A stretch of DNA of 64,000 nucleotides. Origin: Pseudomonadota bacterium. Its GTDB lineage: Bacteria; Pseudomonadota; Gammaproteobacteria; Burkholderiales; Ferrovaceae. Where the stretch lies: NCBI GenBank assembly GCA_021805445.1, contig JAJZFH010000063.1, forward strand, positions 1 through 64,000, read 5' to 3'. Positions within the stretch are counted from its first letter, which is position 1, and each line of letters begins with the position of its first letter. The notes below the pieces were generated by a model. It ran no database searches. It was not told the DNA's origin and saw only the letters and a program-made list of their open reading frames with translations. Positions 1 through 64,000 of this stretch are shown one piece after another. The position numbers and the translations under genes were made by a program.

Positions 1-154
1 TTCGCACTATATTCTGGCCACCAAGAACCTATGAGTTCGCCAAAGCCAACCCTGCGAAGCCACCATTGAAACGAACAAGAACGATATGGCGGACGCCGAA
101 GCGATCTGCAAAGCGGTGAGCAGGCCGTACATGCGGCTTGTTCCTGAAAAACGC
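1..154 (+). pseudogene. IS110/IS1111-type transposase fragment
   Basis: From about position 71 the plus strand reads TNKNDMADAEAICKAVSRP and then YMRLVPEK. This matches the well-known block of IS110-family (IS1111 group) transposases that normally reads like TNKNDAADAEAICEAV-RPNMRFVP. Upstream, in shifting frames, SHY and LMS-like pieces remain, with in-frame stops, and homology ends abruptly near 154. No start, no catalytic remainder and no clear ends are visible, so this is a dead scar, possibly continuing left of the window. Confidence 0.7.
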
Positions 155-157
155 CGA

Positions 158-463
158 TCACAAGGTCTTATTCATATTCTGGTGAAACTCATCGACCACA
201 TCCCGAGAAAACCCCGGGGTGAATTGATCCAAAGTACGGACAATGACATACCCAGTAATAAAGGGTTGCACGAGGAATATGCCACTGACTCCCATAACCT
301 CCAGAGCCAGTCGAATCCTTCTTCCCTGCCGAGAAAGTTCTTTCCAACGCAGGCGTACCGCTTTTACCTTGGTACGCAAAAACACCAGTTCACCCACAAT
401 CAAAAAAATGGAAATCACCACTCCCCCCATGAGCGCCACATACAATTGGAGATTCGCGAACAT
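158..463 (-). CDS. Small membrane protein of unknown function, possibly truncated
   Basis: I do not recognise this protein. From the ATG at 463 it has about 101 residues, with a hydrophobic segment near the N-terminus (around LYVALMGGVVISIFLIVG), a basic stretch rich in Arg and Lys, and a second hydrophobic segment (MGVSGIFLVQPFITGYVI). This suggests a two-helix inner-membrane protein. An AAGGA 11 nt before the ATG at 463 supports that start; the open frame also reaches an ATG at 517 and a TTG at 547. Its stop lies right at the edge of the IS110 scar, so the natural C-terminus may have been lost. It could also be a chance ORF. Confidence 0.4.
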   Translation of the reverse strand: MFANLQLYVALMGGVVISIFLIVGELVFLRTKVKAVRLRWKELSRQGRRIRLALEVMGVSGIFLVQPFITGYVIVRTLDQFTPGFSRDVVDEFHQNMNKTL

Positions 464-606
464 GAACAAAATGGTCCTTGTGGCATGGTAGGATCGATCA
501 GGGGGTAGCGACAGCATAAACCAAAGGTTACACCAATCAGCCAACAATCGGTTTTCTTCCCTTACGCATTACTGTCCCACAGACCTGTGATGGCGCATGG
601 AGGATT

Positions 607-2037
607 TTATGGGGTGATCTGGAGACTCTGGATTCCCTTTTGTCTGGCCTCCAGCAGGGACCCCGCCACCATCCCCACCAAACTGGCGCCCAATCCGGCC
701 AACTGGGGGGGGATCAGGGCTTCCGGGGCCCACCCTTCGCCCAGCAGCCATACCGCAATACCCAAAACCACTGAGGCCAACCCCCCCCAGGGGGTCGCGC
801 GCTTCCAGTACACCCCAAAAGCCAGGGGAACGAAAGCGGCAACCAGGGTCACTTTATAGGCATCCTCCACCATGCTGAAGATGGACGCCTGCGAATTGAG
901 GGCGATGACCGTCACCAGACAGGTAAAGCAAAACACCACCCACCGCATCACCGTCAACAACTGCCGATCGGTCATCCCCGGCCTGAATCCGCGCACGATG
1001 TTTTCGGCAAAGGTCACGGAGGGCGCCAGCAAGGTGGCAGAGGCACAACTCTTGATGGCTGACAGCAATGCCCCGAAGAACATGATCTGGGCAAATTTGG
1101 GAGAATGAGTCAGAATCAGTTGGGGCAGAATCAATTGAGAATCGCTGTTCAGGTAGCGGTCGACCAGCGCCGGATCGATGCGCGTCGCCGAGTACGCCAG
1201 AAACATGGGGATGAAGGCAAACAGAAAATACAACACCCCGCCCAGGATCGAAGCATTGCGTGCGGTGATTTCCGTGTCGGAGGAGGTCACCCGCTGAAAG
1301 ACATCCTGTTGCGGAATGGACCCCAGCATCATGGTGATCCAGGCCGTGAAGAAGGCGATCACTTCCCCCCAGTGCGGGGCGGGCCAGAAGGACAGTTTGC
1401 CCTGTACCGCCGCCTGATGGACCACGGCGCCTACCCCGCCCGCTGGTCCGCCCAGATCCCAGCCGATGTACACCATGCCCAGCATGATGATGATCATCTG
1501 GATGAAATCCGTGATGGCCACCGACAGCATCCCGCCAAACAGGGTGTAGACCATGACCGTGGCCGAACCCACCAGCATGCCGGTGGACTTGCTCATCGCC
1601 CCCTCGGAAACCACGTTGAAGACCAGTCCCAACGCCTTGATCTGGGCCGCCACCCAGCCCAGATAAGAGATCACGATGCACAGGGTCACCAGCACCTCCA
1701 CGGTACGCCCATATTGACGTCGATAGAAGTCACCAATGGTCAGTAACTTGCGCCGATAGAGGGGACGGGCGAAGAACAAACCGACGAGCACCAGACACAG
1801 GGAGGAACCGAAGGGATCTGCCACGACGCCCCGCAAGCCTTCCTTGAGAAAAGTCGCCGGAATCCCCAGTACCGTTTCAGAACCGAACCAAGTGGCAAAT
1901 ACAGTGGCCGTCACCACATAAAGGGGCATACGATGCCCTGCAGCCGCGTAATCCGCGGTATTGCGCACGCGCAAAGCCACGATCAAGCCAATGGCCACCG
2001 AGACAGCCCAATAGCCGATGACAAACCAGAGCAACAT
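607..2037 (-). CDS. Sodium:solute symporter (SSF family)
   Basis: The 476-residue protein is a polytopic inner-membrane transporter with about 12-13 hydrophobic segments. The N-terminal pattern, with an Asn-Thr-Ala-Asp-Tyr stretch followed by a glycine-rich amphipathic segment and ATWFGSETVLG, is typical of the SSF fold (PutP, PanF and relatives), which couples Na+ entry to uptake of an organic solute. Substrate cannot be read from the sequence. It lies 24 nt downstream of bioD in the same direction, so it is probably co-transcribed with the biotin genes. Family is sure; the substrate is open. Confidence 0.85.
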   Translation of the reverse strand: MLLWFVIGYWAVSVAIGLIVALRVRNTADYAAAGHRMPLYVVTATVFATWFGSETVLGIPATFLKEGLRGVVADPFGSSLCLVLVGLFFARPLYRRKLLTIGDFYRRQYGRTVEVLVTLCIVISYLGWVAAQIKALGLVFNVVSEGAMSKSTGMLVGSATVMVYTLFGGMLSVAITDFIQMIIIMLGMVYIGWDLGGPAGGVGAVVHQAAVQGKLSFWPAPHWGEVIAFFTAWITMMLGSIPQQDVFQRVTSSDTEITARNASILGGVLYFLFAFIPMFLAYSATRIDPALVDRYLNSDSQLILPQLILTHSPKFAQIMFFGALLSAIKSCASATLLAPSVTFAENIVRGFRPGMTDRQLLTVMRWVVFCFTCLVTVIALNSQASIFSMVEDAYKVTLVAAFVPLAFGVYWKRATPWGGLASVVLGIAVWLLGEGWAPEALIPPQLAGLGASLVGMVAGSLLEARQKGIQSLQITP

Positions 2038-2061
2038 GACAGAACTCTCCCTCCTTGAACG

Positions 2062-2772
2062 TTACGCCGTGGACGGGTCCGGTCCCATCAAGCTTTTCCA
2101 GTCGAGGGCAGTGTACCCGAGTTCAGGCGGCATCCCGTGGGGATACCGGCCCAGAAACGGGCCGGGCAAACGGGCCTGCAACGTCTCGATCTGTCCCTCT
2201 TCTTCCGCCAGATCGGGGCTCAGACGATTGGCGATCCATCCCGCCCAGGGCAATTGACGACGTTGAAGGGCTTCGGCGCTCAGCAAGGCATGGTTGAGAC
2301 ACCCCAGACGCAGCCCCACCACCAGAATCACGGGCAAAGCGCACCGTCGAGCCAGATCCGCCATATCTCCGGATTCTCCCAGGGGAACCAGAACGCCCCC
2401 CGCGCCTTCCACCACCAGGCAGTCGGTTTCACCACACAGGTGCTGATAAGCGGTATGGATGACATCGAAAGAAAGGTCGACCCCTTGCCGTCGTGCCGCC
2501 AGATGAGGGGCAATGGGCGGTTCAAAGCCATAGGGATTGATCCATACCTCCGGAACCGGTCCGCCGGAATGTTTCAGCGTGGAATCCGCATGATGTTTCA
2601 ACTGTTCCACATCGTCGTTGATCCATCGCTCTCCCTGCCGGAAAAACCCGGTTGCCACGGGCTTCATGCCCAGCCCGTGCAACCCCTGGCGGCGTACGCC
2701 TTCCAGCAGCGCACAGGCCACCCGGCTCTTGCCCACCCCCGTATCCGTCCCCAACACGAACCATCCTCTCAT
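2062..2772 (-). CDS. bioD: Dethiobiotin synthetase
   Basis: BioD closes the ureido ring of dethiobiotin from 7,8-diaminopelargonate, CO2 and ATP in the cytoplasm. The 236-residue protein begins MRGWFVLGTDTGVGKS, a P-loop typical of BioD, and has the later VVEGAGGVLVPLG motif that lines the active site. The open frame runs far upstream, but the start at 2772 is chosen because the P-loop must be N-terminal and because its ATG overlaps the bioA stop by 4 nt (ATGA), implying translational coupling. Second to last step of biotin synthesis in the bioF-bioA-bioD run. Confidence 0.93.
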   Translation of the reverse strand: MRGWFVLGTDTGVGKSRVACALLEGVRRQGLHGLGMKPVATGFFRQGERWINDDVEQLKHHADSTLKHSGGPVPEVWINPYGFEPPIAPHLAARRQGVDLSFDVIHTAYQHLCGETDCLVVEGAGGVLVPLGESGDMADLARRCALPVILVVGLRLGCLNHALLSAEALQRRQLPWAGWIANRLSPDLAEEEGQIETLQARLPGPFLGRYPHGMPPELGYTALDWKSLMGPDPSTA

Positions 2773-4067
2773 GCCAGTACCTCCTCCAGGGTTTCCAGGG
2801 TCCGGCTCACCAAAAAATCCAACTCTTCTCCCGTCAGATTGAGGGGAGGCATAAAGTAGAGGGTATGCCCGATGGGGCGCAACAACACGCCGGCTTCCCA
2901 GGCGCGGGCATGAAAACGACGGGCAAAGTGCGGGGGGGGATCGACGACCTCGCAAGCCCAGATCATGCCCCGCTGCCGTCCCTGAGTGATGCGCGGATGG
3001 GTAAACAGGGGGGCCACCTGTCGTGCCATCTGTCCCTGACGCGCCTGATTGACCGTCAGAATATCCGTCTCGTCGAACAGGTGTTGCACCGCCAGCGCAG
3101 CCCGGCAGGCCAGAGGATTGCCGGTGTAGGAATGGGAATGAAGAAAGGCCCGATCCACCCCTTCCGCGTAAAAAGCCTGATAAATAGGGTCCTGGGTCAT
3201 CACCACGGAAAGGGGCAGAAATCCCCCAGTGATCCCCTTGGACAAACACAGGAAATCCGGCGTGACCCCTGTTTGCTGGTGGGCAAAGAAGGTGCCCGTC
3301 CTGCCAAACCCCACGGCAATTTCGTCGGCAATGACATGGACGTCATGGCGCCGACAACAGTCCAGAACCGCTCGCACATAGTCCGGAGAATGGAACACCA
3401 TACCCGCCGCCGCTTGTACCAGCGGTTCCATAATCAGCGCCGCAACTCCCCCCTGGTGTGCGGCAAGGTACAGTTCCAGCGCTTCCAGTGAATGCGCCTC
3501 GCTGCCCGGAACCCGGCTGTCTGGAGCAGGCAGGATGTGCGCCCCCCGGATCAGCGCTGCATAGGCCGTGCGAAACAGCGGGATGTCCGTCACCCCGAGG
3601 GCGCCCAGGGTTTCTCCATGGTACCCATGCGCCAGCGCGATGAAGGAGTTTTTGTCCGGCTGTCCCTGATGACGCCAGTAATGCGCACTCATCTTGAGGG
3701 CCATTTCCGTGGCCGAGGCGCCATCGGACCCATAAAAACAGTGACCCAGGGTTCCTCCCGTACGGGCACTCAGACGTTCGGACAATTCCACCACGGGTTG
3801 ATGAGTCAGGCCCGCCAGCATGACATGATCCAGACGATCCAGTTGATCCTTGAGGGCCGCCACGATGGCAGGATGGCCATGGCCCCACAGGTTGACCCAC
3901 CAGGAACTGATGGCGTCGAGAATGCGCCGTCCCCGATCCTCCACCAGCCAGGCTCCTTCCGCTGCCTGGATCATGTGAACGGGCTGCTCTTCCAACCATT
4001 GCATCTGCGTACAAGGGTGCCAGACCGCCGCCGCACTCCGTTCGGCCCAACCTGCCGTTTGATTCAT
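2769..4067 (-). CDS. bioA: Adenosylmethionine-8-amino-7-oxononanoate aminotransferase
   Basis: BioA transfers an amino group from S-adenosylmethionine to 7-keto-8-aminopelargonate, giving 7,8-diaminopelargonate. The protein has 432 residues, normal for the family. The N-terminal WHPCTQMQ and the ISSWWVNLWGHGHP stretch are BioA signatures, and CLSKGITGGFLPLS holds the lysine that binds pyridoxal phosphate. It overlaps bioF and bioD by 4 nt each, so the three genes form a tight operon read on the minus strand. Confidence 0.95.
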   Translation of the reverse strand: MNQTAGWAERSAAAVWHPCTQMQWLEEQPVHMIQAAEGAWLVEDRGRRILDAISSWWVNLWGHGHPAIVAALKDQLDRLDHVMLAGLTHQPVVELSERLSARTGGTLGHCFYGSDGASATEMALKMSAHYWRHQGQPDKNSFIALAHGYHGETLGALGVTDIPLFRTAYAALIRGAHILPAPDSRVPGSEAHSLEALELYLAAHQGGVAALIMEPLVQAAAGMVFHSPDYVRAVLDCCRRHDVHVIADEIAVGFGRTGTFFAHQQTGVTPDFLCLSKGITGGFLPLSVVMTQDPIYQAFYAEGVDRAFLHSHSYTGNPLACRAALAVQHLFDETDILTVNQARQGQMARQVAPLFTHPRITQGRQRGMIWACEVVDPPPHFARRFHARAWEAGVLLRPIGHTLYFMPPLNLTGEELDFLVSRTLETLEEVLA

Positions 4068-5227
4068 GCGCCGACCCCCATCACTTTTTCAAGGCCTTCC
4101 AGCAATCGATCGATGTGTTCCAGCGTATGAGCCGCACTCAATGAAATCCTCAAACGGGCCGTCCCCTCCGGAACGCTGGGAGGACGGATGGCCGCCACCC
4201 ACACACCCTCTTCGCGCAACCGGTCGGACAGGGCCATCACTCGTTGATTCTCCCCCACGATCACCGGATGAATGGCCGAGCAGGAAGGCACTCCCCTCAA
4301 TCCCAAGGCCTGTAATCCCGCATCCAGGCGCGCCCCCAACCGGGTCAGGTGGGAACGTCGGAACTCCTCACTGGCCACACATTCCAGGGCGACACGGGTA
4401 GCCGCATGCACCAGCGGCGGCAGGGCCGTGGAAAACATATGGGTGCGGGCCCGTTGTGCCAGCCATTCGATCAGGGGAGCACGACCCCCCACAAAAGCAC
4501 CCGCAGTACCCACCGCCTTGCCAAAGGTCGCCATGTGCAGAACCCGTTCGGAACTCACCCCACAGGCCGCCAGACTTCCTTTCCCCTGCGGACCCAGGAC
4601 TCCCAGCCCATGGGCATCATCCACCAGGACCCAGGCTTCATACTGCTCCGCCAGTCGCACCAATTCCCGCAAGGGGGCGACGTCCCCATCCATGCTGAAG
4701 ACTCCATCCGTGAGTATCCAGCGATGTCCAAACGCGCAAGTGCGCAAGGATCGTTCCAAAAACCCCCAGTCCCCGTGGGGATAAATGGTCAGTCGGGCAG
4801 GCCGGGCCAGCCGCACGCCATCGATCAGACTGGCGTGGTTGAGCGCATCGGAGAACACGGCGGTTTCCCCATCCACCAGTAGGGGAATCACCCCCAGATG
4901 AGTCAGATACCCCGAGGAAAAAACCAGTACCCGTTCCAGATCCAGCCAGTGCGCGATCCACGCCTCCAGTTCGGCCTGGACTACGCTATAGCCGCACACC
5001 AAAGCCGAGGCCCCGGCGCCGACCCCATACTGCTCGAGCGCCCTCTGGGCGGCGGCACAGACCTTGGGATCATTGGCCAGCCCCAGATAATCATTGGAAC
5101 AAAAGGCCAGATACGTCCGGTCGTCCACGCTCAGATACGGCCCCTGAGGACCCTGCACCCGATGGTGTGGTCGTTCCAACCCCTGGCGTTGCCAATCCTG
5201 AAGACGTGAGGCATAGACATTCATCAT
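4064..5227 (-). CDS. bioF: 8-amino-7-oxononanoate synthase
   Basis: BioF condenses pimeloyl-ACP (or pimeloyl-CoA) with alanine, the first committed step of biotin ring assembly; it is PLP-dependent. The 387-residue protein shows FCSNDYLGLAND near residue 45, the DDAHGLGVLGPQGKG block, and THMATFGKAVG-like context with the PLP lysine. Two ATGs (5227 and 5224) are adjacent. First gene of the bio operon and divergent from the fpr gene. An ATTATA on the plus strand at 5231-5236 reads TATAAT toward bioF but sits so close to the ATG that any transcript from it would be almost leaderless. Confidence 0.95.
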   Translation of the reverse strand: MMNVYASRLQDWQRQGLERPHHRVQGPQGPYLSVDDRTYLAFCSNDYLGLANDPKVCAAAQRALEQYGVGAGASALVCGYSVVQAELEAWIAHWLDLERVLVFSSGYLTHLGVIPLLVDGETAVFSDALNHASLIDGVRLARPARLTIYPHGDWGFLERSLRTCAFGHRWILTDGVFSMDGDVAPLRELVRLAEQYEAWVLVDDAHGLGVLGPQGKGSLAACGVSSERVLHMATFGKAVGTAGAFVGGRAPLIEWLAQRARTHMFSTALPPLVHAATRVALECVASEEFRRSHLTRLGARLDAGLQALGLRGVPSCSAIHPVIVGENQRVMALSDRLREEGVWVAAIRPPSVPEGTARLRISLSAAHTLEHIDRLLEGLEKVMGVGA

Positions 5228-5248
5228 GAGATTATAACCGGAGAGACT

Positions 5249-5276
5249 TTGGAATCCTGTCGAGACAGACTATAAT
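5249..5276 (+). promoter_or_regulatory. Candidate sigma70 promoter of fpr
   Basis: TTGGAA at 5249-5254 and a perfect TATAAT at 5271-5276 are separated by 16 nt and lie about 30 nt before the fpr start. They fit a vegetative promoter in the divergent bioF-fpr gap. Confidence 0.55.
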
Positions 5277-5304
5277 CGGCGTTTTCTTTGGATTTTTTGT
5301 CATC

Positions 5305-6081
5305 ATGGCCGCGTATAGTACCGAAAAAATTCTCTCTGTTCATCATTGGAACGACACCCTGTTCAGTTTTACGACCACCCGGGATGCTGGGTTGCGCTTT
5401 GAAAACGGACATTTTGTCATGATCGGTCTGGAAGTGGATGGAAAGCCCCTGACCCGGGCCTACAGCATTGCCAGTGCCAATTATGACGAACATCTGGAAT
5501 TTCTCAGCATCAAGGTCCCCAATGGCCCCCTGACCTCGCGCCTGCAACACATCCAGGTGGGAGATTCCCTGCTGGTCAGCAAAAAACCCGTGGGCACCCT
5601 GGTGATTCACGACCTGCTCCCCGGCAGGCATGTCTACCTGTTTTCCACGGGAACCGGATTGGCGCCTTTCATGAGCATCATCAAGGATCCCGAAACGTAC
5701 GAACGTTTCGACAAGATCATTCTGGTCCATGGCGTTCGTCAGGTTTCCGAATTGGCCTACCGCGATTTCATCACCCATGAATTGCCAGCCAATGAATTCT
5801 TTGGCGAAGAAGTGCGCCAGAAATTGGTCTATTACCCCACCGTCACCCGTGAAGAATTCGAGACGACTGGACGTATCACGACCCTCATCGAGAACGGAAA
5901 ACTGTTTTCCGATGTGGGCTTGCCCCCCCTCGACCCTGCCGTGGACCGGGCCATGATCTGTGGCAGTCCGGGAATGCTCAAGGACATCTCGGCGCTGCTC
6001 ACCGAACGGGGACTGAAAATCTCCGGGGGCGTGGGCGAACCCGGTGACTTCGTCATCGAACGGGCCTTCGTGGAACGTTAA
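5305..6081 (+). CDS. fpr: Ferredoxin--NADP reductase
   Basis: FAD enzyme that moves electrons between NADPH and ferredoxin or flavodoxin in the cytoplasm. The 258-residue protein is standard length for the bacterial Fpr subclass. RAYSIAS holds the FAD-binding Arg-x-Tyr-Ser, followed by the flavin/phosphate block GPLTSRL, then STGTGLAPFMSI and HGVRQVSELAY of the NADP domain, and CGSPGML near the C-terminus. The C-terminal tail FVIERAFVER is typical of this subclass. It stands alone, divergent from bioF, and its stop overlaps the stop of the convergent efflux gene by a few bases. Confidence 0.93.
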   Translation: MAAYSTEKILSVHHWNDTLFSFTTTRDAGLRFENGHFVMIGLEVDGKPLTRAYSIASANYDEHLEFLSIKVPNGPLTSRLQHIQVGDSLLVSKKPVGTLVIHDLLPGRHVYLFSTGTGLAPFMSIIKDPETYERFDKIILVHGVRQVSELAYRDFITHELPANEFFGEEVRQKLVYYPTVTREEFETTGRITTLIENGKLFSDVGLPPLDPAVDRAMICGSPGMLKDISALLTERGLKISGGVGEPGDFVIERAFVER

Positions 6082-9000
6082 GCCGGAGCTTTTTCTTCTT
6101 CCTGACGGACCCGCGCCAGCCACAGATACATGGCGGGGACCACGAACAGGGTGAACAGGGTGCCGATGGACAACCCGGAAAAGATCACCAACCCCATGGC
6201 GCGGCGTCCTGCAGCGCCAGCCCCCCCGGCCAGCACCAGGGGCAGAACCCCCAGCACCATGGCAGCCGTGGTCATCAGGATGGGACGCATCCGGATGCTG
6301 GCGGCCTCCACGATCGCCTCCCGTTTGGTGTGCCCCGCCCGCTGCAATTCATTGGCAAACTGGACGATCAGGATCCCATGTTTGCTGATCAGTCCCATCA
6401 GCGTCACCAAACCGACCTGAGTATAGATGTTGAGGCTGGATCCCCCGAGGTTGATCAGGAGCAAGGCGCCAAACAGGGCCATGGGAATCGAGATCAAAAT
6501 GATGAGCGGATCACGAAAACTTTCAAACAGGGCAGACAGCACCAGAAAGACCATGAGTACGGCAAACAGCAAGGTCACAGCAAAACTTCCTGATTCGCTC
6601 ATGAATTGACGGGAAGCTCCGGAATAATCCACATTGAAACCGCTGGGGGCCACCTCCTGAAGCGTTTTGTTCAGGAAGGCCAGAACCTCCCCCTGCGACA
6701 CCAGCGAGGTAGTCACTCCGGCAATGGTCGTGGCATTGAGTTGCTGAAAGTGGCTGACCGTTTCCGGCACCACGAGTTGACGCAAATGCCCCAGGGTCGC
6801 CGCTGAAAACAGTCGCCCATCCGGGGTACGAAAATAATAGGCAGGGACCTGGGAGGGATTGAGGCGATCCGTTTGTCGGACCTGTGGAATGACTCGGTAG
6901 GAACGTCCGTCCATGGAAAAATAATTGATGTAATTCCCCGACAACGCCCCACTGAGGGCGTCCCCCACATCCTGTTGGGTGAGGCCCAGCGTGGCGGTGA
7001 GATCACGATCCACGACGAACCGGGATTGGGGTTTGTCCAGTTTGAGGTCCGCATCCACGAAGAAGAACATCCCGCTTTGACGAGCGCGATCCACCACCTT
7101 TTGCGCCACTTCATCCAGGCGTTCAAAGGATTCGGTGGTCGTGATCACGAACTGCACGGGCAGTCCCTGGGTTCCCGGCAAAGGAGGAAACTGGAAGGCA
7201 GCCACCCGGACACCGGGCACCTGACCCCAACGCCCCTGCAATTCCTTCTGCAACTGTTCCGCACTGCGTTTGCGTTTTTCCCAGGGTTTGAACACCACCC
7301 CACCGATCCCCTGATTGATCACCGGCGCACCCGTGATCTGGAACATCTGGGCATATTCCGGTTCGGTCCTGGCGATTTTCTGGATCGCCTGTGCATTCCG
7401 CTGCATTTCGTCGGCCGTCACATTGGCCGGGCCAATCATGGAGTAAAGCACGATCCCCTGATCCTCCTGCGGCGCCAATTCGCGCATCGAGGTCATGAAC
7501 AAAAACACCGTCACCCCCAGAAACAGAAAGCCCATCACAATCATGACGCCATGAGTCTCCAGCGCGCTGGAGAGGACCCGACGGTAACCTTCGTGCAACC
7601 GCTCCAGCCCCCGTTCCAGACGGGCCATAAAACCGGTGGAGGGAGGGTTCTGTTTGAGAAAATGCGCACACATCACCGGAGACAGGGTCAAAGCCACCAC
7701 CCCGGAGACGGTCACTGCACCGGCCAGCGTAAAGGCAAATTCCGTGAACAAGGCGCCCGTCAGCCCGCCCTGAAAACCGATGGGGATATAGACCGCCACC
7801 AGCACCACGGTCATGGCCAGGATCGGCCCGGCCAGTTCCCGTGCCGCCAAAAAAGCCGCTTCCCGGGCGCTCTTGCCCATGCGCTGATGACGTTCCACAT
7901 TCTCCACCACGATGATGGCATCGTCCACCACCAACCCGATGGCCAGCACCAGGGCCAGGAGGGTCAGCAGGTTGATGGAATACCCCAGCATGAGCATGAT
8001 CAAAAACGTGCCCACCAAAGACAGGGGCAAGGTCACCAGAGGAATGACCACGGCGCGGGCGCGCCCGAGGAACAGGAAAATCACCGCCGTGACGATGACC
8101 AGGGCTTCCAGCAAGGTCTTGGCCACTTCATGAATGGCCGACGTAATATATTCAGTGGAATCGTAAACGATCTTGCCCGTCAATCCCGTGGGTAATTTGG
8201 TCTGCAGGGCGGGGAAGGCTTTGCGTACCCGTTCGGCCACTTCCAGAACGTTGGCATTGGGGGCCACCTTGATCCCGATGAAGACCGACTTCTGTCCGTC
8301 AAAAGCCACATTGAAGTCATAATTGTCCGAACCCAGGGTTACCTCCGCCACATCCTCGAGACGCACGAGACCGAGGCCCGTCTGCTTGACCACCAACCGC
8401 TTGAATTCCTCCACCGAATGAAGATCCGTGCCCGCCGTCAGATCCACGGTCACGGCCTGACCTTTCGTGGCCCCCGCCGAGGTCAGATAATTGTTGGCGG
8501 CCAGCGCCGCGCTCACGTCGGCCGCCGTGACCCCGTTGGCGGCCATGCGGTTCTGGTCCAGCCATGCGCGCAAAGCAAAATTGCGCGCACCCAGTAATTC
8601 TGCGGTTTGCACCCCATCCACGGAATCCAGGGTGGGCTTGACTTCACGCAACAAAAAGTCGGTCACGTTGCTGGTGGGCAAGGTTGCGCTGTAAAACCCC
8701 ATGTACATGGCATCCACCGTTTGTCCCATCTGGACGGACAGGACCGGTTGCTGGGCTTGGGGAGGCAACTGGTTGCGTACCGAATTGACCTGGGTATTGA
8801 TCTCAGTCAGGGCACGGCTGGCGTCATAATTCAGACGCAATGTGGCGGTGATGACGGACGCGCCCATCAAACTGTTGGAAGAAAGGTAGTCGATCCCCTG
8901 CGCCTGGGCAATGGCGGCTTCCAGCGGTTGCGTGATGAATCCCGCAACGGTCTGGGCATCGGCGCCGTAGTAACTGGTGGCGATGGTGACCACCGCATTC

Positions 9001-9122
9001 TGGGTGCGGGGATATTGGCTCACCGGCAATCCGAACAATGCCCGCAATCCCAGCACCAGGATGATCAGGTTGACCACGGTGGCCAACACCGGTCGGCGCA
9101 AGAAGAGATCCGTAAAGCGCAT
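6078..9122 (-). CDS. RND efflux pump inner-membrane transporter (HAE1/AcrB type)
   Basis: The 1014-residue protein is the proton-driven pump of a tripartite exporter. It starts MRFTDLFLRRPVLATVVN, has the internal two-fold repeat of the family (12 membrane helices and two large periplasmic loops) and carries the paired aspartates of proton relay in GLVVDDAIIVVENVERH. The second half repeats the pattern (FRDPLIILISIPMALFGALL and the GLISKHGILIVQFANE block). It follows a membrane fusion protein and an outer-membrane factor in one minus-strand operon. HAE1 pumps usually export drugs, dyes or solvents; the exact substrate is not predictable. Confidence 0.93.
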   Translation of the reverse strand: MRFTDLFLRRPVLATVVNLIILVLGLRALFGLPVSQYPRTQNAVVTIATSYYGADAQTVAGFITQPLEAAIAQAQGIDYLSSNSLMGASVITATLRLNYDASRALTEINTQVNSVRNQLPPQAQQPVLSVQMGQTVDAMYMGFYSATLPTSNVTDFLLREVKPTLDSVDGVQTAELLGARNFALRAWLDQNRMAANGVTAADVSAALAANNYLTSAGATKGQAVTVDLTAGTDLHSVEEFKRLVVKQTGLGLVRLEDVAEVTLGSDNYDFNVAFDGQKSVFIGIKVAPNANVLEVAERVRKAFPALQTKLPTGLTGKIVYDSTEYITSAIHEVAKTLLEALVIVTAVIFLFLGRARAVVIPLVTLPLSLVGTFLIMLMLGYSINLLTLLALVLAIGLVVDDAIIVVENVERHQRMGKSAREAAFLAARELAGPILAMTVVLVAVYIPIGFQGGLTGALFTEFAFTLAGAVTVSGVVALTLSPVMCAHFLKQNPPSTGFMARLERGLERLHEGYRRVLSSALETHGVMIVMGFLFLGVTVFLFMTSMRELAPQEDQGIVLYSMIGPANVTADEMQRNAQAIQKIARTEPEYAQMFQITGAPVINQGIGGVVFKPWEKRKRSAEQLQKELQGRWGQVPGVRVAAFQFPPLPGTQGLPVQFVITTTESFERLDEVAQKVVDRARQSGMFFFVDADLKLDKPQSRFVVDRDLTATLGLTQQDVGDALSGALSGNYINYFSMDGRSYRVIPQVRQTDRLNPSQVPAYYFRTPDGRLFSAATLGHLRQLVVPETVSHFQQLNATTIAGVTTSLVSQGEVLAFLNKTLQEVAPSGFNVDYSGASRQFMSESGSFAVTLLFAVLMVFLVLSALFESFRDPLIILISIPMALFGALLLINLGGSSLNIYTQVGLVTLMGLISKHGILIVQFANELQRAGHTKREAIVEAASIRMRPILMTTAAMVLGVLPLVLAGGAGAAGRRAMGLVIFSGLSIGTLFTLFVVPAMYLWLARVRQEEEKAPA

Positions 9123-9131
9123 GGCGACCCC

Positions 9132-10277
9132 TTACTGTTCTTGCGGGGTGGGCGCCGCCGCGAAGGGCGGTGCGGCAGTCGTACTGATGGCGACGGGGAT
9201 GCCTGACTTGAGCTTCAATTGTCCGCTGGTCACCACTTCATCCCCGGCCTCGAGACCACTCAATACCGCGATCTGATCGCCCCGGGTCGCCCCCGTGGTG
9301 ATGAACACCTGTTGGGCCTTGGGCGGAGTGCGCCCGGTTTCGTGCCGAACGACGAATACCGTTGCACCGTAAGGATTGAAGGCAATGGCCGACTGCGGCA
9401 AAGTCAAGTGCGGCTCGGCCTGTCCATAGTCCCAGGTGACGTGGGCAAAGGCACCGGGCAACAGGGAAACGGCGACGGGCTCGAGACGGGCCTCCACCTG
9501 CACGTTGCGGGTAGCGGCATCCACCTCGGGATTACGCGCCACCACCCGGGCCGCAAAGGTTTTTCCGGGCCAGGCTTCAAAGGACAAATGGACCGACTGT
9601 CCCACATTGATACGTCCCAGAAACTGCTGGGGCAGGTTGAAATCCACCAGTAACTGGTGCACGGTCTGCAAGGTGGCGATTTTGTCGCCAGGATTGAGGT
9701 ATTGTCCGGGATTGACCGTGGTGATCCCCATCTGCCCTGCGAAGGGGGCAGTGACTTTTTTCTTGGCCAGCAGGGCCAGTGCCTGATCTCGTTGCGCCGT
9801 CCGGCTGTCCACATCCGCACGGTCCACCTCCAGTTGCGCCTGACTGATGGCATGCACCGCATATTGGGCTTCATCCCGTTTCAGCGTCAAGCGGGCCAGT
9901 TCCAGTCCTGCCGCCTGCGTCTGAAGGGCAGCCCGTTCCGCATCATCCACCATTTCCACCAGAGTTTGCCCTGCCTGGACCTCATCCCCGGCCTTGAAAG
10001 CGACCTGACGCACCAAGCCCGGAACTTCCACGCTGATCTGCACGCCGCGCGCCGCGCGCAGTGAACCGATGGTGTCGAAAGACGGCTGCCAGTTCGTCCG
10101 TTGAATGATCTGGGTCGTCACCACCTGGGGGGGATGAGCCGCGCCGCCCGTCAGATATTTTTGCATCATGGCTCGTTTGAACAGATTGAATCCCACCAGC
10201 CCCCCCACCAGCAAAGTCATCAGCGCGCCCATCAGGATCAGGCGTTTTTTCAGGGAAGGGGCAGGTTGGACAGTCAT
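9132..10277 (-). CDS. RND efflux periplasmic adaptor (membrane fusion protein)
   Basis: This 381-residue adaptor links the RND pump to the outer-membrane channel. One N-terminal membrane anchor (LILMGALMTLLVGGLVGFNL) precedes a half-lipoyl motif (VPGLVRQVAFKAGDEVQAGQ), an alpha hairpin (about residues 110-170), the second lipoyl half (VTAPFAGQMG, NPGQYLNPGD) and beta-barrel domains. The start at 10277 is preferred over upstream possibilities because the anchor begins there and a GGTGA lies just upstream. It sits 9 nt before the pump gene and 4 nt after the outer-membrane factor gene. Confidence 0.9.
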   Translation of the reverse strand: MTVQPAPSLKKRLILMGALMTLLVGGLVGFNLFKRAMMQKYLTGGAAHPPQVVTTQIIQRTNWQPSFDTIGSLRAARGVQISVEVPGLVRQVAFKAGDEVQAGQTLVEMVDDAERAALQTQAAGLELARLTLKRDEAQYAVHAISQAQLEVDRADVDSRTAQRDQALALLAKKKVTAPFAGQMGITTVNPGQYLNPGDKIATLQTVHQLLVDFNLPQQFLGRINVGQSVHLSFEAWPGKTFAARVVARNPEVDAATRNVQVEARLEPVAVSLLPGAFAHVTWDYGQAEPHLTLPQSAIAFNPYGATVFVVRHETGRTPPKAQQVFITTGATRGDQIAVLSGLEAGDEVVTSGQLKLKSGIPVAISTTAAPPFAAAPTPQEQ

Positions 10278-10281
10278 GAAA

Positions 10282-11871
10282 TCACCGTGGATCCGGGAGG
10301 GTTGGTTGCCCCGGCAAAGAAGATGAAGGAGAAACAGGCGCTGCCTGCGCCACTGTAGCGGGATCGACTTCCCCCCCCAGGGCCAGATAGAAGGCTGCCG
10401 TATCGGCCAATCGGGTTCCCTGGGCCTGGGCGACGCCCATATGGGCCTGGGCATCCTGAACCCGGGCGGTGAGAAGTGCCGGGTAACTGATGCCCCCCAA
10501 CCGGTACTGCCGGTCTGCCAGCCCCAAACTCTGCTGCCGTGCTTCCAGGATCGACCGTTCAGCCGTCAGCGTGGCCGCGTCATGGGTCAAGGCGCGCAAG
10601 ACATCCGCCACGGAACGAAAAGCCTGGACCACGGTGTTGCGATATTGTGCCGCAGCGCCCCGGACCGCCGCCTCCGCACCCCGTTTGGCTGCGCTCAAGG
10701 CTCCCCCATGAAAAATCGGCTGGACCACCCCGGCGCCCAACGACCAGACCGATGAAGCGGGGTTGAACAGAGCCCCCGGGCTCAGCGCCATCGCGCCCAT
10801 GTCTCCCGTGAGGGTCAGGTTGGGATAAGCCCCGGCAATGGTCACCCCCAGATTGGCGGTGGCTTGGTGCCACTGTGCCTCACTGGCCCGGATATCCGGA
10901 CGCTGACGCAATAACGCCGAAGGAACGGCCTGAGGAAGGAATCGGGGCAGATGCAGATCCTCCAGATGGAATTCAGGCAAGGAGTTTTGCGCAGGATATT
11001 GCCCCAGATACGCCGCCAGTTGATGGCGGATCTGGTCCAACTGCAAGGCGAGGGCCTCGCGATTGGCGCGGCTCTGGGCCAGTTCGGCCTGCGGCTCCGC
11101 CACTTCGTTGAGGGACAAGGCCCCCATTCCCTGCCGTTGCCGCGTCAGGTCCAGCAACTCGCCTTGCGCCTGGAGCAGGGCATCCGTCGCATCGAGTTGG
11201 GCGCGCAGACTGGCCTCCCGCACCACAGTCGTCACCACATTGGCAATCAGGGTTTCCCGTGCAGCCTGCCACAGGTGGGCCTGCATTTCATGCTGGGCTT
11301 GCAGGGCCTCGACTTGACGGCGGTTACCCCCAAACACATCCAAAGGATAGGACACGTTGACCGAAGCATTGGTCAGATTGAACAGGTACGCCTGTCCTCC
11401 CGGCAAGCCAAAGGCCGCCGTGGAAAAGCGCTGGCGGGTTTGCGCCAATTGGGCATCGACGGTGGGCAGGGTCAGATTGTCCTGAATCGCGGTGGCGTTT
11501 TCCCCCGCTTGCACCAGGGTGGCACGGGCGGCTTCCACGGTAGGATTCTGATCGAGGGCGATCTGTACCAACCGATCGAGATCCGGACATCGATAGGATT
11601 TCCACCAATCCCAACGCCCGGTTTGTCCCGCCACAAAGTGTTGGGGGTCTCCCCCGGTCACCGCCGACTGGGTGGAAGAAGCCGGCAACACGGACACCCC
11701 CTCAGTCAAGGTGGGGGACTTGAAGTCCGGTCCCACCGTCGTACATCCGGTCACCAGCGCCAGGATCATGCTGCGTCCCAGGATCTGGCCCCCTGAACCG
11801 CACAAGCCACAGAAAAACGGGAGGCCGAAACGGTCACTTCTGTCTTGACTGGAATGACCGAGACCCGACAC
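10282..11871 (-). CDS. Efflux outer-membrane lipoprotein (NodT/OprM type)
   Basis: This is the trimeric outer-membrane exit channel of the pump. A lipobox (LVTGC, Cys near residue 43) is followed by TTVGPDFKSP, the classic start of mature NodT/OprM proteins. Two repeats of the outer-membrane efflux domain follow, including LLRQRPDIRASEAQW, typical of the family. About 529 residues from the GTG at 11871; the true start is uncertain because the signal region before the lipobox is poorly defined. First gene of the efflux operon, 68 nt after typA with no clear terminator between. Confidence 0.88.
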   Translation of the reverse strand: MSGLGHSSQDRSDRFGLPFFCGLCGSGGQILGRSMILALVTGCTTVGPDFKSPTLTEGVSVLPASSTQSAVTGGDPQHFVAGQTGRWDWWKSYRCPDLDRLVQIALDQNPTVEAARATLVQAGENATAIQDNLTLPTVDAQLAQTRQRFSTAAFGLPGGQAYLFNLTNASVNVSYPLDVFGGNRRQVEALQAQHEMQAHLWQAARETLIANVVTTVVREASLRAQLDATDALLQAQGELLDLTRQRQGMGALSLNEVAEPQAELAQSRANREALALQLDQIRHQLAAYLGQYPAQNSLPEFHLEDLHLPRFLPQAVPSALLRQRPDIRASEAQWHQATANLGVTIAGAYPNLTLTGDMGAMALSPGALFNPASSVWSLGAGVVQPIFHGGALSAAKRGAEAAVRGAAAQYRNTVVQAFRSVADVLRALTHDAATLTAERSILEARQQSLGLADRQYRLGGISYPALLTARVQDAQAHMGVAQAQGTRLADTAAFYLALGGEVDPATVAQAAPVSPSSSLPGQPTLPDPR

Positions 11872-11939
11872 TGGATTTACTCCAATTCTAAAACAACCCC
11901 ATTGTACGCACCCGTACCATAAAACGCAAGCCTCCCTGT

Positions 11940-13751
11940 CTAACTGCGGGATGCACGCTTGCGGTCGTTTTCCAGCAGATGGCGTTTACGGATGCGCAGT
12001 GTCTGCGGCGTGATCTCCACCAATTCGTCATCGGTAATGAATTCGATGGCGGATTCCAGGGTCAACGCCACCGGAGACATCAAAACCACCGCCTCGTCCT
12101 TGCCTGCCGCGCGAATATTGGTCAATTGTTTGGTCTTGACCGGGTTGACCACCAGATCATTGTCCCGACTGTGAATCCCGATCACCATGCCTTCGTAGAC
12201 ACGATCTCCGGGGACCACGAACATACGCCCCCGTTCCTGCAATTTCCACAGGGCGTAGGCTACGGCTTCGCCCTGTTCGGCGGAAATCAGGACCCCATTG
12301 CGGCGCGCCGGAATTTCCGGTTTCATGGGGCCATAGTCATCGAAGACATGACTCATCAGCCCGGTTCCCCGGGTCAGGGTCAAAAACTCGGATTGAAACC
12401 CGATCAGACCACGCGCCGGGATGTGGTAATCGAGGCGCACCCGTCCCTGACTGTCGGATTGCATGTCCTGCAAGTCTCCCCGTCGTTCTCCCAGCGCCTG
12501 CATGACCGCGCCCTGATGGGCGTCTTCCACATCCAGCGTGAGCGCTTCAAAGGGCTCGCAGCGGACCCCGTCGATCTCTTTCAACAGGACGCGGGGGCGG
12601 GACACCGCCAACTCGTAGCCCTCCCGACGCATGTTCTCGAGCAAGATGGTCAGATGCAATTCGCCTCGTCCCGACACCAGAAAAACGTCCGTATCATCGG
12701 TTTCCTGGACGCGCAAAGCCACATTGCTGAGCAGTTCCCGCTCCAACCGTTCACGGATCTGACGACTGGTGACGAACTTGCCTTCCTGCCCGGCGAAGGG
12801 CGAGGTATTCACCTGAAAATTCATGGTCAGGGTCGGCTCATCCACGGCCAGCATCGGAAGCGCTTCGGGTTTGTCCACCTCGGTCAAGGTCACCCCGATG
12901 CCCAACTCTTCGATGCCCGTGATCAGAACGATGTCTCCGGCTTCCGCACTGTCGAAAGGAACCCGTTCCAACCCCTTGAACCCCAATATCTGATTGACGC
13001 GCCCGCGCTTCAAAGGCGCGTTCGGGCCCCGCATTATGGCCACTTCCTGACCCGTCCGGATACGCCCGCGGTGTACCCGTCCAATCCCGATCCGCCCCAC
13101 GAAGCTGGAATAATCCAGGGATACGATCTGCAATTGCAGCGGACCTTCCGCATCCCCCACCCGCTCCGGAACATATTTCAGAACGGCGTCGAACAGGGGA
13201 CGCAGATCCGTCCCTGGCTGCTGGGGATCCAGGGTGGCATACCCCTGCAGGGCCGAAGCGTACACCACCGGAAAATCCAGTTGTTCTTCCGTGGCCCCCA
13301 ACTTGTCGAAAAGATCGAAAGTCTGATTGACCACCCAGTCCGGACGAGCCCCCGGACGATCGATCTTGTTCACCACCACCACCGGCTTGAGACCCTGAGC
13401 CAGGGCCTTGCGCGTGACGAAGCGGGTCTGGGGCATGGGGCCTTCCACGGCATCCACCAACAACAGCACCCCATCCACCATGGACAGCACGCGCTCCACT
13501 TCGCCGCCAAAATCGGCGTGTCCGGGGGTATCCACGATATTGATGTGGGTCCCTTCATAATCCACGGCACAATTCTTGGCCAGGATGGTGATGCCCCGTT
13601 CCTTTTCCAGATCGTTGCTGTCCATGACCCGTTCCGCCATGTGCTGATGGGCAGCAAAGGTCCCGGACTGTTGGAGCAGTTTATCCACCAGCGTGGTCTT
13701 GCCGTGGTCCACGTGAGCGATGATGGCGATGTTGCGCAGATGACGAGCCAT
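11940..13751 (-). CDS. typA: Ribosome-associated GTPase TypA/BipA
   Basis: A translational GTPase related to EF-G that helps 50S assembly and stress adaptation. It has 603 residues, as usual. The G1 motif [15 protein letters not shown], the switch I region [24 protein letters not shown] and [11 protein letters not shown] give a complete GTPase core; EF-G-like domains III and V follow, with the TypA-specific C-terminal block ([31 protein letters not shown]). Stands alone with its own promoter region shared with the divergent deacetylase gene. Confidence 0.96.
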
Positions 13752-13840
13752 GAAAATTCAACCAATGATTTTAGAAAGACCACTATTCTACCAGCAAGGG
13801 GGGCTTGCCGAGTGACGAAAAAGTGTCCATAGTCTCGCCC

Positions 13841-14746
13841 ATGCGACTCCTGGCCCTGAAAGTGGATGTGGACACCCTGCGCGGAACCCGCGAGGGGGTA
13901 CCGGCGCTGGTCGAATCCTTGCGCGCCGAACAGGCCCAGGCCACCTTCCTCTTCAGCCTGGGGCCAGACCATACGGGACGCGCCCTCAAGCGCGTCTTTC
14001 GCCCCGGCTTCCTGGGCAAGGTCAAACGCACCTCCGTGCTGGAACATTACGGCCTGCGTACCCTGCTCTATGGCACCCTGCTCCCCGGACCCGACATCGG
14101 CCTCGAAACCGCCCCCACGCTGCGCGCCGTGGCCGCCGCAGGATTTGAAGTGGGGATTCATACCTGGGACCATACCGCCTGGCAGGACAATCTGCATCGG
14201 CGTCCGCCTGCCTGGGGACGCACCCAGCTTCGCCTGGCCTGCGAACGTTTCAAGGAAATCTTCGGGGAAGCGCCCCATGTCCACGGCGCCGCCGGTTGGC
14301 AGATGACCGAGGACGCCCTGCGCTGGCTCGATGAACAGCAGTTCAAATGGGCATCGGATGGGCGCGGACGAGGTCCCTTTCGCCCCATGCTGGGCGACCA
14401 CCCTGCACGCTGCCTGCAACTGCCCACCACTCTCCCCACCCTGGACGAACTGATCGGTCTGGAGGGCGTGGATGTCTCTACGGTCGCTTCGACATTGCTG
14501 GCCCTCACCCAGGACGAACCGCCCCAGGGACATGTCTTCACCCTGCATGCCGAGCTGGAAGGCCAGCGTTTGCGCCCGGTTTTCCAGGAATTGCTCCGGG
14601 GCTGGAAGGCCCAGGGCTACCAGTTGGTCTCCCTTGCCCAACTGGCCTCGGCCGTGGAATCCGACCCCTTGCCATCATGCCCCCTGATTCAGGGCTCGCT
14701 CCCCGGTCGTTCAGGCACCTTGGCCCTGCAAGGCACAGCGCGCTGA
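13841..14746 (+). CDS. Polysaccharide deacetylase, ArnD-like
   Basis: The 301-residue protein starts MRLLALKVDVDTLRGTREG and contains GFEVGIHTWDHTAWQD, the second NodB motif with metal-binding histidines; the first Asp lies in KVDVDT. This order and length match ArnD-type deformylases, which remove formyl groups from undecaprenyl-phosphate-linked 4-formamido-arabinose in the lipid A modification route. No other arn gene lies in the window, so the real substrate may differ. The ATG at 13841 is chosen over one at 13805 because it directly precedes the conserved domain. Confidence 0.8.
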   Translation: MRLLALKVDVDTLRGTREGVPALVESLRAEQAQATFLFSLGPDHTGRALKRVFRPGFLGKVKRTSVLEHYGLRTLLYGTLLPGPDIGLETAPTLRAVAAAGFEVGIHTWDHTAWQDNLHRRPPAWGRTQLRLACERFKEIFGEAPHVHGAAGWQMTEDALRWLDEQQFKWASDGRGRGPFRPMLGDHPARCLQLPTTLPTLDELIGLEGVDVSTVASTLLALTQDEPPQGHVFTLHAELEGQRLRPVFQELLRGWKAQGYQLVSLAQLASAVESDPLPSCPLIQGSLPGRSGTLALQGTAR

Positions 14747-14793
14747 ACCATAGGCTATACTTGTGCCATCACGAATCTTTATTTGGAGAAACC

Positions 14794-15255
14794 ATGGAGA
14801 AAATGGAATGGGTGCCGGACTTCCGACTGGCGTCCACCGCCGGACCACACTTCCAGTTGAGCGAACAGCGGGGGGCCCCTCTGGTTTTGTATTTCTACCC
14901 CAGGGATGACACCCCGGGATGTACCGATGAGGGACTCCAGTTCACCCAACTGCTTTCCGAGTTCGATGCCCTGCATTGTTCAATCTGGGGCATCTCACGC
15001 GACAGCCTGTCCAGCCACGAAAAGTTCCGTGCCAAGATGAATTTCCCTTTTCACCTCCTGAGCGATCCCGATGAACTGGCCTGTGCCCTGTTTGGCGTCA
15101 TGAAAATGAAGAACATGTACGGCAAGCAGGTTCGCGGCATCGAACGCAGTACCTTCCTGATCGATCCAGAAGGCCGTTTGGCTGAAGTCTGGCGCGGGGT
15201 CAAAGTCCCCGGTCACGCGCAACACGTTCTGGAAGCCCTCCGCGCACTGCCCTGA
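14794..15255 (+). CDS. bcp: Peroxiredoxin, Bcp/PrxQ type
   Basis: Thiol peroxidase that reduces H2O2 and organic hydroperoxides. The 153-residue protein carries FYPRDDTPGCTDEG with the peroxidatic cysteine, and MYGKQVRGIERSTFLID near the C-terminus, both Bcp signatures. The resolving cysteine usually found five residues after the peroxidatic one is absent here (GLQF instead); one other Cys lies about 20 residues on. A TTTGGAGAAACC ribosome site precedes the ATG. Followed 26 nt later by the PIN-PhoH gene. Confidence 0.9.
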   Translation: MEKMEWVPDFRLASTAGPHFQLSEQRGAPLVLYFYPRDDTPGCTDEGLQFTQLLSEFDALHCSIWGISRDSLSSHEKFRAKMNFPFHLLSDPDELACALFGVMKMKNMYGKQVRGIERSTFLIDPEGRLAEVWRGVKVPGHAQHVLEALRALP

Positions 15256-15281
15256 TCCCCTTTCCTCGGAGCCCACTGCCC

Positions 15282-16679
15282 ATGGTTGACCACCCAGCCC
15301 CCAAGTTGTTCGTCCTCGATACCAACGTGTTGCTGCACGATCCCACCAGCCTCTTTCAATTTCAGGAACACGATGTGTTTCTGCCCATGATGACCATCGA
15401 GGAACTGGATCATAACAAGAAGGGCATGACCGAGGTGGCGCGGAATGCCCGGCAGGTCAGTCGTTTTCTCGACGAAATCATCACTCGTGCGGGGAAAAGC
15501 GATATCAGCCTGGGCATTTCCCTCGCACGGACACAGAACCCCGGCCCTTCGGGCACCCTGTTTTTGCAGACCCTGAAGAACACGCAGCCCACTGCCCTGC
15601 TGGCCGAGGAAAAACCCGACAACCAGATCCTGGCCGTCGCCCTCGAACTCCAGCGCAGCCAACCCCAGCGTGCCGTCATCCTGGTCAGCAAGGACATCAA
15701 CATGCGCATCAAGGCCCGCGCGTTGGGCGTCGATGCGGAGGATTATTTCAACGACAAGGTCCTGGAAGACACCGATCTGCTGTACACCGGCGTTCGTGAA
15801 TTACCGGACGATTTCTGGGAAACCCACGGCAAGGACATGCAATCCTGGCAGGAACAGGGACATACCCTGTACAAGGTGGAAGGTCCCTTGGTCCCCGGTT
15901 TCTACCTGAATGAGTTCCTCTATCAGGAACAAGGGGAAAAACCCTTCTACGCCCGCGTCAAGGAGCGGAGCGGAACCAGTGCCGTCCTCGAGATACTGCG
16001 CGACTACACGTCCCAGCGCAATAATACCTGGGGGATCGTGGCGGCCAATCGGGAACAGAATTTCGCCCTGAACCTGCTCATGAACCCTGATCTCGATTTC
16101 ATCACCCTGCTCGGTCAGGCCGGAACGGGAAAAACTCTGCTGACCCTGGCCGCAGGATTGATGCAAACCATCGAACACAAACAGTATTCGGAGATCATCA
16201 TGACCCGGGTCACGGTTCCCGTGGGAGAAGACATCGGTTTCCTGCCCGGCACGGAAGAAGAGAAAATGACTCCCTGGATGGGCGCGCTGGAGGACAATCT
16301 GGATGTTCTCAACAAGGGCGACGAAGAGGCTGGAGACTGGGGACGGGCGGCCACGCGCGACCTGATTCGCTCGCGCATCAAGATCAAGTCCCTGAATTTC
16401 ATGCGCGGACGAACTTTTCTCAACAAGTATCTGATCATCGATGAAGCCCAGAACCTGACGCCCAAACAGATGAAAACCCTGATCACGCGCGCTGGTCCGG
16501 GAACCAAGGTGATCTGCCTGGGAAACATTGCCCAGATCGACACCCCCTACCTCACGGAAGGCAGTTCCGGCCTCACCTATGTGGTGGACCGTTTCAAGGG
16601 TTGGGTACACAGCGGACACATCACTTTGCAACGGGGAGAACGTTCCCGTCTCGCCGACTACGCAGCCGAAGTGCTGTAA
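15282..16679 (+). CDS. PIN domain-PhoH ATPase fusion (YlaK-like)
   Basis: The 465-residue protein joins an N-terminal PIN nuclease domain (KLFVLDTNVLLHDP with the first acidic residue, then IEELDHNKKG) to a PhoH ATPase domain (LLGQAGTGKTLLTLAAGL Walker A, YLIIDEAQNLTPKQMK Walker B). Members of this family act as RNA helicase/RNases; in some bacteria they are part of toxin-antitoxin pairs, but here no partner antitoxin is visible and the gene sits in a housekeeping run with bcp, as in other betaproteobacteria. Confidence 0.9.
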   Translation: MVDHPAPKLFVLDTNVLLHDPTSLFQFQEHDVFLPMMTIEELDHNKKGMTEVARNARQVSRFLDEIITRAGKSDISLGISLARTQNPGPSGTLFLQTLKNTQPTALLAEEKPDNQILAVALELQRSQPQRAVILVSKDINMRIKARALGVDAEDYFNDKVLEDTDLLYTGVRELPDDFWETHGKDMQSWQEQGHTLYKVEGPLVPGFYLNEFLYQEQGEKPFYARVKERSGTSAVLEILRDYTSQRNNTWGIVAANREQNFALNLLMNPDLDFITLLGQAGTGKTLLTLAAGLMQTIEHKQYSEIIMTRVTVPVGEDIGFLPGTEEEKMTPWMGALEDNLDVLNKGDEEAGDWGRAATRDLIRSRIKIKSLNFMRGRTFLNKYLIIDEAQNLTPKQMKTLITRAGPGTKVICLGNIAQIDTPYLTEGSSGLTYVVDRFKGWVHSGHITLQRGERSRLADYAAEVL

Positions 16680-16692
16680 CTCCGGGCCTTTC

Positions 16693-17997
16693 ATGGAGTT
16701 AGGGTTCTACATCATCCTGCTGGCGCAATTTCTTTCAGCGCTGGCCGACAACGCCTTGTTGTTTGCGGCCATCGCCCTGCTCAAAACAATCTCGGCCCCT
16801 CCTGAGTATGTCCCCTTCCTGCAACAATTTTTTGTGCTCTCCTACATCTTCCTGGCCCCGTTCGTGGGCGCTTTTTCCGATGCCCTGCCCAAAGGGCGCG
16901 TCATGTTCCTCAGCAACATCATCAAATTGCTGGGCTGTCTGGCCATGCTGGTGGGGATCAACCCGCTCTTTGCCTACGGCCTGGTAGGGTTGGGGGCTGC
17001 TGCCTATTCTCCCGCCAAATACGGCATCCTGACAGAGTGCCTCCCCCCCGGCAAATTGGTGGTCGCCAATAGCTGGATGGAAGCCTTGACCGTCATCGCC
17101 ATCATTTTCGGTGCCGTGCTGGGCGGCTGGATACTCAAACCCGGCCTGCCCCTCTACCAGTTTTTCGTCGCATTCAGCACCCCTTTGATCGGTCATGCCC
17201 TGAACGCCCCACGCTTTTCCATCCTCATCATCCTGTTGCTCTACGTTGGAGCCGCCGTGGTCAACCTGTATATCCCGCGCGTCCTGCCCGATCATGTCCC
17301 TCCACGCAGGAACCCCTGGTTTCTGGTACAGGATTTCTGGCGTTCGTTTCTCCAATTGTGGCGTGACCCGCTGGGACAGGTTTCCCTGGCAGTGACCACC
17401 ATTTTCTGGGGAGTCGGGTCTTCCCTCCGTCTGATCGTACTGGTCTGGGCAACCCTCCAACTGCATTTCAACCTGGAACAGGCCACCCAACTCACCGCGG
17501 TTTCTGCCGTGGGGATTGCTCTGGGTTCCATCGCAGCAGCCAAATGGGTGCGTCTGGAAAGCGCCATCAAGGTGCTGCCGGTGGGCGTGGCCATGGGGTT
17601 CGCCATCCTGGGCATGCTGGTGGTGAAAGACTGGGCCGTGGCCGTGGTCCTTCTGGTGGCGGCTGGTGCCATGGCCGGATTTTTTGTGGTTCCGATGAAC
17701 GCCCTCCTGCAACATCGTGGCCATCAAATCATGGGGGCGGGACATAGCATCGCCGTTCAGAACTTCAATGAAAACATCAGCATTCTGGCCCTGCTCGGGA
17801 TTTATGCCGGGGTCATCCGGGCCGACCTGCCCCTGCGCCACCTCTTTCAGGACCTGGGGATCGAAACCCTGCGCGGACACGCCCTGAGGCCGACAGAAGC
17901 GGCCTTTTACACCAGTGTCCTCCTGCTGGCCGTGTTCATCAGCAGTTTGATGTTCTGGCTTTACCGCCGCTATCGTCATGTGGAGTATGTGGATTGA
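16693..17997 (+). CDS. lplT: Lysophospholipid transporter LplT (MFS)
   Basis: An inner-membrane major-facilitator protein of 434 residues that flips lysophospholipids back for reacylation. The N-terminal FYIILLAQFLSALADNAL and ALPKGRVMFLSNIIKLLGC are LplT-like, and 11-12 hydrophobic segments follow. The ATG at 16693, just after the phoH stop, fits the first membrane helix. Unlike in E. coli there is no acyltransferase (aas) gene beside it. Its stop overlaps the TTG start of tsaB. Confidence 0.88.
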   Translation: MELGFYIILLAQFLSALADNALLFAAIALLKTISAPPEYVPFLQQFFVLSYIFLAPFVGAFSDALPKGRVMFLSNIIKLLGCLAMLVGINPLFAYGLVGLGAAAYSPAKYGILTECLPPGKLVVANSWMEALTVIAIIFGAVLGGWILKPGLPLYQFFVAFSTPLIGHALNAPRFSILIILLLYVGAAVVNLYIPRVLPDHVPPRRNPWFLVQDFWRSFLQLWRDPLGQVSLAVTTIFWGVGSSLRLIVLVWATLQLHFNLEQATQLTAVSAVGIALGSIAAAKWVRLESAIKVLPVGVAMGFAILGMLVVKDWAVAVVLLVAAGAMAGFFVVPMNALLQHRGHQIMGAGHSIAVQNFNENISILALLGIYAGVIRADLPLRHLFQDLGIETLRGHALRPTEAAFYTSVLLLAVFISSLMFWLYRRYRHVEYVD

Positions 17998-18680
17998 ACG
18001 CCGACCTGCTCCTCGCCCTGGAATTTTCCACTGAACATGCATCCGCCGCCCTGTGGCAGGAGAACCGGATCCTGGCCACTCGCCAGGATGAGGGGGCCGC
18101 GCCTTCCGAGCGCATCTGGTCCTTGCTGGAATCCGTCCTGTCCATGGCCCAACGGACCTGGAGTGACCTGGGAGGGATCGCCTACGGGGCGGGTCCCGGT
18201 GGTTTCACTGGAGTCCGGTTGGCCTGTGGCATCGCGCAAGGTCTGGGGTTGGGCCTGGGGATTCCCCTTTTCCCCATCTCCACCCTCGAATGCCTGACCG
18301 AGGTCGCCCCGCAGCCCCGCATCGTCGTGGCGCTGGATGCGCGCATGAACCAGGTCTACCTCGCCGCCTATGAACGCCAGGAGGAAGAATGGCGGGAGTG
18401 TCTGCCGCCTCAACTGTGTAGTCCTGCGGATTTGCCCGACCTGCCCGCCGGAGATTGGTGGGGCGTCGGTTCCGGAGCAGTCGCCTGGAATACTCTGCTC
18501 GCCGCGCGCTGGGGCCCTCGATGGCAAGGCACGATCCCCGGATTGTTTCCGCACGCCACGCATATCGCCGCCCTGGCAAGGCGGACCAGGAAGCGCACAG
18601 CCGGGGTCAGCCCCGCCGCCGCCCAACCGGTCTATCTGCGCCAGCGGGTTGCCCTGACCCGGGCAGAACGCGGCCTGTGA
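17994..18680 (+). CDS. tsaB: tRNA threonylcarbamoyladenosine biosynthesis protein TsaB
   Basis: TsaB partners TsaD and TsaE in making the t6A37 modification of ANN-decoding tRNAs. The 228-residue protein has the ASKHA-like start (LLALEFSTEHASAALW) and the diagnostic GAGPGGFTGVRLACGIAQGL block. The TTG start overlaps the lplT stop, and the stop overlaps the rimI GTG start (GTGA), so the genes are translationally coupled. Confidence 0.92.
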   Translation: MNADLLLALEFSTEHASAALWQENRILATRQDEGAAPSERIWSLLESVLSMAQRTWSDLGGIAYGAGPGGFTGVRLACGIAQGLGLGLGIPLFPISTLECLTEVAPQPRIVVALDARMNQVYLAAYERQEEEWRECLPPQLCSPADLPDLPAGDWWGVGSGAVAWNTLLAARWGPRWQGTIPGLFPHATHIAALARRTRKRTAGVSPAAAQPVYLRQRVALTRAERGL

Positions 18681-19132
18681 ACACCCCTTCCCTGCGTCCG
18701 CTCACCCCCCAGGATGTGGATGTGCTTTGCGCCATCGAAAGGCGCAATTTTTCTGTACCCTGGACCCGGCGTCAACTGCTGGAATCCCTGTCCCAGCATC
18801 AGGGATTGGGTATGACGGCCCCCTCGGGCACCCTGTTCGGTTATACTTTTTTCATGCAGGTTTTTCAAGAGATCCATCTGCTCGATCTGGTCATCGACCA
18901 GCCTTGGCAACGCCAGGGCTGGGGACGCGCCCTGCTCGACGAGGTCATCACCCGGACCCGTGCGCAGGGCGCGGAATGTCTGCTGCTCGAAGTACGCCCC
19001 TCCAATGAAGCCGCCCTGCGTTTATACCGCTCGGCGCATTTCCAGCCCATTGGAACCCGCCGGGGTTATTATGCGACCCCGACGGGAAAACGTGAAGACG
19101 CCCTCGTACTGCGGCGCGCCCTGACGCCCTGA
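18677..19132 (+). CDS. rimI: Ribosomal-protein-S18-alanine N-acetyltransferase
   Basis: A GNAT acetyltransferase that acetylates the N-terminal alanine of ribosomal protein S18. The 151 residues include the acetyl-CoA loop (QPWQRQGWGRALL) and the LLEVRPSNEAALRLYRSAHF block typical of RimI. The GTG start overlaps the tsaB stop by 3 nt. tsaB-rimI adjacency is common in proteobacteria. Confidence 0.92.
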   Translation: MNTPSLRPLTPQDVDVLCAIERRNFSVPWTRRQLLESLSQHQGLGMTAPSGTLFGYTFFMQVFQEIHLLDLVIDQPWQRQGWGRALLDEVITRTRAQGAECLLLEVRPSNEAALRLYRSAHFQPIGTRRGYYATPTGKREDALVLRRALTP

Positions 19133-19148
19133 GCAGGAGATCGTCGAT

Positions 19149-19862
19149 ATGCACCTACAGGAAGCCTGCTGGAGAGAATTGGGACTATGGCCCCTCTGGG
19201 TTCCCCGAGAAAATCCCTTGCACGCCCGCCCAGAGATGCCCTCCCCCTCCCGCGAGGAAGGGGAAAAACGAGGCCCCTCCTCCCCTCTGCCCGTGCCTCC
19301 CGGCTTGCCAGTGGCGGGAGATCTGCACCAGCAGGTCGCTTCCTGCACCCGTTGCCCGCTACACGAACACCGTAAGCAAGCGGTTTTTGGCCTGATTCAC
19401 CCCGGCAGTCCCTGGATGTTCATCGGGGAAGGCCCCGGCGCAGAAGAAGATGCGCGCGGATTGCCCTTCGTCGGCCCCGCCGGGCGTCTGCTGGATGGCA
19501 TGCTCAGCGCCCTGGGGCTGGAACGGGGGCCCCAGGTCTCCATTGCCAACGTGGTGAAATGCCGCCCTCCCCATAACCGCACCCCCAGTGACCACGAATG
19601 TACGACCTGCCTGCCCTTCCTCCGCCAGCAAATCACGCAGGTCCGACCGCGTATTCTGGTCCTGCTGGGAAAAGTTGCCGCCCGCACCCTGCTGGACTCC
19701 CCTCTGCCCATGGCCCGACTGCGTTCCACGGCCCATCTCTTCGAAGACATCCCCACCATCGTCACCTGGCATCCCGCCTACCTCCTGCGCACCCCGGCAG
19801 AAAAAGCAGGAGCCTGGGCAGACCTCTGTCATGCGCGCCGCCTGCTGAATGAATCGACTTGA
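19149..19862 (+). CDS. Family-4 type uracil-DNA glycosylase
   Basis: Removes uracil from DNA to start base excision repair. The C-terminal 170 residues hold the iron-sulfur UDG fold: Cys66-x2-Cys69, Cys138 (VVKCRPP) and Cys154 are placed as the 4Fe-4S ligands; GEGPGAEEDARGLPFVGPAG is the uracil-binding motif A and TWHPAYLLR the motif B. About 60 proline- and charge-rich residues precede the domain, as in many proteobacterial homologues. Follows rimI by 16 nt. Confidence 0.9.
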   Translation: MHLQEACWRELGLWPLWVPRENPLHARPEMPSPSREEGEKRGPSSPLPVPPGLPVAGDLHQQVASCTRCPLHEHRKQAVFGLIHPGSPWMFIGEGPGAEEDARGLPFVGPAGRLLDGMLSALGLERGPQVSIANVVKCRPPHNRTPSDHECTTCLPFLRQQITQVRPRILVLLGKVAARTLLDSPLPMARLRSTAHLFEDIPTIVTWHPAYLLRTPAEKAGAWADLCHARRLLNEST

Positions 19863-19934
19863 TTCACTCGGCAGGAGAACCGGCCAGATTACAAATCGAT
19901 ACAATTTTTTTTCCGGTTACACTATCATGCGCAC

Positions 19935-20663
19935 ATGAATACTCCACGCCCCCGCATCATCGTCCTGGATGACGATCTACGATTACGCGAATTGCTGCAG
20001 CGTTATCTCTCTCAACAAGGCTTCAGTGTGACGGCTGTCCCCGATGCCCCCGCGCTCGACCAGGCACTGGCAAAAATGCCCCATGATTTGCTGGTCCTGG
20101 ACCTGATGCTCCCCGGCGAGGATGGTCTGGCGCTGTGCCGTCGGCTGCGCGCCCAGAACAACCCCATTCCCATCATCATGCTCACCGCCAAGGGGAACGA
20201 CTCGGACCGGATCCTGGGGCTCAACACGGGGGCCGATGACTACCTCTCCAAACCCTTCAACCCCAAGGAATTGCTGGCCCGGATTCAGGCCGTCCTGCGG
20301 CGTCAGTCCTGGGACACGCCGCTGCCCGCCGACCCCCATGCCCAGGATCTGGTGACGTTTGGGGAGTTCAGTTTTCATCTGCTGCAGCGCACCCTGCACA
20401 AAAACGGAGAACTGGTTTCCCTCTCCAGCAGTGAATTCTCCCTCCTGCGGGCGTTGGTCACCCATCCCCACGAACCCCTCTCCCGGGAAAAACTCACGGA
20501 TCTGGTGCGTGGCCGGGAACGGGAAGTGTTTGACCGCAGCATCGATGTCCAGATTTCGCGCTTGCGTCGCCTGCTCGAAGAAGACCCAGGGCAACCCCGC
20601 CATATCCGTACCGTCTGGGGAATCGGATACGTCTTTGTTCCCGAGATCACCGCTCCGGAATGA
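19935..20663 (+). CDS. ompR: Response regulator, OmpR type
   Basis: A 242-residue regulator with a receiver domain (acidic pocket DDD at 12-14, phospho-accepting Asp56 in LLVLDLMLPGEDG, Lys in LSKPFNP) and a winged-helix DNA-binding domain (LSREKLTDLVRGREREVFDRSIDVQISRL region). The recognition region is very close to OmpR of enterobacteria. The stop overlaps the start of the kinase gene by 4 nt. In relatives OmpR controls porins and envelope genes in response to osmolarity or acidity; the regulon here is unknown. Confidence 0.9.
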   Translation: MNTPRPRIIVLDDDLRLRELLQRYLSQQGFSVTAVPDAPALDQALAKMPHDLLVLDLMLPGEDGLALCRRLRAQNNPIPIIMLTAKGNDSDRILGLNTGADDYLSKPFNPKELLARIQAVLRRQSWDTPLPADPHAQDLVTFGEFSFHLLQRTLHKNGELVSLSSSEFSLLRALVTHPHEPLSREKLTDLVRGREREVFDRSIDVQISRLRRLLEEDPGQPRHIRTVWGIGYVFVPEITAPE

Positions 20664-21997
20664 TCGGCCGCTCACTGCTGGGACGAACCCTTTTCGTCAC
20701 GGTACTGACGGTACTGGTGACCCACGTCGCCACTCTCTTCGTGTTTCAGCGCTTCTATGTCGCGCCTCTGCTGGAACATACCATTCAGGATCGGGCCAAT
20801 CATATTTTTTCCCTGATCACCGCGCTGGAATATCTCTCCCCCACCGCCCAGTCAGCGTTCATTCGAGAATTTGATGACAGTGAAGGCGGCGTGATCCAAT
20901 CTGCCACCCCCGATCCCCTGCAGATTCGCGGCCCCACACCCTCCAGCCGGGTCTTCCTGCTACAGCAGCGATTGCGTTCCCGTTATCCCGCGACCCGCCT
21001 CTGGGTCACCACCCAAGGCCAGGTGCCTGCCGTCTGGATTCCTTTGCATACCACCCATGGAGATTTCTGGTACATTACCCAGCGCCAGCGCTTTGATGCG
21101 GATTTCCCCGAGAAATGGGCGCTGTTGCTGGCCCTTGTGATCCTGCTCGGATTTTCCAACGTGTACTGGGCGGTCTATCGCATCAACCGCCCCTTGCGAG
21201 ATTTGACCCAGGCCGCACATCGTATTGCCACCGGGCAACCCAGCCTCCTGAAAATCACCCCGGACATCCCCAGCGAGATTCGCGAAGTCAGTGAAGCCTT
21301 CCACACCATGCAGCACGCGCTCAAAACTCTGGAATCCAACCGTACCATCATGCTGGCGGGGGTTTCCCACGATCTGCGTACCCCCCTGTCACGGCTACGC
21401 CTGGCGCTGGAAATGCTCCAGTTACCCGCCCCCCCGGCGCTCGACCCCCTGATTCAGGATCTGGAGGAAATCGACCGGATCATCGACCAGTTTCTGGATT
21501 TTGCCCGGGATCGTCCTCATTACCCCCTGCATCTCCGGGCACTGGCGCCCCTCGCCATGGCCTGCCAGGAACGCTTCGTCAGTCGCGGCATTCCCGTCTC
21601 TCTGGATATACCCCCCCATCTGCCCAAGGTATGCTTCAATGAGCGAGCCCTCGAACGGATCCTCAACAACCTGTTGGAAAATGCGGTCCGCTATGGCAAA
21701 CCGCCCTTTCACCTGAGCCTGATTCAAAAAGGGAAGGCCGTCTGTCTGATCATACGCGACCACGGCGAGGGCATTCCCGCCCAGGAGATCCCACATCTCC
21801 TGCAACCCTTCACACGCCGCGAAAGTTCGCGGGGAGGCCCCCCCGGATCGGGCCTGGGACTGGCCATCGTGGCGCGCATCATAGACCTGCACCACGGCAC
21901 ACTGGAATTACGCAGCCCCCCGGAGGGCGGACTGGAAGTCACGGTCCGCTTACCCATTCCCGAGGAAACCGGCCCGGTCGATCCCATGAGCCTGTGA
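20660..21997 (+). CDS. envZ: Sensor histidine kinase, EnvZ type
   Basis: A 445-residue inner-membrane kinase with a first helix at about 10-30, a periplasmic part to about 150, a second helix at about 152-172, a HAMP region and then a kinase core: H-box AGVSHDLRTPLSRLR (His237), N-box LLENAVRYG, G-boxes GEGIPAQEIPHLL and GSGLGLAIVARI. Overlap with the regulator gene indicates a working pair. The 3' end overlaps the convergent helicase gene by 48 nt. Confidence 0.9.
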   Translation: MIGRSLLGRTLFVTVLTVLVTHVATLFVFQRFYVAPLLEHTIQDRANHIFSLITALEYLSPTAQSAFIREFDDSEGGVIQSATPDPLQIRGPTPSSRVFLLQQRLRSRYPATRLWVTTQGQVPAVWIPLHTTHGDFWYITQRQRFDADFPEKWALLLALVILLGFSNVYWAVYRINRPLRDLTQAAHRIATGQPSLLKITPDIPSEIREVSEAFHTMQHALKTLESNRTIMLAGVSHDLRTPLSRLRLALEMLQLPAPPALDPLIQDLEEIDRIIDQFLDFARDRPHYPLHLRALAPLAMACQERFVSRGIPVSLDIPPHLPKVCFNERALERILNNLLENAVRYGKPPFHLSLIQKGKAVCLIIRDHGEGIPAQEIPHLLQPFTRRESSRGGPPGSGLGLAIVARIIDLHHGTLELRSPPEGGLEVTVRLPIPEETGPVDPMSL

Positions 21998-23983
21998 TGA
22001 ACCCTCATGAACTTCCTCCGGGTCCAACTCCTCGAGCGGTTCAACGCGCCCCGGGACAGTGGGCTTCTGGAAAAAACGACAGGCCACAGCCAACGCTCTC
22101 GTCCGCGCCATGGGGGGCAAACTCTGCCAGATTTTTGTGCCGTAGGATTTCTCCAGGATGCGGCGATCCCCGATCATCAAAACCCCGCGATCCTGTTCAT
22201 CGCGAATCAAACGCCCGGCTCCCTGCTTGAGTTGCAGGATGGCGCGGGGTAACTGATAGTCCATGAAGCCATTGCGCCCTGCCCGATTGATTTCCTCGAT
22301 GCGCGCGGCCTCGACGGGATCGTCCGGCGGCGCAAAGGGCAATTTGTCGATGATCACCACAGAAAGGGCTTCGCCCTTGATATCCACGCCCTCCCAGAAA
22401 GAAGACGTTCCGAGCAGGACCGCATGCTTCGTGCGGCGAAAACGTTTGAGCAGATCACTTCGGGTACGCTGCCCCTGAACCAGCACAGGATAGGCCCAAT
22501 GCCCTTCCTGTTTCCATGTTTCCAGGAGGCGCTGTGCTTCCTGCAGGGCCCGGTAGGTCGTAAAAAGCAGGAAGGCTCGTCCCTGACTGGCCTCGAGCAG
22601 GGGACGGGCCCGTTCCAGAAGGGTGCGGGTATGAGTCGGATCCTGGGGCAGAGGCAAATCCTGCGGCACATACAGCAGCGCCTGATGAAAATAATCGAAG
22701 GGGCTCTCCCAACTGAGGGCGCGGGCTCGAGGCAACCCCATGGCTTCCAGATAGTGGGCAAAGTCTCCCTTGACCGACAAGGTGGCCGAAGTGAAGATCC
22801 AGGCCCGCTGGGTATCCTGCCAGTAGGGTCCAAGCAATTCTCCCAAACCGAGGGGCGTGGCATTGAAATGAAGGGTTTGGGGGAAACATTCCACCCAGCG
22901 TACCTGTCCGGGCAACTCGGTTTTCTGCCAACGCACGGCCATGTCATGGAAATTTTGTGCCTCCCCGGCCAATTCCTGCAAAGCCTCGGCGCGCTCGCCA
23001 TGGTCAGACAGGCGCGCCACGAACTGTTCCAGCGCCTGGATGAAGGCTTCCCATGCCGCAGCGAATGCGGGTTCACGGTGGACCTGATCCAGAGTCAGAC
23101 GCCCTTCCCGCAAAGCGAGGGAATGGCGTAAGGGCGTGACGCTTTTTTCCAGGTGGCGGGCACTCTGGCTCAGTTCGTCCTGCTCGATGCCGAGACCGGG
23201 CAGAAGGGCATGGAGAGCTTCGGTGAGTTCGACGACCTTGAAGGTGGAAAGGGATTGGCCGAAAAAATGGGTGGCGATGGCCGGTAACTGATGGGCCTCG
23301 TCAAAAATCACGGCATCGGCCAAGGGGAGCAGTTCTCCGACCCCTTCATCGCGCAGGACCAGATCGGCAAAGAACAAATGGTGATTGATGACCACCAGAT
23401 CCGCCTGAAGCGCCTGTTTGCGCGCCGCCAGTACGAAACAGTCGGCATGATGGGCGCATTCCTGCCCCAGACAGTTTTCGCGCGTGGAAGTGACTTTGCG
23501 CCAGATGGCCGACTGTTCCGGGACTTCCCCCAGTTCGGCGATATCCCCGCTGATGGTCCGCTGGGCAAAAGCTTGGACCAGATGCAGATGGCCCACTTCT
23601 TCTCGATCAAAAAGTACGCCCTGGCGAAGGGTCTCTTCCAGATGGTGAGGGCAAAGATAGTTGGCCCGACCTTTGAGCAGGGCAATGGAAACAGGAATTT
23701 TCAGCACCTCCCGCAGAGCCGGGATATCACGCTGAAACAGTTGGTCCTGCAAGGTTTTCGAGGCCGTGGACAGGACCACCCGAGCCCCGGACAGGAGCGC
23801 GGGCACCAGATAGGCGAAAGTCTTTCCGGTTCCCGTCCCGGCTTCCACGACGAGGGCCGAACGTTCCTCCAGCGCCTGCACCACGGCCTGTGCCATTTCA
23901 ACCTGCGCCGGACGGGGTCGATAGGCCGGCACACCCTGGGCGAGTGGGCCGTTGCTCGAAAATGCAGGTTCGATGTCCAGCAT
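21950..23983 (-). CDS. ATP-dependent DNA helicase, DinG/YoaA family
   Basis: A 677-residue XPD-like superfamily 2 helicase. Walker A is VEAGTGTGKTFAYLVPALL, the DEAH box is VIFDEAHQLPAI, and four cysteines (YLC, NCLGQEC, DC) between them are placed for a 4Fe-4S cluster. Later motifs include LLGTSSFWEGVDIKGEAL and QGAGRLIRDEQDRGV. YoaA and DinG unwind forked or R-loop DNA during repair. The ATG at 23983 is used since the P-loop domain begins shortly after; the open frame continues upstream without homology. Confidence 0.9.
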   Translation of the reverse strand: MLDIEPAFSSNGPLAQGVPAYRPRPAQVEMAQAVVQALEERSALVVEAGTGTGKTFAYLVPALLSGARVVLSTASKTLQDQLFQRDIPALREVLKIPVSIALLKGRANYLCPHHLEETLRQGVLFDREEVGHLHLVQAFAQRTISGDIAELGEVPEQSAIWRKVTSTRENCLGQECAHHADCFVLAARKQALQADLVVINHHLFFADLVLRDEGVGELLPLADAVIFDEAHQLPAIATHFFGQSLSTFKVVELTEALHALLPGLGIEQDELSQSARHLEKSVTPLRHSLALREGRLTLDQVHREPAFAAAWEAFIQALEQFVARLSDHGERAEALQELAGEAQNFHDMAVRWQKTELPGQVRWVECFPQTLHFNATPLGLGELLGPYWQDTQRAWIFTSATLSVKGDFAHYLEAMGLPRARALSWESPFDYFHQALLYVPQDLPLPQDPTHTRTLLERARPLLEASQGRAFLLFTTYRALQEAQRLLETWKQEGHWAYPVLVQGQRTRSDLLKRFRRTKHAVLLGTSSFWEGVDIKGEALSVVIIDKLPFAPPDDPVEAARIEEINRAGRNGFMDYQLPRAILQLKQGAGRLIRDEQDRGVLMIGDRRILEKSYGTKIWQSLPPMARTRALAVACRFFQKPTVPGRVEPLEELDPEEVHEGSSQAHGIDRAGFLGNG

Positions 23984-24006
23984 GAGTGCTCTTCTGCCCT
24001 CCCCCC

Positions 24007-26706
24007 TCAATTCAGTCCGTAACGGCGGATGAACCACGTTTTGATGACATGCGCCAACGTCAGGTACCCCACCAATATGGCCACCAGATAGGGCCAGAAG
24101 CGAATTGGCAACGGCGTGAATCCCAGGGCATGTGCAAAGGGCGAATAGGGCAACCAGAGGGCAACCGTGCAGATGATCAAACTCGTCAGGGTCATGGGCA
24201 AACTGGCCCGACTCTGCAGAAAGGGAATCCGTCCCGTACGGATGATATGGATGATCAGGGTCTGGGACAGCAGGGATTCCACGAACCAAGCAGTCTGAAA
24301 CATCGATTCGCCCGCCATTGTATTGGCCTTGAAGACATAATACATCAGGGCGAAGGTCAGATAGTCGAAAATGGAACTGATGGGCCCCATCATGAGCATG
24401 AAGCGCGTGATGTTGGCGATATCCCAGCGCCGGGGTTGGGCAATGTATTCTTCATCCACATGATCCGTGGGAATGGCCGTCTGGGAAAAATCATAGAGCA
24501 GGTTGTTGGTCAGTACCTGAATGGCCTGCATGGGCAGAAAAGGCAGCCAGGCGCTGGCCCCCAATACGCTGAACATGTTGCCGAAATTTGAACTGGCGCC
24601 CATCTTGATGTATTTGACGATATTGCCAAAGACCTTGCGCCCTTCGATGACTCCTTCCTCGAGCACCATCAAACTTTTTTCCAGCAGGATGATATCCGCA
24701 GATTCCTTGGCGATATCCACGGCCGTGTCCACTGAAATACCGACGTCTGCCGCCTTCAGGGCCGGCCCGTCATTGATCCCGTCGCCCATGAAACCCACCA
24801 CATGGCCGCGCAAATGTAACGCCTTGATGACCCGTGCCTTCTGGACCGGAGATAATTTGGCAAAAACCACGATGCGTTCCGCCGCCTCCGCCAATTCTTC
24901 GTCCGAAAGGGTTTCCATGACGGAACCCAACATGATTTCATCCACCTTGAGTCCCACTTCATGGCAAACCTTGCGGGTTACCACGTCATTGTCCCCCGTC
25001 AGAATCTTGACCTGCACTCCATGCCGATGGAGCGCCGCGATGGCTTCCCGCGCACTGTCCTTGGGAGGATCCAGAAAGGCAATGTAGCCCACCAGCACCA
25101 AATCACTTTCATCCTTCAGCCCATAAGCGCCCCCCCGGGAAGCCGTTTCCTTGTAGGCAATGGCGATGACCCGGAACCCATCTTCATTGAGTTCTCGCGT
25201 CACCTGCAAGAGTTGTCCCAGATAGGAAGGTTCGAGAGCCTCCACACTCCCGTTGACCTCGGCATGGGTGCAGCAGGAAAATACCTCTTCCACGGCACCC
25301 TTGCAAATCAATAGGTGACGACCCTTGCCTTCCACCACCACCGACATGCGGCGACGCTGGAAGTCGAAAGGGATCTCGTCGATCTTGCGATACTGCACCC
25401 CGGCCTTGATCCGTTCCGTCAGTCCGGCATATTCCAGCACCGCCACGTCCAGAAGATTCTTGAGCCCTGACTGGTGATAACTGTTGAGATAGGCATATTC
25501 CAGGACATCCTCATTCTCATGACCATAGATGTCCACATGTTTTTCCAGGATGATCTTGTCCTGGGTGAGCGTCCCGGTCTTGTCCGTGCACAGCACATCC
25601 ATGGCCCCGAAATTCTGAATGGAGTTGAGGCGTTTGACGATCACCTTCTTGCGCGACATGGCCAAGGCTCCCTTGCCCAGATTGACGGTCACGATCATGG
25701 GCAGCATTTCCGGAGTCAGCCCCACCGCCACGGCCACCGCAAACAGGAAGGCTTCCATCCAGTCGCCCTTGGTAAACCCATTGATCAGAAAAACCAACGG
25801 CGTCATGACAAAAATGAAACGGATCATGAGCCAGGTGAACTGGCGAATGCCCCGGTCAAAACTGGTCAGGTTCTGTTCGCCCGTGACCAGTTGGGCCAGA
25901 CGCCCAAAGTAGGTCAGCGCGCCGGTATGCACGATCACTGCCGTTGCAGTGCCGCTGACCACATTGGTCCCCATGAAACAAATATTATTGAGGTGCAGAG
26001 GCTCCCGTGTCGCATCGGTTTCGACCGTAAAGAACTTTTCCACCGGCAAGGCTTCCCCCGTCAGGGAGGACTGGTTGATGAACAAATCCTTGGCCGTCAA
26101 AAGTCGCACATCTGCCGGGATCATATCCCCGGCCGAGAGTTGAATCACATCCCCCGGCACCAGTTCCTCGATGGGAACCTCGCGCCGCTGGGGACCATGG
26201 GGATGTAACTGAATATTGAAATGGCGATTGACCTCATCAGGAACCCCGCTACGCCGATCCTTGCGCAATACCGTCGCGGTGGTGCTCACCATTTCACGCA
26301 ACCGTTCGGCGGCGTTGGTGGAACGGTACTCCTGCACAAACGTCAGGGTAATACTGATGACCACCATCAGCGCGATGATGGTGGCTGCTTCCCGGTCCCC
26401 CAGATAGAGGGACAGGGCTGCCAGGGCGATCAGCAGCAGGTTGAGGGGGTTCTTGAAATAGGAAAGGAGTTGTCGCACGGGGCCCACTCGGGCCTCTTGT
26501 GCCACCGTATTGGTGCCATACACACCCAAACGGTCTTCCGCTTCCCGGTCGAGCAATCCCTCGACGGAACTGTCCAGACGGCGCAGGACCAACTCGGGCT
26601 CACAATGGGCCACCTCCAGCAACAATCTGGAATCGCTCTGGCCTGGGGGGGCGGAGGAACGGGGTGAAACGTTCCGCTTGAATAAGATACTAAGAAAATC
26701 TGCCAT
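24007..26706 (-). CDS. mgtA: Magnesium-importing P-type ATPase
   Basis: An inner-membrane P3B ATPase of 899 residues that brings in Mg2+. The phosphorylation motif is VLCTDKTGTLT, the actuator loop LTGEALPVEK (the MgtA form), and the hinge GDGINDGPALKAADVG. The C-terminal half has the six extra helices of the family. The ATG at 26706 is chosen because an AGGAGG sits 6 nt before it; another ATG lies at 26742. A CATAAT at 26757-26762 (minus sense) is a possible -10. A Mg2+-sensing leader cannot be shown. Confidence 0.94.
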   Translation of the reverse strand: MADFLSILFKRNVSPRSSAPPGQSDSRLLLEVAHCEPELVLRRLDSSVEGLLDREAEDRLGVYGTNTVAQEARVGPVRQLLSYFKNPLNLLLIALAALSLYLGDREAATIIALMVVISITLTFVQEYRSTNAAERLREMVSTTATVLRKDRRSGVPDEVNRHFNIQLHPHGPQRREVPIEELVPGDVIQLSAGDMIPADVRLLTAKDLFINQSSLTGEALPVEKFFTVETDATREPLHLNNICFMGTNVVSGTATAVIVHTGALTYFGRLAQLVTGEQNLTSFDRGIRQFTWLMIRFIFVMTPLVFLINGFTKGDWMEAFLFAVAVAVGLTPEMLPMIVTVNLGKGALAMSRKKVIVKRLNSIQNFGAMDVLCTDKTGTLTQDKIILEKHVDIYGHENEDVLEYAYLNSYHQSGLKNLLDVAVLEYAGLTERIKAGVQYRKIDEIPFDFQRRRMSVVVEGKGRHLLICKGAVEEVFSCCTHAEVNGSVEALEPSYLGQLLQVTRELNEDGFRVIAIAYKETASRGGAYGLKDESDLVLVGYIAFLDPPKDSAREAIAALHRHGVQVKILTGDNDVVTRKVCHEVGLKVDEIMLGSVMETLSDEELAEAAERIVVFAKLSPVQKARVIKALHLRGHVVGFMGDGINDGPALKAADVGISVDTAVDIAKESADIILLEKSLMVLEEGVIEGRKVFGNIVKYIKMGASSNFGNMFSVLGASAWLPFLPMQAIQVLTNNLLYDFSQTAIPTDHVDEEYIAQPRRWDIANITRFMLMMGPISSIFDYLTFALMYYVFKANTMAGESMFQTAWFVESLLSQTLIIHIIRTGRIPFLQSRASLPMTLTSLIICTVALWLPYSPFAHALGFTPLPIRFWPYLVAILVGYLTLAHVIKTWFIRRYGLN

Positions 26707-26859
26707 AAAACCTCCTGACCGGTCATCCCGGTATTCAGTCATGGTCAGATTAAGAGATTATGACGGGAACCCTTGGGAAAACCGTTGTTCATTCAACGGA
26801 CGTAAACTAGAACACTCCAAGATGGACTCCAACGTCATGCGAAGTCGCGATTCTCTGAC

Positions 26860-26897
26860 AAAACAGGGGGCCTGTCAATGGCACCCCTGTTTTTTTG
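26860..26897. terminator. Rho-independent terminator-like hairpin
   Basis: AAACAGGGG (left arm to 26869) and CCCCTGTTT (26885-26893 region) form a strong stem around a loop of about 14 nt, followed on the plus strand by a run of seven T. The left A-run gives a T-run on the minus strand too, so it could act in both directions. No plus gene lies just upstream; it may belong to a lost mobile gene. Confidence 0.6.
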
Positions 26898-26902
26898 TTA
26901 GT

Positions 26903-26946
26903 CCCAAGTAGTAATGTCCGCTTTCTCCCAAATAGAAATGTCCGCT
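26903..26946. repeat. Tandem 20-bp repeat, IS-end-like
   Basis: CCCAAGTAGTAATGTCCGCT (26903-26922) and CCCAAATAGAAATGTCCGCT (26927-26946) match at 18 of 20 positions with a period of 24. Multiple short repeats of the GCGGACATTTCTA type are found at the ends of IS21- and IS481-like elements, so this is probably the end of a lost element; it runs directly into the IS3 fragment. Confidence 0.5.
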
Positions 26947-27345
26947 GGTGGTTGAACCAGTGAACTCACTGGAGCGTGGCGATTTCCACAGACTCACGGG
27001 TTTTCCAGGGGCCCCTGGGGTGAATCAGTTCCGTTTTGTAGAGGCCGTTGATGGTTTCTGCCAGGGCGTTATCGTAACTATCCCCCTTGCCTCCCACCGA
27101 GGGTTCGATCCCCGCTTCCGTCAAACGATCGGTGTATCGAATCGAAAGATATGGGGATCCCCGCTCCGAGTGGTGGATCAGTTCCTGCCCGGCCGGTTGT
27201 CGGGCATACCGGGCTTGTTCCAGCGCATCCAGAACGAAATCCGTCTGCATGGACTGGCTGACTCTTCTCTCCAGCCCACGAGGCGCCGGGCAAATACATC
27301 GATGACGAAAGCCACATACACACCCCCTGCCAGGTCGATACATAT
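26942..27345 (-). pseudogene. IS3-family transposase OrfB fragment (inactive)
   Basis: The minus strand encodes the catalytic part of an IS3-type OrfB: VYVAFVIDVFARRLVGWR (in a neighbouring frame), then SMQTDFVLDALEQARYARQPAGQ, HHSERGSPYLSIRYTDRL and GDSYDNALAETINGLYK. At least one frameshift near 27250, another near 27310, a TGA replacing the usual Trp codon before VHWFNHQR, and Glu in place of the usual second catalytic Asp (HHSERG) show it is dead. Both ends of the element are missing. Confidence 0.85.
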
Positions 27346-27661
27346 GGGAATGGATGATCTTGACGATGCTCCTCCACCCTACGCACGGCTCACTCTTGTA
27401 CTTCAGGGAGAAAATATTTTGCGAGGTGTCGCTTCACGCCATCCCTGCGAACTGCTCTTGGTTTTGTTCATGGCTCTATTCTCTCAGAATTTGTCCTCCA
27501 GAAAATACAGGGCGATTCAGTGTGTGAATACTGAAAAAGCAACCCGATTTTGGTCGAAAACGACAATTAAAAGTGGTTGATCATGGAGAGGCATGAACCG
27601 CGGCGGGATATGCTTTATCATGCTCCATTGATCGTTAGGGGTCTCAAAGGGGGGGTACGTC
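27346..27661. other. Intergenic stretch before the methyltransferase
   Basis: No supported gene. Only short frames shadowing neighbours are seen. A GTCG-AAAA-CGAC small inverted repeat and AT-richer DNA lie about 110 nt before the methyltransferase start, so its promoter is probably here, but no convincing -35/-10 pair could be chosen. Confidence 0.4.
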
Positions 27662-29044
27662 GTGCGGCACCAGTTCAAATTCTTGGATATGTTCGCTGGT
27701 ATCGGCGGTTTTCACCATGCGTTGGCAGAACTGGGCGGGGTCTGTGTCTTGGCTTGTGAACTGGATTCCGAAGCACGCAATGTTTACCAGAAAACCTTTG
27801 AAGAAGCGGAAAATCCCGGCATTATAGTGGAAAATATCCGGGACTTGACCCGTGCAGACCCAGCGAATGAAATGTCGTTGCTGAGCAGGGAAGAAGTCCG
27901 GAGGCGCGTCCCCGACCATGACCTGTTGTGTGCGGGCTTCCCCTGCCAACCTTTCTCGAAATCCGGTGGGCAGCAAGGAGTTCGCGATAAAACGCGTGGG
28001 ACTCTGTTTCATGATTTGTTGCAGATCATCGATGCGAAGCAACCCACCTATATCTTTCTGGAAAATGTGCGCAATCTGGCTGGACCACGGCATGTCGATA
28101 CGTGGCACACCATCGTGTCCTCTTTGCAAGAGTTGGGTTACCAACTGTCTGCTGAGCCCCTGATCTTTAGTCCCCATTTGCTGTCTCCTGAAATGGGTGG
28201 AGCGCCTCAGGTGAGAGAACGTGTATTTATTCTGGGCGTTAGAAACGACAAATCAAACGGGCAACTGAAAAACATTCTTGATTTTCATCGTGACCTCAAT
28301 GAGAAAGTTTTCTGGAATCCCGATCAATGGAAGATCTTTCATTACCTTGATGCCGATCATTTGATTTCTGATTTACCTGACTATGAAATCAGCGAAAATG
28401 AGTCCATGTACCTGGAAGCCTGGGATTATTTCGTGGCCAATTTATCGCAGGATTTGTTGCCTGGTTTCCCCATATGGGCGTTCGCTTTTCGGAATAGCCC
28501 TGCGCTTGAGGATGGGATGCCGGCATGGGAGTCGGGGTTTTTGATCAAGAACTCCCATTTTTATCTGGAGAATCGTGGTTTTATCGATTCGTGGACGAAG
28601 ATGAAATGGGGGAAATCCCGGTTGACGGTGGCTGAGTTCCCCGTTTCACGGCAAAAGTTTGAATGGCAAGCCCGCAAACATCATCCTGGTAAAACTGGTA
28701 GGACCCTGAAAGATCTGGTGATTCAGTTCCGGCCTAGCGGCATCAGAGTGAAGCCCCCCACCTATCTGCCAGCATTGGTGGCGATTACTCAAACATCTGT
28801 GGTGGGGCCCTTGTTGAGAAAGGGGTCTGATCGCTATCGGAAACTCACTCCCATCGAAGCCGCGCGACTTCAGGGAGTTCCCGATGCCGTCTATTCCCGT
28901 GGTACGGTGACAGCCAGAGCCGCTTACAAACAATTGGGCAATGCGGTCAATGTGGGGTTGGTACGAAAGGTGGCGGAAATATTGATGGGGTGTTCCACTG
29001 CAAACGAATCAAGGCAGTCTGAAATGAGTTTCGTGGCACGATGA
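27662..29044 (+). CDS. DNA (cytosine-5)-methyltransferase
   Basis: Transfers a methyl group from SAM to C5 of cytosine in a specific DNA site. All landmarks are present in the 460 residues: motif I LDMFAGIGGF (8-17), motif IV AGFPCQPFSKSGG with catalytic Cys95, motif VI FLENVRN, motif VIII QVRERVFI, and C-terminal motifs IX-X (TPIEAARLQGVPD, AYKQLGNAVNV). The variable region of about 200 residues between VIII and IX, which sets the target site, is not recognisable to me. GTG start after a G-rich ribosome site. Base use is AT-richer than neighbours, and it lies beside an IS scar, so it was probably acquired. Convergent with a gene that may be its restriction partner. Confidence 0.93.
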   Translation: MRHQFKFLDMFAGIGGFHHALAELGGVCVLACELDSEARNVYQKTFEEAENPGIIVENIRDLTRADPANEMSLLSREEVRRRVPDHDLLCAGFPCQPFSKSGGQQGVRDKTRGTLFHDLLQIIDAKQPTYIFLENVRNLAGPRHVDTWHTIVSSLQELGYQLSAEPLIFSPHLLSPEMGGAPQVRERVFILGVRNDKSNGQLKNILDFHRDLNEKVFWNPDQWKIFHYLDADHLISDLPDYEISENESMYLEAWDYFVANLSQDLLPGFPIWAFAFRNSPALEDGMPAWESGFLIKNSHFYLENRGFIDSWTKMKWGKSRLTVAEFPVSRQKFEWQARKHHPGKTGRTLKDLVIQFRPSGIRVKPPTYLPALVAITQTSVVGPLLRKGSDRYRKLTPIEAARLQGVPDAVYSRGTVTARAAYKQLGNAVNVGLVRKVAEILMGCSTANESRQSEMSFVAR

Positions 29045-29052
29045 GCATAACG

Positions 29053-29646
29053 TTAGCAGGTTGGCAAAAATTGTTCCAGAAAGCGAATCTGTAACCCACG
29101 CTTTTCTTGGCTGTAATTCAGACCTTGGACCTGACGTCTGGCGCCGATGTCTTCAGGTGACTGGACATTGGCGAAAAAATTCTTGGGGATGTTTTTGGCT
29201 TTTATCTGTCCTGTGTCGCTCGTGTTGTCCAGAAATTTGATCAACACTTTTTTTTCCACGACCGCGCAACCGTTCAAGTCGACAGCCAATAGAAAGTCGG
29301 CATAATCTTTGGGAAGTTGTCTGTTGTCGTTACGTCCCATGGTGTTGACGAGGGTTAGTGTGGTGGTTTCTTTTTGTTGTCCGTTTGTTGAGTATAGTAG
29401 GGTTTTTTGGAACTTCATCTCACAGTAGATGTTGAGTTCTTTTATGAAAAAGTCCCTTCCCGTTTGGTTGACATGCCGGATTTCCCGATGACTGAAAACT
29501 TCGATGGCCAGTTCCAATAGATCACTTTTGTCGAATCGGTTTTTCAGGTCATTCAATGTGTCCCCAATGGTATCGACGGCACTGTAAAAAGCAACCCAGT
29601 CGACATGGTTTCTGAAATAATCGGCGACTTGTTGCAGGGTGGGCAT
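29053..29646 (-). CDS. Unrecognised protein, candidate restriction endonuclease partner
   Basis: I do not recognise the family. The 197-residue product from the ATG at 29646 (GAGGAA ribosome site) is mixed alpha/beta with no signal or membrane segment. DFLLAVDLNGCAVVEKKVLIKF (about residues 117-138) looks like a PD-(D/E)xK nuclease core, with Asp117 or Asp123 followed by Glu131-x-Lys133 on a hydrophobic strand; CEMKF (Glu76-x-Lys78) is an alternative. It lies 8 nt from, and tail-to-tail with, a cytosine-5 methyltransferase, a usual arrangement in type II R-M systems. An open frame extends to 29946, but the extra part lacks support. Function is inference from context and motif. Confidence 0.6.
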   Translation of the reverse strand: MPTLQQVADYFRNHVDWVAFYSAVDTIGDTLNDLKNRFDKSDLLELAIEVFSHREIRHVNQTGRDFFIKELNIYCEMKFQKTLLYSTNGQQKETTTLTLVNTMGRNDNRQLPKDYADFLLAVDLNGCAVVEKKVLIKFLDNTSDTGQIKAKNIPKNFFANVQSPEDIGARRQVQGLNYSQEKRGLQIRFLEQFLPTC

Positions 29647-29994
29647 GAGGTTCCTCGAGTTATGATCAAAAGTTGTGTATGCGGCAGGAAGTGGGTGGCG
29701 TATTCTCGATGGTTCTTCCGGAATCATTACCTCATACAAGGACGAATACGCCGTGGGACAAGATAACGTAATTGGGCTGAACAATCCAGGGAATCCTGAT
29801 GGAGTGGAACCCCCTGTTTTTTTTGATTTTGTATGGTTTTCATACTTCCTTCGCAGTGCCCGGGAACATCCGTCGGCTGACGCAGTTTCCGCAAAGAGAT
29901 CTGCCGTATGTGGCTGCGGCGGCTTCATCGTCGCAGCCAGCATCATTGTTTGTCCCGGAAGCGCCTTCGCTCAACCGGTTCGGAGTGTCGGGTT
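29647..29994. other. Gene-poor stretch between the R-like gene and clpB
   Basis: No supported gene. The minus frame of the R-like gene stays open here but has low-complexity, non-homologous sequence. TGGCTGCG (about 29910) and CGCAGCCA (about 29931) form an 8-bp inverted repeat downstream of the clpB stop, a possible clpB terminator without a T-run. The DNA may be the left scar of the inserted R-M pair. Confidence 0.35.
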
Positions 29995-32574
29995 TCAGGA
30001 GGTTTTGAACAGGAACTGCCCTCCTTTCCAGTCGGCCCGGATCGTGCTGCCTGGAAGGAAAACTCCTTCCAGGATGCGGCGGGCCAGGGGATTCTCGAAC
30101 TCGCTTTGAATCGCCCGTTTGAGGGGGCGTGCGCCATAAACCGGGTCGAAACCCACGGCGGCCAGTTGATCGAGGGCGGTATCGCTCACCTCCAGGGCGA
30201 GTTCCATCTTTTCCAGGCGGCGGGTCAATTGGGCCATCTGGATGCGGGCGATGGCGCGGACCTGAACTTCTCCCAAGGCATGGAAGACCACGATTTCGTC
30301 GATGCGATTGACGAATTCGGGACGAAAATGGGTCTTGACCTCGGCCATGACCGCCAATTTGATGACGGCCTGATCGTCTCCGGCCATTTGCTGGATCATC
30401 TGCGATCCCAGATTGGAGGTCATGACGACGACCGTATTGCGGAAATCCACCGTCCGCCCTTGTCCGTCGGTCATGCGTCCATCGTCCAGTACCTGGAGCA
30501 GGACATTGAAGACGTCGGGATGCGCTTTTTCCACCTCGTCCAGCAGGATGACGGCATAAGGTTTGCGCCGCACGGCTTCCGTCAAATAGCCGCCTTCTTC
30601 AAAGCCGACGTAGCCGGGTGGAGCGCCCAGGAGGCGGGCAACGGAATGTTTTTCCATATATTCCGACATGTCGATGCGAATCAGATGGTCTTCCGAGTCG
30701 AACAGGAAGTTGGCCAGGGTTTTACAAAGTTCGGTTTTCCCCACCCCCGTGGGTCCCAGGAACAGGAAGGAACCGTAGGGTCGGTTGGGATCGGACAGGC
30801 CGGAACGGGAGCGCCGGATGGCATCGGAAACCAGACGCACGGCTTCGTCCTGCCCAACCACGCGCTGGTGCAGGTAATCTTCCATGCGCAGCAACTTTTC
30901 CCGTTCCCCTTGCATCATTTTGGCGACGGGGATGCCCGTGGCGCGGGACACTACTTCGGCAATTTCTTCGGCCCCCACCTGGGTGCGCAACAATCTGAGG
31001 GGCTGAGACTTGCCGCTGCTCTCGGTCGTCTGGCGCAACTGGGCTTCCAGTTGAGGGATCCGCCCGTACTTGAGTTCTGAGGCTTTTTGCAGATCGCCTT
31101 GACGCTGGGCTGTTTCCATTTCCGCACGCGCCCGGTCCAGGGCTTCCTTGACGTGTTGGGAACCCTGGACCTGAGCTTTTTCGGCTTTCCAGACTTCTTC
31201 CAGATCCGCGTATTCCTGTTCCAGTTTATGAATTTCTTCTTCCAGCAAAGCCAGACGTTTCTGGGACGCCTCGTCCGTCTCGCGCCGAACCGCCTCACGT
31301 TCTATCTTGAGCTGGATCAGGCGCCGGAATAATTTATCCATGGATTCGGGCTTGGAATCGATTTCCATTTTGAGTCGGGCGGCCGCTTCATCGATCAGGT
31401 CGATGGCCTTGTCAGGCAGGAAGCGGTCGGTAATGTAGCGCTGGGACAGTTCGGCCGCCGCCACGATGGCCGGGTCCGTGATGTCCACCCCATGATGGAG
31501 TTCGTACTTTTCCTGCAGACCGCGCAGAATGGCGATGGTGTCTTCCACCGTGGGTTCGCCGACCAGCACCTTCTGGAAACGTCGTTCGAGGGCAGCGTCC
31601 TTTTCGACATATTTGCGGTATTCATCCAGAGTCGTGGCCCCCACGCAGTGCAACTCCCCGCGCGCCAAGGCGGGCTTGAGCATGTTGCCCGCATCCAGGG
31701 CCCCCTCGGCCTTGCCTGCGCCCACCATGGTATGAAGTTCGTCGATGAATACGATGGTCTGTCCTTCGTCCTGGGCCAACTCCTTGAGTACGGCCTTGAG
31801 GCGTTCTTCGAATTCCCCGCGATATTTGGCCCCCGCCAACAAGGCCGCCATGTCCAGGGCCAGTACGCGTTTGTTCCGCAGGCTGTCGGGGACTTCATCG
31901 TTGACGATACGCTGGGCCAGTCCTTCGACGATGGCGGTCTTGCCGACGCCGGGCTCACCGATCAGCACCGGGTTGTTCTTGCTCCGGCGTTGCAGGATCT
32001 GAATGACCCGCCGGATTTCGTCGTCTCGTCCGATGACGGGATCCAGTTTGCCGAGCCGGGCTCGTTCGGTCAGATCCAGGGTGTATTTTTTGAGGGACTC
32101 ACGTGCCCCCTCGCTTTCCTGACTGGTCACCCCGGCACCGCCGCGCAGGGCTTCGATCGCCTTTTCGAGGCGCGGGCGTTGAGCCCCGTTCTGGCGGAAC
32201 AGGCGTCCCACTTCGCCTTTATCCTCACATAGGGCGAGCAGAAAAAGTTCGGAAGCGATGAAAGGGTCTTGACGCTTCTGGGCTTCCTTCTCCGTCAGAT
32301 TGAGCAGGGTATTGAGATCGCGGGAGACACTGACCTCTCCGTTCGGGACAGAGAGATGGGCAACCCGCTCCAGAAGGGGAGGCAAGCCTTGTTTCAGGGG
32401 TTGTACCTGAATATCGGCGCGGGCCAGCAAGGACGCCGTGGTCCCGTCCTGCTGATCCAGCAGGGCCAGCAGCAGATGTACCGGTTCGATGTTGGCATGG
32501 TCATGACGCAGAGCCAAACTCTGCGCATCGGCAAAAGCTTCCTGAAATTTGGTGGTCAGTTTGTCAAATCGCAT
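29995..32574 (-). CDS. clpB: ATP-dependent chaperone ClpB
   Basis: Hexameric disaggregase that, with DnaK, pulls proteins out of aggregates after heat shock. The 859 residues are full length: N-domain repeats (1-145), first AAA+ domain with [13 protein letters not shown], a coiled-coil middle domain (about 410-520, rich in Glu/Lys/Arg, specific for ClpB), second AAA+ domain with [13 protein letters not shown] and [16 protein letters not shown] sigma32-type promoter lies upstream. Confidence 0.97.
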
Positions 32575-32608
32575 GGTTCACTCCTGAATCATTGATGGGC
32601 CTGAAGCG

Positions 32609-32638
32609 TACATGGGGCGCATAAGGAAGAATATCAAG
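32609..32638 (-). promoter_or_regulatory. Sigma32 (heat-shock) promoter of clpB
   Basis: On the minus strand CTTGATA (32632-32638) and CCCCATGTA (32609-32617) are 14 nt apart, close to the sigma32 consensus CTTGAAA-N13-15-CCCCATNTA. It sits about 35 nt before the clpB start. Confidence 0.75.
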
Positions 32639-32715
32639 GCGAGCAGGGGGAGACCTTCAGGAAAGAACTCCGTCAGAAGTTGCTGGTATCCGCTTTGTAG
32701 CGATGCCCTCCGCCC

Positions 32716-33435
32716 TCACTCATCCTCGGGCAAGGGTGGGGGGTGCCCATCATAGATCAGGTTACGTCGCCTCTGCAGATAGGCATCGCGCATAAAAGCA
32801 TAGGGGTCCAGGGCCGCGGTATCCAGAAGGTTGGTGGCCGCCAGAAGGTTGGTACGGGTATTCAGCACATCCACAGATCCAATTTCGATTTGCTTGGTCC
32901 AGGTCGTATTGAGGTAAGGATAGATCGTCCAGGGATATTCGCCCACCAATCCCAGGGAATCGCGCACCGTACTGGGTCCCAGGATCGGAATGACGAAGTA
33001 ACTGCTGTTTTCCCAACCCCAAACCGCCATGGTCTGGCCAAAGTCCTCGCGGTGACGCTCCAACCCCACCGGAGTGGCCACATCGAAAAATCCGAAGATC
33101 CCTATCGTGCTGTCGAGAAAAAAGCGCCCGCCATCGGCGCCTCCCTGACGAAATTTCCCTTGCAGAAAATCATTGACCGTTGTACTCAGATCGGAAAGAT
33201 TCCCGAAGAAGTTGGTCACCCCTGCACGCACAAAATCCGGAGCCACCGCGCGATAGCCTTCCGCCACCGGCTTGATGACATGCCGGTCCAGCGTATCGTT
33301 GATGCCAAACATGGTGCGGTTATAAGATTGAAGGGGATCTCCTTCTGTACTGGACCCTGCGGGGACGCTGGCGCATCCGCCCAGCCCCAGCAGTGCCCCC
33401 ATTGCCACCGGTAATACTGTCTTCCACCGCCTCAT
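32716..33435 (-). CDS. mlaA: MlaA-like outer-membrane lipoprotein (VacJ)
   Basis: MlaA removes misplaced phospholipids from the outer leaflet of the outer membrane and hands them to the Mla system. The 239-residue protein has a lipoprotein signal (basic MRRWK, hydrophobic core, lipobox LGGC), then DPLQSYNRTMFGINDTLDRHV and the FFDVATPVGLERHREDFGQTMAVWG block, both MlaA signatures. AAGGAG 6 nt before the ATG at 33435 fixes the start. No other mla genes are in the window. Confidence 0.92.
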   Translation of the reverse strand: MRRWKTVLPVAMGALLGLGGCASVPAGSSTEGDPLQSYNRTMFGINDTLDRHVIKPVAEGYRAVAPDFVRAGVTNFFGNLSDLSTTVNDFLQGKFRQGGADGGRFFLDSTIGIFGFFDVATPVGLERHREDFGQTMAVWGWENSSYFVIPILGPSTVRDSLGLVGEYPWTIYPYLNTTWTKQIEIGSVDVLNTRTNLLAATNLLDTAALDPYAFMRDAYLQRRRNLIYDGHPPPLPEDE

Positions 33436-33513
33436 GCGCGCGCTCCTTGCATACATCTCTAAATGACCCACGGGAACGGGGACAGAGTATAAACGGAAAC
33501 ATTTCCCAGAATG

Positions 33514-34650
33514 TTACAGGAATCTTCCGATCAGTTCTGCGATGGGCCCCTTTTCGGCGGCCACTCCATGAGTCGGTTGGCTTTGGGCGATGGCGGTATC
33601 CGGGTCTTTCAGGCCGTGTCCGGTCAGGGTCGCCACGATCGTCGACCCCGCCTCGATGCGTCCCGCCTTCAAATCCTTGAACAGTCCGGCCAGGGAAGTG
33701 GCGGAGGAAGGTTCACAAAACACGCCTTCGGTACGGGCCAGAAGCGCCTGAGCCGCCAGAATCTCCGCATCGGTACATTCGTCGAACCAGCCACCGGATT
33801 CCCGCACTGCAGCCCAAGCCAGGGACCAGGACATCGGATTGCCAATGCGGATGGCCGTCGCGATGGTCTCCGGATGAGACACCGGTCCCCCGCGCAGAAA
33901 GGGCGCGGATCCGGCAGCCTGGTAGCCGACCATGATGGGTCGACGGGCCGTCAAGGGCGTGGGGCCGTGATAGGGACACTGACCCTGGCAATGGCCACAG
34001 GCTGCCGTCTGCACCCCACTGGCCTCGCAATAACCGCTCCAGTGTGCGCTGATATTGCCCGCATTACCCACCGGCAATACATGGTAGTCCGGGGCTGTCC
34101 CAAGGGCTTCGACGATTTCGAAGGCCACGGTCTTTTGCCCCTGCAATCGGTACGGATTGACCGAGTTGACCAGAGCAACAGGCATTTCCGCCGCGATTTC
34201 CTGCACCAGACGCATGCCGTCGTCGAAATTTCCCTGGATTTGCAGCACCACGGCCCCATGCATCATGGCCTGTGCCAGTTTACCCTGGGCAATCTTGCCT
34301 TCCGGGATGAGCACGAAGGAAGTCATGCCAGCGCGCGCTGCATAGGCCGCCGCAGCGGCAGAGGTATTCCCCGTGGAGGCGCAGATGATGGCCCGCGACC
34401 CGGCTTCCAGAGCCTTGGTCACGGCCAAGGTCATCCCGCGATCCTTGAAGGATCCGGTGGGGTTCAAACCCTCGAACTTGACCAGAATCCTTCCTTCGAA
34501 GCCCAGCACGCCGGGTAAACGCTGTAACTCGATGAGCGGGGTGTTGCCCTCATTGAGAGTCACGATGGGCGTATGCTCAGAAACCGGCAAACGGTCCCGA
34601 TAGCGGTGGATCAAACCTTGATAGTGAGCCATGGCAGTCGTCTCGGTCAT
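33514..34650 (-). CDS. thrC: Threonine synthase with cysteine-rich insertion
   Basis: PLP enzyme that turns O-phosphohomoserine into threonine. [10 protein letters not shown] carries the PLP lysine (Lys69), [18 protein letters not shown] and [11 protein letters not shown] bind the cofactor phosphate; 378 residues. Between SAHWSGY and [12 protein letters not shown], where homologues have a short loop, there is an extra stretch with Cys208, Cys218, Cys221 and Cys225 plus His220 and His228, resembling a metal site. It follows hom by 6 nt. Start at 34650 or the ATG at 34632; neither has a clear ribosome site. Confidence 0.93.
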
Positions 34651-34656
34651 AAAAAA

Positions 34657-35976
34657 TCAGGAAGAAAGGGTTTCGAGGCGTAAACGCACCACGGGCGCAG
34701 AGATACTTTCAAGACCCTCGATTTCAGCGATGGCGGCATCGATCGCCCGTTCCCGCGTGACATGCGTCAACATGATCACATCCACCCGTTCTTCCCCGGC
34801 CTCCGGTTCCTTCTGGAGCATGGCTTCGATGGAAATATTCTGCTGCGCCAGGATGCCCGTGACCTCGGCCAGTACGCCGGGCCGGTCGGTGGCACGCAGA
34901 CGCAGGTAATAGGCCGTTTCAATCTCGGCCACCGGCAGCACCACTTCGTCGCGCACCTGATCGGGCTGAAAAGCCAGATGGGGCACCCGATGGCCGGGAT
35001 CGGAACCCGTCATGCGGGCGATGTCCACCAGATCCGCCACCACCGCCGAACCGGTGGGTTCGGCGCCGGCTCCGGCCCCGTAGTAAAGGGTGGAGCCCAC
35101 GGCATCCCCATGGACCAGTACGGCATTCATGACGCCATCCACATTGGCGATCAGACGACGTTCGGGAATCAAGGTCGGATGTACGCGCAACTCGATGCCT
35201 CGCTCCGTGCGCTTGGCAATTCCCAGCAACTTGATGCGATACCCCAACTCCTCGGCATAGCGGATGTCCTCTGCCGTCAGTTTCGTAATCCCCTCCACGT
35301 GGGCACGCTCGAACTGAACAGGAATTCCGAACGCAATGGCTGCCAGCAAACTCAACTTATGCGCCGCATCTACCCCTTCCACATCGAAGGTGGGATCGGC
35401 TTCGGCATAGCCCAGGGCCTGAGCCTGTTGCAAGGCTTCTGAAAAACCCATGCCCTGGTCGCGCATCTGGGTCAGGATGAAATTGCTGGTGCCGTTGATG
35501 ATCCCCGCCAACCACTGGATGCGGTTGGCGGTCAGTCCTTCGCGTAGGGCCTTGATGATGGGAATACCGCCCGCCACTGCTGCCTCGAACCCCACCATCA
35601 CCCCATGCTGCAGGGCTGAGGAAAAAATCTCGTTGCCATGCAGGGCGAGCAGCGCCTTGTTCGCAGTCACCACCGGTTTGCCGAGCGCGAGTGCACGCAG
35701 CACCAGGGTCTTGGCAGGTTCGTACCCCCCCATGAGTTCGACCACCACGTCCACATCCCCGGACTCCACCACCTGCAGCGGATCCGTGCTCAGTTGAATC
35801 CGCCCGCCGGTCTTCAGGGCCGCCCGTTCCAGATCCTGGGGACGCACGGCAGCACGCGTCACCACGATTTCCCGACCCGCCCGGCGTGCGATTTCTTCAC
35901 GATTCCGCTCCAGAATACTCCAGGTCCCGCCCCCGACGATACCCAGGCCCAGCAATCCCACTCGAATGGGTGTCAT
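34657..35976 (-). CDS. hom: Homoserine dehydrogenase
   Basis: Reduces aspartate semialdehyde to homoserine with NAD(P)H. The 439 residues comprise an N-terminal Rossmann domain ([16 protein letters not shown]), the catalytic domain ([34 protein letters not shown]) and a C-terminal ACT domain ([23 protein letters not shown]) for threonine feedback. Overlaps alaC by 4 nt. Confidence 0.96.
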
Positions 35977-37184
35977 AACAATCCGTCCTTACGAAACATA
36001 TCCCGAATTCCCCGGATGGCCTGACGGGTACGTGCTTCATTCTCGATCAGGGAAAACCGTACATGACCATCCCCCAACTCTCCGAACCCAACGCCGGGCG
36101 ACACGGCCGTATGCGCATCCTGAAGCAATTTCTTGGCAAACTCCAGCGATCCCGATTTCCGATAGAACTCGGGAATCTCCGCCCAGACATACATGGTCGC
36201 CTTGGGATTGGTCACATTCCAACCGATGTTGCGCAACCCCTGCACCATCACATCGCGTCGGCGCTGATAGGTGGCGCGAATGGTCTCCACGCAGTCCTGC
36301 GGCCCTTCCAACGCAACGATGGAGGCCACCTGAATAGGAGTGAAGGTGCCGTAATCATGGTAACTTTTCATGCGTCCCAGAGCGGCCACCAGATCCCGGT
36401 TGCCCACCATGAAACCAACCCGCCATCCCGCCATGCTGTAACTTTTGGACAAGGTGAAAAATTCCACTGCCACGTCCTTTGCCCCAGGCACCTGCAGGAT
36501 GGAGGGCGCCTGATAGCCGTCGTACACGATGTCGGCATAGGCCAGATCATGCACCACATAGATGCCGTATTCCTTGGCCAAAGCCACCACCCGTTCGAAG
36601 AAAGGCAGGTCCACGCATTGGGTCGTGGGATTGCTGGGAAAATTGAGGATCAGCATCTTGGGGCGAGGCCAGGAGCCGCGCAACCCTTCTTCCAGTTCCT
36701 CGAAAAAGTCCACGCCAGGGGTCATGCTGACATGGCGGATGTCGGCACCTGCAATCACGGGACCGTAGATGTGAATGGGATAACTGGGATTGGGCACCAG
36801 CACCATGTCTCCTGTGTCCAGAACCGCCAGCATGAGGTGCGCAATCCCTTCCTTGGAACCGATGGTAAAAATGGCCTCGGTTTCCGGATCCAGTTCCACG
36901 CCAAAACGACGCCGATACCAATGACAAATGGCCTTGCGTACCCGCGGAATCCCTTTCGACAAGGAATAGCCATGCGTGTCATTGCGCTGGGCTGCTTCCA
37001 CCAGTTTATCCACGATGTGCTGCGGAGTCGGTTGATCCGGATTGCCCATCCCGAAGTCGACGATGTCCTCACCCCGGCGCCGTGCGGCGGCCTTCAGTTC
37101 TCCCGTAATGTTGAATACATAGGGAGGCAAGCGTTGGATACGGGGAAATTCGGGCATGATGACGTTGCGTGTGTGGGTGAGCAA
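35973..37184 (-). CDS. alaC: Alanine-type aminotransferase AlaC
   Basis: A 403-residue class I PLP aminotransferase. [34 protein letters not shown] and the lysine block [17 protein letters not shown] are as in AlaC (YfdZ), which makes alanine from pyruvate and glutamate. In betaproteobacteria it stands first in an alaC-hom-thrC operon, as here. ATG at 37184; an ATG at 37157 (MPEFPRIQ) is also possible. Confidence 0.92.
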
Positions 37185-37229
37185 AAGGTATCATTTTACC
37201 CTAACCCGTCACTCTGATGAAACCCTCCT

Positions 37230-37607
37230 ATGAAACTCGTGCACCATCGTGCGGACGCCCCCCTGACTTTGACCGGTCATGGCCCCGGTTTCGTTCTGAT
37301 CGATCAGGTCAAGTACACGGAAAGCCTGGTTCTCAGCCCGGAACGCCTGCAACCTGTCTGGGCTTCCCGTCTGGAACTGCTGGAAGAACGACATTTTGCC
37401 GAACTGCTCGACCATGACCCCGAATTGGTTCTGCTGGGAAGCGGGACCCGTTTCGGCTTTCCGGACTGGAGGTTGACGAGCCCCCTGCTGGAACGTGCCA
37501 TCGGACTGGAAGTCATGGATACGGCGGCGGCTTGCCGCACTTATGCCGTCCTGGCCAGTGAAGGGCGACGCGTGGTCGCCGCCCTGATCATCGAACCGGC
37601 GTCTTAG
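37230..37607 (+). CDS. Mth938-like (DUF498) domain protein
   Basis: A 125-residue cytosolic protein of the Mth938/NDUFAF3-like family (VLSPERLQPVWAS, LGSGTRFGFPDWRL, MDTAAACRTYAVLASEGRRV). Function is not established in bacteria; a mitochondrial relative helps complex I assembly. Commonly beside alaC in betaproteobacteria, here divergent from it. Its end overlaps the convergent nlpD-like gene by 20 nt. Confidence 0.85.
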   Translation: MKLVHHRADAPLTLTGHGPGFVLIDQVKYTESLVLSPERLQPVWASRLELLEERHFAELLDHDPELVLLGSGTRFGFPDWRLTSPLLERAIGLEVMDTAAACRTYAVLASEGRRVVAALIIEPAS

Positions 37608-38187
37608 AATCCGTGGCTTTGCCCCCATAGAACGCCAGCGGATTGAGCGGCTTGCCCCCATGACGGATCTCGAAATGCCAAGGCTTGTCTTTCTTGCCCT
37701 TCACGCCGGTTTCGGCGATTTTCTGTCCGCGCGTCACCACCTGACCCTGGTGAACCACTACCTTGCCGTTATGGGCATAGACACTGACATAATCATTGGG
37801 ATGTTTGAGGATCACCATCAGGCCGTAACTGGAAATCCCCTCGCCAACATAACTGACCACCCCGTCAGCCGCCGCCAATACCGGTTGGCTCTGACGAGTC
37901 GAAATATCGATGCCCATGCCATGGAGACTACCGCCTTTCTGATCGAGAGGCCAACCCCAAACAGTGCCATCCACCGTCACGGAATGCACTGTTTTTTCAG
38001 GGGCAGGAGCAGCAGCAGGGGTTTTGACCGACGGCTTCTCCTCCGGCGGAGCGACCACCGATCCACTGGGTCGGGATTCCTGAATGGGGGCAGGCACTTC
38101 AGTGGCGCATCCCGCCAGACCGAAGAGCACCATCATGCCCAGTCCGCGTTGCACGAAGAATCGGGTATTACAATAAGACAGGGACAT
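37588..38187 (-). CDS. NlpD-like lipoprotein with degenerate LytM domain
   Basis: A 199-residue lipoprotein: signal and lipobox LAGC at about 23-27, a Pro/Ala/Lys linker (30-65), then an M23-type domain (GMGIDISTRQ, VLAAADGVVSYVGEGISSYG, YVSVYAHNG, WHFEIRHGGKPLNPLAFY). The first metal histidine and aspartate pair is degenerate as in NlpD/EnvC activators, so it probably activates amidases rather than cuts murein. No LysM domain is present, unlike NlpD of E. coli. It follows pcm and surE, the familiar surE-pcm-nlpD order. Confidence 0.82.
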   Translation of the reverse strand: MSLSYCNTRFFVQRGLGMMVLFGLAGCATEVPAPIQESRPSGSVVAPPEEKPSVKTPAAAPAPEKTVHSVTVDGTVWGWPLDQKGGSLHGMGIDISTRQSQPVLAAADGVVSYVGEGISSYGLMVILKHPNDYVSVYAHNGKVVVHQGQVVTRGQKIAETGVKGKKDKPWHFEIRHGGKPLNPLAFYGGKATDSKTPVR

Positions 38188-38205
38188 CGCAAACTCCTTG
38201 CACGG

Positions 38206-38883
38206 TCAACTCAGATTGGTCAACAGAGGAACGAAACGCACCGGATCGAGAAGGGTTTCGCGCACCTCCCCCTCCAGTTTCTCCACCAGAACCAGATGTT
38301 GGGCATGGGTCCCCACTGGAATGACCAACCGCCCACCGGGTGCCAGTTGTTCCACCAACGCAGGAGGAACCTGGGGGGCAGCGGCTGCCACGATGATCGC
38401 GTCAAACGGTGCGGCCTCTGGTAACCCCTGAAAACCATCGGTATGCTTGAGGCGCAAATTCTGGATCCGCATGGGCCACAAGCGGGCCCGGGTTTTTTCC
38501 AGCAGGGCCCCGATCCGCTCCACCGAATACACCTCGGGAATCAACCGGGCCAATACCACGGCCTGATACCCACACCCCGTGCCCACTTCCAGCACTTTTT
38601 TGGGCAAGGCCCCGGCGCAGACCAGTTCCACCATACGCGCCACCATATAGGGCGCAGAAATCGTCTGACCAAAACCGATAGGCAGGGCTGAATCCTCATA
38701 GGCACGGCTGGACAAGGCCTCATCCACGAACAGGTGGCGCGGGACACTGGCCAACGCCGCCAGCACGCTCTCGTCTCGGACCCCCTGCGCCCGCAAGCGT
38801 TCCACCATACGCACCCGGGTACGCTCCGAGGTCATGCCGCTGCCCCGGACCGTCGTTGGGAGGCTTTTCACGAAGACACCCAT
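38206..38883 (-). CDS. pcm: Protein-L-isoaspartate O-methyltransferase
   Basis: Repairs isoaspartyl residues in aged proteins using [21 protein letters not shown] is the SAM motif; [19 protein letters not shown] and [24 protein letters not shown] are family hallmarks. Possible starts: ATG 38883 (overlapping surE by 16 nt), GTG 38871 (GTGA overlap with the surE stop), or ATG 38835 (MTSERT). The overlap argues for one of the first two. Confidence 0.92.
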
Positions 38884-39644
38884 GAGTTCAGGGCATCCAT
38901 TTGGGGGTAATGGGTCAAATCCACCTGCAAGGGTGTGAGCGAAACCCACCCCGCAGCCACCGCATGAAAATCGGTCCCCTCTCCTGCATCGGCTACCGGA
39001 CCTGCCGGACCCACCCAATAGACGGTTTCTCCGCGCGGATTGGTGGCCTGAATCACCGGTTCCGCCTTATGCCGCCGGCCCAGGCGCGTCACTTTCAGGC
39101 CACCGAGGGCTTCATAGGGTCGATCAGGCACATTCACATTGATCAAAGAAGGCCCCACGAATGGACGGTGCTGCCACCGTTTCACCAGGTCGGCCGCCAC
39201 CCGGGCCGCTGTGGAAAAATACAGGGATTGACTCCGTTCGCGTTCGGACGCCCCCCCCTCCGCCCCATAGGCCAGGGAGATGGCCAAGGAGGGAATCCCC
39301 AGCAGGTATCCTTCGGTCGCCGCCGCCACGGTTCCAGAATAGAGGGTGTCATCGCCCATGTTGGCTCCATGATTGACGCCGGACACCACCATGTCTGGCT
39401 GCCATTTCAGCAAGCCGGTCACGGCCATGTGGACGCAATCCGTGGGCGTTCCATTGATCCGGTAAAACCCGTTGGGTGCCCGGCGCATGGTCAAGGGACG
39501 GTCCAGCGTCAAAGAATTGCTGGCCCCGCTGCGTTCCATATCGGGCGCCACGACGGTCACTTCCCCCAACGGGGTCAGAGCGTCCACCAGTGCCGCCAGC
39601 CCCTCCGAGAAGTATCCATCATCGTTGCTCACCAGGATTCTCAT
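38868..39644 (-). CDS. surE: 5'/3'-nucleotidase SurE
   Basis: Metal-dependent nucleotidase linked to stationary-phase survival. The 258 residues begin [19 protein letters not shown] (the Asp-Asp metal site), with [35 protein letters not shown] and [10 protein letters not shown]. Linked to pcm by overlap and to lpdA by a 4-nt overlap. Confidence 0.96.
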
Positions 39645-41083
39645 GAGAGGGGCCTTTGACGAAGAGGAGGCAAATCGGTACAGACTCCCTCATACAATTC
39701 TGCCGCCAACCCCACCGTTTCACCCAACGTCGGATGGGGATGGATGGTACGCCCCAGATCGGTGGCATCCGCGCCCATTTCCACCGCCAGAGACAATTCG
39801 CCGATCAGGTCTCCCGCCGCCGTGCCCACGATCCCTCCCCCCAACACGCGGTGGGTGGCTTCGTCAAACAGGATCTTGGTCAAGCCTTCCGCGCGCCCAT
39901 TGGCCAAGGCCCGTCCGCTCGCCCCCCAGGGAAAGACCGCCTTGCCATAGGAAACTCCCCGGACTTGTGCCTCGGTTTCCGTGAGACCGGTCCAGGCCAC
40001 TTCCGGATCGGTATAAGCCACCGCAGGAATCTGACGAATATCCAGTCCGCGCGGCAAGCCTGCGGCCACTTCTGCAGCCACGTGCCCTTCATGGGTGGCT
40101 TTATGGGCCAGCATGGGTTGCCCCACCACGTCGCCGATGGCAAAAATATGGGGCTGAACCGTCCGTTGTTGACGATCCACCGGAATGAAGCCCCGTTCAT
40201 CCACCGTCACGCCCAAGGCGTCCAACCTCAGATCCCGGCTGTTGGGCGTACGTCCCACCGCGACCAGAAGCGCGTCATAAGGCACTGCCTCGCATTCCTG
40301 ACCCCCGGCATCCACCCATTTGACCCACAGGGCATCGGGACGAGCCTCCACGGCCGTCACACGGGTATCCAGGTGCAACGTGCCCAAACGAGGCGCATTA
40401 TGTTTCTCCCAGACCTTGACCAGATCCCGGTCTGCCCCGCCCATCAATCCTCCGGACATTTCCACTACATCGATCCGGGATCCCAGGGAAGCATAGACCG
40501 TCGCCATTTCCAGGCCGATGACCCCCCCGCCGACCACCAGTAAACGAGCGGGCACCGAAGTCAGGGCCAGTGCTCCGGTGGAATCCAGAATGCGCGGGTC
40601 CTGCGGCAGAAAGGGCAAGGTTACCGGCGCCGACCCCGTGGCGATGATGGCCTGCTGAAACCGGGCCGAACGGAGTACCCCTGCTTCATCCTGCACCTCC
40701 AACGTATGGGGGTGGGTAAAACGGGCCGTTCCGTGCCACACCTCCACTTTGCGTGCCTTGGCCAGGCGCACCAGTCCACCCGTCAATTTTCCCACCACCT
40801 GATCTTTCCAGGCACGCAAAGCATCCAGATCCACTTCCGGAGGCGCAAAGCGGACGCCATGGGGACTCAAGGCAAGGGCCGCTTCCTTGATGGCGGCCAC
40901 ATGCAGGAGCGCCTTGGAAGGAATGCATCCCACATTCAGGCAAACCCCACCCAAGGTCGCGGCACGTTCCACCAGCAAGGTACGTCTTCCCAGGTCCGCA
41001 CTGCGAAACGCCGCAGCATACCCCCCAGGACCGGCTCCTATCACGACCACCTCAAACTCCGTTTCCACCGCTCGACTCATCAT
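39641..41083 (-). CDS. lpdA: Dihydrolipoyl dehydrogenase (E3)
   Basis: FAD enzyme that reoxidises dihydrolipoamide of 2-oxoacid dehydrogenase complexes. The 480-residue protein has [17 protein letters not shown], redox-active CLNVGC (in [17 protein letters not shown]), the NAD motif [15 protein letters not shown] and the C-terminal His-Pro pair (IHPHPTLGE). No N-terminal lipoyl domain. Follows the E2 gene by 13 nt. Confidence 0.95.
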
Positions 41084-41096
41084 CCGTCACTCTACC

Positions 41097-42401
41097 CTAA
41101 ACCAAAATACGGCGGATGTCCGCCAAAATCTGACGCAATGCCTCATTGAAGCGCGCCGCCCCTGCGCCATCGATGACCCGGTGATCGTAGGACAACGATA
41201 AAGGCAGCAACCAGCGCCCCGCTACGGTCCCCTCACGCCAGACCGGTTTCTGGCGCGCACGCCCCAGTCCCAGAATGGCCACTTCCGGCGCGTTGATGAT
41301 GGGCGTAAAAAACGACCCCCCAATCCCGCCCAGACTGGAGACGGAAAAAGTCCCTCCCTGCATTTCTTCCGAAGCCAACCGACCTTCCCGGGCACGGGCC
41401 GCCAATTCCGCCACCTCGGTGGCGATGGAGCGGATTCCCTTGGACGGCACGTCGCGAACCACCGGCACCATCAGTCCCGAGGATGTGTCTGCGGCAAAGC
41501 CCAGGTGGATATAATGCTTCAGAATCAGGGTATCCCCTTGCAAGGATGCATTGAATTCCGGAAAACCCGGCAACACAGCCGCCAGGGCCTTGAGCACCAG
41601 GGTCAGCAGGGTGATCCTGGGGAATTCCAGCCCTGCCTCGTGATTCAGATCCTGGCGAAATTCTTCCAATTCCGTGATATCCACTTCCTCGTGGTTGGTG
41701 ACGTGCGGAATCATGAGCCAGTTGCGGTGCAGATATCCTCCGGACAACTTTTTGATCCGGCCGAGTGGACGCGCCTCCACCGGGCCATATTTGGCGAAAT
41801 CCACCATTGGCCAGGCGGGCAGGTCCCCCATACTCCCCCCGCCGCACTGTGGACGGGGAGACTGCAGGGCGGCCTTGACGAAGTTCTGGATATCTTCGCG
41901 CAGAATTCGCTGGTTGGGACCACTGCCGTGCACCTGCCCCAAATCCACCCCCAGTTCGCGCGCGAAACGACGCGCCGTTGGACTGGCATGCGCCGTTCGT
42001 AACGCGTCCTCTCCGGCCAGCGTCAACCGGGGAGCAGAGGCAGGAACCGTGGAAAGAGGGGACGCAACCCCCGGCTCGCTCACCAACTTCTCCTCAACGG
42101 GCGACATCACCGGGTCAGAGCGTGTCGCTGCCACCGGAACCGGGGAGGGGGCGACCGATTCTTCCCCCGGAACCGCCAGAATGAGAATGGGCGAACCTTC
42201 AGACACCCGCTCGCCCAATTTGACCAGCACCCGTTCCACCCTTCCCGCTTCGGGGGCAGGAACTTCCAAGGTCGCCTTGTCCGATTCCAGAGTGATCAGC
42301 GGCTGATCCAACGTCAGCAGATCCCCTTCCTTGACCAGCAACTCGATGATCGGGACATTCCTGAAATCGCCAATGTCCGGAACTTTAACCTCTTTTCCCA
42401 T
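41097..42401 (-). CDS. aceF: Dihydrolipoamide acetyltransferase (E2 of pyruvate dehydrogenase)
   Basis: The 434 residues contain one lipoyl domain (lipoate lysine in ESDKATLEVP), a proline/alanine/serine linker, a peripheral subunit-binding domain (ASPTARRFARELGVDLGQVHGSG) and the acyltransferase core with SYDHRVIDGA. The first residues MGKEVKVPDIGDF mark the true start at 42401; the open frame upstream is spurious. The E1 gene, normally directly upstream, is missing; the neighbour there is divergent. Confidence 0.93.
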   Translation of the reverse strand: MGKEVKVPDIGDFRNVPIIELLVKEGDLLTLDQPLITLESDKATLEVPAPEAGRVERVLVKLGERVSEGSPILILAVPGEESVAPSPVPVAATRSDPVMSPVEEKLVSEPGVASPLSTVPASAPRLTLAGEDALRTAHASPTARRFARELGVDLGQVHGSGPNQRILREDIQNFVKAALQSPRPQCGGGSMGDLPAWPMVDFAKYGPVEARPLGRIKKLSGGYLHRNWLMIPHVTNHEEVDITELEEFRQDLNHEAGLEFPRITLLTLVLKALAAVLPGFPEFNASLQGDTLILKHYIHLGFAADTSSGLMVPVVRDVPSKGIRSIATEVAELAARAREGRLASEEMQGGTFSVSSLGGIGGSFFTPIINAPEVAILGLGRARQKPVWREGTVAGRWLLPLSLSYDHRVIDGAGAARFNEALRQILADIRRILV

Positions 42402-42520
42402 ATCCTGTACGTTCCTAAAGTATCTGACCACGGTGAAAGTCAGGGTTGACTCTGCTAGAGTGACGGGTGAGTGGCAGGATTTTATCACGAGCCCTTGGGG
42501 CGCAGAATGGAAAGAAAAAA

Positions 42521-43051
42521 ATGAATGGAACGTCGTGGAAAGTGGGGGTGATCGTAGCCACAACCCTGTTGCTGGCCCTTGGGTTTCATTTCAGAAAAGA
42601 ACCTGCGCCGCCCTCCCCTCCGGCACCCACCTTCGGCAAGTTGATCCTGCCCGACCTGCAAGGCACCCCCCGGTCCCTCGGGCAATGGCCCCAACGCTAC
42701 CGCCTGATCAATTTCTGGGCCCCCTGGTGTGCCCCCTGTCGTGATGAACTGCCCCTGCTGGTACGACTATACCCTCGGTGGTCTGCCCAGAACGTACAGT
42801 TTGTCGGCATTGCCATGGACACACCGGAATCGGTGACTGCCTTCGTCAAGACACACCCCCTGCCTTATCCAGATCTCATCGGCCGGGACGACACTCTCTC
42901 CCTGACCAAGTCCCTGGGGAATGCCCAGCAAGGGTTGCCCATGACCGTTCTGCTGGATTCCATGAACCAGGTGGTCTGGGTCAAACTGGGCCGACTGGAG
43001 GAAACCGAACTCACTCAGGAATTGACGCGACTGACGTCCCCGGCCCCCTGA
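42521..43051 (+). CDS. TlpA/ResA-like thioredoxin, membrane-anchored
   Basis: A 176-residue periplasmic thioredoxin: an N-terminal anchor (VGVIVATTLLLALGF), then the AhpC/TSA-Redoxin fold with NFWAPWCAPCRDELP (WCAPC active site) and GLPMTVLLDS with the cis-Pro. Probably a reductant for cytochrome c maturation or similar. ATG at 42521 follows GGAAAG; an upstream ATG at 42467 would put charges before the anchor. Confidence 0.88.
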   Translation: MNGTSWKVGVIVATTLLLALGFHFRKEPAPPSPPAPTFGKLILPDLQGTPRSLGQWPQRYRLINFWAPWCAPCRDELPLLVRLYPRWSAQNVQFVGIAMDTPESVTAFVKTHPLPYPDLIGRDDTLSLTKSLGNAQQGLPMTVLLDSMNQVVWVKLGRLEETELTQELTRLTSPAP

Positions 43052-43127
43052 AGAGCGGGATTTGGCGGTTCACTTGGCGATTCCCGGAAGTTCCTGAAAA
43101 CCGATGGATCGTTGGCTCGATGGGCAT

Positions 43128-43691
43128 TCACAACCATCCCTGTTCGGCAAAACTCACCAGTTCCGGCCCTGCCACCACAAAATGGTCGAGTACCCGAATA
43201 TCCACCAAGGTCAGGACGCGCTTCAGAACTTCTGTCAGTTGGCGATCCGCCGTACTGGGTTGGGCCATCCCCGAGGGGTGGTTGTGGGATAACAAAATGG
43301 CCGCTGCATTGTGGCGTAAAGCCCCCTTCAGCACTTCGCGCGGATATACCGCCGTCTGAGTCAGGGTCCCGCGAAACAGTTCTTCTGCCTGAATCAATCG
43401 ATGCTGGGCATCGAGGTACAGAACCCAAAAGGACTCATGGGCCTGCCCCTTGAAAATCAGGCGCAGATAATCCTTGACCACGGCAGGCTGGCCCATCACC
43501 TCGCCGCGGCGCAACCGTTCCTCCAACCAGCGCCTCAGAATTTCCCGCAGGGCTTGTCCTTTGCGTTGCAATTTTCCATCCATTTCGCTGAACAGGGGTT
43601 CCAGGGTTTCTTCACAGGCCCGATAATTGCCGCGTGTCCCGAACAGGCAAGCCAGCAGTTGGGCATTGGTCCAATGTTGCACGGGGGTCAT
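43128..43691 (-). CDS. radC: RadC-like JAB domain protein
   Basis: A 187-residue protein with an N-terminal helix-hairpin-helix-like part and a JAB/MPN domain: LSHNHPSGMAQPSTADRQLT with the zinc-binding His-x-His and Asp. The RadC label is historical; the activity is not established. The ATG at 43691 has GGAG 6 nt upstream; the open frame begins earlier, overlapping the TPR-like gene. Confidence 0.85.
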   Translation of the reverse strand: MTPVQHWTNAQLLACLFGTRGNYRACEETLEPLFSEMDGKLQRKGQALREILRRWLEERLRRGEVMGQPAVVKDYLRLIFKGQAHESFWVLYLDAQHRLIQAEELFRGTLTQTAVYPREVLKGALRHNAAAILLSHNHPSGMAQPSTADRQLTEVLKRVLTLVDIRVLDHFVVAGPELVSFAEQGWL

Positions 43692-43767
43692 GGGCATCTC
43701 CCTGAAAACCCCATTGTGCCCTGCCCCTTCCGGACCCTCCGCACAAAAAACGCGAACCTGATCGACT

Positions 43768-44415
43768 TCACAATGCTTGGGACAGCAGGTCCCGAGCCTC
43801 CGTCTGGCGTGCCCGATCTGCCTCGATACTTTGGGGGCGAGGCGGGACATCGATCACTTTTTCGAGATAAATCCGGGCATCGACTTTATCCCCTTGCTCC
43901 AGAAGAAATTTCCCATAGAAAAAGTTCGCATCGATATTGTCCGGGTCCACCTTCAATGCCTGTTGAAGGTAGTTACGCGCCTTGTCATCGTCTCCAAAGG
44001 AACCAAACTTCGGGACCCTGAAATAGAGCGCGCCGAGCGTGATCAGGCCGGACCCATCCATGGCGGAAGGATCGATGGCCACGGCCCGAAGGAGAACATC
44101 CCGAGCGAGTCGAACGGTCCCCAACGCACTGAAAGGGTTTTGATATTTGGCATGAGTCGCGGTAATGATGCCTTCCCAGACGAGGGGATCGGCCTGGTCA
44201 GGATAATGCCGGGACAGATCCTGCGCCTCGCCTTGCAAACGGGCAAAGAACGCCTCCCGCTCCGGTTCCGGCAAAACGTAACTGCCCTGGGTCCAGGCCC
44301 GGGTCTCATGAGCAAGACCATCCGCCAACGTTTCGGCCTGAAGATCCAGACCCATGAGTAACCCGGGCAACCCCATCAGGGCGGCGATACACAATCGACG
44401 GATCGAAGGGTTCAT
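43768..44415 (-). CDS. Periplasmic TPR-like protein of unknown function
   Basis: From the ATG at 44415 the 215-residue product begins with a signal peptide (basic NPSIRR, hydrophobic core, cleavage near LQAE). The rest is helical; two TPR-like stretches are visible (SGLITLGALYFRVPKFG, RNYLQQALKVDPDNIDANF-YGKFLLEQG-ARIYLEKVI). A scaffold or protein-binding role in the periplasm is inferred. Upstream ATGs at 44430 and beyond would only lengthen the N-terminus. Confidence 0.7.
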   Translation of the reverse strand: MNPSIRRLCIAALMGLPGLLMGLDLQAETLADGLAHETRAWTQGSYVLPEPEREAFFARLQGEAQDLSRHYPDQADPLVWEGIITATHAKYQNPFSALGTVRLARDVLLRAVAIDPSAMDGSGLITLGALYFRVPKFGSFGDDDKARNYLQQALKVDPDNIDANFFYGKFLLEQGDKVDARIYLEKVIDVPPRPQSIEADRARQTEARDLLSQAL

Positions 44416-44540
44416 CACGGAAACTTGCTCCATTCTTCGTACAACCCGGGCACTGGCTTGGTGCATATACCCCTGAATATTCTCTGCTCGATGCATCACG
44501 AATCATGAACTCTTTAAGTCAAACAAGGGTCGAAACAATA

Positions 44541-44556
44541 TGGCACAGATTATGCT
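44541..44556 (+). promoter_or_regulatory. Candidate sigma54 promoter
   Basis: TGGCACAGATTATGCT fits the -24/-12 pattern TGGCACG-N4-TTGCW: the GG and GC pairs are correctly spaced, with one mismatch in the -12 part and A for G at position 7. It lies about 95 nt before the small secreted gene. A sigma70-like TATAAT at 44558-44563 overlaps the expected start region and is the alternative. Confidence 0.5.
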
Positions 44557-44649
44557 TTATAATTTGCAGTGTAAAGGGATCGTCCACCCAAGCAGAATTT
44601 GTTTTTGAACATCCCAGGTTTTTTAGTGTCTTTATCTTAGGAGGTCATC

Positions 44650-44913
44650 ATGAAACACTCTCTCTCGTTCGCCGCGCTCTGCCTAACCTCTTGGTCAGCA
44701 TCGGCCAAATTGCCGGATCCCCTGTGGACCCCCATGGGCGGGAACTACCAGCAACAATTTGGCGTTGCCAAACCCCGTCCTGCTCTGCCCATCCTGACAT
44801 CCAGTGCGCGCAACAGCCAAAACCTGCCCAGTCTGATGAGGAGTTGCGGACAGAATGGTGCGCCGACATGCGCCCGTCCAACCCCCACAGTCACTGCCAG
44901 CCATCAGATGTGA
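44650..44913 (+). CDS. Small secreted protein of unknown function
   Basis: I do not recognise it. The 87-residue protein starts MKHSLSFAALCLTSWSASA, a clear signal peptide, and the mature part is proline-, serine- and glutamine-rich with two cysteines near the end (SCGQNGAPTC), which could form a disulfide. A near-perfect ribosome site, TTAGGAGGTCATC, precedes the ATG, arguing it is real. It stands alone with a long leader and a sigma54-like promoter, and convergent dsbC follows. A GGCACCAC/GTGGTGTCC hairpin (44927-44957) may end the transcript. Confidence 0.65.
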   Translation: MKHSLSFAALCLTSWSASAKLPDPLWTPMGGNYQQQFGVAKPRPALPILTSSARNSQNLPSLMRSCGQNGAPTCARPTPTVTASHQM

Positions 44914-44973
44914 TCGGTCCAGGGGGGCACCACCTTCAGAGAAATCTGTGGTGTCCTCCTCGCCACTTTCCTT

Positions 44974-45711
44974 TCAGTGAGGGCCCAGGGCTCTCTCCAG
45001 TTCATTTCGGGGCAACGCGCCCGGAATCACCTCGCCATCCGCAAACACCAAGGTGGGGGTTCCGTTGATCCGATACTTTTCTCCCAGACTCTGAACCGCT
45101 TCGAGTTGATCCTGACACTCGTGATGGACAGGTTCAATATTTCTGAGTTGGTAGTCTTCCCAGGCTTTTTCCGGATCTTTGGCACAGGCGATCCAATGCG
45201 ACCGTTCCGGAGCATCGGGATGCAGCGAGGCAATGGGATAGAGGAAGGTGTAGACGGTCACATCGGTGATACCGCTCAACTCCTTTTCCAGTTTGCGACA
45301 AAAAGGACAATCCGGATCAGAAAACACCGCCACCACCCGTTTCCCGTTCCCTTTGACCCTTTTCAAGGCCAGGTTGAGCGGCAGTTCGCTCGGTTTGACC
45401 GCCGCCAAAATCTTGAGGCGAGCTTCCGTCATGTTATGCAGGTTATGGGCTTCGATCAGATCCCCGGCCACGAGCGTGGTGACCGCCTCATCCACATAGA
45501 GGATCTGGCGATCATCGGTATAGAGTTCGTACAGACCCAGGGCATGGGCCGGATGAATCTGCAGCACATGGGGAGCCAGTTTGGGTAACTTCTGTTGCAG
45601 ATGTTGACGCACCAATGCCTCGTCCGCCTGCGCGCCGGCCAATACCATCCCCAGCAAAGCCCCTGACCAGAAACGTCCAAGCCAGCCTTTCCAATGTCCC
45701 CTGATTTCCAT
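44974..45711 (-). CDS. dsbC: Thiol:disulfide isomerase DsbC-like
   Basis: Periplasmic disulfide isomerase. The 245 residues have a signal region (WLGRFWSGALLGMVLAGAQA), an N-terminal dimerisation part with LYELYTDDRQILYVDE, and a thioredoxin fold with FSDPDCPFCRKLEKEL (CPFC active site) and GTPTLVFADG (cis-Pro). The ATG at 45711 is preferred because GAGGAG sits 6 nt upstream; one at 45729 has none. Immediately downstream of the two ubiquinone hydroxylases. Confidence 0.9.
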   Translation of the reverse strand: MEIRGHWKGWLGRFWSGALLGMVLAGAQADEALVRQHLQQKLPKLAPHVLQIHPAHALGLYELYTDDRQILYVDEAVTTLVAGDLIEAHNLHNMTEARLKILAAVKPSELPLNLALKRVKGNGKRVVAVFSDPDCPFCRKLEKELSGITDVTVYTFLYPIASLHPDAPERSHWIACAKDPEKAWEDYQLRNIEPVHHECQDQLEAVQSLGEKYRINGTPTLVFADGEVIPGALPRNELERALGPH

Positions 45712-45732
45712 TTCGACTCCTCGATTCATTGC

Positions 45733-46911
45733 CTACCGATTGGCATGACGCACCAGTTCGTGCTTCAACCAGGAACATCGCTCCAACCGGTTCATTCCCC
45801 AATTCCTGGCCCACCCCCATTGACTCCGGGAAGCGGAAAACAGATGGGCCAATCCCCCTGTCAGACCTTGCATCACCGCCACAGGTTCCCGACGGGCTCG
45901 CTCATATCGACGCAGGAGGGAACGATCGCCACAATCCGGTCCCGGCCCACGCTCGATCAGCGTATCGGCCAGACAAGCGGCGTCCTGCAAACCCAGGTTC
46001 AGACCCTGTCCGGCCATGGGATGTACTCCATGGGCCGCATCGCCCACCAAAGCAAAGCGAGAGGCAATCCAGCGCGCCACATTCATGCGGCGCAATTCAA
46101 AATCCGCTGGTACGGAAATTTCTTCCAGCAAACCCAGTTCATACCCCACCTGCTGCTGCAAGGCACGGGCACGTTGCTCAGGCGACATCGCCAGCAAGGC
46201 TTGCGCATGCTCGCCTTGGGCGGACCACACCAAGGAAACCCGCTGTCCCGGAAGGGGTAACAAGGCAATCACTTCACCCGGAATGAACCATTGTCGGGCC
46301 ACTCCTCCATGTTGCCCACCGATCCGGTAGTTGGCGACCACAGCCCGATGACCATAGGAACTGAAGTACGCAGGAATGCCGAATCGTTCGCGCACCGTCG
46401 AATGAAGCCCATCGGCCGCCACCAAAAGTTGGGTTTGCCAGCACTGCCCATGACTGAGGCGCACCTCCAGGCCACCTTCCTTCTCATGAACGGCACTGAC
46501 GGTCACCCCGGTTTCAAGCAATTCGGGCGCCCCCCTTTTCTGGTGCCGGTGCAAGGCGCTCAACATGGCCCCTGCCTCCACAATCCAACCCATCGGGGAG
46601 GTTTGCCCACCGTCTGGTGCCAGAGAAAGTCGACCGTCCCGGTCGCCCTGCACGTTCATCCCCAGAATCGGCTGGATACGCGTCCGGTCCATGTCCTGCC
46701 AGCCTCCCGCACGACGCAGGAATCCTTCACTGGCCAGACTCATGGCATAAATGCGCTGATCGAACCCCGGGGGCGCAACAAACTCGGGCAAGGGCTGACG
46801 GTCGATCACCTTCACGCGCACGCCCTTCTGATGCAAAACCAACCCCAGGGCCAATCCGGTGATCCCGGCCCCGACGATCATCACCTCCAGCGGTTGTGTC
46901 CGTCGAATCAT
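45733..46911 (-). CDS. UbiH/UbiF/COQ6-family FAD monooxygenase
   Basis: One of the ring hydroxylases of aerobic ubiquinone synthesis. The 392-residue protein shows GAGITGLALGLVLHQKGV (FAD), the second motif VAADGLHSTVRERFG and GDAAHGVHPMAGQGLNLGLQDA, which is the family signature. It could be UbiF, UbiI or UbiM-like; the position hydroxylated is not readable. Overlaps the next upstream ubiH by 4 nt. Confidence 0.9.
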   Translation of the reverse strand: MIRRTQPLEVMIVGAGITGLALGLVLHQKGVRVKVIDRQPLPEFVAPPGFDQRIYAMSLASEGFLRRAGGWQDMDRTRIQPILGMNVQGDRDGRLSLAPDGGQTSPMGWIVEAGAMLSALHRHQKRGAPELLETGVTVSAVHEKEGGLEVRLSHGQCWQTQLLVAADGLHSTVRERFGIPAYFSSYGHRAVVANYRIGGQHGGVARQWFIPGEVIALLPLPGQRVSLVWSAQGEHAQALLAMSPEQRARALQQQVGYELGLLEEISVPADFELRRMNVARWIASRFALVGDAAHGVHPMAGQGLNLGLQDAACLADTLIERGPGPDCGDRSLLRRYERARREPVAVMQGLTGGLAHLFSASRSQWGWARNWGMNRLERCSWLKHELVRHANR

Positions 46912-48086
46912 CCTCTCGTTCCCCCCTGGAATCCGAAGGACATGACGCGGGTCAGGGCCCGACGCACCCCCGGCAATCCATTCAGGGCCGCCAGTCCGAA
47001 GCCTCGTCCCTGAGACAGGATCGGCCAGTCATTGGAAAACAGACGAACCAGGGAATGGGTGAACCCGATCCCCCAGCGGCGGTCTCGCTGGCGCAGGGCC
47101 ACGAACCGTTCCAGTTGGGCAGCGCTCCCACGGGAATCCGGCCCGTCTTCCCCCACCAGACGGATCAACTGGTCGGCGTCCCGCAGCCCCATATTGAGCC
47201 CCTGTCCCGCCACCGGATGCATGGTTTGGGCCGCATTGCCAATGGCCACCCCATGCGGGCGGACCACGTTGTCCAGGACCTTGAGAGTGAGCGGAAACCA
47301 ACTGCGTCCCTGGAGTCGGATGAAATTGCCGGCCCGGTCGCCGAAGGCTGCCTGCAATTGATTCAAAAACCTTTCCTCGGACCACTCCAGGCGCCATTCA
47401 GTCTGCGCTTGGGTTCCTGTCCACACCAGGGTATACCGTTGCCCCAGAGGGAGCAGGGCAATGGGGCCCTCTGGCGTAAACCGTTCGTAGGCCAGGGACC
47501 CGACAGGTTGATCCGTTTCCAGTTGGGCCACCAGCGCCACCTGGGTATAAGGCTGTTCCCGCGCGGCACCGAATACCTGAGCAGTCAGCGCCCGTCCGCC
47601 ATCGGCCAGAACCACCAGAGGCGTCCGGGCACGCCATTCCTTGCCCTGTGCCTGCCAAATCACTTCGCTCTCTTTCCCCCCGGGTAACACCGCCTTGACT
47701 TCAGCGCCGGTCTCGAGCGACAGTCCCGGAGTCCGGCGCACCTGTTCATCCATGCACGCCATCAGGGTGTTGTAGCGCAGAATGTAACCCAATGCGGGCA
47801 TTCCGGCCTCCTGAGCCGTCAGCACGGTCTGCCCGAAGCGATGACGCTGAGAAATATGGATTTGATCGAGCGTCGTCACCTCCGCCGTGGGCCAAGCCCC
47901 TAAAGCATCGAGCAATTGTCGACTCCCCTGGGCCAGGGCCAGGGTACGCCGGTCATCGGCACGCAAGGAAGGACGGGCCTCGAGCAGGCGTACGGGCACT
48001 CCGCGCCGGGCCAGACCCAGCGCTGTCGCCGCCCCTACGGGGCCTCCCCCAACAATGATCACCGCCGCCGGGTCTGCGCCATCCAT
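46908..48086 (-). CDS. ubiH: Ubiquinone biosynthesis hydroxylase UbiH-like
   Basis: A second FAD monooxygenase of the same family (392 residues): VGGGPVGAATALGLARRGV, VLADGGRALTAQVFG and GNAAQTMHPVAGQGLNMGLRDADQL. Position right after pepP matches the pepP-ubiH order of proteobacteria, so C6 hydroxylation (UbiH) is the likeliest role. Overlaps pepP by 28 nt. Confidence 0.9.
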   Translation of the reverse strand: MDGADPAAVIIVGGGPVGAATALGLARRGVPVRLLEARPSLRADDRRTLALAQGSRQLLDALGAWPTAEVTTLDQIHISQRHRFGQTVLTAQEAGMPALGYILRYNTLMACMDEQVRRTPGLSLETGAEVKAVLPGGKESEVIWQAQGKEWRARTPLVVLADGGRALTAQVFGAAREQPYTQVALVAQLETDQPVGSLAYERFTPEGPIALLPLGQRYTLVWTGTQAQTEWRLEWSEERFLNQLQAAFGDRAGNFIRLQGRSWFPLTLKVLDNVVRPHGVAIGNAAQTMHPVAGQGLNMGLRDADQLIRLVGEDGPDSRGSAAQLERFVALRQRDRRWGIGFTHSLVRLFSNDWPILSQGRGFGLAALNGLPGVRRALTRVMSFGFQGGTRG

Positions 48087-49387
48087 GTCTCGATCTCCTC
48101 TACCGTCCTGGGAACGGCATCTGTGATCACTTCATGCCCCTTTTCCCCCACCACCACATCATCCTCGATACGAATGCCCGTATGGCGGAAAGCGACCGGA
48201 ATATCGTCCTCCCCCCCCACATAGACGCCCGGTTCCACCGTCAGAACCATACCCGGGGCCAGTCGGCGGGGTTTCCCTTCCTCGTCCACATAGCGCCCCA
48301 CATCGTGCACATCCCTTCCCAACCAGTGGCCCGTGCGGTGCATGTAAAAACGCCGGTATTCCCCGTTTTCCAGGACACTGTCCAAACTTCCCTGACATAA
48401 GCCCAGATCGATCAGGCCCTGAGCCAATACCTTCACCGCCGCCTCATGGTAGGCCGACACCCGTTTACCCGCCTTGACCTGTCCCAGTGCGGCCTGCTGG
48501 GCTGCCAGCACCACGTCGTAAAGATCCCGTTGAGCCGTGCTGAAGCGCCCATTGACCGGAAACGTACGCGTAATGTCCGCTGCGTACCCCTGCCATTCAC
48601 ACGCCGCATCGATCAACAACAGGTCGCCATCGCGCAAACGCGCCGAGTTGTCCACATAATGCAGGATACAGGCATTCTCCCCGCCCGCGACGATGGGCGG
48701 GTAGGCGGGACCGGTGGCTCCGTGGGCACGAAACTCATGCAGCAGTTCGGCCTCCACGGTGTATTCGTAGCGCCCCGGACGGGCCGCCTGCATGGCGCGC
48801 AAATGGGCACGGGCCGATATCTCCGCAGCCCGGCGCATGAATTGCAACTCCCGGGCTTCCTTGACCAGACGCATTTCTCCCAGACGATCGGACAGATCAC
48901 CCCACTGCAGCGGGGCGCGCACCCCGCTCCTCACCTGACTCCGCAGGATCTGCAACCACCCCTGAATCCGCCGGTCCCAGGCTTCGTCCTGGCCCATCAT
49001 GGAATACACCGTCTCACACCCCGCCAGCAAGGTGGGCAACCTCTCATCCAACTCGGACAGCGCATGGGCAGCATCCATCCCAAACTGTGCACAGGCCTGT
49101 TCCGGACCATGGCGACGCCCCTCCCAGCGTTCCCGCTCGGGATCCAAAGGGCGGCAAAACAGCAGGCTGCGCGGTTTTTTCCCGCCCTGCAGCACCAACA
49201 CGGCCTCGGGCTCGGGAAATTCCGTCAGATAATGAAAATGGCTGTCCCAACGATAAGGGTAGTGCGTATCCGCATTCCTGACCCGCTCGGGTGCCGCCGG
49301 AAGGATGGCGATGCCCGAACCCAGGGAATCGGCCAGACGGCGACGGCGGGCACGCAACAGGGACAGGGCGGTCAAGGGGACGGACAT
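48059..49387 (-). CDS. pepP: Xaa-Pro aminopeptidase
   Basis: Mn2+-dependent M24 peptidase that removes N-terminal residues preceding proline. The 442 residues show an N-terminal creatinase-like domain (RWDSHFHYLTEFPEPEAVLVL) and the metal-binding pita-bread domain: LLIDAACEWQGYAADITRTFPV (Asp, Asp), HRTGHWLGRDVHDVG (His), LTVEPGVY (Glu) and GIRIEDDVVV (Glu). First in a pepP-ubiH-ubi-dsbC run. Confidence 0.95.
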   Translation of the reverse strand: MSVPLTALSLLRARRRRLADSLGSGIAILPAAPERVRNADTHYPYRWDSHFHYLTEFPEPEAVLVLQGGKKPRSLLFCRPLDPERERWEGRRHGPEQACAQFGMDAAHALSELDERLPTLLAGCETVYSMMGQDEAWDRRIQGWLQILRSQVRSGVRAPLQWGDLSDRLGEMRLVKEARELQFMRRAAEISARAHLRAMQAARPGRYEYTVEAELLHEFRAHGATGPAYPPIVAGGENACILHYVDNSARLRDGDLLLIDAACEWQGYAADITRTFPVNGRFSTAQRDLYDVVLAAQQAALGQVKAGKRVSAYHEAAVKVLAQGLIDLGLCQGSLDSVLENGEYRRFYMHRTGHWLGRDVHDVGRYVDEEGKPRRLAPGMVLTVEPGVYVGGEDDIPVAFRHTGIRIEDDVVVGEKGHEVITDAVPRTVEEIETWMAQTRRR

Positions 49388-50097
49388 GAATCAAACTCCT
49401 TTGGATGATTTTCAGCACGTTGCCACTCTGCCAACGTGCCCACATTGATCCAGGGGGAGACGGTCCATTCTCCGCTCACCTGGCGCCGGGACACTGCGTT
49501 CCTCAGCAAAGCCCCCAAGTCGGCATTTTCTCCACGCTTCAGAGGAGTAAAAAAAGAGCGCCGGAACAGACCGATGTTGCCATAGGTCCCTGCCCGACCG
49601 ATGGGCTGGGTGACCCTGCCCTCGGCATCCAGAGAAAAATCCCGAGGATAATGCGCCTCTTCCACCAGTACCAAATGGGCCAGTACCGGCGGGTCTGCGC
49701 CTTCCTCCCCCGGCGAATCCCTCCATCGTTCCAACCGGGTCCTGAGCAGTTCATACGCGTAGGTGGTATGAATATCGGCACTGACCACGACAAATACCGG
49801 ATCCGTCAGAAACGGCAAGGCCTGCACCACGCCTCCCGCCGTACCCAGGGCCGGATCCTCCCGCGACCAATGGAGCGGGACGCCCCAGCGCTGCCCCTGC
49901 GCCAGATAGGATTCCAGGGGTTCTGCCAACCAGGCCCCATTGACCACGATCTCATCGAACCCCGCCCGAACCAACCCCTCGATCTGCCATTCGATCAACG
50001 GTTTTCCACGCACCGGCAACAGGGGTTTGGGGCACTGGTCCGTGAACGGACGCAGACGCTCACCCCGCCCGGCAGCCAGAATCATGGCTTGAGGCAT
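49372..50097 (-). CDS. murU: N-acetylmuramate alpha-1-phosphate uridylyltransferase
   Basis: Makes UDP-MurNAc from MurNAc-1-P in the peptidoglycan recycling bypass. The 241-residue product starts MPQAMILAAGRGERLRPFTD, a nucleotidyltransferase signature, then CPKPLLPVRGKPLIEW and GTAGGVVQAL. The ATG (50095-50097) overlaps the amgK stop (TGATG), showing tight coupling with amgK and confirming MurU rather than a sugar-nucleotide enzyme of capsule synthesis. The upstream open frame is spurious. Confidence 0.93.
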   Translation of the reverse strand: MPQAMILAAGRGERLRPFTDQCPKPLLPVRGKPLIEWQIEGLVRAGFDEIVVNGAWLAEPLESYLAQGQRWGVPLHWSREDPALGTAGGVVQALPFLTDPVFVVVSADIHTTYAYELLRTRLERWRDSPGEEGADPPVLAHLVLVEEAHYPRDFSLDAEGRVTQPIGRAGTYGNIGLFRRSFFTPLKRGENADLGALLRNAVSRRQVSGEWTVSPWINVGTLAEWQRAENHPKEFDSCPSP

Positions 50098-51128
50098 CAG
50101 AAGGTATACCCTGTCCGGGACGGTGTCTGCCATAACCGTTCCAGTATCGGCACCAGGGGCTGTAATGCTTTGTAACGCCGGCAGGCCGTCATCAGATACT
50201 TTTCCACGCGCGGCATGTCCGCCAGATACCCGGTTTTTCCATCCCGTTGGGCAAGACGCGCAAAAATCCCCAACACCTTCAAGTGCCGTTGCACGCCCAT
50301 CCATTCGAAATCCTGATAGAACGCCCCAAAATCCTCCCCCACCGGAATCCCGGTAGCCCGTGCCCGTTCCCAATAGCGTACCAACCAGTCCAGCACCCGT
50401 GCCTCTTCCCAGTCGATATAGGCATCCTTGAGCAGAGAAACGGCGTCATAGGTCACCGGACCCTGCACGGCATCCTGAAAATCCAGCACCCCCGGATCAG
50501 GACTCGCCACCATCAGGTTGCGCGTATGATAATCCCGATGCACCCAAACCCGTGCCTGACCTTCGATGGCATCCAGCAACCCCTGAACCACCGCCCCAAA
50601 GGTGGCTCGTTCCTGCGTCGTCCAGACGGCGCCCAGATGCTTTTGCACATACCACTCAGGAAAAAGATCGATTTCCCGCTGCAACAGGGTACGATCATAA
50701 GGAGGCAGAACCCCGTCCCGACTGGCCCGTTGAATTTGCACCAACGCACCCAGCGCATTGCCGTACAGGGTGTCGGCACTCCAGCCTTGCCCTCCACCGG
50801 TTTGCAACGCACTCAGGTAGGAAGTCTCGCCAAAATCTTCCAGTATCATGAAACCCAGTTTTTCTTCCCAGGCCAAAATGCGCGGCACATGAACCCCCGC
50901 CTCAGCAAAAAGACGGGAAACCCGCACGAAGGGATGGCAATCCTCCTTGTCTGGCGGGGCATCCATGAGAATGCGCGAACCCTCCGGGGTCATCACCCGG
51001 AAGTATCGGCGAAAACTGGCATCGGAAGAAGCCGGCTGAATCGCCTCGAAAGGCACCGGAGAATACAGGGTCAACCACTGATGAAGGGCTTGTCGTCGCA
51101 CCAATTTTTTTCCAGGAAATGAAGGCAA
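50097..51128 (-). CDS. amgK: Anomeric MurNAc/GlcNAc kinase
   Basis: Phosphorylates MurNAc and GlcNAc at C1, the first step of the fosfomycin-tolerant recycling path. The 343-residue aminoglycoside phosphotransferase-like kinase has SSDASFRRYFRV, WVHRDYHTRNLMV (catalytic Asp) and GVLDFQDAVQGP (metal Asp). The frame opens at a TTG (51128); TTG 51107 or GTG 51104, after a GGAAAA, may be the true start. Divergent from lptD. Confidence 0.92.
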   Translation of the reverse strand: MPSFPGKKLVRRQALHQWLTLYSPVPFEAIQPASSDASFRRYFRVMTPEGSRILMDAPPDKEDCHPFVRVSRLFAEAGVHVPRILAWEEKLGFMILEDFGETSYLSALQTGGGQGWSADTLYGNALGALVQIQRASRDGVLPPYDRTLLQREIDLFPEWYVQKHLGAVWTTQERATFGAVVQGLLDAIEGQARVWVHRDYHTRNLMVASPDPGVLDFQDAVQGPVTYDAVSLLKDAYIDWEEARVLDWLVRYWERARATGIPVGEDFGAFYQDFEWMGVQRHLKVLGIFARLAQRDGKTGYLADMPRVEKYLMTACRRYKALQPLVPILERLWQTPSRTGYTF

Positions 51129-51226
51129 GGATTGCCATTTAGGTCGATTTGTGAGATTTTAACAAAGATTTTCAACCTGATAACTCGTTCGATGTCCGCT
51201 CCGTCTGCCCGTTACGCTCTTACCGC

Positions 51227-53797
51227 ATGATCCCTGCCCTGTTACTCGCCATGGCCCTGCTTTGGCTTCCTCTGACAGGCTTGGCGTCTTCAGTGCTGGA
51301 TGACGCAGGGAACACGCCGTCCCCGTCCGACCCTGAGATCAGCGACAGCAAACCTTCCGGCGCCACGGGCCCCTCGAAAAACCAGGGATCGCCTCCCCAA
51401 AAAAACGGCGAACCCGACCCTCCGGTTCCGGTCATCAAACTCAAGACCGCCCCCATTCTGGAGGATAATGCCACAAATCCTGCGCTGGGCGAGCAAAATC
51501 CAGCCGCTTTTCTGCGTGCGGACAAACTCTCCGGGCAGAAAGACCAGTTCATGGATGCCCAAGGGCATGCCGAATTACGGCGCCAAGGGGTGGTCATCGA
51601 AGCCGATCATCTGCACTACGATCAACCCACGGACACAGTGGAAGCCACGGGAAACGTCCGCATGATCCGGAATGACACGCTCCTCCTGGAAAGCCCTCAT
51701 GGCTTCTACCAGTTGGGAGGGCAGATCGGGGTCATGGACAGCCCACATTTCTCTTACCGCGATCCCGGCACCCTGCTGTGGACCCCTCCGCCCGCCAGTT
51801 ATGCCATCCCGCTGCCCGGAACCCCGATTCAACGCCCCCCGCTCTGGTTCATCCAGGGCACAGGCAAGGAAATGGACCTGACCGCCGGGGACAAGGAAAT
51901 CCTGCTGAACACCACATTCAGCACCTGCAAGGCCAGCACCCCCGACTGGTTCATTCGCACCCCGAAACTGGACCTCGACCACACGCTGCAGGAGGGCGAT
52001 GCCCACGATGCCACCTTGAACTTCAAGGGGGAACCCCTCCTGTATTCCCCGGACTTCACCTTTCCTCTGGACAATCAGCGTCGCTCGGGTTTGCTGTCTC
52101 CAGTCATCGGTTCCTCCAGCACCACCGGTCAGGATATTGCCGTTCCCTATTATCTCAACCTGGCGCCCAACATCGATGATACCGTCACCCCCCGTTTCAT
52201 GAGTACCCGCGGGCTCCAACTGGGCAATGAAGTCCGGTATCTCGACCCCTCGATGTCCGGCGTCCTGAGTGCCGAATATTTGCCCCATGACAGCCAGTTG
52301 GGCACGGATCGCTGGTTTACCTCCTGGACCCATAACCAGGTCCTGGCCCCGGGACTGACCTTCAACGCCAATGTCCAGAGTGCCTCGGACCCCAATTACA
52401 TGAACGACCTCAACACCCTGATCGGTCCGCAGGGGCTGGTCTATCTGCCGCGCAGTCTGAACCTGTCCTATACCGGCATCCAGAATTGGCAATTTGGCGT
52501 CAATTCCCTCAACTACCAGCCTCTGCTGGGTGGCGTGGCTCAATATCGCATCGACCCCCAACTGTCCGCTCACGGTTTTCTGAACGACTGGCACGGACTG
52601 AATCTGGACATGGCCTCCCAGTACACCAATTTTGTCAGCCCCGGACCGAACTCCCTGGCAGGAACCGCTGTGGCCAATGGCATTACCTACAACGGCAACT
52701 ATCAGTCCATCGTCAGCGGCAGTCGCTTGCACGTCAACCCAACCGTCACGATTCCCTGGCGCAACAATGAGGGCTTCGTGACGTTCAAGACCGGCATGGA
52801 TTTCACCCAATACAATCTGGGACAATTCAATACCTCTCCCCAAAGCGTATACAACCGGACCTTGCCCATCACCAGCCTGGATTCCGGTCTTTATCTGGAT
52901 CGCAATTTCAATCTCGGCGGGAAAGATTATCAGCAGACTCTGGAACCTCGTCTGTATTACGTGTACATTCCCTACCGCAACCAGAATAATCTCCCTATTT
53001 TCGACACCGGGTTGTCCGACTTCAATGCATCCACCATTTTTACGGAAAACCAGTTTGACGGCATCGACCGTATCAACAATGCCAACCAGCTCACCGCCGC
53101 CGTGACGAGTCGCCTGCTCAACCCGGCCACCGGCGGGGAAATGGTGCGCGCCCTGCTGGGCGAACGGTTCTATTTCACCCAGAATCAGGTTCTGCTCCCC
53201 GGTGAACTCCCTCCCGTCTCCAGCGCTTCGGACATCATCGCCGCATTCACGGCGGCCATTACGGAACGCTGGAATTTTGACAGTTACTTCAACTTTGGGG
53301 CCCAGTCGCACCGGACCCAGCAAATGGCCACCACCATTGCGTACACCCCTGCGGCCGGCAAGGTTTTCAACCTCGGCTACCGTATCGATACGCCTTTGCA
53401 GGGGATGCCCACCACGGTCATCAACTACCTGGGACAGGCCACCACCTACATTCCCGGCGTGACGGGCCCTATCCCCATCAATGATCTGACTTCGGTCAAA
53501 CAATGGGATATTTCAGGACAGTGGCCGATTACCAGCCGCCTGTCTTTCCTCGGACGCTTGGCCTACTCCACTTTGGACAACCAAGTACTGGAAGCCCTGA
53601 CGGGGGTCGAGTATAATGCGGGGTGCTGGGCCTTGCGGGTGATTTCCTCGCGCTTTCCCGTCAGTCCCATCCAAACGGATACTGCTTTTTATGTCCAACT
53701 CGAGTTGGGGCCCCTGGGGCTCGGTCCCAATCCTTTGGATACCCTGCGCTACAATATTCCCGGCTACACCAAAACCAACGAGATATCCCCCCAATGA
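51227..53797 (+). CDS. lptD: LPS-assembly outer-membrane protein LptD
   Basis: The outer-membrane barrel that inserts lipopolysaccharide into the outer leaflet. The 856 residues have a signal peptide (LLLAMALLWLPLTGLASS), a disordered Pro/Ser linker, the periplasmic OstA-like jellyroll (ADKLSGQKDQFMDAQGHAELRRQG, IEADHLHYDQPTDTVEATGNVR), then a large beta barrel. Cysteines include CKAS after the jellyroll and GCWALRV near the C-terminus. First gene of lptD-surA-pdxA-rsmA. Confidence 0.95.
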   Translation: MIPALLLAMALLWLPLTGLASSVLDDAGNTPSPSDPEISDSKPSGATGPSKNQGSPPQKNGEPDPPVPVIKLKTAPILEDNATNPALGEQNPAAFLRADKLSGQKDQFMDAQGHAELRRQGVVIEADHLHYDQPTDTVEATGNVRMIRNDTLLLESPHGFYQLGGQIGVMDSPHFSYRDPGTLLWTPPPASYAIPLPGTPIQRPPLWFIQGTGKEMDLTAGDKEILLNTTFSTCKASTPDWFIRTPKLDLDHTLQEGDAHDATLNFKGEPLLYSPDFTFPLDNQRRSGLLSPVIGSSSTTGQDIAVPYYLNLAPNIDDTVTPRFMSTRGLQLGNEVRYLDPSMSGVLSAEYLPHDSQLGTDRWFTSWTHNQVLAPGLTFNANVQSASDPNYMNDLNTLIGPQGLVYLPRSLNLSYTGIQNWQFGVNSLNYQPLLGGVAQYRIDPQLSAHGFLNDWHGLNLDMASQYTNFVSPGPNSLAGTAVANGITYNGNYQSIVSGSRLHVNPTVTIPWRNNEGFVTFKTGMDFTQYNLGQFNTSPQSVYNRTLPITSLDSGLYLDRNFNLGGKDYQQTLEPRLYYVYIPYRNQNNLPIFDTGLSDFNASTIFTENQFDGIDRINNANQLTAAVTSRLLNPATGGEMVRALLGERFYFTQNQVLLPGELPPVSSASDIIAAFTAAITERWNFDSYFNFGAQSHRTQQMATTIAYTPAAGKVFNLGYRIDTPLQGMPTTVINYLGQATTYIPGVTGPIPINDLTSVKQWDISGQWPITSRLSFLGRLAYSTLDNQVLEALTGVEYNAGCWALRVISSRFPVSPIQTDTAFYVQLELGPLGLGPNPLDTLRYNIPGYTKTNEISPQ

Positions 53798-55203
53798 TGT
53801 ATCGCTTTTGTGCCCTATTGATGTTGTTGCTCTCCTGCCGTCTCGTCCTTGCAGAGGGTCCCACGGCGGTTCCTGCGGCAACTCCCGCCACAGCGACCCC
53901 GGCAGCGGCACCCTTGACGCCGACCCCCGCGAACACGCAGGATGCTCCTGACACCCCCGCAGATGACGAGACCCATCATCCGGTGGTGGATCGAATCGTG
54001 GCCGTCGTCAATACCCACATCATCACCCAGTCCGAACTGGATGAACGAACGGCCATGATCACCTCCCAACTGCGTCGCCAAGGCGTCCAGTTGCCCGATC
54101 AAGCCATTCTGGTCCACCAGATCCTGGAAAAAATGATCATGGATGAAGTCCAACTCCAATATGCGCACGAAGCGGGCATCAAGGTAGACGATACCCAACT
54201 GGACCAAGCCATGGCCCGTCTGGCCGAACAGAACAAACTGACCCTCTCCGGCTTCAAGGAAGAGGTGGAAAAGGAAGGCTTGACCTGGACCAAATTTCGT
54301 GAAGAAATTCGCAACGAAATCATTCTTTCCCAGGTCCGTGAACGGGAAGTGGAAAACCGCATCTTCGTATCCGACAATGAGGTCAATGAAGAATTGGCGA
54401 AGGAAAAGAATCAGGGAAATTCGACTCCGGATGAATATGATCTCGCGCATATCCTGGTCACCGTCCCTGAAAATGCCCCGCCCACCCTCATCAAGGAACG
54501 GCAGAAAAAAATTCAGGAGGCCTTGAACCAACTGAATAGCGGGATGCCGTTTGCCCAGGCCGCAGCGGCTTATTCCGAATCTCCGGACGCCTTGACGGGC
54601 GGCGACCTGGGCTGGCGTCCCAGTACCCGTCTGCCAACCCTCTTCGTCGAAGCCGCCAGCAAGTTGAAACCTGGCGAACACAGCGAAATCTTGCGCAGCC
54701 CCAACGGATTTCATGTCATTCAGGTGATCAACCGTCGAACGCCCAATGCCATTGCCAACGTCAATCAGTATCACGTCCGACAGATCCTGGTCAGAATCAC
54801 CCCGGAGACCAATCCCAAGGATGCTCAGGCCAAGATCGTGGGGCTCTCCGGACGCATTCAGGGAGGCGAAGACTTTGCCAAGTTGGCGACTCTCAACTCG
54901 GAAGATGAAAGTCGCAATCGCGGGGGAGACCTCGGCTGGATCTCGGAGGGCTCGACCCTGCCGCAGTTTGAAAAGGTCATCAAGACCCTCAAGCCCGGAG
55001 AAGTCAGTCAACCTTTCGAAACCCCCATGGGATGGCACCTCGTTCAGTTGATCGAGGTACGTCAAGCCAGCGATTCGGAGGACGGCAAAAAAATGGCCGC
55101 ACGCCAGGGGTTACGTGCCCGAAAAGCCGATGAAGCCTACGAAGAATGGGTCCGCCAATTGCGCGATCAAGCCTTTGTAGACATTCGCCTCGATGACCAC
55201 TGA
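53794..55203 (+). CDS. surA: Periplasmic chaperone/prolyl isomerase SurA
   Basis: Escorts outer-membrane proteins, including LptD. The 469-residue protein has a signal peptide (FCALLMLLLSCRLVLA), an Ala/Pro/Thr spacer, the SurA N-domain (VVDRIVAVVNTHIITQSELD) and two parvulin domains (AHILVTVPENAPPT-, then VRQILVRITPETNPKD-; GGDLGW appears in both). ATG 53794 overlaps the lptD stop (ATGA); an ATG follows at 53797. Confidence 0.95.
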   Translation: MMYRFCALLMLLLSCRLVLAEGPTAVPAATPATATPAAAPLTPTPANTQDAPDTPADDETHHPVVDRIVAVVNTHIITQSELDERTAMITSQLRRQGVQLPDQAILVHQILEKMIMDEVQLQYAHEAGIKVDDTQLDQAMARLAEQNKLTLSGFKEEVEKEGLTWTKFREEIRNEIILSQVREREVENRIFVSDNEVNEELAKEKNQGNSTPDEYDLAHILVTVPENAPPTLIKERQKKIQEALNQLNSGMPFAQAAAAYSESPDALTGGDLGWRPSTRLPTLFVEAASKLKPGEHSEILRSPNGFHVIQVINRRTPNAIANVNQYHVRQILVRITPETNPKDAQAKIVGLSGRIQGGEDFAKLATLNSEDESRNRGGDLGWISEGSTLPQFEKVIKTLKPGEVSQPFETPMGWHLVQLIEVRQASDSEDGKKMAARQGLRARKADEAYEEWVRQLRDQAFVDIRLDDH

Positions 55204-56188
55204 TCCTCTTCCCATCGGAATTTCCGCAGGGGAACCGGCGGGCATCGGTCCGGACCTCTGCCTGCAACTGGCCCACCGGTTCCCTGACGCCCCGCTGGTC
55301 ATCGCGGCCGATGCCTCCCTGATGCGTACCCGCGCCCACCTGCTGGGCCTGCCCTACCCCTTTCTCGATATCGCCCATTGGGAGGGTCGCCACCCCCCCC
55401 CTCAGCGCCCACTGCTCTGGCACCACCCCCTGGCGGTACCCGCCACGGCGGGACGCCTGGACCCACGCAACAGCCGCGCCGTCCTGAATGCGCTGGACAG
55501 TCTGACGGACGCCTGTCAGGCGGGACACCTGGCCGCACTGGTCACCGCTCCTCTGCAAAAAAGCGTCATCGTCGAAGCGGGGATTCCTTTCACCGGGCAT
55601 ACGGAATATCTGGCCGCCCGGCTCGGTGTACCGCATGTGGTCATGATGCTGGTGGGAGGAGGGCTGCGCGTGGCCCTGGCCACCACCCACCTCCCGCTCA
55701 GCCAGGTTCCCTCGGCCATCACTCAGGAAGTTTTAAGTGAAACCCTCACCCTTCTCCACCACGAGTTGAAGTTTCGTTTTGGCTGCCCTTCTCCCTGCAT
55801 CCTGGTGGCCGGACTGAACCCCCATGCGGGAGAAAACGGTCATTTGGGACAAGAGGAGATCACCACCATCAGCCCCGCCATCGCTCGCGCCCGTGCTGCG
55901 GGCATCGATGCCCGGGGTCCCTTTCCGGCCGATACCCTGTTCCTGCCGGAGCGCCTGGAAGACAGCGATGCCGTCCTGGTCATGTACCATGATCAGGGGC
56001 TTCCCGTCCTTAAACGGGCCAGTTTCGGGTCCGGGGTGAATATCACTCTGGGATTGCCCATCCTGCGCACGTCTGTCGATCACGGCACCGCCCTGGATCG
56101 GGCAGGCACCGGCAATCTGGACCCCGGCAGTCTGCAGGCCGCCTTGGCCCTGGCCCAATCCCTGGCCCACAGGGCACCGCCCCCATGA
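55193..56188 (+). CDS. pdxA: 4-hydroxythreonine-4-phosphate dehydrogenase
   Basis: Third oxidation step in DXP-dependent pyridoxal phosphate synthesis. The 331 residues show PIGISAGEPAGIGPDL, VTAPLQKSVIVEAG, FTGHTEYLA and HDQGLPVLK, with conserved metal-binding His residues. Overlaps surA by 11 nt and rsmA by 4 nt. Confidence 0.95.
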   Translation: MTTDPLPIGISAGEPAGIGPDLCLQLAHRFPDAPLVIAADASLMRTRAHLLGLPYPFLDIAHWEGRHPPPQRPLLWHHPLAVPATAGRLDPRNSRAVLNALDSLTDACQAGHLAALVTAPLQKSVIVEAGIPFTGHTEYLAARLGVPHVVMMLVGGGLRVALATTHLPLSQVPSAITQEVLSETLTLLHHELKFRFGCPSPCILVAGLNPHAGENGHLGQEEITTISPAIARARAAGIDARGPFPADTLFLPERLEDSDAVLVMYHDQGLPVLKRASFGSGVNITLGLPILRTSVDHGTALDRAGTGNLDPGSLQAALALAQSLAHRAPPP

Positions 56189-56985
56189 CCCCATCCACGC
56201 ATCGTGCCCGCAAACGGTTTGGTCAACATTTTCTGACGGATGAGGGGATCATCGAAGGCATCCTGCGCATTCTGGCTCCCTCACCCACGGATAAAATCAT
56301 CGAGGTCGGCCCGGGCCTGGGGGCTCTGACCCTCCCTCTGCTGGAAAGGGGGATGACGCTGACGCTCATCGAACTGGATCGGGATCTGGTGGAACGTTGG
56401 CGCCGTCACCCTGCCCAGGACCGCTTGACCCTGATTTCCCAGGATGTCCTGACGGTGGACTTTGCCCAGTTTGGCAACGCCTGGCGACTGCTGGGCAATC
56501 TGCCCTACAACATTTCCACCCCTCTCCTCTTTCATCTGGTGCCTCATGCCGCTTCCCTGAAAGATGCCCTGTTCATGCTCCAGAAGGAGGTGGTCGATCG
56601 TCTCGTAGCCGCCCCCGATACCTCGAATTATGGGCGTCTCTCGGTCATGCTGCAGTATCACTTCCATATGGAGACCCTGCTCGAGGTCCCGCCCCAGGCC
56701 TTTACACCGCCGCCCAAGGTGAACTCCGCCATCGTACGCCTCATCCCGAAATTGCCTCACGAACGTCCCGAGTGCAGCCCCGTTGCCCTGTCCCGGGTCG
56801 TTGCCCAAGCGTTTTCGCAACGTCGCAAGATGCTGCGCAGCACCCTGAAAGGAAACCTCCCGGCAGAGGCCTGGGACACGCTGGGCATCGATCCCCAACG
56901 CCGTGCCGAAACCCTTACCCTGGAAGAGTTCTGCCAACTCTCGAAGGTGTTCACCGACCCCCGGGATTTTCCAGAAAATTCCTGA
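56185..56985 (+). CDS. rsmA: 16S rRNA dimethyladenosine transferase
   Basis: KsgA dimethylates A1518 and A1519 of 16S rRNA as a late check in 30S assembly. The 266 residues contain [14 protein letters not shown], the SAM motif [14 protein letters not shown] and the catalytic [12 protein letters not shown]. The end overlaps the convergent trpG end by 35 nt. Confidence 0.96.
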
Positions 56986-57526
56986 GCATGTCATAACCAA
57001 ACTCGGTCAGAATGGATTCGGGATGGTATTGCACCCCCTCCATGGCAAATTCGCGGTGACGCATGCCCATGATTTCCCCATCCTCCGTCCATGCCGTGAT
57101 TTCAAAACAGTCAGGCAACGTATCCCGGCGCACTGCCAGAGAATGGTATCGAGTGGCCTGAAAGGGATTGGGAAGAGTACGAAACAGGCCCTGGCCTCCA
57201 TGAAACACGGGAGATACCTTGCCATGCATGAGAGTCTTGGCCCGCACCACCTCGCCACCAAAAGCAAACCCCATGGCCTGGTGCCCCAGACAAACCCCCA
57301 ACAGGGGAATCCTGCCCGCAAAATGCTGGATCACCGGCACAGATATCCCGGCTTCGCGTGGACTGCAAGGGCCCGGAGAAATGACCAGATAGGCAGGAGC
57401 CAGGCGTTCGATCTCGGCCAGGGTGATCTGGTCATTGCGAAATACTTCGACCTGCTGACCCAAGACGCCAAAATACTGGACCAGGTTATAGGTAAATGAA
57501 TCATAGTTGTCGATCATCAGCAGCAT
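56951..57526 (-). CDS. trpG: Anthranilate/aminodeoxychorismate synthase glutamine amidotransferase
   Basis: A 191-residue class I glutamine amidotransferase supplying ammonia to TrpE or Pab[19 protein letters not shown] is the standard start; the triad is Cys in [12 protein letters not shown] and His-x-Glu in [10 protein letters not shown]. TrpG and PabA often are the same protein. No trpE, trpD or trpC follows, so it stands alone here, after an AT-rich gap that may hold its promoter. Confidence 0.92.
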
Positions 57527-57577
57527 ATAATACCTATGTGATTGATTATAAAGTTATATATAGACAATAATTAGGGT

Positions 57578-57589
57578 TTTTATCCTGTC
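57578..57589. repeat. Direct repeat copy 1 at the AbiE cassette
   Basis: TTTTATCCTGTC, identical to positions 59670-59681. A partial third copy, TTATCCTGT, lies at 57592-57600. The two full copies bracket the abiE cassette. Confidence 0.5.
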
Positions 57590-57872
57590 AATTATCCTGT
57601 TTTTCCGTCGCTTGAACTTGAAGGGTGAGGAAACGCCCGGCCACGCTCCAGTGATCGGCGATGCCGACGACCCGAATGTCGTGCACCACGCACTGGTCGA
57701 GCAACCCCTGGTTATAGGCGGCCTCGGTCAAGCCATGTTCGGCGCCTCGGAACTTCGATTGGTAGCCAGACGGGTTCACCGTTCCCGCCAAGCCCGCCCA
57801 GACGGTGGGCGAGATCACTTGCTCTGTGCGGGCGCGAGGGCCGTTCTCTCGATCGCTGAAATAATCGGCCAT
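57588..57872 (-). CDS. Chimeric or truncated third ORF of the AbiE cassette
   Basis: The 94-residue product begins MADYFSDRENGPRARTEQVI, which resembles the start of larger proteins often found after AbiEi/AbiEii-like genes. After about 35 residues it changes to a segment, DIRVVGIADHWSV, that looks like the His-containing strand of PHP-domain phosphoesterases. It ends soon after, in an AT-rich repeat. So it appears to be a fusion of remnants. Its ATG overlaps the abiEii stop (TGATG), so it may still be translated. Function unknown. Confidence 0.5.
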   Translation of the reverse strand: MADYFSDRENGPRARTEQVISPTVWAGLAGTVNPSGYQSKFRGAEHGLTEAAYNQGLLDQCVVHDIRVVGIADHWSVAGRFLTLQVQATEKQDN

Positions 57873-58948
57873 CAATGCCGCTCCTCTTGCGCGAGCGACG
57901 CGGCTGTTGTGGCGCCGTTGACGATCTGCTCGAATTTCTCCGCGCTCGTGAGTACCGCATCGAGTGCCGGAATCTCGCCGAAGATCATCCCGGACATGGC
58001 CGCATAGTCCCTGGCGAGTGCATCCCGCATCGCCACGCTGGGTGTCAGTGTGAATGTGCCGGGTATTGCGGTATCGAGCCCCAAGTCCGCGCTGCCGAAG
58101 AACAGCCGCGCATGCTGTGCGCAGTCGATCGCGAGCGCATGATCGGCCTGCCATTCATGTGCTGATGCGGCCTGCATCAGTTGATGCACGTCGTAGTAAT
58201 GGCGCGAGATGCGCTGTCCACCATGCCGCAGTTCACCACGGCGGTCGTGCCACTGACGCAGGCCGTGCAGGATAATGACCTTGTCCCAGAAGGTGCGCTC
58301 GGTCTTCACGGTGGTAACGTTGGTGACGGTCAGATCCAGGTTGGGCAAATCCTGAGTTACATAGGGCATGACCGTGGCCACAACGTGCGGGTCCAGCGCC
58401 GATTTCGCACCGGACTCGATTTTGACTGCGGAACGCACGTAGTCGCCGCCAGTGGCAGTGACGGCAGGATACCAGAACAGCAGTGTCTGGCCATCCTTAT
58501 CCTCCGGGTCAGGCTCTAGCCGGAAACGGGCTTCTGGAATGACGGATGCAGCGAGTTGCGTGAACTGCACCGTCAGCGGTCCCGCGATGTAGGCCTGACA
58601 AGCGGTGTGAATGGCGTCGAGACGCGCGCGGCGTTTCTTGCCGCTCAGGGCAGTCAGTTCCGCCACATCGGCCGCCTGTCCCAGGTCATCACGGAAGACC
58701 GTGATGTCGATATCTTCGGAGAACCGGGAGATCAGGCCGAAGGCCTTGGACAGCGAAGTGCCCCCTTTGAACAGCAGACGGGGGCCGCCGACTGTAAGGC
58801 CGTTGAACAGCGTATCGAGCGTCCAGCAGACCCAGAAGTCTTTTTCGACATTCTGGACTGCAGTGCCCAGTCGGGCGGCAGTTCCGAGGAACAGGTCGCG
58901 CCGCTCGGCGTCACTGGCGGCAATGACATCGTGGAAGGACGTGTTCAA
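57872..58948 (-). CDS. abiEii: AbiEii-type nucleotidyltransferase toxin
   Basis: Toxin of a type IV toxin-antitoxin/abortive infection system. The 358-residue DUF1814 nucleotidyltransferase shows FKGGTSLSKAFGLISRFSEDIDI (the GS and Asp-x-Asp metal motif) and a late KTERTFWDKVIILHGL block. The family modifies tRNA ends and halts growth on phage infection. The start overlaps the antitoxin stop by 4 nt (ATGA), standard for the pair. Confidence 0.9.
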   Translation of the reverse strand: MNTSFHDVIAASDAERRDLFLGTAARLGTAVQNVEKDFWVCWTLDTLFNGLTVGGPRLLFKGGTSLSKAFGLISRFSEDIDITVFRDDLGQAADVAELTALSGKKRRARLDAIHTACQAYIAGPLTVQFTQLAASVIPEARFRLEPDPEDKDGQTLLFWYPAVTATGGDYVRSAVKIESGAKSALDPHVVATVMPYVTQDLPNLDLTVTNVTTVKTERTFWDKVIILHGLRQWHDRRGELRHGGQRISRHYYDVHQLMQAASAHEWQADHALAIDCAQHARLFFGSADLGLDTAIPGTFTLTPSVAMRDALARDYAAMSGMIFGEIPALDAVLTSAEKFEQIVNGATTAASLAQEERH

Positions 58949-59667
58949 CCGGTGACCTCCTGGCGTTTGGCCGAGCGGCGGCGGGTCGCTGACTGCTTTG
59001 TGCCGTTATGCGGCTGCAGTGTCTTGGCCGCTGCAAGTTGCTGATCACAGCCGGGCAGTTCACGAACCAGGCTTTGCATCCAGGCGGGCATCGTGCCAAA
59101 GCCATTGATCAGGTCCTGGCGGATCGCGGCACCGTGGGTTGGGTCTGCCAACACTTGCGCCAATCGGCGCAGGATACGGTCGCGATCGGAAACCAAGGTG
59201 TCTTTCAGCCAATGCAGCGCCTGCACGACACGCATGGCTGGACGCCCTGCCCAGTAGAGACGGCTGGGCGCGGTTTGCTTGAAGTCGATGGTCAGCTTGT
59301 CGAGCCGGATGGTGCGACGGCGGGCATCGGTATGGATGGTGACGCGGGCCGGCACGGCATCGGTCAGTCCGAGATCGTTGGCGGCGGTCATGCCGTCCAC
59401 CAGCAGACGCAACTGATCGCGGCGGGCGATGGCCTCGACCACGGCACGATAGTCCGGGGTAGTGGGTCGCTTCGTCAGCCGGTTGAGCGTCGGCTTGTCG
59501 TAGAGACCCCGGTCGATGCGGCGCAGATCACCGGCCTGAACCATGCGTTGCAGGGTTTTGTCGATGGCGTCGCGGTTGCCGAGTTGCGCGAAGTCGGTCG
59601 GCACCCAAGCATGGCCTGGGCCAGCGGCATCGATTTGCGCAGTGATGATGGATTTGAGATCAGACAT
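58945..59667 (-). CDS. abiEi: AbiEi-type antitoxin/regulator
   Basis: Antitoxin with an N-terminal winged helix (WVPTDFAQLGNRDAIDKTLQRMV, GLYDKP) that in homologues binds its own promoter, and a C-terminal domain (DGMTAANDLGLTDAVPARVTI, RAMRVVQALHWL-type) that neutralises the toxin. 240 residues. The ATG at 59667 follows AGGATAAAACC; the frame opens further upstream but through the operator. Confidence 0.88.
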   Translation of the reverse strand: MSDLKSIITAQIDAAGPGHAWVPTDFAQLGNRDAIDKTLQRMVQAGDLRRIDRGLYDKPTLNRLTKRPTTPDYRAVVEAIARRDQLRLLVDGMTAANDLGLTDAVPARVTIHTDARRRTIRLDKLTIDFKQTAPSRLYWAGRPAMRVVQALHWLKDTLVSDRDRILRRLAQVLADPTHGAAIRQDLINGFGTMPAWMQSLVRELPGCDQQLAAAKTLQPHNGTKQSATRRRSAKRQEVTG

Positions 59668-59669
59668 GG

Positions 59670-59681
59670 TTTTATCCTGTC
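59670..59681. repeat. Direct repeat copy 2 at the AbiE cassette
   Basis: TTTTATCCTGTC, identical to 57578-57589, directly before the abiEi start codon. It includes the ribosome site of abiEi. Confidence 0.5.
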
Positions 59682-59750
59682 CGATATTTGTACATGTTTT
59701 CCGGACTGATGACAAGCCAATTTATCCGAAATGTGTAGTTTTATTTCGGA
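59679..59750 (-). promoter_or_regulatory. abiE promoter with two inverted-repeat operators
   Basis: On the minus strand TTGTCA (59710-59715) and TACAAA (59687-59692) are 17 nt apart. GTCCG (59679-59683) and CGGAC (59702-59706) form an inverted repeat over the promoter; TCCGAAAT (59725-59732) and ATTTCGGA (59743-59750) form a perfect one just upstream. Homologous AbiEi proteins bind paired inverted repeats to repress their operon, so these are its likely operators. Confidence 0.6.
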
Positions 59751-60184
59751 CACCAGCATCCAGGGCAGTCTGGCGTCCCAGCACATGCGCTGCATGCGCA
59801 GACCTACGGCGAACCGGTCGATGCCGCCACATTGATCCCGCACATGCTGGAATCATTCATGGCACGGGATCTGGGATTCAGGAAGACCAGGGCGAAGTGA
59901 TTCACAGCGACACCGCATAAGCACAATCGCAATACGCTCATGCACGCCTGAGCGAGTTTTCGATAGATTCCGGAAAGATCACCATCACAGCCCTGGAAAG
60001 CGCATTTCGCAGTGATGGCGCCTTCAGGCGACACCTCGCAAAAGTGCTTGGGTTCAAAACCCTATTTGAGGTATTCTCTGGCAAGATGGTGCGCTACACC
60101 AAGCCACCGTCAGATATTGCACTTCGAATTTAAGTCCGCAACAACAAACTGAAATTATTATATTTTTTAACCGGACAGCAGTGA
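59716..60184. other. Gene-poor stretch with remnants
   Basis: No intact gene. It holds the abiE operators (to 59750), a short coherent plus-strand tail near 59800-59900 (reading TYGEPVDAATLIPHMLESF and a stop), and another at 59940-60132 described separately. AT-rich DNA at 60150-60170 probably serves the GGDEF/EAL gene. Confidence 0.4.
59930..60132 (+). pseudogene. C-terminal remnant of an unrecognised gene
   Basis: In one plus frame the stretch reads coherently YAHARLSEFSIDSGKITI, then TALESAFRSDGAFRRHLAKV, LGFKTLFEVFSGKMVRYTKP and ends at TAA. No start exists and an in-frame stop lies just upstream, so it looks like the tail of a lost gene. I cannot name its family. Confidence 0.4.
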
Positions 60185-63100
60185 ATGGGTTCAACTATTT
60201 TTGGAATTGTGGTCGTAGTGGGATCGGTTGTGTGGATGGGCGAACTGCTGACAGGCATCATCCAGCCATTTTTTAAAAGCGGTGGATCTGCCCTCTGGGT
60301 TTTCCTCGATCCCATGATACTCACCGCGTTTGTTTCCACTGCCCTCTATGTCCTGATCGTCAGACCAATGCGTCACCGACAGGTCCGGCTCGAAAAACAA
60401 CCTGATGTGTTGCGCCATGCCGAGCAACTGACGGCGTTGATCGAGGCCATCCCTGATCCGGTTTTCCTGAAGGATGGCGAGGGACGCTGGCTGGTCGTCA
60501 ACGAACCGGCCAGACAGATGTTCCAGTTGCATGACCTTTCCTGGCAGGGCAAAACCGAAATGGAGTTGGCGGATCTGCAGCCGGCCTACCGTGCGGCGCA
60601 CGAGGGATGCCTGGCGAGCGACGAACGGGCTTGGCAAGCCGGACAGTTGCTGGTGGGAGAAGAAACCTTTGTGGATGCAGAGGGCAGAGACATGGTCCTC
60701 GAGACACGCAAGGTGCCGATATTCAACGACAAAGGCCAACGCAAGGGACTGATGGTCATCGGGCGTGACATTACTGCGCGCAAACAGACGGATGATGCGC
60801 TGAAGGTCTCCGAGATGAAATTGCGCACGCTCTATGAATCCACCAGCGATGCGATCATGTTACTGAACGATAAAAGATTCCTGGATTGCAATAAGGCGAC
60901 ATTGACCTTATTCGGTTGCACATCGAAGAAAGAATTCTGCGCCAAACACCCTGCCGATTTGTCACCCCCGGTGCAACCCTGTGACGGAGATTCCCGGACA
61001 CTGGCCAATCAACACATTGCCCATGCGATCAAAAATGGCAGCGACCACTTCGTGTGGATGCACAAACGAGTCGATACCGATCAGCCCTTTCATGCTGATG
61101 TGTTACTCAATGTGATGAATCTGGACGGTGAAACCGTCCTTCAGGCGGTTGTGCGTGACATTACCAGGCACAAGGCCTCGGAGGCACATATCGAGCACCT
61201 GACAAAACTCTATCGGGCGCGTAGTGAAGTCAATCAGGCCATCGTGCGAATGGATGACGAGTCCTCCCTGTTCCCGCTGGCGTGCAGAATGGCGGTAGAT
61301 TTCGGCGGGCTGAAACTGGCCTGGATCGGCCAGGTGAATGAAGTCAACGGCCTGATCGAACCGGTGGTGAGTTATGGAAATTCAGACTACCTGAACGGAC
61401 TGGTGATTTCTTCACGGGAAGATGTCCCTGAGGGTTGCGGAAAAACCGGCATCGCCTTCCGCGAGAGCCGCAGCGTCATCGCCAACCATTTCCAGAATGA
61501 CGATGTTGCGGCGTCATGGCATGAGCGGACTTTGCGCTACGGCTTTGGATCGAGCGGAGTTTTTCCGATCCTGCGTGCCGGAAAACCGTTTGCCGTGCTC
61601 TCTGTTTACCATGTAAACCCCAACGCATTCGATACGGAAATGGTCAACCTTCTGAATGAAATGGCCCGGGATATCTCCTTTGCACTGGACAATTTCGACC
61701 GGGAAAGAGAGCGCAAGCGCACCGAACAGAAGTTGCGCATTGCCGCGACGGCCTTCGAGACGGAGGAGGGCATCCTGATCACCGATCGGGATCAACATAT
61801 CCTTCAGGTCAATCGCGCTTTCACTCGATTGACCGGCTATGATGCCGTCGAGGCGATAGGCCAGACGCCCGCCCTGCTCAGATCCGGGCGACAGGATGCG
61901 GCGTTTTACCACGACATGTGGGAAACCCTCACCCGCGACAAATACTGGCAGGGAGAACTCTGGAACCGGCGCAAGGATGGCGGATCCTACCCGTCATGGC
62001 TGACCGTTACCGCAGTTACCGATACAGAGGGACAGGTGACGAATTATGTCGCGGTATTTTCCGACATCACGCTACGCAAGGAGGCCGATGAAAAAATACA
62101 CCAACTTGCTTTCCATGACTCGCTCACCAATCTGCCCAATCGGAGCCTGCTACGGGACCGCTTGCAGAAGGCCATGTCCTCCAGCATCCACAATCGGCAT
62201 GAAGGGGCGTTGCTGTTCATCGATCTGGACAACTTCAAAACGCTCAATGATACCCGCGGGCACGACATGGGAGATCTGCTGTTGATCGAAGTCGCCAAAC
62301 GCCTCCAGAGTTGCGTGCGCGCCACCGATACGGTCGCCCGCCTGGGGGGTGACGAATTCGTCATCATGCTCGAGAATCTGAGTGGGGACCCCCAGCAAGC
62401 GGCAGCGGCAGCCCAAGAGGTCGGAGAGCACGTCCTTGCGGCCATCAACCAACCTTTCAATCTTCAAGGGATCGAATATCACAGTTCATCCAGCATCGGC
62501 ATCAGCCTGTTCTGCGGAGAGAAGATCGGCATGTCTGATCTGCTCAAGCACGCCGATACCGCCATGTATCAAGCCAAATCTGCCGGTCATAATACCCTGC
62601 GTTTCTTCGATCCCGCCATGCAGACCGAACTGGAAGCGCGTGCCGCCCTGACGGATGATCTGCGCCAGGCGCTGCCACTCCAGCAACTCAAACTCTACTA
62701 TCAGGTACAGGTCGATGGACAGAGTGTTGTGGGGGCCGAGGCACTGCTGCGCTGGCAGCATCCCGAGCGGGGTCTGGTTTCGCCCATGGAATTCATTCCG
62801 ATCGCCGAAGAAAGCGGCCTCATCGTGCCGATCGGCGCGTGGGTGCTGCACATGGCTTGTGCGCAACTCAAGGCATGGCAAGTCGATCCGCTGACCCGTC
62901 ATTTGCAGATTTCCGTCAACGTCAGCGCACGGCAGTTCCGTCAACCGAATTTTGTCGGTCAGGTGCTTGATGTCCTGAAAGACACCGGCGTCGATCCCCT
63001 CAACTATGGGCTTGAACTCGAACTGACTGAATCTCTGGTGCTGCACGACATTGACGACAGCATCGGTAAAATGCAGGCACTGCGGAGAGTCGGCATCCGT

Positions 63101-63454
63101 TTCTCACTGGATGACTTCGGCACCGGACAATCCTCGCTGACCTACATCAAACATTTACCGCTGGACCAAATCAAGATCGACCAGAGTTTCGTGCGCGACA
63201 TCGCCACTGACCCGAACGATGCGGCGATCGTCCGCACCATCATCGGGATGGCCGACAACCTCGGCTTGAAGGTCATTGCCGAAGGGGTGGAGACAGAACA
63301 GCAGCGCGACTTTCTCGAACGCAACGGCTGCCACGCGCATCAGGGTTATCTGTTTGGCAAGCCCGTGCCGATCGAAGAATTTCAGAACTCGTTGTCTCGT
63401 CTTTGGTTGCCCGAGTCCGAACGGATCGTCCGGGAAGTTGCGGATCCGCGCTAG
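60185..63454 (+). CDS. PAS/GAF-containing GGDEF-EAL protein
   Basis: A 1089-residue cyclic-di-GMP enzyme. Two hydrophobic segments (about 5-25 and 40-60) anchor it in the inner membrane; PAS domains lie at about 80-200, 215-325 and 515-640, a GAF-like domain at about 350-500. The GGDEF domain (about 640-800) has an intact LGGDEF motif (near 720), and the EAL domain (about 820-1070) has AEALLRW, ELTES, DDFGTG, KIDQSFV and AEGVET. Both activities could be present. Which direction dominates cannot be told from sequence. Confidence 0.93.
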   Translation: MGSTIFGIVVVVGSVVWMGELLTGIIQPFFKSGGSALWVFLDPMILTAFVSTALYVLIVRPMRHRQVRLEKQPDVLRHAEQLTALIEAIPDPVFLKDGEGRWLVVNEPARQMFQLHDLSWQGKTEMELADLQPAYRAAHEGCLASDERAWQAGQLLVGEETFVDAEGRDMVLETRKVPIFNDKGQRKGLMVIGRDITARKQTDDALKVSEMKLRTLYESTSDAIMLLNDKRFLDCNKATLTLFGCTSKKEFCAKHPADLSPPVQPCDGDSRTLANQHIAHAIKNGSDHFVWMHKRVDTDQPFHADVLLNVMNLDGETVLQAVVRDITRHKASEAHIEHLTKLYRARSEVNQAIVRMDDESSLFPLACRMAVDFGGLKLAWIGQVNEVNGLIEPVVSYGNSDYLNGLVISSREDVPEGCGKTGIAFRESRSVIANHFQNDDVAASWHERTLRYGFGSSGVFPILRAGKPFAVLSVYHVNPNAFDTEMVNLLNEMARDISFALDNFDRERERKRTEQKLRIAATAFETEEGILITDRDQHILQVNRAFTRLTGYDAVEAIGQTPALLRSGRQDAAFYHDMWETLTRDKYWQGELWNRRKDGGSYPSWLTVTAVTDTEGQVTNYVAVFSDITLRKEADEKIHQLAFHDSLTNLPNRSLLRDRLQKAMSSSIHNRHEGALLFIDLDNFKTLNDTRGHDMGDLLLIEVAKRLQSCVRATDTVARLGGDEFVIMLENLSGDPQQAAAAAQEVGEHVLAAINQPFNLQGIEYHSSSSIGISLFCGEKIGMSDLLKHADTAMYQAKSAGHNTLRFFDPAMQTELEARAALTDDLRQALPLQQLKLYYQVQVDGQSVVGAEALLRWQHPERGLVSPMEFIPIAEESGLIVPIGAWVLHMACAQLKAWQVDPLTRHLQISVNVSARQFRQPNFVGQVLDVLKDTGVDPLNYGLELELTESLVLHDIDDSIGKMQALRRVGIRFSLDDFGTGQSSLTYIKHLPLDQIKIDQSFVRDIATDPNDAAIVRTIIGMADNLGLKVIAEGVETEQQRDFLERNGCHAHQGYLFGKPVPIEEFQNSLSRLWLPESERIVREVADPR

Positions 63455-63582
63455 CCCTCTGGCAAGGGTGTCGGCAGGGATAGCGCAAAGCGCCCCTTCG
63501 CGCGGTGTGTCGCCGGTCAGGACCCTGATTATCCCATCGACCAATTCCCCCATCGATCCGAGCGGTAATGGACAGGATTCCC

Positions 63583-63605
63583 CAACTCATTGTTTCAATG
63601 AGTTG
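63583..63605. repeat. Perfect 10-bp hairpin after the GGDEF/EAL gene
   Basis: CAACTCATTG (63583-63592) and CAATGAGTTG (63596-63605) form a perfect stem with a TTT loop. It is followed by an A-run rather than a T-run, so it is not a standard terminator for the upstream gene. Confidence 0.55.
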
Positions 63606-63650
63606 AAAAAAACAATCAGGACAGATTGAACATTTCATTTCAGGATGTTT

Positions 63651-63701
63651 CATTTTTTTTCACATCAGTTAAAGTGAAAAAAAATGATGTCTGATTTTTT
63701 T
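63651..63701 (+). terminator. Long AT-rich hairpin followed by a T-run
   Basis: CATTTTTTTTCAC (63651-63663) and GTGAAAAAAAATG (63674-63686) are perfect reverse complements around a 10-nt loop, and a T-run (63695-63701) follows. It may end transcription of the GGDEF/EAL gene. The stem is A/T-rich, so termination strength is doubtful. Confidence 0.45.
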
Positions 63702-63742
63702 ACACAACAATTATATTCAATGGCATTTAATAAAAATATTTC

Positions 63743-63754
63743 ATGTAATTACAT
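63743..63754. promoter_or_regulatory. 12-bp palindrome upstream of the secreted gene
   Basis: ATGTAATTACAT is a perfect palindrome about 15 nt upstream of the sigma54-like element. It could be an operator; no known regulator site is matched with confidence. Confidence 0.3.
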
Positions 63755-63768
63755 CATGTTATTGTTTT

Positions 63769-63784
63769 TGGCGTGAATGTTGCT
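63769..63784 (+). promoter_or_regulatory. Candidate sigma54 promoter
   Basis: TGGCGTGAATGTTGCT matches TGGCACG-N4-TTGCW at all but two positions, with GG and GC correctly spaced. It lies about 55 nt before the next start codon, so a transcript leader of some 40 nt would result. Confidence 0.5.
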
Positions 63785-63839
63785 TTATATTTTAATGCTC
63801 GCATGAGTAAATTTTTATAAAACTTCTCAAGGAATTCAC

Positions 63840-64000
63840 ATGACCTCAAAAAAACTACTCGCCACCTTGGTATTGTCTGCCCTTTCCGCCGCTCCCCTTT
63901 CTGCGCTGGCCAACCCAACCTACTTCAATGCATCGTTTGGTTATGCTGGAACGAGCGTGACCCAATTCACTTCGGGCGGCGCCACCTACCAAAACGGGAA
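63840..64000 (+). CDS. Secreted or outer-membrane protein, N-terminal part
   Basis: The gene runs off the window. The 53 visible residues start MTSKKLLATLVLSALSAAPL with cleavage expected after SALA; the mature start NPTYFNASFGYAGTSVTQF is rich in aromatic and small residues, like the first strands of a beta barrel or a surface protein. AAGGAATTCAC before the ATG is a good ribosome site. Family not recognisable. Confidence 0.7.
   Translation, partial: MTSKKLLATLVLSALSAAPLSALANPTYFNASFGYAGTSVTQFTSGGATYQNG

Follow-up and report, generated by a model that had tools for sequence, protein, structure and literature searches.

Gene content of the clpB locus

The window, which is the whole 64-kb stretch of DNA that was analysed, belongs to a genome of 1.97 Mb (G000; G numbers denote genomes and L numbers denote sequence loci or stretches). 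The features identified at the locus are shown in Table 1. A C5 cytosine DNA methyltransferase (MTase) gene and a gene encoding 197 residues (p197) lie tail-to-tail within an insertion beside clpB, and the arrangement and spacing reported in the initial annotation were confirmed.

Table 1. Coordinates of the features of the insertion in the window.
Feature	Position	Strand	Characteristics
Whole insertion with the MTase-p197 pair	26899..29988		3.1 kb; missing at this place in the four genus mates compared
IS transposase remnant (rve integrase core)	26966..27343	-	Left part of the insertion
C5 cytosine DNA methyltransferase (MTase)	27662..29044	+	460 aa; GTG start; PF00145; probable target AGCT
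Gap at the tail-to-tail junction of MTase and p197	29045..29052		8 nt
p197	29053..29646	-	197 aa; open reading frame and coding score; candidate restriction endonuclease
Leader upstream of p197	29647..29988		Foreign; unaligned to the four genus mates compared; its open frame scores as non-coding

In each of the four genus mates compared, the clpB gene directly adjoins a P-type ATPase gene and the two are divergent. The foreign block separates both genes in the window, and the clpB segment beside the insertion is inverted relative to the same four genomes. The match of the IS remnant to the rve integrase core (26966-27340, E 1.1e-6, 29.3 bits) is below the Pfam cut-off of 32.6 and bears out the IS scar that had been noted earlier. 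The leader presumably holds the promoter of p197. The pair had also been described as richer in AT than its surroundings, and this agrees with the GC contents of the MTase (0.504) and p197 (0.449) against those of clpB (0.591) and the P-type ATPase gene (0.556). The GC3 values of p197 (0.540) and the MTase (0.547) agree with each other and differ from those of clpB (0.700) and the ATPase gene (0.698). No other nuclease was recognised among the four further frames scanned in the insertion, which are the transposase remnant and three frames without a match. The region 26899-32700 of the window also lacks a PEP-CTERM-like gene (labelled by eye) that is found at this place in G713 (L106, 6988-7719).

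The methyltransferase and its closest relatives

The MTase matches PF00145 with 219 bits (cut-off 22, E 1.4e-64). The motifs GFPCQPFSKSG, FLENVRNL, PQVRERVFILG, and AYKQLGNAVNVG are all intact, so the claim of a complete C5 methyltransferase holds. The PCQ, ENV, QVRER, and GNAV motifs align with those of the relatives, which places the protein among the DNA C5-methyltransferases. A fragment of another C5 methyltransferase, partly masked by N, is located elsewhere in the same genome (L184, G000:C40, 1309-1692).

The closest MTases found are those of three genus mates (G688, G713, and G769) and of an actinomycete metagenome-assembled genome (MAG; L007). They are 61-64% identical to the MTase of the window, including the variable region between motifs VIII and IX. 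The MTases of the three genus mates are all located beside purB, and G545, another member of the genus, shows no more than an MTase fragment, which lies at a contig end. The tree of 14 MTases groups the MTase of the window with these four closest MTases, which are all linked to a small protein named NucB, with support of 100/99; the branching order inside this group is not resolved by the tree. The profile of the MTase group matched one of 321 genomes of the class, which was G000 itself, and four of 396 genomes in the phylum of the actinomycete genome G1088. MTases of the N4/N6 type were found in six of the seven genus genomes searched.

Characteristics of p197

In its own frame p197 scores as coding, with a codon score of +0.10, compared with -0.40 in either shifted frame and -0.03 in antisense. 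A longer reading of 297 aa is disfavoured, because the open frame upstream of the p197 ATG scores -0.26. The 197-aa start is therefore preferred, and a GAGG ribosome site was seen by eye at this start.

The 197-residue protein could not be placed in the initial annotation, and it remained without a relative in the profile, sequence, and pattern searches made here. No relative was found in NCBIfam, PADLOC, or PDB sequences. Pfam gave only acyl carrier protein phosphodiesterase (ACP_PD, PF04336), which was rejected since the match is below the cut-off of 27 bits for both the 197-aa reading (13.9 bits) and the 297-aa reading (19.7 bits). Four weak matches were obtained from PHROGs (E 0.042-0.36), one of which is labelled endonuclease (0.076). 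The sole match among 398 genomes of the phylum and 32 genomes of the family, which are small samples where absence is no proof, was G000 itself. Phages and plasmids gave no match, even with E values of up to 10 allowed, and the best match besides p197 itself in the six-frame open reading frames of 93 records had an E of 0.5. Exact peptide patterns, which detect close relatives only, did not find p197 in the genome and viral contigs scanned.

A PD-(D/E)xK nuclease core had been proposed for p197. The residues are present at the positions claimed (Asp117, Asp123, Glu131, and Lys133); the core itself is not backed by any significant profile or sequence match, and its motif is common by chance. 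Of 227 comparable proteins, 66 contain the loose motif D-x(6-24)-[DE]xK, and 26 contain the stricter form in which two hydrophobic residues precede [DE]xK; p197 has both forms. The form with a D-x5-D pair occurs in two of the 227 proteins, and p197 itself fails this pattern as it was written. Two further [DE]xK triplets are found in p197 at 33 and 76, and D65 with E76-x-K78 would, by eye, be as plausible a core as D117 with E131-x-K133. The single-sequence fold model of p197 has a pLDDT of 40, which is too low for use, and speaks neither for nor against a PD-(D/E)xK fold. The motif in p197 is thus suggestive at most.

Partners of the related methyltransferases

The MTase is tail-to-tail with NucB in G688, G713, G769, and the actinomycete MAG. 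NucB has 225 aa in G688, 236 aa in G713, about 236 aa in G769, and 216 aa in the actinomycete MAG. Both genes are 15 nt apart in G688 and overlap by approximately 20 nt in G713, G769, and L007. A methanogen phage also carries NucB near its MTase; the two genes there share a strand and are separated by 484 nt. The motif FD...WDxKxH is kept in all five NucB members and looks like a nuclease site, so that NucB may be regarded as a putative nuclease by motif and place. The model of NucB has a pLDDT of 56. Foldseek with this model found no solved structure at E<=0.001 and no nuclease among the 50 of 117 matches listed (E up to 10). VIA-align found no Z>=5 among 921 chains and no nuclease among the 50 of 112 matches listed (Z>=2).

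The possibility that p197 is a decayed or diverged NucB was rejected. NucB had no match in G000, in a search that was made without a positive control; in L179, a local tblastn did detect NucB. The FD...WDxKxH motif is missing from p197, which separates it from the NucB members. The resemblance between HVDWVAFY of p197 and QMEWIGFY of NucB is weak, and the hhalign profile score between both proteins is equalled by 20 of 227 random proteins, so there is no detectable homology between them.

Other related MTases have other neighbours. The MTase of a Nanopelagicales MAG (L008), which is approximately 50% identical to that of the window, adjoins a restriction endonuclease of the known SacI family (RE_SacI, PF09566, E 8.2e-11). 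This nuclease has 378 aa, is encoded on the same strand as its MTase, and shows no similarity to p197. In L233 (4127-6953), the MTase is flanked by a tail-to-tail HNH_2 protein (E 1.2e-13) and a Vsr gene. The MTase of L009 is adjoined by Vsr and Z1, and that of L235 by an ATPase and Z1. The plasmids L011 and L012 have, by annotation, genes of an ATP-binding protein and Z1 near the MTase. No neighbour resembling NucB or p197 was found in the eight of 80 viral MTase loci inspected (L013, L015, L017, L018, L019, L022, L029, and L034); an HNH-like gene was seen by eye upstream of the MTase in L013. The MTases of L006 and L234 are located at contig ends and were excluded from the partner counts.

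The partner thus varies widely among the related MTases, and p197 occupies the exchangeable partner slot of this MTase group. The context supports the restriction-modification (RM) pair that had been proposed, given that a small protein fills the same slot beside the closest MTases and recognised nucleases stand beside some others; the PD-(D/E)xK core proposed for p197 is not supported, and p197 shows no significant nuclease signature. Judged by its context, p197 is probably the nuclease partner of the MTase.

Depletion of AGCT and the probable recognition site

The window contains 16 AGCT sites against 101.8 expected. AGCT is the lowest of the 256 tetramers in 125 kb of G000, with 40 observed against 219.9 expected (0.18). 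It is the most depleted tetramer in all five genus members that hold the MTase, at 0.17-0.23 of expectation. The observed and expected counts of the other four are 39 and 216.3 in G713 (0.18), 33 and 197.8 in G688 (0.17), 18 and 80.9 in G769 (0.22), and 34 and 147.0 in G545 (0.23), where the MTase is seen as a fragment only. The counts are 136 against 195.4 in G768 (0.70) and 108 against 159.0 in G770 (0.68); these two genomes (86% and 73% complete, respectively) yielded no MTase of this group. Six other family members show ratios of 0.79-1.05. The stretches of G633, G661, G763, and G767 were too short and were omitted from all AGCT counts.

The holders of the MTase (G000, G713, G688, and G769) were compared with the genomes without it (G768 and G770) over 257 palindromic sites, with G545 (fragment) and G605 (exception) omitted. 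AGCT separates both sets best, with 0.18 against 0.69 (ratio 0.26, next 0.65). By eye, the common flanks of AGCT also have a lower frequency per kb in G000 than in G768, with AAGCTT showing the smallest difference, which points to a four-base site. The target of the MTase is thus probably AGCT, as suggested by site depletion. SacI cuts GAGCTC, which contains AGCT, and by analogy this may add a weak hint toward AGCT for the MTase group.

Several observations bear on how the depletion is to be read. G605 is as poor in AGCT as the MTase holders (60 against 249.7 expected, 0.24, in the stretches L108 and L162-L166), and the search there yielded only a C5 MTase fragment of 70 positions and no member of this MTase group; the depletion may therefore predate the MTase-p197 pair or have another cause. 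Four N4/N6 MTase matches were also seen in the G605 stretches. Because the depleted genomes are closely related, they represent nearly one event. AGCT is not depleted in the actinomycete genomes G1088 (MTase and NucB, 0.87) and G1089 (MTase and SacI, 0.89), which would fit a recent arrival of the genes there but does not help the AGCT reading. The phage stretches L010 (0.92) and L009 (1.23) are not depleted either. The MTase-NucB segments contain few AGCT sites (one in L003, two in L004, one in L179, none in L007, and three in L010), so the absence of AGCT from the insertion of the window is not special.

Two further genomes show site counts of their own. The stretch L007 1-9362, which carries the MTase, NucB, and an integrase-like gene, lacks both AGCT and GATC, for which 26.0 and 48.2 sites were expected; the absence of AGCT is local, as the ratio in its genome is 0.87. 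G547, which has a related MTase, shows an AGCT ratio of 0.37, and other tetramers are far more depleted there (ACGT 2/144, CCGG 1/69, GCGC 12/181, and GGCC 11/154 in L141-L143); six C5-MTase matches were found in this genome.

The purB scar

The purB locus of G000 has the same flanks as in the genus mates but lacks the MTase-NucB pair. A scar of this pair was identified at L197 (G000:C23, 6785-6889). It retains 27 bp of the 3' junction of NucB and the MTase, which are 96% identical to L179 and 93% identical to L004. The 27 bp were not matched in G605, G768, and G770, nor in G688 (L003). The scar indicates that an ancestor of G000 very probably had the purB system. The MTase of the window is only 63-64% identical to those of the genus mates, although the clpB genes of the window and G713 share 99% identity, and the present pair must therefore be a separate arrival. 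The window pair is also located at another chromosomal place than the MTase-NucB pairs of the genus. The MTase-p197 pair appears to have replaced the older, related MTase-NucB pair, in an order of gain and loss that we infer.

According to the review PMC3874152, cells survive the loss of an RM system if a second system protects the same sites, and the recognition sequence thus defines an incompatibility group of RM systems. This principle offers a ready mechanism for a takeover by a system of the same specificity.

Proposed function and alternative explanations

The MTase-p197 pair is rather likely to be a type II RM system for AGCT, with p197 as its nuclease, that replaced the resident MTase-NucB pair at purB; methylation, cleavage, and the site are what we infer from the genes and the genomes. 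The MTase would protect the host chromosome by methylating a cytosine, the most likely target being the AluI site AGCT, and p197 from the convergent gene would cut unmethylated AGCT of incoming DNA. The pair would have arrived in the lineage as an insertion beside clpB with the IS remnant inside. The newcomer would probably have replaced the resident pair of the same specificity, and the old purB pair could have been deleted without cell death because the newcomer would protect the same sites. The more specific joint claim, that p197 belongs to a restriction endonuclease family unrecognised by the libraries searched and that an incoming AGCT system with a non-homologous nuclease displaced a resident AGCT system and left a scar, is put forward tentatively, as a serious candidate that we would not yet call probable.

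Three alternatives were weighed against this RM system. The MTase could be a solitary guard methylase for AGCT, for example after the loss at purB, and p197 an unrelated cargo gene. The lack of a detected homologue and of a significant nuclease signature in p197 would suit a cargo gene, and a solitary methylase that attenuates the killing when an RM system of its own specificity is lost has been described (PMC3874152). However, four relatives have NucB in the same tail-to-tail slot and a fifth has an HNH protein there, and the GC3 of p197 matches that of the MTase and not those of clpB and the ATPase gene, which makes a solitary methylase fairly unlikely. An accessory role of p197 (control protein, inhibitor, or repair factor) after the loss of the true nuclease is suggested by the two related MTases that are adjoined by Vsr repair endonucleases and by the short length and unplaced state of p197. 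We regard such a role as very unlikely, since none of the Vsr and regulator models in Pfam, NCBIfam, and PADLOC matches p197 and the frames scanned in the insertion offer no other candidate nuclease.

The pair could also be an RM system for a site other than AGCT, with the depletion due to another or an older enzyme. The depletion of G605 without a detected MTase of this group, the close kinship of the depleted genomes, the undepleted G1088 and G1089, and the presence of other MTases in the genus (N4/N6 type in six of the seven genomes searched) all speak for a different site. Of the 257 sites, AGCT nevertheless differs by far the most when the four MTase holders are set against the two genomes without it, and another site is judged unlikely. 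The RM system for AGCT remains our preferred reading of the locus.

Restriction enzymes are very diverse and many have been found only via their neighbouring genes. RM systems with unrecognisable nucleases are common. The MTase group described here stands beside a SacI-family nuclease, an HNH nuclease, the putative nuclease NucB, ATPase and Z1 genes, and p197, and it is a good place to test the swapping of partners under related methylases. If the AGCT site is true, the genus would hold a before-and-after record of the displacement of an RM system by another of the same specificity, and such a takeover is permitted under the incompatibility view of RM systems.

Comparison with known systems

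The pair resembles AluI and other type II RM systems that include a C5 MTase: it has a C5 MTase, an adjacent small gene, and a probable AGCT target. It differs from them in that p197 matches no recognised nuclease. The specificity in the window is read from site depletion only, and M.AluI and R.AluI are likened to the pair by site and not by sequence. The case of the solitary methylase Dcm versus EcoRII is similar to the present one in that protection of the same specificity permits the loss of an RM system (PMC3874152). In contrast to Dcm, the replacement here appears to be a whole candidate RM pair and not a solitary methylase. No gene-level comparison of the SacI, Eco53kI, and AluI systems was found in the literature. 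M.AluI is described as a C5 MTase for AGCT in PMC11879396, and an AGCT restriction system in Mycoplasma arthritidis is named by a title in the reference list of PMC6753208.
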